Of a stretch of 64,000 bases of DNA, positions 1 to 64,000 are shown in pieces. Source of the stretch: Thioalkalivibrio sp. XN279 (GTDB taxonomy: Bacteria > Pseudomonadota > Gammaproteobacteria > Steroidobacterales > XN24). The stretch spans positions 62,001 to 126,000 of the forward strand of contig NZ_JAANBD010000025.1 of assembly GCF_011089885.1 (NCBI RefSeq). Reading direction: 5' to 3'. Each line of letters opens with the position of its first letter. The first letter of the stretch is position 1. Position numbers and translations under genes: made by a program. The notes beneath the pieces are model-generated. The model did not search any database, had not been told where the DNA came from, and worked only from the letters and a program-made list of their open reading frames with translations.

Positions 1-1
1 C

Positions 2-460
2 GAGAATGCGCTGTTCAGCTACGCCCGCGGGATGCGCCCGTGCCGGCTCACCGCCTGCAGCGAAAGCGGCGCGTGCCCGGGCATGACCATGTGCGATATC
101 GCTGCCGGCATGAATCACGATGTCCGGGACGAGCTGGCGGAGTGGTACGGCCAGCAACCCTTCCCCGCGCACCAGGACCCGTACGACCCCGAGCTGGCCG
201 CCGTCGGTCGCAAGCTGCACGACGAGCACTGTGAAATCTGCCATACCAACCTGGGCTCGGACCCCGTCGACGATGCGAGCATGTTGCGCGGACAACGCAA
301 GGTTTACCTGCGCACCGCCCTCGAAGACGTGCACCAGGGCCGGCGCGTGTTCGGGCTGGCAGCGATGGAAGAATTGATCAAGGGCATGTCTGCACAGGAG
401 CTGGACGCGCTTGCGGAGTTCTATTCCGGCCCGGCGGCCTACCCGTTGGCGGAGGAATAG
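2..460 (+). CDS. Diheme class I cytochrome c, FccA-like, 5' truncated
   Basis: The frame is open to the left window edge, so only the C-terminal 152 residues are seen. A CEICH heme c-binding motif follows KLHDEH, and the segment from PYDPEL through LDALAEFYSG aligns by eye with the second heme domain of the cytochrome subunit of flavocytochrome c sulfide dehydrogenase (FccA), including the spacing LHDxxCExCH and the closing LDALxxFY. The preceding stretch ending DELAEWYGQQPF looks like the end of a first heme domain. Such proteins are periplasmic electron carriers that accept electrons from a flavoprotein sulfide dehydrogenase. The flavin subunit would lie outside the window. A c4-type carrier of another pathway remains possible. 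Confidence 0.75.
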   Translation, partial: ENALFSYARGMRPCRLTACSESGACPGMTMCDIAAGMNHDVRDELAEWYGQQPFPAHQDPYDPELAAVGRKLHDEHCEICHTNLGSDPVDDASMLRGQRKVYLRTALEDVHQGRRVFGLAAMEELIKGMSAQELDALAEFYSGPAAYPLAEE

Positions 461-468
461 GGTCCCGC

Positions 469-1875
469 ATGCGGTTGAGCTTCCACGGGGCGGTCGGCGG
501 GGTCACAGGCAGTTGTTACCTCCTGGAGTGCGCCGGCCGCCGCGTGCTGCTGGAATGCGGACTGGTGCAGGGCGGGCGCGAGGCCGAGCAACTCAATCGC
601 GCACCCTTCCCGGTGCCGGCCGAGTCGCTGGACGCGGTCGTCCTGAGCCATGCCCACATCGACCACTCCGGGCGCCTGCCCCTGCTGGTGCAGCAGGGAT
701 TCAGCGGACGCATCTACGCGCAACGAGCCACCACGGACCTCTGCGACATCATGCTGCGGGACGCAGCATACCTGCAGGAAAAAGACGCCGAGACAGAGAA
801 CCGCAAGCGCGCGCGCAAGGGGCTGCCGCCGCTGCCGCCGCTGTACGACACGCGTGACGCGGAAAAGACGCTGCAGCATTTCGAGTCCCTCGACTACGGC
901 GAGATCGTGGCAGTGGCGCCCGGCATCCGGCTCCGGCTCCGGGATGCGGGCCACATTCTGGGCTCGGCCATCGTGGAGCTGTGGGTGAGCGAGGATGACG
1001 CCACGCGCAAGGTGGTGTTCTCCGGCGACCTGGGCTTGCGCGACGCCCCGATCCTGCGCGACCCGGAGTTGGTGCATGAGGCCGATGCCGTACTGCTCGA
1101 GTCCACCTACGGCGATCGGCGGCATCGTTCGCGGGAAGAAAGCCTGCAGGAGATGGGTGAGATCTTTGCGCGCGCGCATGCGGACGGCGGCAACATCCTC
1201 ATCCCCGCCTTCGCGGTGGGCCGCACCCAGGAACTGCTTTACCTTTTTATGCGTCATTTCGACGCCTGGGGGCTGAAGCACTGGCGCGTGTGCCTGGACA
1301 GTCCCATGGCGATTCGCGCCACCGAGGTCTACGCCAGTCACGTGGGCCTCCACGACGCAGACGCGGTCGCCTTGTGGCGCGGGCAGGGTGACGGCCTTGC
1401 CGGCCGGCTCGAATTCATTCGCACGCCGCAGCAGTCGCGCGCCTTGAACAAGGTGCGTTCAGGCCTCGTCATCGTCGCCGCCAGCGGCATGTGCGAAGGC
1501 GGTCGCATCCGCCACCACCTGAAGAACCAGCTCTGGCGGCCGCGCTGCCACGTGGTGATCGTCGGCTACCAGGCGCGTGGCACCACCGGGCGCCAGCTGG
1601 TCGACGGCAACGCCTACGTCTCCCTGTGGGGCGAGGCCATCCGCGTGAAAGCCCAGGTCCACACCATCGGGGGATTCTCGGCGCACGCCGACCAAGAGGG
1701 GCTGGTGGACTGGTACCGGGGCTTCCACCACCGGCCGCCAGTGTGGCTGGTGCACGGCGAGGACGATGCCAGGGCGGCCCTGGCGCAGCGCCTGCAGCAG
1801 GTCACAGGGGCCAGGGTGCGGGTGCCGCAGCTCGGCGACGTGCTGGAGCTCGGGGAGCTGCCGGGCCGCGGCTAG
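469..1875 (+). CDS. Beta-CASP metallo-beta-lactamase-fold hydrolase (CPSF/RNase J-like)
   Basis: This 468-residue protein is a full-length beta-CASP enzyme of the bacterial KH-less CPSF73-like group, probably a cytoplasmic RNA-processing nuclease. The zinc motif HAHIDH lies at residues 61-66, a further ligand region DAGHILGSA near 160, the Asp of FSGDLG near 187, and the beta-CASP signature SGMCEGGR is in the C-terminal half, followed by the late His of FSAHADQ. The ATG has a GGAGG eighteen bases upstream, within the end of the cytochrome gene, and the gap is 8 bases, so the two are probably cotranscribed. The family is known as RNA nucleases; substrate here is not deducible. Its pairing with a cytochrome gene has no obvious functional meaning. 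Confidence 0.85.
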   Translation: MRLSFHGAVGGVTGSCYLLECAGRRVLLECGLVQGGREAEQLNRAPFPVPAESLDAVVLSHAHIDHSGRLPLLVQQGFSGRIYAQRATTDLCDIMLRDAAYLQEKDAETENRKRARKGLPPLPPLYDTRDAEKTLQHFESLDYGEIVAVAPGIRLRLRDAGHILGSAIVELWVSEDDATRKVVFSGDLGLRDAPILRDPELVHEADAVLLESTYGDRRHRSREESLQEMGEIFARAHADGGNILIPAFAVGRTQELLYLFMRHFDAWGLKHWRVCLDSPMAIRATEVYASHVGLHDADAVALWRGQGDGLAGRLEFIRTPQQSRALNKVRSGLVIVAASGMCEGGRIRHHLKNQLWRPRCHVVIVGYQARGTTGRQLVDGNAYVSLWGEAIRVKAQVHTIGGFSAHADQEGLVDWYRGFHHRPPVWLVHGEDDARAALAQRLQQVTGARVRVPQLGDVLELGELPGRG

Positions 1876-2507
1876 AGCTGCTTGTCCTCCAGCCGGAGCG
1901 TGCCGATCTGGCGGTCATCGCGCCAGTGTTCCAACTGCACGAAATGGAACACCAGCAATGGCGCCGACCACCCGTCGAGCCACTCGGAGTCCGTGCCAAG
2001 GCGAAACGGCAACGCCTGGTAGCTGCCGTCCGGTGTTTCTACCGTGCCGGGCTCCCCGACCTCCAGGCGCCAGGTTTCCATTGCGCCGTCGGCACGCCAG
2101 ACGGCGTACTCGGCGCTGCGCAGGCCGCGCGCGATATCGGCGCGGGCCCGCAACCGCACGGAAAACTCGTCCAGCGCGGTGCCTGGGTGCGCGGCGGGCG
2201 GCGCTACCGGGCCGTCGCCAGGATCGAAATCGAGCACGGACAGCCGGCCGTCGGCAAAGTCCAGGCGGGCGCGGCGCACGCTGGAGCGTGTGAACCAGCG
2301 CGCCCAGCCCTGCGGCAGGGTCCATTCCACGTATTCGAGGACGCCGTCGGGCTGTTCGCGCAGGGTGATCTCGACCTTGACCGGCCGCATGCCCTCGCGA
2401 CCGGTGTATTTCAGGCCATGATCACGCGGCAGGTAGTCCTGGGCCGGTGCGAGGGTCGTAAACGCCAGCAGGCAGAGGGCTCCGGCGAGGCGGCATGGCC
2501 GGGTCAT
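1872..2507 (-). CDS. Exported hypothetical protein (DUF3108-like)
   Basis: The 211-residue product begins with a Sec signal peptide: Arg near the N-terminus, hydrophobic core GALCLLAFTTL, then a cleavage site after APA (residues about 1-22). The mature part is rich in beta-type alternation and Trp residues and resembles periplasmic DUF3108-type proteins, but I see no catalytic motif. Two further in-frame ATGs lie upstream (positions 2537 and 2546); I chose 2507 because the signal peptide starts there cleanly, though a GGAG lies upstream of 2546. Its stop overlaps the stop of the beta-CASP gene by 3 bases, and it is transcribed divergently from sucA. Function unknown. Confidence 0.65.
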   Translation of the reverse strand: MTRPCRLAGALCLLAFTTLAPAQDYLPRDHGLKYTGREGMRPVKVEITLREQPDGVLEYVEWTLPQGWARWFTRSSVRRARLDFADGRLSVLDFDPGDGPVAPPAAHPGTALDEFSVRLRARADIARGLRSAEYAVWRADGAMETWRLEVGEPGTVETPDGSYQALPFRLGTDSEWLDGWSAPLLVFHFVQLEHWRDDRQIGTLRLEDKQL

Positions 2508-2589
2508 GATCTTTGCCCGTCGTGCGGTGGAAGCCATGCCGGCCATGCTAAGAGCCGCTCCAGCCCTCGGCAAGTGAGACCTGCTCGCG

Positions 2590-2618
2590 TTCCAACGGCC
2601 GGTCAGTTGCCTTAGAAT
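2590..2618 (+). promoter_or_regulatory. Candidate sigma-70 promoter of sucA operon
   Basis: TTCCAA at 2590-2595 and TAGAAT at 2613-2618 are separated by 17 bases and lie about 45 bases upstream of the sucA ATG, in the 153-base divergent gap. The -10 matches the consensus at 5 of 6 positions and the -35 is weak. This is judged by eye only. Confidence 0.35.
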
Positions 2619-2660
2619 GCGTACATCTACTGACCCGCCACGAGTGCCACGCTCCGCGCC

Positions 2661-5509
2661 ATGAGCAAATCCCTTCAGGAACGCTACGCTACAACTCCTC
2701 TTTCCGGTGGCAATGCGCCCTATGTCGAGGCGCTCTACGAGCAGTACCTGGAGGATCCCGATTCCGTGGATCCCGGGCTGCGTCGCTGGTTCGACGGCAT
2801 CGCCGACGGTGGCACAGAAATCCCGCGCGGGCCGATCGAGCAGGCCTTTGCCGCCCGCGCGCTTAAGCCCCGCGCGGCGGCGAGCAGCGGCGTGTCGGAC
2901 CAGGTGCTGGACAAGCAGGCCGCCGTGCTGCGGCTCATCGAGGCGTACCGGCTGCGCGGGCACCGCATGGCGAAGCTGGATCCACTGGGGCTGGTGGAGC
3001 CGCAGCCGTTGCCCGAGCTCGACCCGGCGTTTCATGGCCTGGGCGATGCGGACAACGACACCGTGTTTGCCACGGCCGGCTTCGGCGGTGCTGAGCGGCT
3101 CAAGTTCCGTGACATCCGGGCCCGACTGGCACAGGTGTACACCGGCACCATCGCCGCCGAACTCGGCCACATCACCGACACCGAGGAACGGCTCTGGCTG
3201 CAACGGCGCTTCGAGGCGGCGGCGGCCGGCGGGCGACTTGAGGCGGCCGAGCGTCGCCACGTGCTGGAGCGGTTGACCGGCGCCGAGGGTATCGAGCGCT
3301 ACCTGCATACCCGTTATGTCGGGCAGAAGCGCTTCTCGCTGGAGGGCGGCGAGAGCATGATCCCGCTGCTCGGCGACGTCATCCAGCAGGCGGGCGCGCG
3401 CGGCATGGAAGAGGTCGTCATCGGCATGGCCCATCGCGGCCGGTTGAACGTGCTGGTCAATGTGCTGGGCAAGCCGCCGAAGGACCTGTTCTCCGAGTTC
3501 GAGGGCGCCTACGATCCGATGCAGCGCCGTTCCGGCGACGTCAAATATCATCTCGGCTTCTCCTCGGACATCAGCACGCCGGGCGGCAATATCCACGTCG
3601 CGCTGTCGTTCAATCCTTCGCACCTCGAAATCGTCAACCCGGTCGTCACTGGTTCGGTGCGGGCCCGCCAGGACCGGCGTGGCGATCCCATCGGTGCCAC
3701 CGTGCTGCCGATCCTGATCCACGGCGACGCGGCCTTCGCCGGGCAGGGCGTGGTGATGGAAACCCTGCAGATGTCGCAGACCCGCGGCTTTGCCACCGGC
3801 GGGACGCTGCACGTCATCTGCAACAACCAGGTCGGCTTCACCACCAGCCACCCGCAGGACGCCCGCTCCACGCCGTATTGCAGTGACGTGGCGAAGATGA
3901 TCGAGGCGCCGATTTTCCACGTGAACGGCGACGACCCGGACGCGGTGGGGCTGATCGGCCGGCTGGCCTTCGATTACCGCATGAAGTACCGCAAGGACGT
4001 GGTGATCGACCTGGTGTGTTATCGCCGCCACGGCCACAACGAGGCTGACGAGCCGGCGGCCACGCAGCCGACCATGTACAGCGTGGTGCGCAATCATCCG
4101 ACCACCCGCAAGCTCTACGCCGACCGCCTCGCCGCAGACGGGGTGATCAAGGAAGAAGAGGCCCAGCAGATGGTGGACGCGTACCGCCAGGGCCTGGACG
4201 AGGGGCGGGTGGTGTCGGCCTCGGTGGGCTTCGTCGGTAACAAGTTCACGGTCGACTGGACGCGCTTCGACGAGGTCAATTTCAGCCAGCCGGTGCGTAC
4301 CCGGATCACGCCGCAGCAGGTCAGGGACTTTGCCACGGCGATCACGCATGTGCCGGAGGGGCACAAGCTGCATCCGCGCGTGGAACGCATCATGGCCGAT
4401 CGCGGGCGCATGGCCGCGGGCGAGATTCCCATGGACTGGGGTTTTGCCGAGACCATGGCCTATGCCAGCCTGGTCACGGAAGGCTACGACGTGCGCATCA
4501 CCGGCCAGGACAGCGGTCGTGGCACCTTTTTCCATCGCCACGCCGTGCTGCACGACCAGGCGGGCCGCGACCCGTGGATCCCGCTCAAGCACGTGACCGA
4601 TGACCAGAAGAGCTTCACGGTCATCGACTCGCTGCTGTCCGAGGAGGCCGTGCTGGGTTTCGAGTACGGCTACGCCACCACCAACCCGGACACGCTGGTC
4701 ATCTGGGAAGCCCAGTTCGGCGACTTCGTCAACGGGGCCCAGGTGGTCATCGACCAGTTCATCAGCTCGGGCGAAACGAAGTGGGGACGTTACTGCGGCC
4801 TGATGCTGTTCTTGCCGCACGGCTACGAGGGGCAGGGCCCGGAGCATTCCTCGGCGCGACTCGAACGCTTCCTGCAGCTGTGCGCCGAGCACAACATGTC
4901 GGTCGTGGTGCCGTCCAACCCGGCGCAGATGTTCCATCTCATCCGCCGCCAGATGGTCCGGCCTTTCCGCAAGCCCACGGTGGTCATGACGCCGAAGAGC
5001 CTGCTGCGCCATAAGCTCTCGGTCTCGCCGCTGGATACGCTCTCCGAGGGCCGCTTCCTGCGCATTATCCCGGAGGTCGACGACATCGCCCCCGAGGCGG
5101 TCTCGCGCCTGGTGCTGTGCAGCGGCAAGGTCTACTACGACCTGCTCGAGGCGCGCCGCGAACAGGGGATCGACGACGTCGCCATCGTGCGCGTCGAGCA
5201 GCTCTATCCTTTCCCGATCCGCCGCTATGCAGCGCTCATCGAGGAATTCCCTGCGCTCGAGGACGTCGTGTGGTGCCAGGAAGAGCCGCAGAACCAGGGC
5301 GCCTGGTACCAGATCCGGCACCGCCTGCAGGAGCCGCTGCATGCAAAGCACCAGCTGTTCTATGCCGGGCGCAAGGGCGCAGCGGCCCCGGCGGCGGGTT
5401 ACTACGGCTTGCACCAGCAACAACAACAGGCGCTCGTCGAGACGGCCCTCAGCGGCAGCCGTACGGCGCGCCAGAAAGCTACCAGCAATAAAGCGACCAG
5501 GAAGAAAGC

Positions 5510-5513
<4 letters not shown>
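2661..5513 (+). CDS. sucA: 2-oxoglutarate dehydrogenase E1 component
   Basis: SucA is the thiamine-diphosphate-dependent E1 of the 2-oxoglutarate dehydrogenase complex. It decarboxylates 2-oxoglutarate and transfers the succinyl group to the lipoyl arm of SucB in the TCA cycle. The 950-residue length is close to the E. coli protein (933). The N-terminus has the family's [19 protein letters not shown] segment, followed by [20 protein letters not shown]. The central TPP/Mg region reads [16 protein letters not shown] and [11 protein letters not shown], and the transketolase-like C-terminal region has [18 protein letters not shown]. It overlaps sucB by 4 bases (ATGA), which suggests translational coupling. 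The ribosome-binding site is weak. Confidence 0.98.
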
Positions 5514-6751
<1,238 letters not shown>

Positions 6752-6764
6752 TAAAGGTAAAAGA

Positions 6765-8192
6765 ATGAGCGACAGCTACGACGTCATCGTCATCGGCGGC
6801 GGCCCCGCCGGTTATCCCGCGGCCATCCGTGCCGCGCAGCACGGCCTCAAGGTCGCCTGTATCGACGACTGGCAGAACTACGACGGCAGCCGCAGCTTCG
6901 GCGGCACCTGCCTCAACGCCGGCTGCATCCCCTCCAAGGCGCTGCTGGAGTCCTCCGAGTTGTTTCACCGCGCGCACGAGGAGTTCGGCGTCCACGGCAT
7001 CAAGACCGGCGGGGTCGAGCTGGACCTGGCCGCCATGCAGAAGCGCAAGGCCGGCATCGTCACGCAGCTCACCGGTGGCATCGGCCAGCTGTTCAAGGCC
7101 AACAAGGTTTCGGGAATGCAGGGCCGCGGCCGGTTCCTCGGCGACGGCAAGGTCGAGTTCACGGACCCTGACGGCAAGCAGCAGACCCTGCAGGCGAAAC
7201 ACGTGATCCTCGCCGCCGGCTCGCAGCCCATCGAGCTGAAGAGCGTGCCCTTCGACGGCAAGCAGGTCGTCGACTCCTGGGGCGCGCTCGAGTTCGACAC
7301 CGTGCCTGGGAAGCTCGGCGTGATCGGCGCCGGCGTCATCGGCCTGGAGCTCGGCAGCGTGTGGAAGCGGCTCGGCTCCGAGGTGGTGATCCTCGAGGCC
7401 ATGGACACGTTCCTGCCGATGGCCGACGCGCAGATCGCGCGCGACGCGCAGCGCCAGTTCAAGAAGCAGGGCCTCGATATCCGCCTGGGTGCCAAGGTGC
7501 AGGGCGCGAAGACCGGCAAGAGCGGCGTCACCCTGAGCTACGAGGACAAGGACGGCACCCACGATCTCAAGGTGGACAAGGTCATCGTCTGCGTGGGGCG
7601 CAAGCCCTGCTCAGCCGGGCTGCTCGCCGAGGGCACCGGCGTGGAGACCGACGAGCGCGGCTTCGTCAAGGTGGACGAGGAGTGCCGCACTGGCGTGCAG
7701 AACACCTGGGCCGTCGGCGACCTTGTGCGCGGGCCGATGCTCGCGCACAAGGCCACCGAGGAAGGCGTGATGGTGGCGGATCTCATCGCCGGCAAGATCG
7801 CCGAGGTGAACTACGAGGTCATCCCCTCGGTGATCTACACCGCGCCCGAGATCGCCTGGGTCGGCAAGACCGAGGCCCAGGCCAAGGAAGCCGGCATCGA
7901 CTACAAGGTCGGCACCTTCCCCTTCGCCCCCAACGGCCGCGCCAAGGCCATGGAGCAGGCCGCCGGCATGGTGAAGCTCATCGCCAACAAGCGCGACGAC
8001 TCCCTCATCGGCGCCCACGTGATCGGCCCCATGGCCGGCGAGCTCATCAGCGAGCTCGTCGTGGCCATGGAGTTCCAGGCCAGCATCGAGGACCTCCAGC
8101 GCACCATTCATGCGCACCCGACCCTGGCCGAGGCGATCCACGAGGCCGCCCTGGCGGCCGACGGCAAGGCCCTGCACGGCATCAACAAGTAG
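6765..8192 (+). CDS. lpd: Dihydrolipoyl dehydrogenase (E3)
   Basis: Lpd is an FAD enzyme that reoxidises the dihydrolipoyl arm with NAD+. It serves the 2-oxoglutarate dehydrogenase complex and usually also pyruvate dehydrogenase and the glycine cleavage system. The 475 residues contain the FAD-binding GGGPAGYPAA (11-20), the redox pair in GGTCLNAGCIPSKALL (Cys49 and Cys54), a second Rossmann motif GAGVIGLELG and the C-terminal HAHPTLAEAIHEA with the active-site His-Glu pair. Cotranscription with sucAB suggests dedication to this complex. A purine-rich AAAGGTAAAAG precedes the ATG. The stop lies 3 bases from the stop of the convergent next gene. Confidence 0.97.
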   Translation: MSDSYDVIVIGGGPAGYPAAIRAAQHGLKVACIDDWQNYDGSRSFGGTCLNAGCIPSKALLESSELFHRAHEEFGVHGIKTGGVELDLAAMQKRKAGIVTQLTGGIGQLFKANKVSGMQGRGRFLGDGKVEFTDPDGKQQTLQAKHVILAAGSQPIELKSVPFDGKQVVDSWGALEFDTVPGKLGVIGAGVIGLELGSVWKRLGSEVVILEAMDTFLPMADAQIARDAQRQFKKQGLDIRLGAKVQGAKTGKSGVTLSYEDKDGTHDLKVDKVIVCVGRKPCSAGLLAEGTGVETDERGFVKVDEECRTGVQNTWAVGDLVRGPMLAHKATEEGVMVADLIAGKIAEVNYEVIPSVIYTAPEIAWVGKTEAQAKEAGIDYKVGTFPFAPNGRAKAMEQAAGMVKLIANKRDDSLIGAHVIGPMAGELISELVVAMEFQASIEDLQRTIHAHPTLAEAIHEAALAADGKALHGINK

Positions 8193-8195
8193 GCC

Positions 8196-8789
8196 TCAGG
8201 GCGCCTGCACCGGGATGCGCTTGCCCGCGGAATTGGCGGAGCCGAAGGATACCCTCGGGATCGCCGGCGAACTCAGATCCGTGCTCAGGAGCAGCTCGAT
8301 TGACGACTGGCCGCCGGAGTATGTGTCCCCGCGTAGCGTCGCTTCGGCGCGCACGCTAAGGTACCCGAGATGCTGGCCGGGGAACAGGCAACCAAGGCCG
8401 GCGAGCGCTTCGTCCGTTGAATGTTCGAAGCCTGGCCCGCAAAAGACCATCTTCAGGAAGCTGAAGCGGATCTTCCCACCGCCGATGCGCTCCCAGCTGC
8501 CGAAGCCGTCGCTGGCCGTCAGGTTGAGAGGTGCCAGCGGAACCGGGTTGGCGTGCAACGATCCGTTGGTCTCCGCCAGCGTGCCGTTGTGATGGAAAGT
8601 GAGGAATTCCATGAACGGCGGCGGGGGCTCCGGGGTCTCGGGCGGCGCGCCTGGCGGAAGCGCGGGGAAACTGACCTCCACCAGCCAGGTGCCGACGGGG
8701 TCATTGGCGTTGTTGCCTGCCTGAACGGGCATGGCGCCGAGACTGAGCAGCAGGCCGCACAGGGCGGCGAGCCAGGTGGTTTTTTTCAT
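8196..8789 (-). CDS. Small exported protein of unknown function
   Basis: The 197-residue product has a clear signal peptide: MKK, then the hydrophobic stretch LAALCGLLLSLGAM, with cleavage after VQA near residue 24. The mature part begins with GTWLVEV, then a proline-rich loop (about residues 45-58), then FLTFHHNGTLAETNGS. This opening recalls lipocalin-like 'strand, field, strand' proteins in which a quantity is compared with a background, but I cannot place it in a named family. Two Cys residues (in VFCGPGF and LGCLFPG) could form a disulfide. AGAGGA lies upstream of the ATG. It is divergent from the sigma factor gene. Confidence 0.7.
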   Translation of the reverse strand: MKKTTWLAALCGLLLSLGAMPVQAGNNANDPVGTWLVEVSFPALPPGAPPETPEPPPPFMEFLTFHHNGTLAETNGSLHANPVPLAPLNLTASDGFGSWERIGGGKIRFSFLKMVFCGPGFEHSTDEALAGLGCLFPGQHLGYLSVRAEATLRGDTYSGGQSSIELLLSTDLSSPAIPRVSFGSANSAGKRIPVQAP

Positions 8790-8806
8790 TTCACTGTCCT
8801 CTTGTG

Positions 8807-8834
8807 TTGAGTGTCGGTTAGCGGCGGGTAGAAT
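8807..8834 (+). promoter_or_regulatory. Candidate promoter upstream of ECF-like sigma gene
   Basis: TTGAGT at 8807-8812 and TAGAAT at 8829-8834 are 16 bases apart on the plus strand, in the gap between the exported protein gene and the sigma factor gene. The distance to the chosen GTG is about 120 bases, so a long leader is implied. Both hexamers are 4-5 of 6 matches; judged by eye. Confidence 0.35.
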
Positions 8835-8955
8835 CGCCTACCTGTAAACGCGACATTCCGACCGAAATCCCGACACCGGGCCAAAGGGGGGCTTGGGAGA
8901 TGACCGGGTCCAGGGGCCGCGCCGGGCCAGCCGGCGCCGCAAGGGGTGCGTGCCG

Positions 8956-9530
8956 GTGAGCGGCGAACGCATCACGCGGCTTTTGGAGCAGGCCGAAAAC
9001 GGCCGGCCCGGCGCTCTCGACGAGGCCGTCACCCTGATGTACCGGGACCTTCACGGCGCTGCCGACCGCCTGTTGCGGGACCGCTACGGCGCCGGCCTGC
9101 CCGGGGCCACGCTGGAACCCGCAGCCCTGGTCAACGAGACTTACCTGAGCCTGCTGCGCCAGCGTTCCGGCTACCAGAACCGCAGCCACTTCATCGCCAT
9201 CGCCAGCCGCCAGATGCTGCGGGTGCTGGCGGATTACGAGCGCGGCAAGGGCCGGCAGAAGCGCGGCGGCGACCAGCTCCGGGTCACGCTGACCGGCGTC
9301 GCCGCGGACCTGGTCGCCGCGGACGACACCGGCATCGAGGAGTTCGCCGCGGCGCTGGACCTGCTGGAACAGCTCGATCCCCGCTCGGCCGAGGTGGCCC
9401 GCCTGCATTTCGTCTGGGGCCGCGGGCTCGAAGAAGTCGCGACGCTGCTAGGGGTGTCCACCCGCACCATCGAGCGCGACGTGCGTTTCGCGCGGGCCTG
9501 GCTGGCCGAGACGCTCGCGGAGGGATCGCG

Positions 9531-9534
<4 letters not shown>
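8956..9534 (+). CDS. ECF-like RNA polymerase sigma factor (TIGR02999-type)
   Basis: The product (192 residues from GTG) has sigma region 2 followed by region 4: AALVNETYLSLLRQ and the NRSHFIAIASRQMLRVLADYER segment are typical of the ECF-like sigma subfamily (Sig-70_X6) often paired with Ser/Thr kinases, and LLGVSTRTIERDVRFARAWL is the region 4 helix-turn-helix. I prefer the GTG at 8956, preceded by AAGGGG nine bases upstream, over the ATG at 8893, whose extra residues are Arg-rich and look non-coding. The stop overlaps the kinase start (GTGA), implying tight coupling. Inference: the adjacent kinase controls or is controlled by this sigma factor. Confidence 0.85.
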
Positions 9535-11951
<2,417 letters not shown>

Positions 11952-11955
11952 AGAC

Positions 11956-14082
11956 TCAGGCTTTCCGCCGCACCGAAGTCACGTTCGGCAGGCGCCCGAT
12001 CCGGTGCAACAACCGGCTCAGGTGCTCGAGGCTGCCGATGCCGGCGGTGATGTCGATCGTGGCCTGGTGGATCGAGCGCTCGGTGCGCGTGGTCATGGCG
12101 TTGATGTCGATCTTTTCGTCGGCGAGCAGCGCCGAGATGTCGCGTATGAGCCCGGTGCGATCCCACGCCTGGACCTCGATTTCCACCGGGTAGCTGGCGT
12201 GCTCGCGCCGTCCCCAGTCCACCGACATGAGCCGCTCCGGATGCTCCGCCTGCAAGCGCAGCAGGTTCTTGCAGTTGGCGCGGTGGATGGACACGCCGCG
12301 GCCCTGGGTGATGTAGCCGGCAATCGGTTCCGGCGGCAAGGGACGGCAACAGCGCGCGAAATTGGTCATGAGGTCGCCGACACCCGAGATGGATACGGCG
12401 GCCTCGGTGTAGGCGGGCCGGCGTGCCTTGACCTGGACTTCCTCGGTGACTGCCGGTTGCGCCGCCGGGGCCTCGCGTTCGCAGGCGGCGATCACGGCCG
12501 GCAGCGTGAGGTCACCGGCACCCACGGCCAGCCAGAGCTGTTCCTCGCCGTGCAGCCCGAAGCGCGCCGCGACGTGATCGAGGTCGGCCTCGAGTCCCAG
12601 CCGGGCGAGTTCCTTTTCCAGGGTCTGCTTCCCGGAGCGGCGGTTCTGGTCCTGGTCCTGCTGGCGGAACCACGAGCGAACCTTGCTGCGGCTGCGCGGC
12701 GAGGCCAGGTAACCGGCCTGCGGCAGCAGCCAGTCGCGGCTGGGGCGGGCGTTCTTGGCGGTGAGGATCTCCACCTTGTCGCCGTTCTTCAGCTGGTGCG
12801 TCAGCTGCACCATGCGGCCGTTCACGCGCGCGCCGCGACAGTGGTGCCCGATGTTCGTGTGCACCTGGTAGGCGAAATCCAGCGGCGTGGCCCCGGCCGG
12901 CATGTCCACCACGTCGCCTGCAGGCGTGAAGGCGTAGACGCGGTCCTCGAAGATCTCGGTACGCAGCTGTTCCAGCAGGTCGCGATCGGCTTCGCCTTCT
13001 TCTCCGGGCGCGAGCAGCTGGCGCAGCCAGTTGATTTTCTGCTCGAAGGCCGGGTCGCCGCGGCCGCCTTCCTTGTAGCGCCAGTGGGCAGCGACGCCGA
13101 GCTCGGCATGCTCGTGCATTTCCCGGGTGCGGATCTGCACTTCCAGCGGTTCCTGTCCCGGGCCGAGCACGGCGGTGTGCAGCGAGCGGTAGAAATTGCC
13201 CTTGGGGTTGGCGATGTAATCGTCGAACTCCCCGGCGATGTAAGGCCACAGGCTGTGCACCTGGCCGAGCACTGCATAACACTCGGGGATGGTGTCGACC
13301 AGCACGCGCACGGCGCTGATGTCGAACACCTGCTCGATGCCCACGTGCTTGCGCTGCATCTTGCGCCAGATGCTGTAGATATGCTTCGGACGGCCGTCGA
13401 TTTCGCCGCGGATACCGGCCTTGGCCAGCTCGGCGCGCAGGATGCGCAGCACCTCCTCGATGCGGGCTTCGCGCCCCTCGCGCGTCTGCTTCAGGTACTG
13501 GGCGATGCCGCGATAGGTTGCCGGCTCCAGGTAGCGGAAAGCCAGGTCCTCCATCTGCCACTTGAAATGCCAGATGCCGAGACGGTTCGCCAGCGGGGCG
13601 AAGATTTCGCGCGTCTCCATCGCGATGCGCTCACGCGACTCCGGCTCAACGTCCCGGGCGTGCTGCAGGCGGTCGAGCTGGTCCGCCAGGCGCACCAGCA
13701 CCAGGCGGACGTCCGCCACGATGGCCAGCAGCATCTTGCGCAGGGTCTCCGCCTGCGGGCCGGGGAGGGGTGTGCCGGAACTCCAGTTCTCGGGCAGGCC
13801 GAAAGAGCCGAGGCGCTGCAGTTCATCGATCCGTCGCCGCATCTCGGGCCCGTATCGCCTGGCGAGCGCCTCGCCGGTGATCGCTCCGGCGGCGACCAGC
13901 GGGTAGAGTACGGCTGCGGCGCGAATTTCCGGCTCCGCCCGGATTTCCTCGAGCAGGGCGGCAATCGCGAGCCCGCGGCCCGCAGCCGATTCATGGCCAG
14001 CGGCGGCAAGGTCGCGGGCCTGGACGGTCGCGGCCGCAAGGACGGATTCCGGGGAACTGTTATCCAGGGCGTCGGTCTGCAT
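11956..14082 (-). CDS. relA: (p)ppGpp synthetase RelA
   Basis: RelA makes (p)ppGpp from ATP and GTP/GDP on stalled ribosomes. The 708-residue protein is near the E. coli length (744). The synthetase domain contains GRPKHIYSIWRKMQ and GEFDDYIANPK; the EFDD motif is the mark of monofunctional RelA, in contrast to RxKD of bifunctional SpoT/Rel. The N-terminal region lacks a recognisable His-Asp hydrolase motif, so it should not degrade (p)ppGpp. Then come TGS (EDRVYAFTPAGDVVDMPAGA), helical, Cys-rich (FARCCRPLPPE, plus NCKNLL) and ACT domains. It converges on the kinase gene with a 4-base gap and is divergent from yfaZ. Confidence 0.95.
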   Translation of the reverse strand: MQTDALDNSSPESVLAAATVQARDLAAAGHESAAGRGLAIAALLEEIRAEPEIRAAAVLYPLVAAGAITGEALARRYGPEMRRRIDELQRLGSFGLPENWSSGTPLPGPQAETLRKMLLAIVADVRLVLVRLADQLDRLQHARDVEPESRERIAMETREIFAPLANRLGIWHFKWQMEDLAFRYLEPATYRGIAQYLKQTREGREARIEEVLRILRAELAKAGIRGEIDGRPKHIYSIWRKMQRKHVGIEQVFDISAVRVLVDTIPECYAVLGQVHSLWPYIAGEFDDYIANPKGNFYRSLHTAVLGPGQEPLEVQIRTREMHEHAELGVAAHWRYKEGGRGDPAFEQKINWLRQLLAPGEEGEADRDLLEQLRTEIFEDRVYAFTPAGDVVDMPAGATPLDFAYQVHTNIGHHCRGARVNGRMVQLTHQLKNGDKVEILTAKNARPSRDWLLPQAGYLASPRSRSKVRSWFRQQDQDQNRRSGKQTLEKELARLGLEADLDHVAARFGLHGEEQLWLAVGAGDLTLPAVIAACEREAPAAQPAVTEEVQVKARRPAYTEAAVSISGVGDLMTNFARCCRPLPPEPIAGYITQGRGVSIHRANCKNLLRLQAEHPERLMSVDWGRREHASYPVEIEVQAWDRTGLIRDISALLADEKIDINAMTTRTERSIHQATIDITAGIGSLEHLSRLLHRIGRLPNVTSVRRKA

Positions 14083-14104
14083 GTAGGTGTGAAAAAATTC
14101 CGTT

Positions 14105-14110
14105 TATAAT
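14105..14110. promoter_or_regulatory. TATAAT -10 element in relA/yfaZ divergent gap
   Basis: A perfect TATAAT lies at 14105-14110, preceded by TT, and sits about 46 bases before the downstream ATG at 14157. The surrounding ATTATAAA also reads as a -10-like element toward relA, whose ATG is only about 21 bases away on the other strand. No good -35 is visible at 17 bases upstream on the plus strand (TGTAGG). The 74-base gap is conspicuously AT-rich for this genome. Confidence 0.45.
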
Positions 14111-14156
14111 ACCGAACCTAACAGTTCTTTCTTAAAGTCGATTTGGAGGTCTTATC

Positions 14157-14717
14157 ATGGCGCGCTGGCTGGCCCTGTTGCCGATTCTCGCTTTTTCCAC
14201 CGTCGCTGCTGCGGCGAACGGGATCGATCTCAACGTAAACGATAAGGCGGTGCGGGTCACGGGGGAGCTCCAGTTGCGCCGCGATATCGTGTTCGATGCA
14301 AGTATCTACCACCATGACGACCGCGGCGACGTCTTCGGCGTGGGCATCCATGCCACTGGCGCCGCAACCGGTGGCCCCAATCCGCTGCGCGCTGGCCTGG
14401 GCGCCCGGCTGTTCCGCATCGACGCAGACGTCGGCGCGCGAGATTCGGGCACCGCGCTGCCGCTGGGCGGCTTCATGAATTACCGCATCCCGGGGTACGA
14501 CCGTTTCAGCGTGGGCGGCAGCATGTACTACTCGCCGGACGTGCTTTCTTTCAGCGACGTGCGCAAGTACTGGGAATACAATGCCTGGGCGGCGTACGAC
14601 GTGTTTCGCGCCGGGCAGGTGTACCTCGGCGTGCGCGGCATCAAGGCGGACTTCGAAGACAGCCCGGAAGTGACCTTCGACACCGGGGCGCACGTCGGCC
14701 TGCGGCTCAAGTTCTGA
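14157..14717 (+). CDS. YfaZ-family outer-membrane protein
   Basis: The 186-residue product begins with a signal peptide (WLALLPILAFSTVAAAA, cleavage near residue 20). The rest shows alternating beta strands with Gly and aromatic residues, a SVGGSMYYSPDVLSFSDVRKYWE segment recalling the YfaZ family, and ends in ...HVGLRLKF; a C-terminal Phe is the recognition signal for the beta-barrel assembly machinery. An 8-strand barrel is plausible. The role of the family is unknown. GGAGG lies eight bases before the ATG, the strongest ribosome-binding site in this part of the window. It has its own promoter candidate and is not obviously cotranscribed with yebC. Confidence 0.7.
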   Translation: MARWLALLPILAFSTVAAAANGIDLNVNDKAVRVTGELQLRRDIVFDASIYHHDDRGDVFGVGIHATGAATGGPNPLRAGLGARLFRIDADVGARDSGTALPLGGFMNYRIPGYDRFSVGGSMYYSPDVLSFSDVRKYWEYNAWAAYDVFRAGQVYLGVRGIKADFEDSPEVTFDTGAHVGLRLKF

Positions 14718-14786
14718 TCCGCCCGCCCTCCGGAACGACATTCGAACAGGGTAAAATCCCGATTTCACTCACCCTGCAGGAACTCC

Positions 14787-15530
14787 ATGGCTGGCCACAG
14801 TAAATGGGCGAACATCAAGCACCGCAAGGACGCCCAGGACAAGAAGCGCGGCAAGATCTTCACCAAGCTGATTCGCGAGATCACCAGCGCGGCGCGCGCC
14901 GGTGACCCGGATCCCGGCATGAATCCCCGCCTGCGCCTGGCCATCGACAAGGCCAAGGCGGCGAGCGTGCCCAAGGACACCATCGAGCGTGCCTGGAAGC
15001 GCGGCGCAGGCGAAGACGGCGGCGCGGATTACCAGGAAGTGCGCTACGAGGGCTATGCGCCGGGTGGCGTCGCCGTGCTGGTGGAATGCCTGACGGACAA
15101 CCGCAACCGTACCGTCGGCGAGGTGCGGCATGCCTTTACCAAGTGCGGCGGCAACCTCGGCGCGGACGGCAGCGTCTCGTATCTCTTCCAGCATTGCGGG
15201 GTGCTCAGTTACCCCTCCGGCACGCACGAAGAAAGCCTGCTCAACGCCGCGCTCGAGGCCGGCGCCGAGGATGTGGTGGCGAACGAGGACGGCTCCTTCG
15301 ACGTGCTTGCGGCGCCGTCCGATTTCGAGCAGGTGCGCGACGCGCTCGTGGCTGCGGGGCTCGAGCCGGAAGAGGCCGAGGTGACCATGCGGGCCGCCAC
15401 CGGCGTGGAGGTGGATGGGGACGATGCCGACCAGGTGCTCAAGCTGCTGGAGATGCTCGAAGACCTGGACGACGTGCAGGATGTATACAGCAACGCAGAA
15501 CTTTCGGATGAAGTGCTCGCGGGCGCCTGA
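14787..15530 (+). CDS. yebC: YebC/TACO1-family regulator or translation factor
   Basis: This 247-residue protein has the invariant family start [14 protein letters not shown] and the second signature in [21 protein letters not shown]. Members have been described as DNA-binding transcription regulators and, more recently, as ribosome-associated factors that help translation of proline stretches. Immediately upstream of ruvC, as in many gammaproteobacteria, it probably belongs to the same transcript (21-base gap). TAAAAT at 14752-14757 could be a -10 element, but I see no convincing -35. Confidence 0.95.
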
Positions 15531-15551
15531 ACGGGGCCCGGGCGGAGGCGG

Positions 15552-16070
15552 ATGACGGCGTCACTGACCATCCTCGGCATCGACCCCGGTTCGCAGGTGA
15601 CCGGCTTTGGCGTCATCACCGCCCGGGGGACGACGCTGGCCTACCGGGCCAGCGGCTGCATCCGTACCGGCGGCGGCGAAATGGCCGCGCGACTGCGCAT
15701 CATCTTCGAGGGCGCTGCACGCCTGGTGGAACAGTACGCCCCGGACGAAATCTGTATCGAGCGGGTGTTCATGCACCGCAACGCGGACAGTGCCCTGAAG
15801 CTGGGCCACGCGCGCGCGGCGGCACTGTGCGGCACTTTTACCCGGCCCGTCCCGGTGCACGAGTATGCCGCCCGCGAAGTGAAGCAGGCGGTCACCGGCA
15901 GCGGCGGCGCCGAGAAGTCGCAGGTCGCGCACATGGTGCGCCGCTTGCTCGCCCTGGAAGGGCCATTGGCGGCCGATGCGGCGGATGCGCTGGCCGTGGC
16001 GATCTGCCACGCCCAGTTGCGCGGTGGCCGTGCCCTGAGGGCCCAGCTCACGGCAGGAGGGCGCGCATGA
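15552..16070 (+). CDS. ruvC: Holliday junction endonuclease RuvC
   Basis: RuvC cuts Holliday junctions symmetrically during recombinational repair. The 172-residue length matches the family. Acidic catalytic residues are visible in ILGIDPGSQVTGFGV (first Asp), EICIERVFMHRN (Glu) and DAADALAVAICHA (last two Asp). GGAGG lies just upstream of the ATG. It overlaps ruvA by 4 bases (ATGA), which places the resolvase and the branch-migration motor in one coupled operon. Confidence 0.97.
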   Translation: MTASLTILGIDPGSQVTGFGVITARGTTLAYRASGCIRTGGGEMAARLRIIFEGAARLVEQYAPDEICIERVFMHRNADSALKLGHARAAALCGTFTRPVPVHEYAAREVKQAVTGSGGAEKSQVAHMVRRLLALEGPLAADAADALAVAICHAQLRGGRALRAQLTAGGRA

Positions 16071-16657
16071 TCGGTTTTCTCAAGGGCGTCCTGGCAGCAA
16101 AGCATCCGCCGCAACTGCTGGTGGATGTCGGCGGCGTGGGCTACGAGATCGATGCCCCCATGTCCACCTTTTACCAGTTGCCCGAGACGGGCGAGCCCGT
16201 GCACCTGCTCACCCACCTGCTGGTGCGCGAGGACGCGCACGTGCTCTACGGCTTCGCCACGGAGCAGGAGCGGCAGCTGTTTCGCAACCTGATCAAGGTC
16301 GGCGGCGTGGGCGCGCGGACTGCGCTCGCCATCCTCTCGGGCATCAGCGTGGAGGCCTTCGCGCGCTGCGTGCAGGCCGAGGACGCGGTCTCGCTGACGA
16401 AGATCCCGGGGGTGGGGCGCAAGACCGCCGAGCGTCTCATCGTGGAGATGCGCGACCGGTTGAAGCAGACCGGCGCCGGCGTGGCGCAGTCGATCTCGAC
16501 CGGCGCCACCGGCTCGCCGTCCGACGAGGCTTTCGGCGCCCTGGTGGCGCTCGGTTACCGCCCCGCCGAGGCGCAGCGCCTGCTGAAGCTGGTGGAAGAC
16601 AAGGCGGACTCGACCGAGGCCATGATCCGCGCGGCGCTGCAGGCGGCAGCAAGGTGA
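16067..16657 (+). CDS. ruvA: Holliday junction branch-migration protein RuvA
   Basis: RuvA binds the four-way junction as a tetramer and loads the RuvB motor. The 196-residue protein starts MIGFLKG, has the OB-fold domain I, the two helix-hairpin-helix motifs ([15 protein letters not shown] and [16 protein letters not shown]) and the C-terminal domain III ([22 protein letters not shown]) that contacts RuvB. Upstream in-frame sequence inside ruvC is a shadow. The ATG at 16067 is preceded by GGAGG. ruvB follows after 4 bases. Confidence 0.97.
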
Positions 16658-16661
16658 GCAC

Positions 16662-17732
16662 ATGATCGAGCACGATCGCCTGGTGACCGCGGCCGCGGGG
16701 AGCGAGGACGAGGCGCTGGACCGGGCCATTCGGCCGCGGCTGCTGGATGACTATGTCGGCCAGTCCTCGGTGCGCCGCCAGATGGAGATCTTCATCAAGG
16801 CCGCGCGGCAGCGCCAGGAAGCGCTGGACCACGTGCTGATTTTCGGTCCGCCCGGACTGGGCAAGACGACGCTGGCGCATATCGTGGCCAACGAGCTCGG
16901 CGTCCACCTGCGCCACACCTCGGGCCCGGTGCTGGAGCGTGCCGGCGACCTGGCGGCCATCCTGACCAATCTCGAGCCGCGCGACGTGCTGTTCGTGGAC
17001 GAGATTCACCGCCTCAGCCCCGTGGTCGAGGAAATCCTTTATCCGGCCATGGAAGATTTCCAGCTCGACATCATCATCGGCGAGGGGCCGGGCGCGCGCT
17101 CGATCAAGATCGACCTGCCGCCTTTCACGCTGGTGGGTGCGACCACGCGTGCCGGGCTACTCACCTCGCCGCTCAGGGACCGCTTCGGCATCGTGCAGCG
17201 GCTCGAGTTCTACGACGACCAGGAGCTGACGCGCATCGTGACGCGTTCGGCGGGGATCCTCGACGTGCCGGCGGACCCTGAGGGCGCGCACGAGATCGCG
17301 CGGCGCTCCCGCGGCACGCCGCGCATCGCCAACCGCCTCCTGCGCCGGGTGCGGGACTACGCCCAGGTCGAGGGCGGCGGTCATATCGACGCCGCCGTGG
17401 CCCGGGCGGCCATGGACATGCTCGAGGTCGATCCGCGCGGTTTCGACCAGATGGACCGGCGCCTGCTGCTGACCATCATGGAGAAGTTCGACGGCGGGCC
17501 GGTCGGGGTCGACAGCCTCGCCGCCGCGATCGGCGAGGAGCGCGGCACCATCGAGGACGTGCTGGAGCCGTTCCTCATCCAGCAGGGACTGATGATGCGC
17601 ACGGCGCGCGGCCGCATGGCGACGCGCCAGGCCTACCTGCATTTCGGGCTCCCGGCCCCCTCGCGGGCGCTGGATCCCGAGACCCTGTCGCTGTTCGAGC
17701 AGGGCGAGTCGGCGTCGCCGGGTTCGGAATGA
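16662..17732 (+). CDS. ruvB: Holliday junction branch-migration ATPase RuvB
   Basis: RuvB is the AAA+ hexameric motor that drives branch migration on junctions held by RuvA. The 356-residue protein has Walker [13 protein letters not shown], Walker [10 protein letters not shown], sensor 1 in [19 protein letters not shown] (which carries the arginine finger region) and a C-terminal winged-helix domain with [18 protein letters not shown]. The N-terminal [22 protein letters not shown] sequence is present. The stop overlaps the ybgC start by 4 bases. Confidence 0.98.
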
Positions 17733-18145
17733 TGGACGCGCGGCTGGCGGCGCCCTTCGCCTGGCGTGTGCGCGTGTATTACGAGGACACCGACCTCGGC
17801 GGGGTGGTGTACTACGCCAATTACCTCAAGTACCTGGAGCGCGCCCGCAGCGAATGGCTGCGCCACCTCGGCGTGTCCCAGTCCGCCCTGCTGGCGGAGG
17901 CGGGCCTGCTGTTCGCCATCACGGCCGTCAACATCCGTTACCTCAGGCCGGCGCGCTTCGAGGACGAGCTGGTCGTATCCGTGGCGCTCGAGCGCATGCG
18001 CCGCGCCAGCATGAGTTTCAGCCAGTCCATCAGGCGCGACACGGCCGATGGGGAACTGTTGTGCACGGCGGAAGTCACAGCAGCGTGCCTGCGCGCGCAG
18101 GACATGCGACCTGCGCCGCTCCCGCCGCATCTTTTCCAGGAGTAG
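17729..18145 (+). CDS. ybgC: Tol-Pal-associated acyl-CoA thioesterase YbgC
   Basis: This is a 138-residue hot-dog-fold thioesterase of the YbgC/4HBT group, always found at the head of tol-pal operons in gammaproteobacteria. The signature [20 protein letters not shown] contains the active-site Asp. It acts on acyl-CoA or acyl-ACP and has been linked to phospholipid metabolism at the division site. The start is one of two adjacent ATGs (17729 overlaps the ruvB stop; 17732 is equally possible). tolQ follows after 7 bases. Confidence 0.93.
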
Positions 18146-18152
18146 AGCCAGC

Positions 18153-18839
18153 ATGCAACACGACCTATCCATCCTGAGACTCATCCTGGAAGCCAGCCTG
18201 GTGGTGCAGCTGGTGATGGCGCTGCTGCTGCTCGCATCGGTGGCCTCATGGGCGGTGATCATCCAGAAGAACCGGGTCCTGAACAGCGCCCGCTCGCAGG
18301 CCGAGGGTTTCGAAAAGGAGTTCTGGTCCGGCGGCGACCTCAACGGCCTGTATCGCCGCATCTCGGCACGCGAGAGCGCCTCCACCGGCATGGCGGGCAT
18401 CTTCGAGGCCGGCTTTCGCGAGTTCAGCCGGTTGCGCAAGCAGGAGGACCTGCAGGCCAGCCAGGTGGTGGAAGGGGCGCGGCGCGCCATGCTGGTGTCG
18501 CAGATGCGCGAGGCGGACCGGCTGGAGCAGAACCTGGCCTTTCTTGCCACGGTGGGCTCGACCAGTCCCTACGTCGGGCTGTTCGGCACCGTGTGGGGCA
18601 TCATGAACGCCTTCATCGCGCTGGGTAACGTGCAGCAGGCCACGCTGGCCATGGTCGCGCCGGGCATCGCCGAAGCGCTCATCGCCACGGCCATGGGCTT
18701 GTTTGCGGCCATCCCGGCCGTCATCGCCTATAACCGCTACGCCGACACCGTGACGCGCCTGGAAAGCCGCTACGACACCTTCATGGAGGAGTTCTCCACC
18801 ATCCTGCAGCGGCACGCGCGGCGCGCGGCGGAGGCCTGA
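18153..18839 (+). CDS. tolQ: Tol-Pal proton channel subunit TolQ
   Basis: TolQ, with TolR, forms the inner-membrane proton-driven motor that energises TolA during outer-membrane constriction. The 228-residue protein has an N-terminal membrane helix (LEASLVVQLVMALLLLASVA), a cytoplasmic loop, and two further helices. The conserved MotA/TolQ/ExbB segment YVGLFGTVWGIMNAF lies after the loop, and ATAMGLFAAIPAVIAYN marks the third helix. I chose the ATG at 18153, preceded by CAGGAG, rather than in-frame starts inside ybgC, because MQHDLS.. is the family's usual N-terminus. tolR follows after 2 bases. Confidence 0.96.
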   Translation: MQHDLSILRLILEASLVVQLVMALLLLASVASWAVIIQKNRVLNSARSQAEGFEKEFWSGGDLNGLYRRISARESASTGMAGIFEAGFREFSRLRKQEDLQASQVVEGARRAMLVSQMREADRLEQNLAFLATVGSTSPYVGLFGTVWGIMNAFIALGNVQQATLAMVAPGIAEALIATAMGLFAAIPAVIAYNRYADTVTRLESRYDTFMEEFSTILQRHARRAAEA

Positions 18840-18841
18840 GC

Positions 18842-19291
18842 ATGCCTCCCGGTCGCCGCGGCCGCCGGCTCATGGGCGAGATCAACGTCGTGCCGTACAT
18901 CGACGTGATGCTGGTGCTATTGATCATCTTCATGGTGACGGCCCCGTTGTTGACGCAGGGCATCGAGGTGGAACTGCCCAAGGTGGGCGCACAGCCGCTG
19001 GATCCTGCGGACTACCTCGACGAGGAGGCGCTGGTGCTCTCGGTCGATGCCGCGGGCAACCTCTACCTGAATTTCGGCGAGCGCACTGCGCCCGTCAGCG
19101 TGGAAGACGCGACCGAGCAGGCCAGGGCGTTGCTCAGCCGGGGACCGGACAGGCCGGTGCTCGTCCGCGCCGACGCGCGTGCCAGCTACGGCGACGTCGC
19201 ACTCGCCATGCGGGTATTGCAGGACGCGGGCGCCGGACAGATCGGCATGGTGACCGATCCCGAGGAACTGAACATTCCGGGAGGCCGCTAG
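18842..19291 (+). CDS. tolR: Tol-Pal motor subunit TolR
   Basis: The 149-residue ExbD/TolR-family protein has a short cytoplasmic basic N-terminus, one membrane helix (VVPYIDVMLVLLIIFMVTAP) carrying the proton-conducting Asp of YIDVML, and a periplasmic domain ending in MVTDPEELNIPGGR. It partners TolQ. It is placed 2 bases after tolQ and 3 bases before tolA, so all are one transcript. Confidence 0.96.
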   Translation: MPPGRRGRRLMGEINVVPYIDVMLVLLIIFMVTAPLLTQGIEVELPKVGAQPLDPADYLDEEALVLSVDAAGNLYLNFGERTAPVSVEDATEQARALLSRGPDRPVLVRADARASYGDVALAMRVLQDAGAGQIGMVTDPEELNIPGGR

Positions 19292-19294
19292 GCC

Positions 19295-20221
19295 GTGCTC
19301 GATTTCCTGCAGCAGCACGCGCGGGCCCTGGTGCTGGCGGGCTTGATGCACGCGGCGCTGATCGCCGTGCTGGTGCTGGGCCTGCCCGGCCTGCCGGTGA
19401 CCCAGGTCGGCGCCCCGCCGGTGGAGCGCCCGCCGGTGCAGGCCGTGGCGGTCAGCGAGGCCGACCTGCGCGCGGTGGAGCAGCAACGCGAGGCCGACCG
19501 GCAGGCGGAGCTGCGCCGCCAGCGCGAGGCGGAGGAAGCGCGCCGCCTCGAGCAGCTGCGCATCCAGCGCGAGCGCGAGGCCGCCGAACAGCAGGCGCGC
19601 GCCGAAGCCGAACGCCAGGCCGAGGCGCAGCGGGCTGCGGAAGCGGCTCGCAAGGCAGAGGAAGCGCGCAAGGTCGAGGAAGCCCGCCAGGCCGAGGCGG
19701 CGCGCAAGGCCGAGGAAGCGAAGCGTGCCGAGGAGGCGCGCAAGGCGGAGGAGGCCAGGCGCAAGGAAGAGGCGCGCAAGGCGGAGGAAGCCCGGCGTGC
19801 CGAGGAGGCGCGCAAGGCGGCCGAGGCAGCGGCACGGCGCGAAGCAGAGCGCCTGGCCGCAGAAAAACGTGCGCAGGAGGAGCGCCAGCGGCAGCTGGCG
19901 GCGCAGATCGAGGAGGAACAACGCATCATGCGCCTGCGCACGTCGCAGGAGTATGGTGCCTGGCTGGGCGCGATCCAGTCCCAGGTCCAGCGCAACTGGA
20001 ACCGGCCGCCATCGGCTCGTCCCGGGCTGCAATGCGAAGTCCGCGTCGGGCTGATCCCGGGCATGGAAGTCGTCAGCGCGGAAATCGTAAGCTGCAACGG
20101 CGACGATGCCGTGCGCCGCTCCATCCTGGCGGCAGTGGAACGGGCCTCGCCGTTGCCTCGCCCTTCCGATCCCGCACTTTTCGAGCGCAGTATTGTCTTC
20201 ATATTCAAGCCCGAGGATTGA
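19295..20221 (+). CDS. tolA: Tol-Pal energy transducer TolA
   Basis: TolA links the TolQR motor to the outer-membrane TolB-Pal complex. The 308-residue product starts at GTG three bases after tolR. It has an N-terminal membrane helix (ALVLAGLMHAALIAVLVLGL), a long Ala/Glu/Arg/Lys-rich helical domain II (about residues 60-210) and a C-terminal globular domain III with YGAWLGAIQSQVQRNWNRPP and a two-Cys pattern (LQCEVRVG, SCNGDDA). Domain II contains repeated KAEEARR-type units. The ATG candidates lie too far in to include the membrane anchor, which decides for GTG. Confidence 0.94.
   Translation: MLDFLQQHARALVLAGLMHAALIAVLVLGLPGLPVTQVGAPPVERPPVQAVAVSEADLRAVEQQREADRQAELRRQREAEEARRLEQLRIQREREAAEQQARAEAERQAEAQRAAEAARKAEEARKVEEARQAEAARKAEEAKRAEEARKAEEARRKEEARKAEEARRAEEARKAAEAAARREAERLAAEKRAQEERQRQLAAQIEEEQRIMRLRTSQEYGAWLGAIQSQVQRNWNRPPSARPGLQCEVRVGLIPGMEVVSAEIVSCNGDDAVRRSILAAVERASPLPRPSDPALFERSIVFIFKPED
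19651..19830 (+). repeat. Imperfect tandem repeats in tolA domain II
   Basis: Degenerate 15- to 21-base units coding for KAEEARK, RAEEARK and RKEEARK recur head to tail through this stretch. They encode a long solvent-exposed helix spanning the periplasm. Such repeats can change copy number by slippage or recombination, so the length of this region may vary between strains. Confidence 0.6.
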
Positions 20222-20229
20222 ACCGACCC

Positions 20230-21525
20230 ATGAGCCAACGCATCGCCGCCCTGTTCGCCTTCCTTTTCCTGCTCGTGCCTGCGGCGCAGGCCGAGCTGCG
20301 CATCGAGATCACCCAGGGCGTGAGCGAGGCGGTACCCATCGCCGTGGTGCCGTTCGGCTACACAGGAGAGGGCAGGCCGGCGCTCGACCTGGCTGCGGTG
20401 ATCGACAGCGACCTGGCCTCGAGCGGGCGTTTTGCACCCATGGACCGACGTGACATGGTGGCGCGGCCGACGCGCGCCGAGGACGTGCGGCTGGATGACT
20501 GGCGCCTGCTGAAGACCGACATCCTGGTGATCGGGCAGGTCAGCCCGCTGGACGGCGACCGCTACGCGGTGGAGTTCCAGGTTTTCGACGTCTTTCGTGG
20601 CGAGCCCCTGATGGCTTTCAGCCTCACGGCGGCGGCTGCGAACCTGCGCGGCGCGGCGCACCGCATCGCCGACATGATCTTCGAGCGGCTCACCGGCGTG
20701 CCCGGCATTTTCTCGACCCGCATCGCCTACGTCACCGTCGACAAGTCCGGCGAGCGGAATCGCTACCGGCTGTGGCTCGCGGATGCGGACGGCGCCCGGC
20801 AAACCGCGATCGCCGAGTCATCCCAGCCGATCATGTCCCCCGCGTGGGCGCCGGACGGCCGGCGCATCGCCTACGTGTCCTTCGAGTCGGGCGTGTCGCG
20901 CATTTTCGTGCAGGAAGTGGCCACGGGGCGGCGTGAGGTGGTGTCGGGCCAGCCGGGTATCAACTCCGCCCCCGCATGGTCGCCCGACGGCCGCAAGCTT
21001 GCGCTCGTCCTCGGCGGCGTGGACGGCAATCTCGACATCCACGTGCTCTCGCTGGACTCGGGCCGGCTGCAGCAGGTCACGCGACACCCCGCCATCGACA
21101 CCGAGCCCGACTGGGCACCGGATGGCCGCAGCCTGTATTTCACTTCGGACCGGGCCGGCCGGCCGCAGGTGTATCGCGTGGGCCTGGACGGCGACACCCC
21201 GCGACGCGTGACCTTCGAAGGCGTGTACAACGCGCGGCCGCGCATTTCGCCGGACGGCTCGCAGCTGGCCGTGGTGCACAACGACCGGGGGAATTTCCGT
21301 ATCGCGCTGTTCGACCTGGCGCGCGGCTCGCTGCGGGTGTTGTCCGAAGGGCGCCAGGACGAGTCGCCGAGTTTCGCCCCCAACGGCAGCATGGTCATCT
21401 ACGCCACGCGTGATGGCGGCCGCGGCGTGCTGGCGGCGACATCCACCGACGGGCGCGTGAAGCAGCGCATCGCGACCACCGAGGGAGAAGTGCGCGAGCC
21501 GGTGTGGTCGCCTTACCCCCGCTAG
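20230..21525 (+). CDS. tolB: Tol-Pal periplasmic protein TolB
   Basis: TolB is a periplasmic beta-propeller that shuttles between Pal and the outer membrane. The 431-residue product begins with a signal peptide (IAALFAFLFLLVPAAQA, cleavage before ELRIEITQG). The N-terminal domain (about 22-165) contains IAVVPFGY, followed by repeated WSPDGRK/WAPDGR/ISPDGSQ blades of the six-bladed propeller. Upstream in-frame sequence overlaps tolA and is a shadow; the ATG at 20230 is preceded by only a weak ribosome-binding site, 8 bases after the tolA stop. Confidence 0.96.
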   Translation: MSQRIAALFAFLFLLVPAAQAELRIEITQGVSEAVPIAVVPFGYTGEGRPALDLAAVIDSDLASSGRFAPMDRRDMVARPTRAEDVRLDDWRLLKTDILVIGQVSPLDGDRYAVEFQVFDVFRGEPLMAFSLTAAAANLRGAAHRIADMIFERLTGVPGIFSTRIAYVTVDKSGERNRYRLWLADADGARQTAIAESSQPIMSPAWAPDGRRIAYVSFESGVSRIFVQEVATGRREVVSGQPGINSAPAWSPDGRKLALVLGGVDGNLDIHVLSLDSGRLQQVTRHPAIDTEPDWAPDGRSLYFTSDRAGRPQVYRVGLDGDTPRRVTFEGVYNARPRISPDGSQLAVVHNDRGNFRIALFDLARGSLRVLSEGRQDESPSFAPNGSMVIYATRDGGRGVLAATSTDGRVKQRIATTEGEVREPVWSPYPR

Positions 21526-21599
21526 TGCGAACAGTTAACATAGTGCAACTTATCGCCACGCCACCTGCGGCGCGGCAAGGCCAAGAGGAACAAAACGCC

Positions 21600-22142
21600 A
21601 TGTCCATGCGCAAGATTTTCATCGTGCTCGCCAGCGCGCTCGTGCTCGCCGCCTGCACCCGGACGACCGAGCCCGAGGAACCGGTTTCCGGCTCCGCCGT
21701 GGAGCCGGAGGACGGCTTCGTCACCCAGCCGTTGCCCGACGACGGCAGCTACGTCAATGGCCGCCCGGTGGAAGGCGGCTTCGGCGCCGGGGAAGGCGCC
21801 GAGGCGCTGTTGGGCCGGTCCATCATTTATTTCGACTTCGACTCCGCCGCGATCCGCGCCGAGTACACCGAGACGCTGGCGGCGCACGCCGACGAGCTGG
21901 TGGGCAATCCCGCCCTGACGGTCCGCCTCGAGGGACACACCGACGAGCGCGGTTCACGCGAGTACAACATCGGCCTGGGTGAGCGCCGTGCACAGGCGGT
22001 GCGCCGTGCGCTCATGCTCCAGGGCGTGCCCGCCGCGCAGCTGACCACGGTGAGCTACGGTGAAGAGCAGCCGGCCGTGACGGGGAGCGACGAGGAGGCC
22101 TGGGCCATGAACCGCCGCGTCGAGATCGTGTACCCGCAATGA
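21600..22142 (+). CDS. pal: Peptidoglycan-associated lipoprotein Pal
   Basis: Pal is an outer-membrane lipoprotein that binds peptidoglycan and TolB. The 180-residue precursor has a lipobox LVLAAC (Cys near residue 19), a disordered acidic linker, and an OmpA-like C-terminal domain with IYFDFDSAAIRAEY and LEGHTDERGSREYNIGLGERRA, which bind diaminopimelate. Here the linker is Glu/Pro/Gly-rich. A 74-base gap separates it from tolB, so an internal promoter is possible. AAGAGGAAC lies upstream of the ATG. The stop overlaps the next gene by 4 bases. Confidence 0.97.
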   Translation: MSMRKIFIVLASALVLAACTRTTEPEEPVSGSAVEPEDGFVTQPLPDDGSYVNGRPVEGGFGAGEGAEALLGRSIIYFDFDSAAIRAEYTETLAAHADELVGNPALTVRLEGHTDERGSREYNIGLGERRAQAVRRALMLQGVPAAQLTTVSYGEEQPAVTGSDEEAWAMNRRVEIVYPQ

Positions 22143-22954
22143 ACATGCGCAAGACCTGGCTGGTACTGGCAAGTGCCGCCTTGCTTGGCGGCTGCCTGCT
22201 GCCCCCCGAGGAAGATCCCGTGCTGATCAAGCTCGAGGAACTCGACCGTCGCGTCGGCGCGATCGAGCGCGTGGTACGCAACGAGAGCCTGTTGCAGATC
22301 GCCACCGAGCTCGAGGTGCTGCGCGAGGAAGTGCGTGGCCTGCGCGGCGCTTCCGAGGCGCTGCAGTACGAGGCGGAGAATGCCGCCACGCGGCAGCGCG
22401 ACCAGTACCTCGACCTCGACCAGCGCCTGCAGTCGCTGGAACGCCGTACGCGCGGGGGGCAGCCTGAAGACGCAGTCGAGGGGCTGCCGGGGGGCGGTGC
22501 GTTGGCCGTGCCTGTGCCGGTGACGCCGGCGCCGGCCGCGAACGGGTCGGCCGGAAACGTGTCGGCCGGCAACGGCCAGGCCGCCTACCAGGCGGCGCTG
22601 GAGCTGCTGCGCCAGGGACGTTATGCCCAGGCCGAGGAGGCGTTCCGCCAGTTCCTGGCGGATTTCCCCGACAGCGACCTGGTCGATAACGGCTTGTACT
22701 GGCTGGCCGAGACCCATTACGTCAACCGGGACTTCGAGACGGCCCTTGCCACCTTCCGCCAGGTGCTCGAGAAGCATCCGAACTCGCGCAAGGCGCCGGA
22801 TGCACTCTTGAAGGCGGGCTTCTGCGAGTACGAGTTGCAGCGCTTCGACGAGGCGCAGGCAACGCTACAGGCCGTGATGGAACAATATCCCGACTCGACG
22901 GCGGCGCGGCTGGCGACGCAGCGGCTCGAACGCATCCGCTCCGAGCAGCGTTAA
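22139..22954 (+). CDS. cpoB: Cell division coordinator CpoB/YbgF
   Basis: CpoB couples Tol-Pal-driven outer-membrane constriction to peptidoglycan synthesis. The 271-residue product has a coiled coil after the signal sequence (about residues 28-100, EELDRRVGAIERVVRNE and onward), a Gly/Pro/Ala linker, and TPR repeats (AYQAALELLRQGRYAQAEEAF, LADFPDSDLVDNGLYWLAE, and onward) that end in the family's DSTAARLATQRLERI. The signal sequence ends in ALLGGC, which reads as a lipobox, so this copy may be lipid-anchored, whereas the E. coli protein is soluble. It overlaps pal by 4 bases and queE follows after 6. Confidence 0.93.
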   Translation: MNMRKTWLVLASAALLGGCLLPPEEDPVLIKLEELDRRVGAIERVVRNESLLQIATELEVLREEVRGLRGASEALQYEAENAATRQRDQYLDLDQRLQSLERRTRGGQPEDAVEGLPGGGALAVPVPVTPAPAANGSAGNVSAGNGQAAYQAALELLRQGRYAQAEEAFRQFLADFPDSDLVDNGLYWLAETHYVNRDFETALATFRQVLEKHPNSRKAPDALLKAGFCEYELQRFDEAQATLQAVMEQYPDSTAARLATQRLERIRSEQR

Positions 22955-22960
22955 CGGCAG

Positions 22961-23635
22961 ATGAGCGCGGCGAGCGAGGAGGCCGTGCGCGCCGAGGCGG
23001 CGCTGCGGATCACCGAGATATTCCTTTCGGTGCAGGGCGAGGCGAGCAGCGTCGGCTGGCCGACGGTGTTCGTGCGCCTGACCGGTTGTCCCCTGCGCTG
23101 CACTTATTGCGACACGGCCTACGCATTCCACGGCGGCGAGCGGCTGTCACTGGACGAGATACTGGCCCGTGTCGCCGGCCACGGCGTGCGCCACGTCTGC
23201 GTCACCGGCGGTGAGCCGCTGGCGCAGCGCGCCTGCCTCGACCTGGTGACGCGCCTGTGCGACGCCGGATACGCCGTGTCGGTGGAAACCAGCGGCGCGC
23301 TGGATATCGGCGGCCTGGATCCGCGTGCGCAGCGCGTGATGGACGTCAAGACGCCGGCCTCGGGAGAATCCGCCCGCAACCTTCCCACCAACCTGGACGC
23401 GTTGCGCCGCCAGGACTGCGCCAAGTTCGTCGTCTGCGACCGCGCCGATTACGATTGGGCGCGGCAGTTCGTCAGTGAACACGGCCTGGCGACGCGCTGC
23501 GAGGTGCTGTTCTCGCCGTGCTGGGGCCGGGTGGCGCCGGCAGCGCTGGCGGAGTGGATCCTTGCGGACCGGCTCCCGGTCCGTTTCCAGTTGCAGCTGC
23601 ACAAGGTCCTGTGGGGCGATGTCCCGGGACGGTGA
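22961..23635 (+). CDS. queE: 7-carboxy-7-deazaguanine synthase QueE
   Basis: QueE is a radical-SAM enzyme that contracts the ring of 6-carboxytetrahydropterin to 7-carboxy-7-deazaguanine in preQ0/queuosine synthesis. The 224-residue protein carries CPLRCTYC with Cys43, Cys47 and Cys50 ligating the 4Fe-4S cluster, then [11 protein letters not shown] as the SAM-binding region. Length and start [13 protein letters not shown] are typical of the gammaproteobacterial form. It overlaps the queC start by 17 bases, so translation is coupled. Confidence 0.95.
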
Positions 23636-24320
23636 TACGTCGGCCGCACGTGCGGTCGTGCTGCTGTCCGGCGGCCTGGACTCGGCCACCGTCCTCGCCG
23701 CCGCGGTGCACGCGGGACTCGAGTGCCACACGCTGAGCTTCCGTTACGGCCAGCGCCACGACGCGGAGCTGGTCGCGGCAGCGCGCATCTCCACCGCCCT
23801 GGGGGCGGCTTCGCACCGCGTCATCGGCATCGACCTGGGCACGGTCGGCGGCTCGGCGCTGACCGATCCGGATATCGCGGTTCCCGAGGCGCCGTCCGCG
23901 GGCATCCCGGTGACCTACGTGCCGGCGCGCAACAGCGTTTTCCTGGCTCTCGGGATGGGCCTCGCCGAGGTGCTGGAGGCCGACGAACTGCACATCGGCG
24001 TGAACGCCGTGGACTATTCCGGATATCCGGATTGCCGCCCCGAGTTCATCGCGGCCTTTACGCGCGTGGCCGCGCTGGCGACGCGTCGCGCGGTGGAGGG
24101 CAGGCCGCTGTGCATCCAGGCGCCGCTGATCGAGCTCAGCAAGGCGGACATCATTCGTTGGGGCGTCGCACTCGGCGTGGACTATGCGCTCACCGTATCC
24201 TGCTACCAGGCCGACGCGGACGGGACCGCCTGCGGCCGCTGCGATGCGTGTCGCCTGCGTCGCGAGGGCTTCGCGGCGGCCGGCGTGCCCGACCCGACCC
24301 GATACCGCAGCCCGGAGTGA
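23619..24320 (+). CDS. queC: 7-cyano-7-deazaguanine synthase QueC
   Basis: QueC converts 7-carboxy-7-deazaguanine to preQ0 using ammonia and ATP, the step after QueE. The 233-residue product has the PP-loop [13 protein letters not shown] near the N-terminus, and the zinc-binding Cys set in [20 protein letters not shown] near the C-terminus. The chosen ATG lies 17 bases inside queE; the in-frame ATG at 23475 is a shadow within queE. It is the last gene before tRNA-Lys. Confidence 0.95.
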
Positions 24321-24340
24321 TGGGCTAAACTGTCGCGCCC

Positions 24341-24366
24341 GCGGGACCTGCCCGCGCGTGTCCCGC
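24341..24366. repeat. Inverted repeat in tRNA-Lys leader
   Basis: GCGGGAC at 24341-24347 and GTCCCGC at 24360-24366 are perfect 7-base complements with a 12-base loop, ending 6 bases before the mature tRNA 5' end. TAAACT at 24326-24331 upstream could be the -10 of a tRNA promoter with a GC-rich start region. The hairpin could guide 5' processing or simply reflect high GC. Confidence 0.3.
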
Positions 24367-24372
24367 CCGTAA

Positions 24373-24448
24373 GGGCCGTTAGCTCAATCGGTAGAGCAGC
24401 GGGCTTTTAACCCGTTGGTTCTGGGTTCGAGTCCCAGGCGGCCCACCA
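24373..24448 (+). tRNA. tRNA-Lys(UUU)
   Basis: A full cloverleaf can be drawn. The acceptor stem is GGGCCGT with GCGGCCC (one G-U pair), the D arm GCTC/GAGC, and the anticodon stem GCGGG/CCCGT encloses the loop CTTTTAA, giving anticodon UUU (codon AAA, Lys). The variable loop is TGGTT, the T arm CTGGG/CCCAG carries TTCGAGT, and the discriminator A is followed by an encoded CCA at 24446-24448. It is a single tRNA gene downstream of queC. Confidence 0.97.
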
Positions 24449-24466
24449 TTCACTCCTGCACGCAGC

Positions 24467-25288
24467 CTATCGCGGCGGTGCGCCGTGGCGTCCCTGGCCG
24501 GCGCTGAAAGCCGCTGCACCGTCACGGGCTTCAGTGCGCAGGGCGTCCAGCCCGGCGGCAAACTCGGCCTGCAGCGCCGCCATCTCGTCGGGAAACACCC
24601 CGTAGCGCAGGGCGTCGCGGTCGCTGCGCAGGCAGGCCTGTGGCGCCTCAGCCAGCGCAGCGGCAAGCGCGAGGGCGGCAGAAAGCGCGGCGCCGTGTTC
24701 GACGACGCGGTCGCACAGGCCGATGGCGAGGCATTCCTCGGCATCGATCCGCCGCCCGCTGAGCACCAGGTCCAGGGCGCGGCCCAGGCCGACGATGCGC
24801 GGCAGCCGGACAGTGCCGCCGTCGATCAGCGGTACGCCCCAGCGCCGGCACAGCACGCCCATCCAGGCGCTGCGCTCCATCACCCGCAGGTCGCACCACA
24901 ACGCCAGTTCCATGCCGCCGGCGACCGCGGGTCCGGCGATCGCCGCGATCACCGGCTTGCTCAAGCGCAATCGCGTCGGTCCCATCGGGCCGAGGGGCGG
25001 CTCGCCGCGCTCGCCGAAATGCAATTGCGCCAGCCAGGCATCGGCCTGCCCGGCGGCCAGGGTCTTGAGGTCGAAGCCGGCACAAAAGCTGTCGCCGCTC
25101 CCGGTCAGCACGGCGACCGCGGCGTCGGCATCGGCTTCGAAAGCCAGCATCGCGTGGTAGAGCTGCAAGGCGGTAGCCGGGTCTACGGCGTTGCGCACGC
25201 CCGGCCGGGCAAGCGAGATCACGGTGACGTGCCCCTGGCGGGTGCTTTCGACGGTCCGTGGCGAGGTCTGGTCGATGGGCTCGGACAT
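24467..25288 (-). CDS. Crotonase/enoyl-CoA hydratase-family protein
   Basis: The 273-residue protein has the crotonase fold: SGDSFCAGFDLKTLAAG gives the oxyanion-hole segment (residues 64-80), GPAVAGGMELALWCDLRV carries the conserved Glu127, and the C-terminal helical part is Ala-rich. At the position of the second catalytic Glu of classical enoyl-CoA hydratases the sequence reads MGVLCRRWG, with Cys147. The enzyme may therefore catalyse a different crotonase reaction (isomerase, thioesterase or decarboxylase type) rather than hydration. It is monocistronic, separated from the divergent NAGGN operon by 257 bases, and its stop lies 19 bases from the tRNA. Confidence 0.8.
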   Translation of the reverse strand: MSEPIDQTSPRTVESTRQGHVTVISLARPGVRNAVDPATALQLYHAMLAFEADADAAVAVLTGSGDSFCAGFDLKTLAAGQADAWLAQLHFGERGEPPLGPMGPTRLRLSKPVIAAIAGPAVAGGMELALWCDLRVMERSAWMGVLCRRWGVPLIDGGTVRLPRIVGLGRALDLVLSGRRIDAEECLAIGLCDRVVEHGAALSAALALAAALAEAPQACLRSDRDALRYGVFPDEMAALQAEFAAGLDALRTEARDGAAAFSAGQGRHGAPPR

Positions 25289-25545
25289 GTTCGTAAGCTA
25301 TTGATTTGAAATGGGACTGCGCGACATGTTACCCTGCCTTGACTCGACGTGACGACCTGGAGACCGCTGCTCGCGCGGCGCCTAGCCGATGATGCGTGCC
25401 GGACCAGACCGCAGGCTTGCCCGGATCACCGGGGGTTTCGCCGCCGCCGTTGCCCTGGGCGACAGGTACAGCGCGGACGTCAATCACTCGCACTAAGACA
25501 ATACAGGCCCCGGTGCCGAACGCCAGGGTCGCAAGGAGTTTTTTC
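25289..25545. other. Divergent intergenic region before the NAGGN operon
   Basis: This 257-base region separates the crotonase gene from asnO and should hold both promoters. TTGACT at 25339-25344 is the best -35-like hexamer, but no matching -10 is found 16-18 bases on. AAGGAG at 25534-25539 is the ribosome-binding site of asnO. A 73-codon minus-strand reading frame starting MKKLLATLAFGT covers much of the region (see rejected items). No terminator is visible. Confidence 0.5.
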
Positions 25546-27315
25546 ATGTGTGGAATCGCCGGCGAGATTCGCTTCGACGGCGCTGCGGCCGACACCGGGC
25601 GCGTGCAACGGATGCTTGACCTGATGAGCGCGCGCGGGCCCGACGACGACGGGCTGGTGGCACAGGGGCCGGTCGCCCTGGGCCACCGGCGCCTCGCGAT
25701 CGTCGACCTGTCGGAGCGCGGTGCACAGCCGATGCGCGACCAGGAGCTCGGCCTGACGATCGTCTTCAACGGCTGCATCTACAACCACGACGAGTTGCGC
25801 CGTCGCCTCTCCGGCAAGGGTTACCGCTTTTTCTCCCGCAGCGACACCGAAGTGATTCTCAAGGCCTACCACGCCTGGGGCGAGCGTTGCGTCGAGGAGT
25901 TCAAGGGCATGTTCGCCTTCTGCCTGCGCGAGCACGACAGCGGGCGGCTGTTCCTGGCGCGCGATCGTCTCGGCATCAAGCCGCTGTATTACAGCCACGA
26001 GGCCGGCGTGTTCCGCTTCGCCTCGGCCTTGCCGGCGCTGCTGCGCGACGGCCTGGCGAGCAAGGCGCTCGATCCGGTCGCACTGCATCACTACATGAGC
26101 TTCCATTCCGTGGTGCCGGCGCCGCGCACGCTGCTGCAGTCGATCCGCAAGCTGGCCCCGGGCTGCCGCATGCGTATCGAGACCGACGGCACCATCCGCG
26201 AAGAGCGCTACTGGTCGCTGGAGTTCGGCGCCCGGGAGGGCGATCCGCAGGGCGCGGAGGAATGGGAAGATGCGGTGCTGGAGTCCATGCGCCAGGCCGT
26301 GCGTCGTCGCCTCACCGGCGATGTGCCGGTGGGCGTGCTGCTGTCGGGCGGGCTCGATTCCAGCCTTATCACCGGGCTGCTGGCGCGCGAGGGCGTACCG
26401 CACCTGAACACCTTCACGGTCGGGTTCGAGGACGTCGGCAAGGAAGAGGGCAACGAGTTTCGCTACTCGGACCTCGTCGCCCAGACCTTCGGCACCGAGC
26501 ACCACCAGGTGTTCATCGACTCCAGTACGCTGCTCAAGCACCTGCCGGGCTGTTTCTCCGCCATGGCGGAGCCCATGGTGAGCCACGACAACATCGGCTT
26601 CTACCTGCTGTCGCGCGAGGTCTCCAAGCACGTCAAGGTGGTGCAGAGCGGGCAGGGCGCCGACGAGGTCTTCGGCGGTTACCACTGGTATCCGCCGCTG
26701 CTCGAGAGCCGTGACCCGGTGGCGGACTACGCCCGGGTGTTCTTCGACCGCGACCATGCCGAGTTTGCCGAAGCCGTGCATCCGGACCTCGTGGAGCGCG
26801 ACTTCAGCCGCGAATTCGTGGCGGACTGGTTCGACTCGGCGGCGGCGACGGCGCCGGTGGACAAGGCCTTGCACATCGACACCAACGTCATGCTGGTGGA
26901 CGACCCCGTGAAGCGGGTCGACAACATGACCATGGCCTGGGGCCTGGAGGCGCGGACGCCGTTCCTGGACCACGAGGTGGTGGAGCTCGCCGCGCGTTGT
27001 CCCGCGCCGCTGAAGCTGGCGCAGGAGGGCAAGGGCGTGCTGAAAGAAGCCGCGCGGCGAGTGATCCCGGACGGCGTGATCGACCGTCCCAAGGGCTACT
27101 TCCCGGTGCCGGCACTGAAGTACCTGCGTGGCGAGAGCCTGGAGATGGTGCGCGACGCCCTGACCGGGCGCGCCGCACGAGAGCGCGGCGTCTTCAACCC
27201 CGCCTACGTCGAGCGCCTGCTGCAGGCGCCCGAGGAGCACCTGACGCCGCTGCGCGGCTCCAAGCTCTGGCAGCTGGCGGTGTTCGAACTGTGGATGCAG
27301 ACACACGGGATCTGA
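25546..27315 (+). CDS. asnO: NAGGN amidotransferase AsnO (asparagine synthase-like)
   Basis: AsnO amidates N-acetylglutaminylglutamine to its C-terminal amide, NAGGN, a dipeptide osmoprotectant first described in rhizobia and pseudomonads. The 589-residue protein has an N-terminal Ntn-type glutaminase (MCGIAGEIRFDG, Cys2 as nucleophile, then RGPDDDG and FNGCIYNHDELR), and a C-terminal synthetase domain with the PP-loop [17 protein letters not shown]. It matches the trio_amidotrans subgroup of asparagine synthases, not AsnB, and the next two genes confirm this. AAGGAG precedes the ATG, seven bases away. The gap to ngg is 4 bases. Confidence 0.9.
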   Translation: MCGIAGEIRFDGAAADTGRVQRMLDLMSARGPDDDGLVAQGPVALGHRRLAIVDLSERGAQPMRDQELGLTIVFNGCIYNHDELRRRLSGKGYRFFSRSDTEVILKAYHAWGERCVEEFKGMFAFCLREHDSGRLFLARDRLGIKPLYYSHEAGVFRFASALPALLRDGLASKALDPVALHHYMSFHSVVPAPRTLLQSIRKLAPGCRMRIETDGTIREERYWSLEFGAREGDPQGAEEWEDAVLESMRQAVRRRLTGDVPVGVLLSGGLDSSLITGLLAREGVPHLNTFTVGFEDVGKEEGNEFRYSDLVAQTFGTEHHQVFIDSSTLLKHLPGCFSAMAEPMVSHDNIGFYLLSREVSKHVKVVQSGQGADEVFGGYHWYPPLLESRDPVADYARVFFDRDHAEFAEAVHPDLVERDFSREFVADWFDSAAATAPVDKALHIDTNVMLVDDPVKRVDNMTMAWGLEARTPFLDHEVVELAARCPAPLKLAQEGKGVLKEAARRVIPDGVIDRPKGYFPVPALKYLRGESLEMVRDALTGRAARERGVFNPAYVERLLQAPEEHLTPLRGSKLWQLAVFELWMQTHGI

Positions 27316-27319
27316 GGTC

Positions 27320-29134
27320 ATGAGCGGAAAGAAAGTCTCAGGCGGCGAGCGTGGTGCGTCGAAGGGCGGACACCCGGCCTCCGACCGCTCGCGTCACCGG
27401 CTCGAACGCCAGGGCTCTGCCACGCTGCGCGGCTTCGTCGAGGAGGATCCGCAGCACAAGGGCACCCCGCTGAAACCCAACGCGACGCTGGACTGCGGCT
27501 GGGGCCGGCTGGTCTTCGCCCACACTTTCAGCGACAACGCCGAGCTGGCGCGCACCCTGCTGCAGGAGAAGGAAGGGCAACGCGACATCGCGATCTACCT
27601 GCGCGACCCGCACGTCGTTCTCGCCATGGCGCCGCAGGACCTGTTCCTCGACCCTTCGCACACCTACCGCTTGTGGTTTTTCAATTACCGCCCGGCACGG
27701 GTGCAGCCGCGCGGTTTCCGCGTGCGCCGACTGCGCAGCCGCGAGGACGCCGATGCCATGTACCGCCTGCTCAGCAGCCGCCGGATGGTGCCGCCCAGCC
27801 CCGAGTTCGTGCTCGAGCGGCTCAAGTCGCGCGCGTTGTCGTTCTTCATCGCCGAGGACGAGGACAGCGGCAGGATCATCGGTACCGTGACGGGGGTCGA
27901 CCACGTCCATGCCTTCGGCGACCCGGAAAAGGGCTCCAGCATGTGGTGCCTCGCAGTGGATCCGCAGGCGGCGCAGCCTGGCATCGGCCGCGCCCTGGTG
28001 GCATGGGTGGCCGACCACTACGCGGCCCGCGGACGTGCATTCATGGACTTGTCGGTGATGCACGACAACGAGGCCGTCATCCGCCTGTACGAGAAGATGG
28101 GCTTCGAGCGCGTACCGGTGTTCGCCCTGAAACGGAAGAACGCCATCAACGAGCCCCTGTTCGTCGGCCCGGAGAACTACGACGCGCTGAACCCATATGC
28201 GCGCATCATCGTCGACGAGGCACGCCGGCGCGGCATCGGCGTGGAGCTGGTCGACGCCGAGGAAGGATATTTCGCGCTCACCCTGGGCGGACGCAGCATC
28301 CTGTGCCGTGAATCGCTCTCCGAGCTGACCAACGCCGTCGCCATGAGCCGCTGCGACGACAAGCGCATCACGCGCAAATTGCTCGCCGAGGCGGGCCTGA
28401 GCGTGCCGGCCCAGCAGGTGGCGGGCGACGCGGACTCCGATCGGGCTTTCCTGGCTGAGCATGGCGCCGTGGTGGTCAAGCCCGCGCGCGGGGAGCAGGG
28501 CCGGGGCGTTGCGGTGGACATCACGGATGCAGATGAAATGTCCGCGGCGATCGCGGCGGCCGGGCGCGTCTCTGATCGCGTCATCCTCGAGTCCTGTGCG
28601 CGCGGCGATGACCTGCGCGTCATCGTCATCGACTACCGCGTGGTCGCCGCCGCCTTGCGCAAGCCCGCCGAGATCACCGGCGACGGACGGCACGACATCC
28701 GCACGCTGATCGAAAAGCAGAGCCGCCGCCGTGCCGCGGCGACGGGTGGCGAGAGCCGGATCCCGCTGGACGAGGAGACCGAACGCTGCGTGAGCCGCAA
28801 GGGTCACGCTCTCGACGAGGTGCTGCCGCCGGGCGAGACACTGCGCGTGCGCGCCACGGCCAATCTGCACACCGGCGGGACCTTGCACGACGTGACGGAG
28901 CGCCTGTCGCCGCAGCTGCGCAAGGTGTGCGAGACGGCGGCGCGCACGCTGAAGATTCCGGTCGTCGGCCTGGACCTGCTGGTGACGGACCCGGCCGGGG
29001 ACGACTATGTCTTCATCGAGGCCAACGAGCGGCCGGGACTGGCCAACCATGAGCCGCAGCCCACGGCTGAGCGCTTCGTCGACTTCCTCTTCCCGCAGAC
29101 TGTACAGGTGAGCGATGCGACCCCTGCAAATTGA
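27320..29134 (+). CDS. ngg: N-acetylglutaminylglutamine synthetase Ngg (GNAT plus ATP-grasp)
   Basis: The 604-residue protein is the second member of the NAGGN operon. It has an N-terminal helical segment, a GNAT acetyltransferase domain (about residues 130-270; AVDPQAAQPGIGRALVAWVA is the acetyl-CoA loop), and a C-terminal ATP-grasp ligase domain (about 330-590; AVVVKPARGEQGRGVAV and FIEANERPGLANHE). It acetylates glutamine and ligates a second glutamine. The N-terminal 25 residues are Lys/Arg/Ser-rich. It overlaps the peptidase gene by 20 bases. Confidence 0.9.
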   Translation: MSGKKVSGGERGASKGGHPASDRSRHRLERQGSATLRGFVEEDPQHKGTPLKPNATLDCGWGRLVFAHTFSDNAELARTLLQEKEGQRDIAIYLRDPHVVLAMAPQDLFLDPSHTYRLWFFNYRPARVQPRGFRVRRLRSREDADAMYRLLSSRRMVPPSPEFVLERLKSRALSFFIAEDEDSGRIIGTVTGVDHVHAFGDPEKGSSMWCLAVDPQAAQPGIGRALVAWVADHYAARGRAFMDLSVMHDNEAVIRLYEKMGFERVPVFALKRKNAINEPLFVGPENYDALNPYARIIVDEARRRGIGVELVDAEEGYFALTLGGRSILCRESLSELTNAVAMSRCDDKRITRKLLAEAGLSVPAQQVAGDADSDRAFLAEHGAVVVKPARGEQGRGVAVDITDADEMSAAIAAAGRVSDRVILESCARGDDLRVIVIDYRVVAAALRKPAEITGDGRHDIRTLIEKQSRRRAAATGGESRIPLDEETERCVSRKGHALDEVLPPGETLRVRATANLHTGGTLHDVTERLSPQLRKVCETAARTLKIPVVGLDLLVTDPAGDDYVFIEANERPGLANHEPQPTAERFVDFLFPQTVQVSDATPAN

Positions 29135-30245
29135 CCTCGATTACCTGCAGCAGGTGCTGGTGGAACTGCTGCGCATCCCCAGTCCGGCCGGCTTCACCGA
29201 CGAGGCAGTCCGCTACACCCTGGCGCGCCTCGAGGATCTCGGCATTCCCGCGGAGATCACGCGTCGCGGCGCCATTCGGGCCGACCTGAAAGGTGCACAG
29301 CAGAGCCCGGATCGCGCCATCGTCACCCACCTCGACACCCTGGGGGCGATCGTGGCGGACCTGAAGGACAACGGACGGCTGGAGCTCCTGCCCATCGGCA
29401 CGTGGTCGAGCCGGTTCGCCGAGGGCGCGCGCGTGACCGTGTACACCGATGACGGCAGCTACCGGGGCACGATCCTCCCCATCAAGGCGTCGGGCCATGC
29501 CTACAACCTGGAGATCGATACCCTCCCGGTCAGCTGGGACTGCGTCGAGCTGCGTCTCGACGAGGAGTGCTGCACACGCGCGGACCTGGTCCGTCTCGGG
29601 CTCAACCGGGGCGACTTCGTGGCGGTGGACGCGCTGCCGGAGATCACGCCTTCGGGCTTCATCAACTCCAGGCACCTGGACGACAAGGGCGGTGTCGCCA
29701 CCGTCCTTGCCGTGGCCAAGGCCCTGGTGGAGAGCAAGACGCGCCTGCCCGTGGACTGTCACCTGCTGTTCACCATCAGCGAGGAAGTCGGCTCCGGCGC
29801 CTCGGCCGTCCTGCATGGCGACGTCGCGGAGATGGTCACGGTGGATACGGGGCCCGTGGCGCCCATCCAGGCCGGCGACGAGTTCGGAGTCACCATCTGC
29901 ATGAAGGACTCCGCCGGGCCGTTCGACTATCACCTCACGCACAAGCTGCTCGAGCTGTGCAGCGACTACGGCATCCGCCACCAGCGCGACGTGTTCCGGC
30001 ACTATCGTTGCGACAGTGCCTCGGCCATCGAAGCGGGCAACGACATCCGCACCGCCCTGGTGTGCTTCGGCACGGACGCCACGCACGGTTACGAGCGCTG
30101 CCATCTGCGTGCGCTGCAGGCACTGGCAGACCTGCTCGGCCTCTACGTGCAGAGTCCGCCGACGGCGCGCCGCGACCGGCTGGGCCTGGGTTCTCCCGAG
30201 GGATTCACGCACCTGCCGGTGGGTGACGGGGGGCGCGACGACTGA
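29115..30245 (+). CDS. M42-family metallopeptidase of the NAGGN operon
   Basis: The 376-residue protein is an M42-type (cellulase M/aminopeptidase) co-catalytic metallohydrolase of the group always found as the third gene of NAGGN operons. Metal-ligand motifs are THLDTLGAIV, HLDDKGGVATV and SEEVGSGAS, the last containing the catalytic Glu pair. It may hydrolyse NAGGN or a related dipeptide to remove or recycle the osmolyte; its substrate is not established. The start lies within ngg, and AGGTGAGCG lies before the ATG. Confidence 0.85.
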   Translation: MRPLQIDLDYLQQVLVELLRIPSPAGFTDEAVRYTLARLEDLGIPAEITRRGAIRADLKGAQQSPDRAIVTHLDTLGAIVADLKDNGRLELLPIGTWSSRFAEGARVTVYTDDGSYRGTILPIKASGHAYNLEIDTLPVSWDCVELRLDEECCTRADLVRLGLNRGDFVAVDALPEITPSGFINSRHLDDKGGVATVLAVAKALVESKTRLPVDCHLLFTISEEVGSGASAVLHGDVAEMVTVDTGPVAPIQAGDEFGVTICMKDSAGPFDYHLTHKLLELCSDYGIRHQRDVFRHYRCDSASAIEAGNDIRTALVCFGTDATHGYERCHLRALQALADLLGLYVQSPPTARRDRLGLGSPEGFTHLPVGDGGRDD

Positions 30246-30301
30246 CCGGGTGCTTCACCTCGCCCGCGCGCCGCCTTAAGCTGCCGCGGGGAGGTACGGC
30301 A

Positions 30302-31075
30302 ATGCCATCGAACGCTTTCATCACCGGTGCGGCTTCCGGAATCGGGCGCGCCACGGCACAGTTGTTCGCGCAGCGTGGCTGGCGCGTCGGGCTGGCGGAC
30401 CGGGATGCCGAGGGCGTCGCGGCGCTCGCCGCCGAGCTCGGCGAGGAGCGCGCCATGGCCTGCCCTTGCGACGTCACGAATCCGGCCTCACTGCAGCGCA
30501 CACTGGACCAGTTCTGCGGCCCTGGCGGCGCACTGGAGCTGCTGGTCAACAACGCGGGCTTGCTGCATATCGGCCCGTTCGAGGAAATGCCGCCGGCCGC
30601 CCACAGGGAGCTCATCGAGGTGAACGCCCGCGGCGTCGTCGAGGTGCTGCTTGCCGCTTTCCCGGCCCTGGCCCGGGCGCGCGGCGCGGTGGTGAACCTC
30701 TCCTCGGCGTCCGCATGCTACGGCTCGCCGGACTACGCCACGTACTCGGCCAGCAAGATGTTCGTGCGCGGTCTCAGCGAGGCGCTCGACATCGAGTGGC
30801 GCCGTCACGGCATCCGTGTAGCCTGCATCATGCCTGCCTTCGTCAGCACGCCGATGATCGAGGGCTGGCGCAGCAACGCCATGGACCGGCTGGGGGTGCA
30901 GTTGCGCCCGGAAGACGTTGCCGAGGTCATCTGGAAGGCGGCGCACGGACGACGGCTGACCTGGCATGTGGGATGGCGTTACCGCGCCCTGCGGGCGCTG
31001 AGCGAGCCTCTGCCCGCGGGCGTGAAGCGCACCATGATGCGGTGGGTGTCGGGTTACCCGGGGAGGACGGGATGA
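30302..31075 (+). CDS. Short-chain dehydrogenase/reductase (first of a pair)
   Basis: The 257-residue SDR has the cofactor loop TGAASGIG (residues 8-15), NNAG, and the active-site YATYSASK with the catalytic Ser in SSASACYG. The C-terminal 30 residues are basic (RALRALSEPLPAGVKRTMMRWV) and may lie at the membrane. Substrate unknown. GGGGAGG precedes the ATG. It overlaps the next SDR by 4 bases, so the two probably work on one pathway or as a heteromer. Not clearly tied to the NAGGN operon, 56 bases upstream. Confidence 0.85.
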   Translation: MPSNAFITGAASGIGRATAQLFAQRGWRVGLADRDAEGVAALAAELGEERAMACPCDVTNPASLQRTLDQFCGPGGALELLVNNAGLLHIGPFEEMPPAAHRELIEVNARGVVEVLLAAFPALARARGAVVNLSSASACYGSPDYATYSASKMFVRGLSEALDIEWRRHGIRVACIMPAFVSTPMIEGWRSNAMDRLGVQLRPEDVAEVIWKAAHGRRLTWHVGWRYRALRALSEPLPAGVKRTMMRWVSGYPGRTG

Positions 31076-31902
31076 GCAGCGCCATGGAGGGATTTCGCGG
31101 TCGCACCGCCCTCGTCACCGGGGCCGGTTCCGGGCTGGGGCTGGGCATCGCCACCGTGCTGGCGCGTAGCGGGGCGACCGTCGTCATGACCGACGTGGAC
31201 GCAGCGGCCTGTGAGCAGGCCGCGGCAAGCTTGCGCGCATCCGGGTTCACGGTCGAGTCCACCGTGCTGGACGTGCGCGACGGCGAAGCGTTCTCGGCCT
31301 GTTTCGACGCTGCCTGGGCCCGTCACGGCAGGGTGCACCTGCTGTTCAACAACGCCGGCATCGGCGCCGCAGGCGATGCGCGGGACGTCGATGTGGCCAC
31401 CTGGAGGCAGGTGGTGGAGATCAACCTGATGGGCGTGATCCACGGCTGCCATGCCGCCTGGCCGCGCATGGCGGCGGCGGGCGGCGGGCAGATCGTGAAC
31501 ACGGCCTCTGCGTTCGGCCTGCTGCCCGGGCCGCTTTACGCGGCCTACAGCGCGACCAAGCACGGCGTCGTCGGCCTGTCCCGCTCGCTTCGGGCCGAGG
31601 GCAGGGACCTCGGGATCGGCGTGACCGCGTTGTGCCCCGGTTTCATCCGCACGCGAATCCTGGACAACGCGCTGATGGACGGAGTCGATCGCGCCAGCGC
31701 CGAGGCGGCGGTGCCGTTCCGCTTCCTGGACCCTGACAAGGCCGTGCGGACCATACTGCGCGGTGTGCAACGCAATCGCGCGCGCGTGGTGTTCCCCTGG
31801 GAAATCCGCGCCCTGTGGTGGCTCGACCGCCTCAGTCCCGCGCTAATGGACGTGATCAGCGCGGCGGCGGCGCGCCGTTACCGCCGCGTCGCGCGCCGCT
31901 GA
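31072..31902 (+). CDS. Short-chain dehydrogenase/reductase (second of a pair)
   Basis: The 276-residue SDR has TGAGSGLGLG at the cofactor site, NNAGIG, and the active-site YAAYSATKHG. It resembles long-known SDRs of the ketoreductase type. The C-terminus (VVFPWEIRALWWLDRLSPALMDVISAAAARRYRR) is amphipathic and basic, like that of the first SDR. The ATG at 31072 overlaps the stop of that gene; GGGGAGG is upstream. Its stop is 3 bases from the ppk stop on the other strand. Exact substrate unknown; fatty-acyl or steroid substrates are guesses. Confidence 0.85.
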   Translation: MSSAMEGFRGRTALVTGAGSGLGLGIATVLARSGATVVMTDVDAAACEQAAASLRASGFTVESTVLDVRDGEAFSACFDAAWARHGRVHLLFNNAGIGAAGDARDVDVATWRQVVEINLMGVIHGCHAAWPRMAAAGGGQIVNTASAFGLLPGPLYAAYSATKHGVVGLSRSLRAEGRDLGIGVTALCPGFIRTRILDNALMDGVDRASAEAAVPFRFLDPDKAVRTILRGVQRNRARVVFPWEIRALWWLDRLSPALMDVISAAAARRYRRVARR

Positions 31903-31905
31903 CGC

Positions 31906-34071
<2,166 letters not shown>

Positions 34072-34092
34072 GGACGGGCTCCCTGCATATCG

Positions 34093-34121
34093 TTGCCATC
34101 TTATACAAGCCGGGTTACAAA
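34093..34121 (+). promoter_or_regulatory. Candidate promoter of the thrB leader transcript
   Basis: TTGCCA at 34093-34098 and TACAAA at 34116-34121 are separated by 17 bases on the plus strand. A transcript would start near 34128 and meet the terminator ending at 34252. It partly overlaps the ppk promoter on the other strand. Judged by eye. Confidence 0.35.
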
Positions 34122-34127
34122 AGCGTG

Positions 34128-34310
34128 GCCGGACACACGGATTGCAATGCCTTGTCCCGAGGAGTAACTTTATTCGTATTCGCCGGCGGCGCAGATCAAC
34201 AAGCAAGATGCCGCCGCGACTTGACCCCGCCCTCGTGGCGGGTTCTTTTTTTCTCAGCCATGGCCGGAACTGCTAAATTGCACCCAACGGGCCAGGGTTC
34301 GGGAGCCCCG
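34128..34310 (+). promoter_or_regulatory. Structured leader of the thrB transcript
   Basis: The segment holds, in order: a six-residue frame ATG...TAA (34147-34167), a strong GAGGAG at 34159-34164 with no ATG within its reach, a hairpin of GGCGGC (34185-34190) with GCCGCC (34210-34215), a rho-independent terminator (34226-34252), and then thrB at 34311. A terminator inside a leader is the hallmark of attenuation, but a run of Thr or Ile codons, as in the classic thr leader peptide, is not seen. A stand-alone small RNA is the alternative. Confidence 0.4.
34226..34252 (+). terminator. Rho-independent terminator upstream of thrB
   Basis: CCCGCC (34226-34231), a 5-base loop, GGCGGG (34237-34242), and then TTCTTTTTTT (34243-34252) form a textbook intrinsic terminator on the plus strand. 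No plus-strand gene ends within 2.3 kb upstream, because ppk lies on the minus strand. The terminator therefore belongs either to a leader or to a short RNA that starts in the ppk/thrB gap. Confidence 0.8.
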
Positions 34311-35243
34311 ATGCGCACGGTCACAGTATTTGCCCCTGCTTCCGTCGGCAACGTCGGCGTCGGATTCGATGTGCTCGGCCACGCCATAGAGGGCGTCGGT
34401 GACACGGTGACTTTGCGCCGCTCGCCCGGGCCGGGGATGGTCCTCACCCAGATCAGCGGCGTCATCACCGAATTGCCGCGCGATGTCGAGCAGAACTCGG
34501 CGACGCGGCCGTTACTGCGCATGGCGCAGGAGCACGGCGTCGAGGGCGGGCTCGAGATCGAGCTGCACAAGGGGATTCCGCTGGGATCGGGCATGGGCGG
34601 CTCGGCGGCGTCGGCCGTGGCGGCCGTGGTGGCGGCGGATGCGCTGTGGGGCCTGGGCCTGCCGATGAATCACCTGCTCGAGTACGCGCTGGAAGGTGAA
34701 GGCGCCGCCAGCGGCGCGGCGCACCCGGATAACGCCGCGGCCTCTCTCTACGGCGGACTGGTGCTCACCGAGCCGGGGCCGCCGTTGTGCTGCACCCGCC
34801 TGCCTGTTCCCAGCGGCATCGCATGCGTGCTGTGCCACCCGGACCTGGAGGTCAGGACCCGCGACGCGCGCAGCATCCTGGCGGCCACGGTGCCGCGCGA
34901 GCTGTGGGTGCGCCAGTCGGCCTGGCTGGCGGGCTTCGTCGCCGGCTGCCTGCGCGACGACCTGGCGCAGGTGGCGCGGTGCCTGCAGGACGAGGTGATC
35001 TGGCCCCAGCGTGCGCGCCTGGTTCCGGGCGCTGCCGCCGCGCTGGAAGCGGCGCGCGCGGCCGGCGCCATCGGTGGCTCCTTGTCCGGCAGCGGACCGT
35101 CCGTGTTCGCCTGGACGCCGCAAGACAAGGCGGCTGAGGTTGCGACGGCGCTGAGCCACAGCTTCGCCGCGACCGGCATTCCCTGCGAGACCTGGATTTC
35201 TACGCCGGACGCCCCGGGCGCGCGCGTGGTATCGGGCGGCTGA
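34311..35243 (+). CDS. thrB: Homoserine kinase
   Basis: ThrB phosphorylates homoserine, the penultimate step of threonine synthesis. The 310-residue GHMP kinase starts MRTVTVFAPASVGNVGVGFDVLG, the family's substrate-binding N-terminus, and has the ATP-binding loop PLGSGMGGSAASAVAAV. The third motif GGSLSGSGPSVFAW lies near the C-terminus. The ATG at 34311 follows GGGAG. In-frame sequence upstream crosses the terminator and is not coding. thrA and thrC are not adjacent in this window, so regulation is separate. rarD-like follows after 5 bases. Confidence 0.95.
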   Translation: MRTVTVFAPASVGNVGVGFDVLGHAIEGVGDTVTLRRSPGPGMVLTQISGVITELPRDVEQNSATRPLLRMAQEHGVEGGLEIELHKGIPLGSGMGGSAASAVAAVVAADALWGLGLPMNHLLEYALEGEGAASGAAHPDNAAASLYGGLVLTEPGPPLCCTRLPVPSGIACVLCHPDLEVRTRDARSILAATVPRELWVRQSAWLAGFVAGCLRDDLAQVARCLQDEVIWPQRARLVPGAAAALEAARAAGAIGGSLSGSGPSVFAWTPQDKAAEVATALSHSFAATGIPCETWISTPDAPGARVVSGG

Positions 35244-35248
35244 GCGCT

Positions 35249-36154
35249 GTGCCGGACACAGCGCGCACCGGGTCGATCTACGCGACCGCCGCTTTCATGT
35301 TCTGGGGCCTGACCCCGATCTACTACAAGCTGTTGCCGCACGTCCCGCCTGCCGAGATCCTGGCTCACCGCGTGGTCTGGAGCGTGGTGTTCGGCGCGCT
35401 GTTCGTGGCGCTCTCGCGCAGCTGGCCTGCGGTGCGGGCAAGCCTCGGGGAATGGCGTATCCTGCGGGCCCTGGCGCTGACGGCCGCGCTCGTCAGCACC
35501 AACTGGCTGGTCTACATCTGGGCCATCGCCAACGACCAGGTCATGTCGACCAGCCTCGGCTATTACATCAATCCGCTGGTGAATGTCCTGCTGGGCATGC
35601 TGTTCCTGGGGGAGAAATTGAACCGGGCGCGGGCCGTGGCCGTGGCGCTCGCAGTCGTCGGCACGACCAGCCTGGCCATCGACGTCGGCAGCCTGCCCTG
35701 GGTGTCCCTCACCCTGGCTTTCAGCTTTGGCTTCTACGGGCTCATCCGCAAGCGGCTGGGACTGCCGGGCATCGCCGCCTTGTTCGTCGAGACCTTGCTG
35801 GTGGCGCCGCTGGCCCTGGTCGCGCTGGCCTGGTTTCATCGCGACGGTCAAGGGGCTTTCGGCACGGACCTCTCCACCAGCCTGCTCCTGGTGCTGGCCG
35901 GGCCGGTGACGCTCCTGCCCCTGCTGTGGTTCGCCGAGGCCGCGCGGCGGCTGCCGCTGGTCACCATCGGTTTCTTTCAGTACCTTGGACCCACCCTGAC
36001 TTTCCTGCTGGCCACGCTGGTGTACGGGGAGGTGTTTACCTTGGCCTGGGCCATCACGTTCATCCTCATCTGGAGTGCGCTCGCGGTCTTCAGCCTCGAC
36101 AGCCTGCGCACCCGCGCACGCCTGAAACGTGCGGCGCGCGAGGCCGGTGCGTGA
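35249..36154 (+). CDS. rarD: RarD/EamA-type transporter
   Basis: The 301-residue protein, starting at GTG, is a ten-helix EamA/DMT permease of the RarD branch: the N-terminus GSIYATAAFMFWGLTPIYYKLL and the segment STNWLVYIWAIANDQVMSTSLGYYINPLVNVLLG are RarD signatures, the latter being highly conserved. RarD-like proteins were named for chloramphenicol sensitivity but the physiological substrate is not firmly known; amino-acid or metabolite export is likely. Placed between thrB and the NERD gene in a compact operon; it overlaps the latter by 4 bases. Confidence 0.88.
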   Translation: MPDTARTGSIYATAAFMFWGLTPIYYKLLPHVPPAEILAHRVVWSVVFGALFVALSRSWPAVRASLGEWRILRALALTAALVSTNWLVYIWAIANDQVMSTSLGYYINPLVNVLLGMLFLGEKLNRARAVAVALAVVGTTSLAIDVGSLPWVSLTLAFSFGFYGLIRKRLGLPGIAALFVETLLVAPLALVALAWFHRDGQGAFGTDLSTSLLLVLAGPVTLLPLLWFAEAARRLPLVTIGFFQYLGPTLTFLLATLVYGEVFTLAWAITFILIWSALAVFSLDSLRTRARLKRAAREAGA

Positions 36155-36714
36155 CGCTGCCCGTCTCATCCTGGTACCTGCCGGCGGGGGGCGCGTTGCT
36201 CGGGCTCATGGCCGTGGCGGGGCTGTGGAGCTGGTACCGGCGGCGCGACCGGCTGGACCTGATGCTGCGCAAGATCGCCTGGAAGCGGCTGACGGACGTG
36301 GTGGTCCCGGATGACGTCGATGGCGAGATTCACCTCGACCTGGTGCTGCTCACGGCCAAGGGCATACTCGTGCTGGAGGTGCGGCGGGCGACGGGCACAC
36401 TGTTCTGGGGCGACCAGCTCGAATACTGGGCCCTGCTCGACGGCCGGCGCCGCAGCCAGATCCGTAACCCCTTGCCAGGGCTGCTGGCGAAGCGCCATGC
36501 GGTGCATGCGCTGGCGCCGCGCGTTCCGGTCAGCGGCCGTGTCCTGCTGCTCGGCACAGTGTCCATCTCCGGCGCGACGCCGCCCGGCGTGGTCACGGCT
36601 GAGCAACTTCTCGCCGAGTTCCCGCCGCACGGCCGCAAGCCCGTGCCCGAGGCGCTGCAGTCCGCCTGGGCGGAATTGTCCGCCCAGGCCCGCCCCCTGG
36701 CCTCGTCCGCCTGA
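36151..36714 (+). CDS. Membrane-anchored NERD-domain protein
   Basis: The 187-residue protein starts at GTG, overlapping the rarD-like stop (GTGA). An N-terminal membrane helix (LPAGGALLGLMAVAGLWSWY) is followed by a NERD-like nuclease-related domain: EIHLDLVLLTAKGILVLEVRRATGTLF resembles the hIDhLhh..GhhhhEhK core of restriction-endonuclease-like folds. The catalytic Lys of the typical ExK is here Arg (EVRRA), so nuclease activity is uncertain. The function is unknown. The longer in-frame extension into rarD is a shadow. Confidence 0.65.
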   Translation: MTLPVSSWYLPAGGALLGLMAVAGLWSWYRRRDRLDLMLRKIAWKRLTDVVVPDDVDGEIHLDLVLLTAKGILVLEVRRATGTLFWGDQLEYWALLDGRRRSQIRNPLPGLLAKRHAVHALAPRVPVSGRVLLLGTVSISGATPPGVVTAEQLLAEFPPHGRKPVPEALQSAWAELSAQARPLASSA

Positions 36715-36729
36715 GTCCGGCCGCGCCGC

Positions 36730-38157
<1,428 letters not shown>

Positions 38158-38199
38158 TGTCTGGCTCCATCTCGTCAGGCATGTCAGCCGGTGATTGTA

Positions 38200-38978
38200 C
38201 TAGAGAGCGAACAGCGTCTCGGCATTGGCCGTGGTGGCCGCGGCGAGCCGCTCGGCATCGATGCCCATCAGTCCGGCGAGGGCATGCAGCACGTGCGGCA
38301 GGTGCATCGGCTCGTTGCGCCGTGTGCGCGGCTTCGGGTCGAGGTCGCGGGGCAGGAGGTAGGGCGCATCGGTCTCGATCATGACGCGGTCCAGCGGCAG
38401 GAAACGCGCCGCGGCGCGCAGGGCGTCACCGCGGCGCTCGTCGCAGATCCAGCCGGTGATGCCGATGTACAGGCCGCGGTCGAGGTAAGCGCGCATCTCC
38501 TCCGGCCCCCCGGTGAAGCAATGCGCCACGCCGGCGGGCATGCGCGCGCCACACTCGTCGAGGATGGCGACGAAGCGCTGGTGCGCGTCGCGCTGATGCA
38601 GGAACACCGGCAAGCCGGTCTCCATGGCCAGCCCGAGCTGCAGGCGGAAGGCCGCCTCTTGCCTGTCGCGCGGCGAAAAGTCGCGGCAGAAATCGAGGCC
38701 GCATTCGCCCACCGCGACGGCACAAGGTTGCGCCAGCAGCTCACGCAGCCGCGGCAGGTCGGTCTCGGCCAGCTCCGACGCGTGGTGCGGGTGCACGCCG
38801 ACGGTGGCATAGAGCCCGGCGGCGGTCCCGGCCAGGCGGATTGCTGCCGCGCTGGACTCGAGCGTGCTGCCGGTGATGATTATGCGCGTCACGCCGAGCG
38901 CGTGCGCGCGCTCGATGACCGCCGCGCGGTCGGCGTCGAAGCTGTCGTGCGCCAGGTTGACCCCGATGTCGACGAGAT

Positions 38979-38982
<4 letters not shown>
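38200..38982 (-). CDS. tatD: TatD-family 3'-5' DNase
   Basis: The 260-residue protein is a metal-dependent TIM-barrel hydrolase of the TatD type, very close to E. coli TatD itself along its whole length: MNLVDIGVNL, GVHPHHASEL, GECGLDF, FLHQRDAHQRF, HCFTGG and ETDAPYLLPRDLDPKPRTRRNEP. TatD proteins are 3'-5' exonucleases of single-stranded DNA and RNA with a role in repair of oxidative damage, despite the name. Its ATG overlaps the WS/DGAT stop by 4 bases, giving translational coupling with a lipid enzyme, an odd partnership. Confidence 0.94.
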
Positions 38983-43445
<4,463 letters not shown>

Positions 43446-43503
43446 CTCAGCCCCCGCAAACTCTGTATGATGCCTCGTGTGCTGCGCTTGGGGGGCGTGA
43501 GCG

Positions 43504-45147
43504 ATGAGTAGTGACGGCGAAGGATCCGGTGGCGGCGGGCTGTTCGCGGAGCTGAAGCGGCGTCGCGTCATCCGGGTGGTCGTGCTGTATGCGATCGGCG
43601 GCTGGATCGTCATCGAGGTCGCATCCACGGTCCTGCCCAACCTCAATCTTCCGGACTGGTCGGTCACCCTGGTGACGGCGCTGGTCGGGCTCGGTTTCCT
43701 CCTCGCGGTGTCACTGGCGTGGGCCTTCGACCTCGGTCCTGGCGGCATAGAGCGCACGCCGCCGCGGGGCGCTGCGGAGCCCGTGCCGCCGCCGCCCCAG
43801 CCGGCGCCGCCACCGCCCGCGGCACCGCCCGAGCCCGCTCCTGTCGCGAAGCCGGCGGATACCCGCAAGTCCATCGCCGTCCTGCCCTTCGTCAACATGA
43901 GCGGCGACGCAGAGAACGAATACTTCAGCGACGGCATCGCCGAGGAGATCCTGAATCTCCTGGTCAAGCTGCCGCAGCTGCGCGTCGCTTCGCGCACCTC
44001 GTCGTTCATTTTCAAGGGCAAGTCGGCGGGCATCCCGGAGGTGGCGGCCAAGCTGGGCGTCAGCACGGTGCTCGAGGGCAGCGTGCGCCGGGCCGGCGAC
44101 CGCGTGCGCATCACGGCGCAGCTCATCGACGCCGACACGGACTCGCACTTTTGGTCGGAGACCTACGACCGCGAATTGAAAGACGTGTTCCAGATCGAGG
44201 ACGACATCGCCAAGAGCATCGTCGACGCCCTGCAGATGACGTTGACGCCGAAGGAACGGCGCGCCATCCAGGTGGTGTCGACCTCGGACGCCAAGGCCTA
44301 CGATTACTACCTGCGCGGCCGCAGCTACATGTACACCATGACGCGCCGGGACTACGAGTGCGCCATCCGGATGTTCGAGCAGGCGATCCTGCTCGACGAC
44401 AAGTATGCGCTGGCCTATGCGGGGATCGGCGATGCGTATTCCCACCTGTACCGCTATGCCGAGGCTACGCAGGAGAACGTGCGCAAGGCGGTGGAGGCGA
44501 GCGAGAAGGCGGTCGCGCTGGATCCGGACTCTGCTGAAGCGCGGGCCTCGCACGGCCTTGCCATGTTCATCAGCGACGACTACGAGGCGGCCGAACGCGA
44601 GTTCAGCCGGGCGATCGAGCTGAACCCCAACCTGTGGGAGCCGTACTATTATTTCGGGCTTGCCTGGTCGTCCAAGGGTGAGTTCGAGAAAGCCATCGAG
44701 ATGTACAAGAAAGCGATGGAAGTGAACCCTGCGGACTACCAGGCGCCGATCTTCATAGCCCAGAGCTACGCGTCCCTGGGGCGCAAGCATGACGAGATGA
44801 AAGCCCGGCTGGCCTCGCTGGAACAAATCCAGCGGCACCTCGACATGAACCCCCACGACACGCGCGCGCTTTATGTCGGCGCCAACCAGTTCGCCAACGT
44901 CGGCGAGTTCGCCAAGGCCCAGGAGCTGGCCGACCGGGCCCTGGGGCGCGACCAGGGGGAGCCCGTGGTGCTCTACAACGTGGCGTGTTTCTACGCCATG
45001 AAAGGCGACACGGACCGCGCCATGGAGCTGTTGGAACGCGCCGTGGATAACGGCTGGGGCGACAAGGCCTGGCTGGAGACCGACCCTGACCTCGACTCGC
45101 TGCGCGAAGATGGCCGTTTCCAGGCGCTGATGGAACGGATTCACTGA
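43504..45147 (+). CDS. Membrane-anchored TolB-N/FlgO-domain TPR protein
   Basis: The 547-residue protein has a short cytoplasmic N-terminus, two membrane helices (VVVLYAIGGWIVIEVASTVL and TLVTALVGLGFLLAVSLAWAF), a proline-rich linker (about residues 95-120), and a FlgO/TolB-N-like alpha/beta domain (KSIAVLPFVNMSGDAENEYFSDGIAEEIL) that assembles a fold found in adenylate-cyclase- and kinase-linked proteins. Several TPR units follow (residues about 270-540). No output domain is seen. Family members are frequent in gammaproteobacteria with many TPR sensors; the function is unknown. The upstream region carries only GGGGGGCGTGAGCG as ribosome-binding site. Confidence 0.8.
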   Translation: MSSDGEGSGGGGLFAELKRRRVIRVVVLYAIGGWIVIEVASTVLPNLNLPDWSVTLVTALVGLGFLLAVSLAWAFDLGPGGIERTPPRGAAEPVPPPPQPAPPPPAAPPEPAPVAKPADTRKSIAVLPFVNMSGDAENEYFSDGIAEEILNLLVKLPQLRVASRTSSFIFKGKSAGIPEVAAKLGVSTVLEGSVRRAGDRVRITAQLIDADTDSHFWSETYDRELKDVFQIEDDIAKSIVDALQMTLTPKERRAIQVVSTSDAKAYDYYLRGRSYMYTMTRRDYECAIRMFEQAILLDDKYALAYAGIGDAYSHLYRYAEATQENVRKAVEASEKAVALDPDSAEARASHGLAMFISDDYEAAEREFSRAIELNPNLWEPYYYFGLAWSSKGEFEKAIEMYKKAMEVNPADYQAPIFIAQSYASLGRKHDEMKARLASLEQIQRHLDMNPHDTRALYVGANQFANVGEFAKAQELADRALGRDQGEPVVLYNVACFYAMKGDTDRAMELLERAVDNGWGDKAWLETDPDLDSLREDGRFQALMERIH

Positions 45148-45172
45148 CAGCGAGCCGCACGGGCTATCGCTG
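45148..45172. terminator. Hairpin in convergent gap
   Basis: CAGCGA (45148-45153) pairs with TCGCTG (45167-45172), and inside it GCC (45154-45156) with GGC (45162-45164), leaving a 5-base loop and a 2-base bulge. It lies directly after the TPR gene stop and before the stop of the opposing transporter gene, a suitable place for a bidirectional terminator, but there is no T-tract, so it may act with Rho. Confidence 0.4.
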
Positions 45173-45180
45173 GCGACGCG

Positions 45181-46473
45181 TCAACTCATGAGCCGCCAGG
45201 CTATCCAGGCCAGCGAGAACAGCGCCCCCGAAACCAGCCCGACCCACGCCAGCGTCCGCAGCGCCGGCCCCGGCCGTGCCTCCTGCGGCACATGCGGGGC
45301 GGTGACGGCGCGGAGCGTGATCCAGGCGATCAAGGGCGCGGCCACGAAGGAGAGGGTGGTGGCGAAGTCGATAAGACGGGTGAATCCCTCGCCCGCAAAC
45401 ACCAGCACCAGCAGCGCGCCGCCGCTGACCACCCCGACGCCGGCCAGGTAGGGGCCGCGCCGCGGCGGGCGTGCGTCGCCGGCGTCATCGACGCGCGCCG
45501 CCGCGGCGTCCAGGATGGCCGCAAGCACGCGCGGGTAGGCGTCGGCGACGGCCAGGGTGGTGCTGAACATCGTGCTCAGCGCGGCAATGGTGATCAGGGG
45601 CCGGCTCCATGCGCCGAGGTTCTGCGTGTACAACTCGACCAGCTGGCCGGAAAAGCCCACGGCTGAATCGGCAAACCTGAGCCCGCTGGCATGCATGAGC
45701 AGGGCGCCGAGCAGGACGAACGCGGCTGCCAGCACCACTGCGCCGGCGTAACCCAGGCGAAAGTCGGTAAGCGCCTCGGCCAGGGTCGGTGCATGCCCCG
45801 TCTGGGCGGCGCGCTCGCGCGTCCAGAGCGAATGCCAGGCGGCCACCTCCACCGGGATCGGCATCCAGCCGACCAGCGCGAGGAGGAAGGCGATGCCGGT
45901 CGCGGTGCCGAGCGCGGGCAGGCGGTCCAGGCCGCTGAGGCCGCTCCAGTCCGGAGTGCTGACGAGGGTCAGCGCCAGCGCGAGCAGCGTCGACACGGTC
46001 AGCACCGCCATGAGCAGCTTCATGGCCAGGTCGAGGCCGCGGTAATTCCCCACCGCGAGCAGCAAGATGCAGAGCGCGAGCACGCCGGCGGAGAGCTGCA
46101 GCGGTGGGGCTTCGATGCCCAGCAGCAGTCCCGCCAGGCCGGCGGTGACCAACGTGACCACGGCCAGCACGATGAACATGGTGCCCACGGTGACGAGGCC
46201 GAAGAGCCACAGCGCCCACTGCCCCAGCCGCCGGTATCCCACCAGCAGATTCTCGCCGGTGGCCGCCGCATAGCGGGGGCCGAATTCCAGGAACGGGTAC
46301 TTCAGCAGGCAGGCCAAAAGCACGACCGGTAGGAGCAGCAGGCCGTACTCGGCGCCGGCACGTGTCGACTGCACCAGGTGGGAGACGCCGACCGCAGCGC
46401 CGGCCATCAGCAGGCCGGGGCCGAGCACCTTGCGCAAGGCCGGAGCGGCTCGGGAGGGATTGTGGGGCGCCAT
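45181..46473 (-). CDS. NRAMP-related membrane transporter, atypical
   Basis: The 430-residue protein has about eleven predicted membrane helices and the N-terminal GPGLLMAGAAVG of NRAMP-type divalent-metal transporters. The canonical first-helix metal motif DPGN is replaced: the corresponding segment reads AAVGVSHLVQSTRAGA (residues 26-41). The sixth-helix region reads GWMPIPVEVAAW rather than an MPH motif. This SHLVQSTRAGA variant occurs in a poorly studied branch of the family. Substrate unknown; manganese transport should not be assumed. The ATG has no ribosome-binding site, and an AT-rich dyad lies just upstream. Confidence 0.75.
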   Translation of the reverse strand: MAPHNPSRAAPALRKVLGPGLLMAGAAVGVSHLVQSTRAGAEYGLLLLPVVLLACLLKYPFLEFGPRYAAATGENLLVGYRRLGQWALWLFGLVTVGTMFIVLAVVTLVTAGLAGLLLGIEAPPLQLSAGVLALCILLLAVGNYRGLDLAMKLLMAVLTVSTLLALALTLVSTPDWSGLSGLDRLPALGTATGIAFLLALVGWMPIPVEVAAWHSLWTRERAAQTGHAPTLAEALTDFRLGYAGAVVLAAAFVLLGALLMHASGLRFADSAVGFSGQLVELYTQNLGAWSRPLITIAALSTMFSTTLAVADAYPRVLAAILDAAAARVDDAGDARPPRRGPYLAGVGVVSGGALLVLVFAGEGFTRLIDFATTLSFVAAPLIAWITLRAVTAPHVPQEARPGPALRTLAWVGLVSGALFSLAWIAWRLMS

Positions 46474-46476
46474 ATG

Positions 46477-46498
46477 TATTAGTGATAAAACAGTAATA
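46477..46498. promoter_or_regulatory. AT-rich dyad, candidate operator of the transporter gene
   Basis: TATTAGTG (46477-46484) and CAGTAATA (46491-46498) form an inverted repeat with one mismatch per arm and a 6-base spacer. It lies 4-25 bases before the transporter ATG on the minus strand. AATATA at 46495-46500 reads as TATATT, a -10-like hexamer, on that strand, so a protein bound here would cover the promoter. It is strikingly AT-rich in this genome. It does not match the Fur or MntR consensus by eye. Confidence 0.4.
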
Positions 46499-46510
46499 TA
46501 AACTTCAAAG

Positions 46511-47263
46511 CTAAGGTGATTTCTTGATCAGGGCGGCGACCATGGCGGGGAGGCTGAGAGCGGCCGGGCCGGTCACGACGAAATCTGCCTGTGCGCTCAG
46601 GGGCGTAGGGTGCAGGTTGATCTCGGCGACCCGAGCGCCGGCCTGGCGCGCCACTTCGGGCAGGGCTGCCGCGGGCGTGACGAGGCCGGAGGTGCCTACG
46701 GCCAGCAGCACGTCGGCCTCGGCGGCGCCGCGCCACGCCCGTTGCAGGGCTTCACCGGGGATGGCCTCACCGAACCACACCACGCCCGGCCCCATCAGCT
46801 CGCCGCAGTCCGGGCAGGGCGGGGGCGCGGCGATTTCCGGATCGAGCTGGGGCGCCTCGTGGCCGCAGGCGCGGCAGCGGTTGGAGAACAGGTTGCCATG
46901 GAACTCGACGGTATCGGCGCTGCCCGCGCGCTGGTGCAGGCCGTCGACGTTCTGGGTCACCAGCAGCGTCTCGGGGAGCCAGGCCTGGAGCGCGGCGATC
47001 GCGTGATGCGCCGGATTCGGCATGACCGCGGCCACCTGGCGGCGGCGTTCGCGGTACCAGTCCCACACCAGCTGCGGGTCGCGCCGGAACGCCTCCGGCG
47101 TGGCGAGTTCCTCCGGCCGGAAGCGGGACCAAAGGCCGGTCAGCGCATCGCGAAATGTCGGCACGCCGCTCTCGGCCGACACTCCGGAGCCGGTCAGGAA
47201 AACGACCCGGCCGGCCTGCCGGAGAGCATCCAGCAGGCCGGCCGGCAATGTCGCGGACGCCAC
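46511..47263 (-). CDS. cobB: NAD-dependent protein deacylase (sirtuin, CobB-like)
   Basis: The 250-residue sirtuin starts at GTG. It carries the NAD motif GSGVSAESGVPTFRD, the catalytic TQNVDGLHQRAGS and EFHGNLF, and four zinc-binding Cys (NRCRACG and CPDCG). The WDWYRERR segment has the Tyr and Arg of the class III signature that binds succinyl-lysine, as in CobB and SIRT5, so it should remove succinyl as well as acetyl groups. It is placed between acnA and the transporter gene on the same strand; cotranscription with acnA (13-base gap) is likely. Confidence 0.9.
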   Translation of the reverse strand: MASATLPAGLLDALRQAGRVVFLTGSGVSAESGVPTFRDALTGLWSRFRPEELATPEAFRRDPQLVWDWYRERRRQVAAVMPNPAHHAIAALQAWLPETLLVTQNVDGLHQRAGSADTVEFHGNLFSNRCRACGHEAPQLDPEIAAPPPCPDCGELMGPGVVWFGEAIPGEALQRAWRGAAEADVLLAVGTSGLVTPAAALPEVARQAGARVAEINLHPTPLSAQADFVVTGPAALSLPAMVAALIKKSP

Positions 47264-47276
47264 GGGCGCCCTGTGC

Positions 47277-50030
<2,754 letters not shown>

Positions 50031-50097
50031 GATTCCTCCGAGACCGATCGAGGGCGTACCGACCCGAGCAGCTGCTGCCGGGCGGAGACAGCCGTTG

Positions 50098-50103
50098 ATT
50101 ATA
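50098..50103 (-). promoter_or_regulatory. Candidate -10 of acnA
   Basis: On the minus strand 50103-50098 reads TATAAT, about 68 bases before the acnA ATG. The corresponding -35 would lie in the 3' end of mnmA, and the sequence there (CGCTCT) is a poor match, so an activator may be needed. Confidence 0.35.
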
Positions 50104-50112
50104 GCGGATGGC

Positions 50113-51246
50113 TCAGGCGGAGAGCGGGGCGCCGTGCCTGGCCGTCGCCTCGGGCCGGCTCGCGCCCGGGTCGCCGCCCACGCGCTCGATGGTGGCGCCG
50201 CCCAGGCACAGCGGCCCGTCGTAGAAGACGACGAACTGTCCCGGCGTGAGCGCCCTTTGCGGCGCGTCGAACAGGACCTCAAGGGTGCCGTCGGGCCCGG
50301 GCATGACAGCGCAGGGCCGGTCGGGCTGGCGGTGGCGCGTGCGCGCGGTGCAGCGCAGGGGCCATGCGTCCGGGGCGTTGCAGATCCAGTGCGGATCGAC
50401 GGCCAGCAGCCGGCGGTGCAGCAGCGCCGGGTGGTCGTGTCCCTGCACCACGAGCAGCGTGTTGCGCCCCGGGTCTTTGCCGGCGACGTACCACGGAGCG
50501 TCGGCCTGCCCCTGGATGCCGCCGATACCCAGGCCCTGGCGCTGTCCGAGCGTGTAACGGCTCAGCCCCTGGTGGCGGCCGAGCAGCGTGCCGTCGGGGC
50601 CGACGATATCGCCGTGCCGGTCGGGCAGGTAGCGGCCGAGGAAGTCGGCGAAGGGGCGCTCGCCGATGAAGCAGATGCCGGTGCTGTCCTTGCGGTCGTG
50701 GTTGGGCAGCCCGTTGGCCTTGGCGATGGCGCGGACCTCGCTCTTGAGCAGGTCGCCGAGCGGAAACACCGCATGGCGTAGCGCTTCGCGCGGCACGGCA
50801 TGCAGGAAATAGGTCTGGTCCTTGCCTGTGTCGGCGGCGCGCAGCAGGCGGCCGCTGCCGTCGCTGCGTGCGTAGTGGCCGGTGGCGATGGCCTCGGCGC
50901 CCAGCCGGCGCGCGTGGGCGAGGAAGCTGCCGAACTTGATCTCCCGGTTGCACAGCACGTCGGGGTTCGGCGTCACCCCGCGGCGGTAGCCATCGAGAAA
51001 CGCAGCGAACACGCGCTCGCGGTACTCGCGCGAGAAATCAACCCGGTGCAGCGGAATGCCGAGGATTTCGCACACGGCGCGCGCGTCCTGGAAGTCCTCG
51101 GCCGCCTGGCAATAGCCTTCCTCGTCTTCGGCCCAGTTCTGCATGAACAGCCCCTGGACGGCGTGGCCCGCTTCCAGCAGCCGCAGCGCGGCGACCGAGG
51201 AATCGACCCCGCCCGACATCCCGATGATGATGTTGCGCCGCTGCAT
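50113..51246 (-). CDS. mnmA: tRNA-specific 2-thiouridylase MnmA
   Basis: MnmA (TrmU) thiolates U34 of tRNA-Lys, -Glu and -Gln. The 377-residue enzyme has the PP-loop [16 protein letters not shown] (residues 9-24), the first catalytic Cys in [11 protein letters not shown], the second in [12 protein letters not shown], and the C-terminal beta barrel ending [22 protein letters not shown]. The tRNA-Lys(UUU) in this same window is one of its substrates. The gene is followed by acnA 82 bases on; its own upstream gap is 53 bases. Confidence 0.96.
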
Positions 51247-51299
51247 GGCCGCTTATTCTACCCGGCCGTCGCCAGGCGCGTGCGTCGCGGCGTCGTGCC

Positions 51300-52262
51300 T
51301 CAGATGCCGAGTTCCCGCAACTCGGCGGCGTTCTCGCTGCGCTGCCACATCTCGTCGAACTCCGCCAGGTAGCGCCGCGCCATGCGAGGCTCGCAGGTGT
51401 CGGCAATGCCCTGCCAGCGTTCGGCACGCGCGCGGTACACCAGGGCGGAACGGTCCGCGATCATGAATGCGTCGCCGCGGCCCTGGAAGGTCTCGGGCAG
51501 GTGGCGGAACTCGATGAAGGTGGACAGGCGCCTTCCGACGTAGAGGAAGCGGTTGACGCTGTGCTGGATGCGACCGGGGTCGCTGATGAGCACGCGGATG
51601 CGGGCGTGGCTGCGCGACAGCACCAGCCGCTTGATAGCGTCGAGGAAGGGGCGGGTGTCGTATACGCCGTGCTCGAGGTCGGGCGTGAAGATGGCGAGGG
51701 AGCGCTGTGCCATGGCGGCCACCTCGGCGACGGCCTGCGCAAACTCTTCCTTGCCGCTGATGACCCGGCGCGTGCCGGCTGCGGTCGCGCTCGTCTCCGG
51801 GCGCGTTGACTTCTCAGGCCGCAGGGACAGCCGCATCAGGCGATGCGGAATACCGGCTTCCTCGAATTCCTCGCCCTCGGCGACGAAGCCGTAGCGGCCG
51901 TAGAAACCCAGCACCGGGACCTGGGCGTGGAGGTAGAGTGACTCGAGGCCCTGCGCCCGCGCCTCTTCGATGAGCCGGAGCAGGAGCATGGCGCCGACCC
52001 CGCGGCCGCGCCAGTGCGGCAGCACCGCCATGCGTCCGACCTTGCCCGAGGGATGCAGCCGGCCCGTGCCGACGATGCCTTCTTCCGTCGCCTCAGCCAC
52101 GACGTGGCGGCACTCCGGGTCGAGGCCGTCCCATTCTTCTTCCTCGCTGACGGCCTGCTCCTCGACGAAGACGCGCGTGCGCACGGCGCGCAGTCCGGCC
52201 TGGTCGCCGTCCCAGTCAGCGACCCGGATGGTCAGGCCGGAGAGGTCTGCGGCAGACGACAT
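51300..52262 (-). CDS. GNAT acetyltransferase fused to an uncharacterised C-terminal domain
   Basis: The 320-residue protein is a fusion. Residues 1-150 form a GNAT acetyltransferase of the ElaA/YjcF kind (RTRVFVEEQAVSEEEEWDG, VGRMAVLPHWRGRGVGAML as the acetyl-CoA loop). Residues about 165-320 form a second domain with SLAIFTPDLEHGVYDTRPFLDAIKRLVLSRSHARIRVLISD, which is reminiscent of the phospholipase-D-like fold but without an HKD motif. That fusion is frequent in gammaproteobacteria; role unknown. No clear substrate. The gene is placed 6 bases from purB. Confidence 0.8.
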   Translation of the reverse strand: MSSAADLSGLTIRVADWDGDQAGLRAVRTRVFVEEQAVSEEEEWDGLDPECRHVVAEATEEGIVGTGRLHPSGKVGRMAVLPHWRGRGVGAMLLLRLIEEARAQGLESLYLHAQVPVLGFYGRYGFVAEGEEFEEAGIPHRLMRLSLRPEKSTRPETSATAAGTRRVISGKEEFAQAVAEVAAMAQRSLAIFTPDLEHGVYDTRPFLDAIKRLVLSRSHARIRVLISDPGRIQHSVNRFLYVGRRLSTFIEFRHLPETFQGRGDAFMIADRSALVYRARAERWQGIADTCEPRMARRYLAEFDEMWQRSENAAELRELGI

Positions 52263-52268
52263 GGGTCG

Positions 52269-53669
<1,401 letters not shown>

Positions 53670-53796
53670 TCATACCGCAAGGCTTGCCGCGTCCTGAACA
53701 GGTCCGGCCGCGACATGGTTTCGTCTTAATAAATAAGCTGTATTTCAAATAGTTGAACGATTGTCTTCTTACCAATTATGAGCTTGGAGGAAGCGC

Positions 53797-55185
53797 ATGA
53801 GCGCGCAGGAATATCGCATCGAGAAAGACAGCATGGGGGAGCTGAAGGTGCCGGCAGACGCGCTCTGGGGTGCGCAGACCCAGCGCGCCGTGCAGAACTT
53901 CCCGGTCAGCGGGCGTGCCATGCCTCCGGGGTTCATCGCGGCGGTCGGGCTGGTGAAGTGGGCGGCGGCCGGGGCGAACGAGGAACTCGGGCTGCTTGAG
54001 CCCGCAGTGGCGGCTGCGATCCGCGAGGCCGCGGCGGCGGTCGCTGCAGGCCGGCACGACGACCAGTTTCCGGTGGACGTGTTCCAGACCGGGTCCGGCA
54101 CCAGCACCAACATGAATGCGAACGAGGTCATCGCCACCCTGGCCAGCCGGATCGCGGGCGCAACGGTGCACCCGAACGACCACGTCAACATGGGCCAGAG
54201 CAGCAATGACGTCATTCCCACCGCGATCCACGTCAGCGCGGCCCTTGCGGTCGAAGGCGAGTTGCTGCCCGCGCTCGACCACCTCGCCGGCGTCATCGAG
54301 AAGAAGGCGGTCGCCTGCCGCGACATCGTCAAGACCGGCCGCACGCACCTGATGGATGCCATGCCGGTGCGCCTGGACCAGGAACTCGGCGCCTGGGCGA
54401 CCCAGGTGCGCTCCGGCATCGCCCGGGTGCGGGGCACCCTGCCGCGGCTATGCCGCCTGGCACAGGGCGGGACAGCAGTCGGCACCGGCATCAACGCTCA
54501 CCCCGACTTCGGCGCGCGGTTCGCCGCGCAGCTGGCCGGCCGCACCGGTGTCGAATTCCGGCCGAGCGAGGATTACTTCGAGAGCCTGAGCTGCCAGGAC
54601 ACCGCGGTCGAGCTTTCGGGCCAGCTGAAGACCGTGGCGGTGAGCCTGATGAAGATCGCCAACGACCTGCGCTGGATGAACAGCGGCCCGCTCGCGGGGC
54701 TCGGCGAGATCGCGCTCCCGGCGCTGCAGCCCGGTTCCAGCATCATGCCGGGCAAGGTCAATCCCGTGATCCCCGAGGCTACGGCGATGGTGGCTGCCCA
54801 GGTGATCGGTAACGATGCGGCCATCACGGTGGCAGGCCAGTCCGGCAGTTTCCAGCTCAACGTGATGCTGCCCCTGGTCGCCGATCGGCTGCTCGACAGC
54901 CTGCGGGTGCTGGCTGCCGTGGCGCGCGTGCTGGCGGACCAGGCGATCGCCGGGTTCACCGTGAACGAGGACAACCTGCGCGCGGCACTGGAGCGCAACC
55001 CGATCCTGGTGACGGCGCTCAACCCCGTGATCGGCTACGAGCTCGGTGCGGCGACGGCGAAGAAGGCGTACGCCCAAGGACGGCCGATTCGCGAGGTCGC
55101 GCTGGAGATGACGGACCTCGGCGAGGACGAGCTGGCGCGCCTGCTGGATCCGGCCGGGCTGACGGAGGGCGGCATCCGCAAGTGA
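53797..55185 (+). CDS. fumC: Fumarase class II
   Basis: FumC hydrates fumarate to malate. It is an iron-free enzyme of 462 residues with the superfamily signature GSSIMPGKVNPVIPEA, QTGSGTSTNMNANEV and NDHVNMGQSSNDVIPTA. As fumC is often induced under oxidative or iron-limited conditions, its presence without fumA here does not tell its regulation. GAGGAAGCGC precedes the ATG. The upstream 160-base gap is AT-rich in its last 60 bases. It overlaps the NUDIX start by 4 bases. Confidence 0.97.
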   Translation: MSAQEYRIEKDSMGELKVPADALWGAQTQRAVQNFPVSGRAMPPGFIAAVGLVKWAAAGANEELGLLEPAVAAAIREAAAAVAAGRHDDQFPVDVFQTGSGTSTNMNANEVIATLASRIAGATVHPNDHVNMGQSSNDVIPTAIHVSAALAVEGELLPALDHLAGVIEKKAVACRDIVKTGRTHLMDAMPVRLDQELGAWATQVRSGIARVRGTLPRLCRLAQGGTAVGTGINAHPDFGARFAAQLAGRTGVEFRPSEDYFESLSCQDTAVELSGQLKTVAVSLMKIANDLRWMNSGPLAGLGEIALPALQPGSSIMPGKVNPVIPEATAMVAAQVIGNDAAITVAGQSGSFQLNVMLPLVADRLLDSLRVLAAVARVLADQAIAGFTVNEDNLRAALERNPILVTALNPVIGYELGAATAKKAYAQGRPIREVALEMTDLGEDELARLLDPAGLTEGGIRK

Positions 55186-55802
55186 GGCAGCTGATCGCGC
55201 GGTGCTTTGCCGGCACCAGCCCGGCGCCCCCGGAGCGTTACCGCATTCCCGGGGTGCCCGGCGACCTGCCGCCGGCGCTGGAGCGATTGCGGCCTGCGCG
55301 CCTCGTCCCGGCGGCAGTGCTGGTGCCGCTCATCGAGCGGCCGCAGGGGCTGACGGTGCTGTTGACCGTGCGGGCGCCCGGCTTGCGGCACCACGCCGGG
55401 CAGGTGAGCTTCCCCGGCGGCAGGCTGGACCCCACGGACACGGGTCCCCTGCAGGCCGCTTTGCGCGAGGCTCGCGAGGAAGTAGGACTGTCCGGGGAGC
55501 TGGTCGAGGTGGCCGGCTACCTGCCCAACTACATGACCATCACCGGCTTCTCCGTCACGCCGGTGGTGGGTTTCGTCGCAGGCGAGTTCCAGCCGCACCC
55601 GGACACCACGGAGGTCAGCGAGGCTTTCGAGGTGCCGCTCGAGGTGCTGCTCGATCCCGGCAGCATGCAGCTCCGTCACAAGCGTTTCATGGGCGTGAAG
55701 CTGCCGTTCTTCGAGATGCCTTGGGGAGAGCACCTCATCTGGGGCGCGACCGCGGCCATGCTGGTGAATTTCCGCGACATCCTGCGGGGGTACGGCGAAT
55801 GA
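55182..55802 (+). CDS. NUDIX hydrolase, CoA pyrophosphatase-type
   Basis: The 206-residue product starts at GTG, overlapping the fumC stop (GTGA). It has the NUDIX box in FPGGRLDPTDTGPLQAALREAREEVGL and the CoA-specific segment ahead of it (LLTVRAPGLRHHAGQVSFPGG), typical of NudL/PCD1 CoA diphosphatases that hydrolyse CoA and its derivatives. It is translationally coupled to fumC and mazG, a set of metabolite-housekeeping genes. Confidence 0.88.
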   Translation: MRQLIARCFAGTSPAPPERYRIPGVPGDLPPALERLRPARLVPAAVLVPLIERPQGLTVLLTVRAPGLRHHAGQVSFPGGRLDPTDTGPLQAALREAREEVGLSGELVEVAGYLPNYMTITGFSVTPVVGFVAGEFQPHPDTTEVSEAFEVPLEVLLDPGSMQLRHKRFMGVKLPFFEMPWGEHLIWGATAAMLVNFRDILRGYGE

Positions 55803-56587
55803 AGCAGATGGAAGAACTGCTCGAGGTCATGGCCCGCCTGCGCGATCCCGCGCACGGGTGTCCCTGGGACGTGGCGCAGGATTTCGCCAGCATCGCGCCC
55901 TACACCATCGAGGAAGCGTACGAGGTCGCCGACGCCATCGAGCGCAACGACCTGGTGGCGTTGCGCGAGGAATTGGGCGACCTGCTGTTCCAGGTGGTGT
56001 TCCATGCGCGCATGGCGGAGGAGCAGGGCGCCTTCGACTTCGCCCGCGTCGCGGGCGAGCTCGCCGAAAAGATGCGCCGCCGCCATCCGCATGTGTTCGG
56101 TGAAGCCGAGGTGGCCGACGCCGCCGCACAGACCGAGGCCTGGGAGGCCCACAAGGCCCGTGAGCGCGCCGCCAGGCGCCAGGGCGCGCTGGACGACGTC
56201 CCGGTGAACCTGCCGGCGCTGGCGCGCGCTCAGAAGCTGGGGCGGCGGGCGGCCCGGGTGGGATTCGACTGGCCGCATGCCCCGGCGGTGCTCGAGAAGC
56301 TCGACGAAGAGCGGACCGAGCTGGCCGTGGCCATCGCGCAACGCCGCGACGCACCGGAAGCCGTGGAGGAGGAATTCGGCGACCTGCTGTTCACCATGGT
56401 CAACCTGGCCCGGCACCTCGACGTTGACGCCGAAAGCGCGCTGCGCCGTGCGGCGTTGAAATTCGAGCGGCGCTTTCGCCGCATAGAGGAGCGGCTCGCA
56501 GCCGACGGGAAGACGCCGGAGGAGGTCGACGCCGCCACGCTGGAACGCCTCTGGAACGAGGTCAAGGAGTCGGAAGCTGGGCGCTGA
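55799..56587 (+). CDS. mazG: Nucleoside triphosphate pyrophosphohydrolase MazG
   Basis: MazG removes pyrophosphate from NTPs and thereby clears the nucleotide pool; E. coli MazG also affects (p)ppGpp levels. The 262-residue protein has two MazG domains: CPWDVAQDF with EEAYEVADAIE and EELGDLLFQVVFHA in the first, and LDEERTELAVAI with EEEFGDLLFTMVNLA in the second. It overlaps the NUDIX gene by 4 bases. Upstream in-frame sequence is a shadow. Confidence 0.95.
   Translation: MKQMEELLEVMARLRDPAHGCPWDVAQDFASIAPYTIEEAYEVADAIERNDLVALREELGDLLFQVVFHARMAEEQGAFDFARVAGELAEKMRRRHPHVFGEAEVADAAAQTEAWEAHKARERAARRQGALDDVPVNLPALARAQKLGRRAARVGFDWPHAPAVLEKLDEERTELAVAIAQRRDAPEAVEEEFGDLLFTMVNLARHLDVDAESALRRAALKFERRFRRIEERLAADGKTPEEVDAATLERLWNEVKESEAGR
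56565..56579 (+). promoter_or_regulatory. Ribosome-binding site and CTG start of hrpA
   Basis: AGGAG at 56565-56569 is followed after 7 bases by CTG at 56577-56579, inside the end of mazG. No ATG, GTG or TTG occurs in the hrpA frame between the stop at 56484-56486 and a GTG at 56694, which lies in the Walker A region. The CTG is therefore the best-supported start. Confidence 0.45.
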
Positions 56588-59500
56588 GACCCCCGCGCCG
56601 GACCTGGCGCCGCGCCTGGAATTCCCAGCCGAGCTGCCGGTCTCGGTCGAACGCGAGCGGATCGCCGCAGCGCTCGAGGAAAGCCAGGTCGTCGTGGTGT
56701 GCGGCGCCACAGGCTCCGGCAAGACCACCCAGTTGCCGAAGATCTGCCTGCTTGCGGGTCGCGGCCGCGACGGCATGATCGGTCATACCCAGCCGCGTCG
56801 CATCGCGGCGCGCGCCGTGGCGGCGCGGGTCGCCACGGAGCTCGGGCCGGCTGGAGACCGGCTGGTGGGCTGGAAGGTGCGGTTCAACGATCGTACCGGG
56901 CCGGACTGTCGTCTCAAGCTCATGACCGACGGGATCCTGCTGGCCGAGATACGCAGCGACCCGCTGCTGCGGCGCTACGACACCATCATCATCGACGAGG
57001 CCCACGAGCGCAGCCTCAACATCGACTTCCTGCTCGGCTACCTGAAGCAGCTGTTGCCGCGTCGGCCGGAGCTCAAGCTCATCGTCACCTCCGCCACCAT
57101 CGAGCCGGCGCGCTTCGCCGCGCACTTCGACGGCGCACCGGTGATCGAGGTGGGCGGCACTTCGTACCCCGTGGAGGTGCGTTATCGTCCGCCTGCGGAC
57201 CCTGATGAGGCCCGACTGCAGGACGGCGTCCTGGCGGCGGTGGACGAACTGCGCGGCCCGGCAGAGTCCGGCGGCCTGCCCGGCGATATCCTGGTATTCC
57301 TGCCCGGGGAGCGGGAGATTCGCGAGACCGCGGAAGCACTGCGCAAGCACCACCCGGCCAACACCGAGGTGCTGCCGTTGTACGGCAGGCTCTCGGCGGG
57401 CGAACAGGACAGGATTTTTCAGCCGCACGGACGGCGCCGGATCGTGCTCGCCACCAACGTCGCGGAGACCTCGCTCACCGTGCCGGGTATTCGCTGCGTG
57501 GTCGACTCCGGGCTGGCCCGGATCAGTCGCTACAGCTATCGCTCCAAGATCCAGCGCCTGCAGGTGGAGCCGATCTCCCAGGCCAGCGCGTGGCAGCGTC
57601 GCGGCCGGTGCGGACGCGAAGCTGCAGGCGTCTGCATCCGCCTCTACGAGGAGAGCGATCACGACGCGCGGCCGGAGTACACCGATCCCGAGATCCGGCG
57701 CACCAACCTCGCCAGCGTCATCCTGCAGATGGAGACGCTCGGGCTGGGCGAGATCGGCGAGTTCCCGTTCATGGATCCGCCGGACCGGCGTTTCATCAAC
57801 GACGGTTACCGGTTGCTGCGCGAGCTGGGCGCCGTGGACGAGCGCCGCGGCGTCACCGCATTGGGACGCCGCCTGGCGCGGCTGCCGGTCGATCCGCGTC
57901 TCGGGCGCATGCTGCTCGAGGCCGGTCGGCTGGGCTGCGTCGCGGAGCTGCTGGTCATCGCCGCCGGCCTGTCCATCCAGGACCCGCGCGAGCGTCCGGC
58001 GGAGACCGCGGCGCAGGCGGACGAGAAGCACGCCTTGTTCCGCGACAAGCAGTCGGACTTTCTCGGCCTGTTGCGGCTGTGGGAGGCCTGGCAGGAGCGG
58101 CGGCGGCACGACTCCGGCAGCGCGCAGCGGCGCTGGGCCCGTGAGCATTTCCTGTCTTTCATGCGCCTGCGGGAGTGGCAGGACGTGCACCGCCAGTTGC
58201 TCGAGCTCACCGCGCAGATGGGCATGCGCCGCAACGAGGTGGCGGCCGATTACGCCGCCGTGCATCGGGCCATTCTCAGCGGCATGCTGTCGCACATCGG
58301 CCGGCTCGACGAGAAGGGGGAGTACCAGGGCGCGCGCAATTTGCGCTTCCGCCTGTTTCCGGACTCCGCCCTGGCGGCAAAGCCGCCCCGCTGGGTGGTG
58401 GTGGCTGCGCTGGTGGAGACCGCCCGCGTCTGGGGGCGCATGGCCGCGGCGGTCGAACCGGCATGGATCGAGGCTGCGGGGGGTGACCTGGTGCGGCGCA
58501 GCTGGTCGGACCCGCACTGGCAGGAGTCGCGCGGTTTCGTCGCGGCGCGCGCGCAGGCGGCGCTGTTCGGGCTGGTGCTGGCGACCGACCGGCGGGTGGA
58601 TTTCGCGCGCGTGGACCGGGCCGGGGCGCGGGAAGTGTTCCTGCGTGACGCCCTCGCGGCCGGGCGCCTGCGCACCAGGGGCGCTTTCCTGGCGCACAAC
58701 CGCGCCCTGGTGCGGACGGTACAGGCGCTCGAGGCGAAGCTGCGCCGGCGCGAGCTGCTGGCAGGCGATGCGGCCATCGCGGCGTTCTACGCGGCCCGTG
58801 TTCCTGAAGAGATCTGCTCAACCGCGGCGTTCGAGCGCTGGCGCAAGCGTGCCGAGCGTGATGCGCCGCGGCTCTTGTACATGTCCCTGGACGACCTGCT
58901 GAGCGGCGCGCCGCTGCCGCGCGGGGAGGACTTCCCCGACGTGCTGGAGTGCGACGGCAACCGTTTGCCGCTGCGCTATCGCTTCGATCCCGCCGCCGAG
59001 GACGACGGCGTGACCGTGCAGGTGCCGCGTCATCTCCTGCCGCTGCTCAGTGAAGACCGGCTGGACTGGCTGGTGCCGGGCTGGCTGGAAGAGAAAGTCG
59101 TCGCCATGCTGCGGGCCTTGCCCAAGTCGGCCCGGCGCCGCATCGTCCCGATCCCGGATCATGCGCGTGCCTGCCTCGCCATGCTGCAGCCAGGGCAGGG
59201 CCTGCTGCGTGCAGCGCTGGCCGAGGCTTTGCGCCGCGACGCCGGCCTCGAGGTGCCGCCCGAGACCTGGAGCGGCCTCGAGTTCGAGCCCTGGCTGCGT
59301 TTTCGCGTCGAGGTGACCGACGGCGACGGCAAAGTACTGGGTGCGTCGCGCGACCTCGACGGACTGAAGCGGGCCTTCGCGCCGGCGGCCGGGGCTGTGA
59401 CCGAGGGAGCCGTCGCGGAGTGGTCCGGCCAGGGCCTGCGCCGCTGGAGCTGCGGGCTGATGCCGCAGCAAGTCGAAGTGCGACGCGGCCGCACCGTGCA

Positions 59501-60320
59501 GCGCCTGTTCCCCGCGCTGCAGGATGACGGCGGCGCGGTGTCCTGCCGGTTATTCCCGACTGCCGCGGAGGCCGCGGAGAACCATCGCCACGGCGTGTTG
59601 CGCCTGTTGCTGCTGGCGTTGCCCCAGCAGCAGCGTGCATTGCTGCAGCGAGCGCGTGGCGAGCACGCCCTGCTGCTGCGCGGACGCGGCCTGGCGCAGG
59701 CCCGGGACCTGGCCGAGGACCTCGTGACTGCGGCTTTCGCGCGCGTATTCCTTGGTGCCGATGCCGAGCTGCCACGGGACGAAGCCGGATTGCAGGCGTG
59801 TCTTGACGCCGGCCGGGCCCGGATCATGCCGGACGCCGAGCAGCTGCTGGCTACGGCGGTGCAGGTGCTGGAGCTCCACGACGAATGCAGGTCGAGGCTG
59901 GAACGCGGCCTGGTCGGCCCGGGGGCGGCCGAGGCGGCCGCAGACATCGACGGGCAGCTGCGCGAGCTCGTGTACCCCGGTTTCCTGGCGAGTACGCCGC
60001 CGGAGCGACTCGACGACCTGCCGCGCTACCTGAAGGCCGTCCTGGCCCGCATGGAAAGGCTGGCGCTGGGCAAGGGCGAAGCACGCCAGGTGCTGGAGCT
60101 GCGGCCCCATCGCGAGCGGCTGGCGGAAAGCGCCGCGGCACGCTGGAGCAATCCGGCCGCGGCCGCTGCGTTCAGGCAGTACCGCTGGATGCTGGAAGAG
60201 TATCGGGTGCAGCTGTTCGCCCAGGCGCTGGGCGTGCGCGAGAAAGTTTCGCACGCCCGGCTCGAGGCCCAGTGGCAGAAGTGTCGGGAGCTGCAGGCCG
60301 GGTTGCGGCCCGCGAATTGA
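56577..60320 (+). CDS. hrpA: ATP-dependent RNA helicase HrpA
   Basis: HrpA is a DEAH-box RNA helicase that processes mRNA and helps rescue collided ribosomes. The frame has Walker A GATGSGKTTQLPK, DEAH in IIDEAHERSLNIDFLL, SAT, motifs V-VI in ATNVAETSLTVPGI and QRRGRCGREA, then the HA2/OB-fold region and a long C-terminal domain (DUF3418-like) specific to HrpA. From CTG 56577 it is 1247 residues, versus about 1300 in E. coli; from the GTG at 56694 it would be 1208 and lose the motif-Q region LPVSVERERIAAALEESQVVVV, which aligns with E. coli. A sequencing error or an unusual start are alternatives. It follows mazG closely and the next gene by 55 bases. Confidence 0.88.
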   Translation: MGAETPAPDLAPRLEFPAELPVSVERERIAAALEESQVVVVCGATGSGKTTQLPKICLLAGRGRDGMIGHTQPRRIAARAVAARVATELGPAGDRLVGWKVRFNDRTGPDCRLKLMTDGILLAEIRSDPLLRRYDTIIIDEAHERSLNIDFLLGYLKQLLPRRPELKLIVTSATIEPARFAAHFDGAPVIEVGGTSYPVEVRYRPPADPDEARLQDGVLAAVDELRGPAESGGLPGDILVFLPGEREIRETAEALRKHHPANTEVLPLYGRLSAGEQDRIFQPHGRRRIVLATNVAETSLTVPGIRCVVDSGLARISRYSYRSKIQRLQVEPISQASAWQRRGRCGREAAGVCIRLYEESDHDARPEYTDPEIRRTNLASVILQMETLGLGEIGEFPFMDPPDRRFINDGYRLLRELGAVDERRGVTALGRRLARLPVDPRLGRMLLEAGRLGCVAELLVIAAGLSIQDPRERPAETAAQADEKHALFRDKQSDFLGLLRLWEAWQERRRHDSGSAQRRWAREHFLSFMRLREWQDVHRQLLELTAQMGMRRNEVAADYAAVHRAILSGMLSHIGRLDEKGEYQGARNLRFRLFPDSALAAKPPRWVVVAALVETARVWGRMAAAVEPAWIEAAGGDLVRRSWSDPHWQESRGFVAARAQAALFGLVLATDRRVDFARVDRAGAREVFLRDALAAGRLRTRGAFLAHNRALVRTVQALEAKLRRRELLAGDAAIAAFYAARVPEEICSTAAFERWRKRAERDAPRLLYMSLDDLLSGAPLPRGEDFPDVLECDGNRLPLRYRFDPAAEDDGVTVQVPRHLLPLLSEDRLDWLVPGWLEEKVVAMLRALPKSARRRIVPIPDHARACLAMLQPGQGLLRAALAEALRRDAGLEVPPETWSGLEFEPWLRFRVEVTDGDGKVLGASRDLDGLKRAFAPAAGAVTEGAVAEWSGQGLRRWSCGLMPQQVEVRRGRTVQRLFPALQDDGGAVSCRLFPTAAEAAENHRHGVLRLLLLALPQQQRALLQRARGEHALLLRGRGLAQARDLAEDLVTAAFARVFLGADAELPRDEAGLQACLDAGRARIMPDAEQLLATAVQVLELHDECRSRLERGLVGPGAAEAAADIDGQLRELVYPGFLASTPPERLDDLPRYLKAVLARMERLALGKGEARQVLELRPHRERLAESAAARWSNPAAAAAFRQYRWMLEEYRVQLFAQALGVREKVSHARLEAQWQKCRELQAGLRPAN

Positions 60321-60375
60321 CGCACGCGGTGCGCCGCACGGACAATCCCGGCATGTCCGAGCCCAGAGACTGACC

Positions 60376-61311
60376 ATGCGTGTCGGATTCGTCGTCGATG
60401 CAAGCTGCGATTTGCCCGACGCATGCCTGGAGCGCCACGGCGTGCGCATCCTGCCGCATGTGCTCGAACTCGGCAGCCGCACCTGGATCGACGAGCGCGA
60501 TCCCGAGCAGACCATGATGCTGTATCGGCGCTTCATTGCGGATCGCTCGGTCGAGGCGAGAGTGAACGCTGCCAGCACGGCCGAGATCCGTGACATCTTC
60601 CTGCAGGAACTGGTGCTTGACTATGACCGCGTGCTGGTCATCAGCGCCGCGGCTGAATTCAGTGACATGCACGCCCACGCGACGGAAGCGTCTTACGCCA
60701 TCCTGCAGGCCTACCGCGAGCGCCGCGACGCAGCGGACCGCGCCGGAAGCTTCGCCTTGCGCGTGCTGGACAGCCGCAGCCTCGGCGCCGGCGAAGGGGT
60801 TGTGCTCTGTCGTGCCCTGGAACTGCTCGAGGACGGCAGGCAAGGCTTCGAGAAGATCCGGCTCACCGTGCGGGACGAGCTGGAGCGCGTCCGGTGCCTG
60901 TTTGTGCCCGGGGACCCGTGGTACTTGCGGCGGCGGGGGATGGATGGTCGCGGCAAGGGTATCGGGCGCGGCGAGTACCTGCTCGCCGAACTCGCCGGGG
61001 TGCGTCCGATCATCGAGCTTTCCCGCGGCGTGCAGCAGGTGGTGGCGCGCCCGCGCGGCTACGCGGCGGCGTGCGCCCAGGCCATGGATGAGGCCCGCAA
61101 GGCGATCGCGCGCGGCCTGGGTACGCCCGCACTGGTGCTGAGCTTCGGCGGCGACCCGCGGGTCATCCGGAAGATGGAGGCCTACCAGGAACTGGAGGCG
61201 GCCGCGGTCAGCGCACAACTGGACATGCACCTTGCGGTGATGGGCGCCGGAGCGGGCGCCCGGCTCGGACCGGGCGCTTTTTCCATAGGGTGGCTCGAAG
61301 CGTCCGAGTAG
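60376..61311 (+). CDS. DegV-family fatty-acid-binding protein
   Basis: The 311-residue product begins MRVGFVVDASCDLPDACL, the family's N-terminal motif with the Ser that contacts the bound fatty acid. The middle has VLVISAAAEFSDMHAHA and VLDSRSLGAGEGVVLCRAL, similar to DegV members in gram-positive bacteria that present fatty acids to the FakA kinase. DegV proteins in gammaproteobacteria are less understood. Its 3' end carries a hairpin with T-tract inside the coding region. The slipin gene is convergent, 10 bases away. The ribosome-binding site is weak. Confidence 0.8.
   Translation: MRVGFVVDASCDLPDACLERHGVRILPHVLELGSRTWIDERDPEQTMMLYRRFIADRSVEARVNAASTAEIRDIFLQELVLDYDRVLVISAAAEFSDMHAHATEASYAILQAYRERRDAADRAGSFALRVLDSRSLGAGEGVVLCRALELLEDGRQGFEKIRLTVRDELERVRCLFVPGDPWYLRRRGMDGRGKGIGRGEYLLAELAGVRPIIELSRGVQQVVARPRGYAAACAQAMDEARKAIARGLGTPALVLSFGGDPRVIRKMEAYQELEAAAVSAQLDMHLAVMGAGAGARLGPGAFSIGWLEASE
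61256..61282 (+). terminator. Terminator-like hairpin inside the degV-like gene
   Basis: GCGCCCGG (61256-61263), a 6-base loop, CCGGGCGC (61270-61277) and TTTTT (61278-61282) form an 8-base-pair GC-only stem with a U-tract, 29 bases before the stop codon of the degV-like gene. A rho-independent terminator inside a coding region would shorten the transcript unless translation keeps it unfolded. Confidence 0.5.
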
Positions 61312-61321
61312 CGCCCGGGGT

Positions 61322-62113
61322 TCAAGCCCGCGGCGCTTGCTCCGGCGCCTTGTCGCCGGGGCGAGACGGCAGCCGGTCGAGCAGCGGTGCGACCAGGTCG
61401 AGCGGCAGCGGGAACACGATGGTGTTGGTCTTCTCGCTGGCCACCTGGCTCAGCGTCTGCAGGTAGCGCAGCTGCATCGCCTGGGGTTCGCGGGCCAGCA
61501 TCTGCGCCGCCTCGAGCAACATCTGCGAGGCCTGCTTTTCGCCCTCCGCATGGATGACCTTGGCGCGCCTGGAGCGCTCGGCCTCGGCCTGCTGGGCGAT
61601 GGCCCGGATCATGCTCTGTTCGAGGTCGACGTGCTTGATCTCCACGTTGGTGACCTTGATGCCCCAGTTGTCGGTCTGCTGGTCCAGGATGCCCTGGATG
61701 TCCGAGTTGAGTTTGTCCCGCTCGGAAAGCATTTCGTCGAGGTCGTGCTGCCCGAGCACGGAGCGCAGGGTCGTCTGCGCGACCTGGCTGGTGGCCTCGT
61801 AGACATTCTCCACCTGGATGATGGCGCGCTCGGGATCGACGATGCGGAAATAGACCACGGCGTTGACCTTGACCGAGACGTTGTCCTTGGAGATCACGTC
61901 CTGGGTCGGCACGTCCATGACCACGATGCGCAGGTCGGTCTTGACCATCTGCTGGATGACCGGGATGACGATGATCAGTCCCGGGCCTTTCACCTTGTAG
62001 AAGCGACCGAGCTGGAAGATCACGCCCCGCTCGTACTCCTTGAGAATCTTGATCGCGCTGATGAGCAGCAGCAGGACGCCGGCCAGGAGCAGCGTGGTGA
62101 AGTAGCTAAACAT
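61322..62113 (-). CDS. Slipin/stomatin-type SPFH protein
   Basis: The 263-residue protein has an N-terminal membrane hairpin ([20 protein letters not shown]), then the SPFH/band-7 domain ([31 protein letters not shown]) and a coiled-coil with [21 protein letters not shown]. Slipins scaffold membrane proteases; the gene lies one base from nfeD, its canonical partner. AAGGAG precedes the ATG. It probably forms rings with NfeD and controls membrane quality or domain order. Confidence 0.92.
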
Positions 62114-62114
62114 G

Positions 62115-63536
62115 TCAGTTCTCCTTGGATTCGTCCGCTTCCACTTCCAGGGTCAGGCCGTGCATCGCCTTGACCCGCAGGATCTGTCCCTGGCTCACCG
62201 GTGCGCCGGCATGGGCGTTCCACAGCTCGCCGTGCACGCGCACCAGCCCGGTGCCGGAAAAGTCGTCCAGCGCCACCGCCTCGGCGCCGAGCATGTCCTC
62301 GCGCCCGCTCACGATCGGTCGGTTGCGGGCCCGTACGGCGAACCAGACGATGGCCATCACCGCGCTGCCGCCGAGCAGGGCGATGGAACCGATCAACGCC
62401 AGCGGCACGCCGAAGCCCGGCACGTCGGTGTCCATCAGGATCACCGACCCGACCACGAAGGCGATGATGCCGCCTATCCCCAGCGCGCCGAAGCTCGGCA
62501 CGAAAATCTCCCCGATCATCATCAGGACCCCAAGGACGATCAGGGCCAGGCCGGCGTAGTTCACGGGCAGGATCTGGAAGGCGTACAAGGCCAGCAGCAG
62601 GCAGATGGCGCCGACCACGCCGGGCACGATCGCGCCGGGGTTGTAACCTTCGAAAATGAGACCGTAGATGCCCGCAAGCAGCAGCATGTAAGCGACGGTG
62701 GGGCTGGTGATCACGGACAGCAACTCGGTGCGCCAGTCGGGCTGAACGCTCTCCACGGCGAGACCCTGGGTCTGGATCACCACGTCGCCGGCTTCGGTGG
62801 ACACCGTGCGGCCATCAATGGCGCGCAGCAGCTCGCCCATGTCGGCGGCGACCAGGTCGATGACGTTTTCCTCCACCGCGCGCTCGGCGGTCATGCTCGC
62901 CGACTCGCGCACCGCGCGCTCCGCCCAGTCGGCATTCCGACCCCGTTGCTCCGCAAGACTGCGAATATAGGCGACGGCGTCGTTCACCGCCTTGGCTTCG
63001 GGGCCGCCCTTCATAGGGGCGGGCTCGGTGTCGTCCGCGCCCACGCCCTCGCTCTCGCCCTGGCCGGAGGCGTCGTCGCCGGGGTCGGCCGGGGGCTCCC
63101 CGGGCGCGGGCTGCTGGCCGCCACCCACGGGCACCGGGGTCGCGGCACCGAGGTTCGTCGCCGGGGCCATGGCCGCGACGTGGCTGGCATAAAGGATGTA
63201 GGTGCCGGCGCTGGCCGCGCGTGAGCCGCCGGGCGCCACCCAGGTCACGACCGGGACCGGCGAGCTCAAGATGGCCTTGATGATGTCGCGCATGGCGCTG
63301 TCGAGCCCGCCGGGCGTGTCCATCTGGATGATGATGAGCTGCGCCCGTTGCGCTGCGGCCTCTTGGATGCCGCGGACCACGTAATCGCTGGTGGCGGGTC
63401 CCAGCGGACCGTTGATTTCCAGCAGCACTGCGCGCCCCGTGCCGGCCCCGTCGGGCGGTGCAGCCGCCTGCTGGCTGAGAGCCGCGACGGCGACCAGGCA
63501 GAGCACCGATACGAGGAGGGCGCGCAGCGTGTTCAT
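62115..63536 (-). CDS. NfeD-type membrane-bound serine protease
   Basis: The 473-residue protein has a signal sequence ([20 protein letters not shown]), a ClpP-like protease domain with the catalytic Ser in [15 protein letters not shown], a Pro/Gly/Gln/Asp-rich insert (about residues 133-165), four or so membrane helices, and a C-terminal OB-fold NfeD domain ending in [13 protein letters not shown]. It corresponds to the archaeal PH1510-type protease that cleaves stomatin. It is followed after one base by slipin, giving an nfeD-slipin operon. No ribosome-binding site of note was checked. Confidence 0.93.
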
Positions 63537-63591
63537 GGGCCCATGTTAACCACAGCGCGTGGCCGGTGCCACACGCCTTCCGCGGCGGCGA

Positions 63592-63597
63592 TATACT
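63592..63597 (+). promoter_or_regulatory. Candidate -10 of the asparaginase gene
   Basis: TATACT at 63592-63597 lies 30 bases before the ATG at 63627. The -35 region at the expected spacing (CCACAC) does not match well. It sits in the 90-base divergent gap with nfeD. Confidence 0.3.
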
Positions 63598-63626
63598 TGC
63601 GGCCCCAGGCGGCGGCAGGCGCGGAA

Positions 63627-64000
63627 ATGGCATCCAACCGTATCGTTTTTCTCAGCACCGGCGGCACCATCGACAAGGTCTATTTCGACGAGGCCAGCCG
63701 CTTCGAGGTGGGCGAGACCGTGGTCGCCAAGATCCTGCGCGACGGTGGCGTGACTTATGACTTCGAGGTCGTGCCCTTGATGCGCAAGGACAGCCTGCAG
63801 ATCAGCGACCGGGACCGCGCTGCAATCCGTGCCGCCGTGGAGGTGCGTGACGAGTCACGGGTCATAGTGACGCACGGCACGGACACCATGGTGGAGACCG
63901 CGAAGGTTCTGGCAGGCATACCGGGCAAGACCATTGTCATGACCGGTGCGCTCAGCCCGGCGCGTTTCCAGGCTTCCGACGCGGTGTTCAACATCGGCAT
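63627..64000 (+). CDS. L-asparaginase-family protein, 3' truncated by window edge
   Basis: The first 124 codons are seen. The start STGGTIDK holds the first nucleophile Thr motif of asparaginases, and VTHGTDTMVETA the second, with the Thr, Asp and Gly that make the catalytic triad. The absence of a signal peptide suggests a cytosolic type-I-like enzyme, although the precise substrate (asparagine or glutamine-like) is unclear. GGAAATGG contains the start; the ribosome-binding site is weak. Confidence 0.85.
   Translation, partial: MASNRIVFLSTGGTIDKVYFDEASRFEVGETVVAKILRDGGVTYDFEVVPLMRKDSLQISDRDRAAIRAAVEVRDESRVIVTHGTDTMVETAKVLAGIPGKTIVMTGALSPARFQASDAVFNIG

Follow-up and report, generated by a model that had tools for sequence, protein, structure and literature searches.

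A conserved CTG at the end of mazG as the likely start codon of an HrpA-type RNA helicase gene

Where does translation of hrpA begin in Thioalkalivibrio sp. XN279? In the 64,000 nucleotides that we analysed (hereafter the window, numbered from its first letter), the reading frame of this helicase gene is open from 56487 to 60320 on the + strand, and an earlier note, made from the letters alone, had stated that it offers no standard start codon before a GTG at 56694. We find the same: between 56487 and 56700 the only in-frame ATG, GTG or TTG codons are two consecutive GTGs, at 56694 and 56697 (Table 1). The note had pointed instead to a CTG at 56577, with a Shine-Dalgarno (SD) sequence seven bases upstream and a place within the mazG stop region, and this arrangement is present as described: AAGGAG is separated from the CTG by 7 nt, and hrpA, if read from the CTG, would overlap mazG by 11 nt, counted from the CTG through the end of the mazG TGA. 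Read in the mazG frame, the CTG is made up of the last two bases of a GCT (Ala) codon and the G that follows. The upstream gene, mazG, starts with an ATG at 55799. Among the five co-oriented genes of this region (fumC, which we take to be such from its sequence, and nudix, mazG, hrpA and degV, assigned by profile and domain searches), the longest SD match is that of hrpA. From 53797 to 56587 the genes form a chain of overlaps, fumC-nudix through GTGA and nudix-mazG through ATGA, which runs on into hrpA.

Table 1. Features of the mazG-hrpA junction, in window coordinates.
Feature	Position	Strand	Basis
TAG, last in-frame stop 5' of the hrpA frame	56484..56486	+	sequence
mazG, nucleoside triphosphate pyrophosphohydrolase, adjoining hrpA on its 5' side	55799..56587	+	NCBIfam PRK09562 and mazG over cut-off; Pfam MazG
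AAGGAG, SD-like; Lys-Glu codons of mazG; common to all three species of the genus	56564..56569	+	
CTG, putative hrpA start; kept in all three species of the genus	56577..56579	+	
TGA, mazG stop, within hrpA	56585..56587	+	
hrpA, DEAH-box RNA helicase; 1247 aa with the CTG as start	56577..60320	+	TIGR01967, phmmer
GTG GTG, earliest canonical in-frame starts, immediately 5' of Walker A; rejected as start	56694..56699	+	

The identity of the protein is clear, and it bears on where its N-terminus should lie. The NCBIfam equivalog model for HrpA (TIGR01967) matches with 1507.2 bits against a curated cut-off of 722.75, and the other HrpA model, PRK11131, gives 1287 bits, under its cut-off of 1400. 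The Pfam domains DEAD, Helicase_C, HA2, OB and DUF3418 follow one another in the order expected in HrpA, and phmmer aligns the protein with PDB chains 9ggr and 9gft, both named HrpA. The note's claim that HrpA homology is encoded ahead of the GTG proved right, as TIGR01967 aligns from residue 40 of the stop-to-stop frame onward (about 56604), some 30 codons before the GTG. The long N-terminal segment of the solved HrpA chains is absent: residue 11 of the query aligns to residue 68 of 9ggr. We collected 110 HrpA loci; a Walker A match satisfied our filter in 106 of them (all but L021, L030, L034 and L087). L033 contains L002, so that one locus is present twice, and L025 is cut by a contig edge. 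In 17 of the 106 the most upstream ATG, GTG or TTG (16 ATG, 1 GTG) lies 40-50 codons before Walker A, so that membership of the family does not depend on a long N-terminal segment, and the CTG, which would give a short N-terminus of 42 codons ahead of Walker A, stands where the start of a short form is expected. The short form is probably functional, to judge from these 17 loci and from the alignment with 9ggr, which begins only at residue 68.

The junction was then compared within the GTDB family of the window genome, for which we had seven genomes, three of them in the same genus (the window genome, G001 and G002; a contig scan of the relatives kept 80 of 187). The HrpA of G001 is 80% and that of G002 74% identical to that of the window. 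The G001 locus is also found letter for letter within a record of Thioalkalivibrio sp. XN8 (L033), which NCBI places in the Ectothiorhodospiraceae. Upstream of hrpA, G001 has AAGGAGG and G002 AAGGAG, with gaps of 6 and 7 nt to a CTG that lies 42 and 41 codons before Walker A, respectively, and in both the mazG stop overlaps hrpA. An alignment of this junction in related genomes had been proposed in the earlier note as a check; it finds the CTG, the SD and the mazG overlap in both other species, and thus in all three of the genus genomes compared.

An open frame that overlaps the end of mazG could also be read without any start of its own, through +1 ribosomal frameshifting near the mazG stop, which would yield a MazG-HrpA fusion. 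Relative to mazG, the hrpA frame is indeed shifted by +1, and in each of the three species no stop interrupts it across the end of mazG; the upstream SD-like site could stimulate a shift. However, the last sense codon of mazG is CGC or CGT, which by eye allows only poor +1 re-pairing, a GGG codon has become GAG in G002, and the spacing of the SD suits initiation at the CTG. In the frameshift site of prfB the distance between SD and stop differs from that seen here, where the end of AAGGAG and the TGA are 15 nt apart. We therefore regard a frameshifted fusion as very unlikely.

A separate start for hrpA could be some other near-cognate codon. Numbering codons back from Walker A, the window has three NTG or ATN codons between the upstream stop and -29, all of them CTG (-42, -33 and -29), and the same three are found in G001, where an in-frame TGA at -47 stands five codons 5' of the CTG at -42. 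In both genomes an SD match longer than 3 nt is present at the CTG at -42 only; the CTGs at -33 and -29 are in frame, but their SD matches reach 3 nt at best. G002 has one further candidate deep in mazG, a TTG at -68 with a 5-nt SD (GGAGG, gap 6), which is missing in the window and in G001, and in G001 a stop lies between that position and hrpA. We give these codons a slim chance of being the real start, since the CTG at 56577 is the sole NTG or ATN codon with a strong SD that is common to all three species. The note had named, as an outcome that would speak against the CTG, relatives with a normal start codon at another position; neither G001 nor G002 has a shared one, the TTG of G002 being the only codon of this kind ahead of the GTGs by Walker A.

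How far upstream translation must begin can be read from the pattern of substitutions. Over the 29 codons before Walker A, pN/pS in the hrpA frame is 0.16, 0.27 and 0.24 for the three species pairs, whereas in the other two frames of the same stretch it is 1.63-5.80. Because these last 29 codons are constrained as protein, initiation should take place no further 3' than about -29. Between the window and G001 no constraint is seen over the 12 codons from -41 to -29 (pN 0.32, pS 0.26), nor over the hrpA frame further upstream inside mazG (pN 0.36, pS 0.17). A start at GTG 56694 or 56697, with HrpA beginning at Walker A, is on this evidence rejected and now highly improbable. These are the earliest canonical codons, and automatic annotation might pick them, but the 29 codons ahead of them are under selection as protein, the TIGR01967 match reaches about 30 codons further 5', and the position of the GTGs varies among the species (-3/-2, -5/-3 and -5/-4), with SD-like matches of just 3-4 nt. 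That a sequencing or assembly error masks an ATG or GTG at the junction might be considered for a single-genome draft in 29 contigs, but we give it next to no credence and reject it, since the bases of the CTG and SD are the same in three separate genomes.

Does the junction carry a signature of selection beyond that on MazG? The GCT that contains most of the CTG is kept in both relatives; of 49 other sites that encode Ala throughout the three species and are GCT in the window, 1 shows the same (the codon at the CTG itself is excluded from the count, as are an out-of-frame mazG extension and three small doubtful ORFs). The codons AAG, GAG, GAA and GCT are here identical in the three species, and such full codon identity is found in 5 of the 158 runs of four consecutive amino-acid-identical codons in mazG, a number that may include or overlap this very group. 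Plain nucleotide conservation is unremarkable, with 22 of 260 five-codon mazG windows equalling or exceeding the junction segment in a test on an 18-nt scale. Conservation of the SD by itself says little, because the SD is also two MazG codons, and AAG and GAG are common and well kept (both relatives retain 215 of 258 AAG and 320 of 553 GAG codons). These synonymous-site tests are post hoc, draw on three species and each give a p value in the range of a few per cent. When minimum-energy folds from the three species were compared by eye, no clear shared RNA structure around the CTG was apparent.

We also asked how often such an arrangement would arise by chance in the window. With a gap of 5-9 nt, an SD match of 6 nt or longer precedes 8 of 2914 CTGs on both strands, and 1 of the 40 sites of the form CTGnnnnnTGA. 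The full arrangement (AAGGAG, 7 nt, CTG, 5 nt, TGA) occurs a single time, at the mazG/hrpA junction. A scan for homology upstream of the first canonical start flagged 11 of 37 window genes, hrpA included, a count that is not a base rate, since at least some of the 11 are other-frame overlaps with a neighbour; queC, for example, has an ATG at 23618, and the upstream stretch of degV overlaps hrpA.

Relatives outside the genus suggest how the junction arose. In four genomes of the same family (G003-G006) mazG also lies directly 5' of hrpA, but 292-324 nt separate its stop from Walker A; HrpA is longer at its N-terminus there, and ATG or GTG codons are candidates for its start. Within the genus the distance from the mazG stop to Walker A is 114-117 nt. 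Comparison of these loci indicates that the genus probably lost about 175-210 bp between mazG and hrpA, including the old start and some 50-65 codons; after such a deletion the end of mazG would have supplied both the SD and the CTG. A further genome from the same taxonomic order, G061, has a mazG-hrpA overlap with an ATG start. In G003 the long-form hrpA (L004) has no ATG near the expected start, and its best candidate is a GTG at -109, behind GGAGG and inside mazG.

Among the 106 loci, five lack an ATG, GTG or TTG at least 22 codons before Walker A: that of the window, the G001 locus in its two copies (L002 and L033), and L091 and L106. The last two are near-identical loci from gammaproteobacterial MAGs in which no ATG, GTG or TTG is found from an in-frame TGA at -64 to five codons before Walker A (locus position 3094). 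Their candidates are a CTG at -48 and an ATC at -37, both with weak SD, and the gene before hrpA resembles, by its sequence, a peptidyl-prolyl isomerase. It is possible that these loci represent a second, independent non-canonical hrpA start.

From the anatomy of the junction, its conservation in three species and the coding constraint upstream of Walker A, we infer initiation at the CTG, coupling to mazG and low output. The likeliest reading, and one in which we have considerable confidence, is thus that HrpA is initiated at CTG 56577, coupled to mazG and weakly translated. The earlier note had offered a CTG-initiated, translationally coupled helicase conditionally; with CTG, SD and overlap conserved, this has become the best-supported reading. 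One mark of a translationally coupled gene pair is that start and stop overlap or lie a few bases apart, and mazG and hrpA overlap by those 11 nt, so that from the overlap alone coupling is probable. In mechanistic terms, AAGGAG would position a 30S subunit, or a ribosome just ending mazG, with the CTG in the P site, and normal fMet-tRNA would read the CTG, giving an HrpA with a short N-terminus. Ribosomes that translate mazG would cross this site and terminate 8 bases beyond it, which is why hrpA is probably coupled to mazG. An unusual initiator tRNA that might ease the reading of CTG was not found: the window genome (G000), G001 and G002 have the arm GGG-CTCATAA-CCC with anticodon CAT, and the exact initiator tRNA pattern was found in five of the seven family genomes. 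For E. coli the mechanism of coupling is debated and, in the accessible text of one study, reported not to be mainly re-initiation (PMC7538156), so that mazG-hrpA coupling may work by unfolding.

Against a CTG start stand the alternative TTG at -68 of G002 with its GGAGG, the small number of species (three only) and the reported weakness of the codon. According to excerpts of PMC11497404, CUG makes up 0.024% of bacterial initiation codons and has 0.86% of the efficiency of AUG. In the available portion of a comparison of 36 genome triplets, 2 of 61,358 ancestral AUG starts had changed to CUG, and CUG-started genes were called few (PMC5622118); in mycobacteria CTG was unenriched even behind an SD, as far as the part of PMC4633059 available goes. 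Given how weak CTG is as a start, one would expect little HrpA to be made, and its amount to depend on how accurately start codons are selected. The note had likewise proposed that output may respond to initiation fidelity, a hypothesis that extends general knowledge of non-canonical start codons to this gene. A single base change, costing one residue of the variable MazG tail, would create an ATG, GTG or TTG. No lineage of the three carries it, an absence that fits selection for low output without proving it. One may speculate that the CTG is retained on purpose and places a ribosome-rescue helicase under both a fidelity-sensing start codon and coupling to mazG, so that HrpA would rise as IF3 activity or initiation accuracy falls and hrpA would be a second fidelity-sensing gene beside infC, an idea that we consider rather unlikely.

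If the CTG is the start, gene finders restricted to ATG, GTG and TTG, which miss CTG starts, would find only the GTGs by the nucleotide-binding motif and truncate HrpA. A large helicase whose CTG is retained throughout a genus would offer a natural test of why bacteria avoid this codon: can a strong SD together with coupling rescue a CTG, and does a weak start serve to keep a factor of translation quality control scarce? In E. coli, HrpA is reported to rescue stalled ribosomes, as summarised in the accessible part of a review (PMC13159725). Our literature searches, which mostly did not extend to subscription papers, found no CTG-started hrpA among the matches listed, and within the same bounds a text search of 5.39 million papers found none with both 'hrpA' and 'mazG' as whole words.

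How, then, does this junction compare with known systems? What we describe is very probably a conserved instance of a rare but known type of start. Like the few CUG-initiated bacterial genes, hrpA would combine a near-cognate NTG codon with a strong SD and presumed reading by fMet-tRNA; unlike the others, it has kept its CTG in three species at 74-80% identity, encodes a large conserved helicase and overlaps mazG. Compared with the GTGA and ATGA overlaps of the same gene run, its overlap with mazG is longer (11 nt) and carries a CTG start. A further parallel is infC, the gene for IF3, which is autoregulated through the discrimination exerted by IF3. In all seven family genomes the open frame of infC (L128-L134) begins with 18 codons free of ATG, GTG and TTG; the likely start, behind GGAGG, is ATC in six, including all three of the genus, and ATT in one (L129, from G005). 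It is a useful control, since the same reasoning that we applied to hrpA recovers a classic non-canonical start. Both are translation machinery genes with a putative non-canonical start behind a strong SD; they differ in the codon, ATC or ATT in infC and CTG in hrpA, and an autoregulatory loop is claimed for infC alone.
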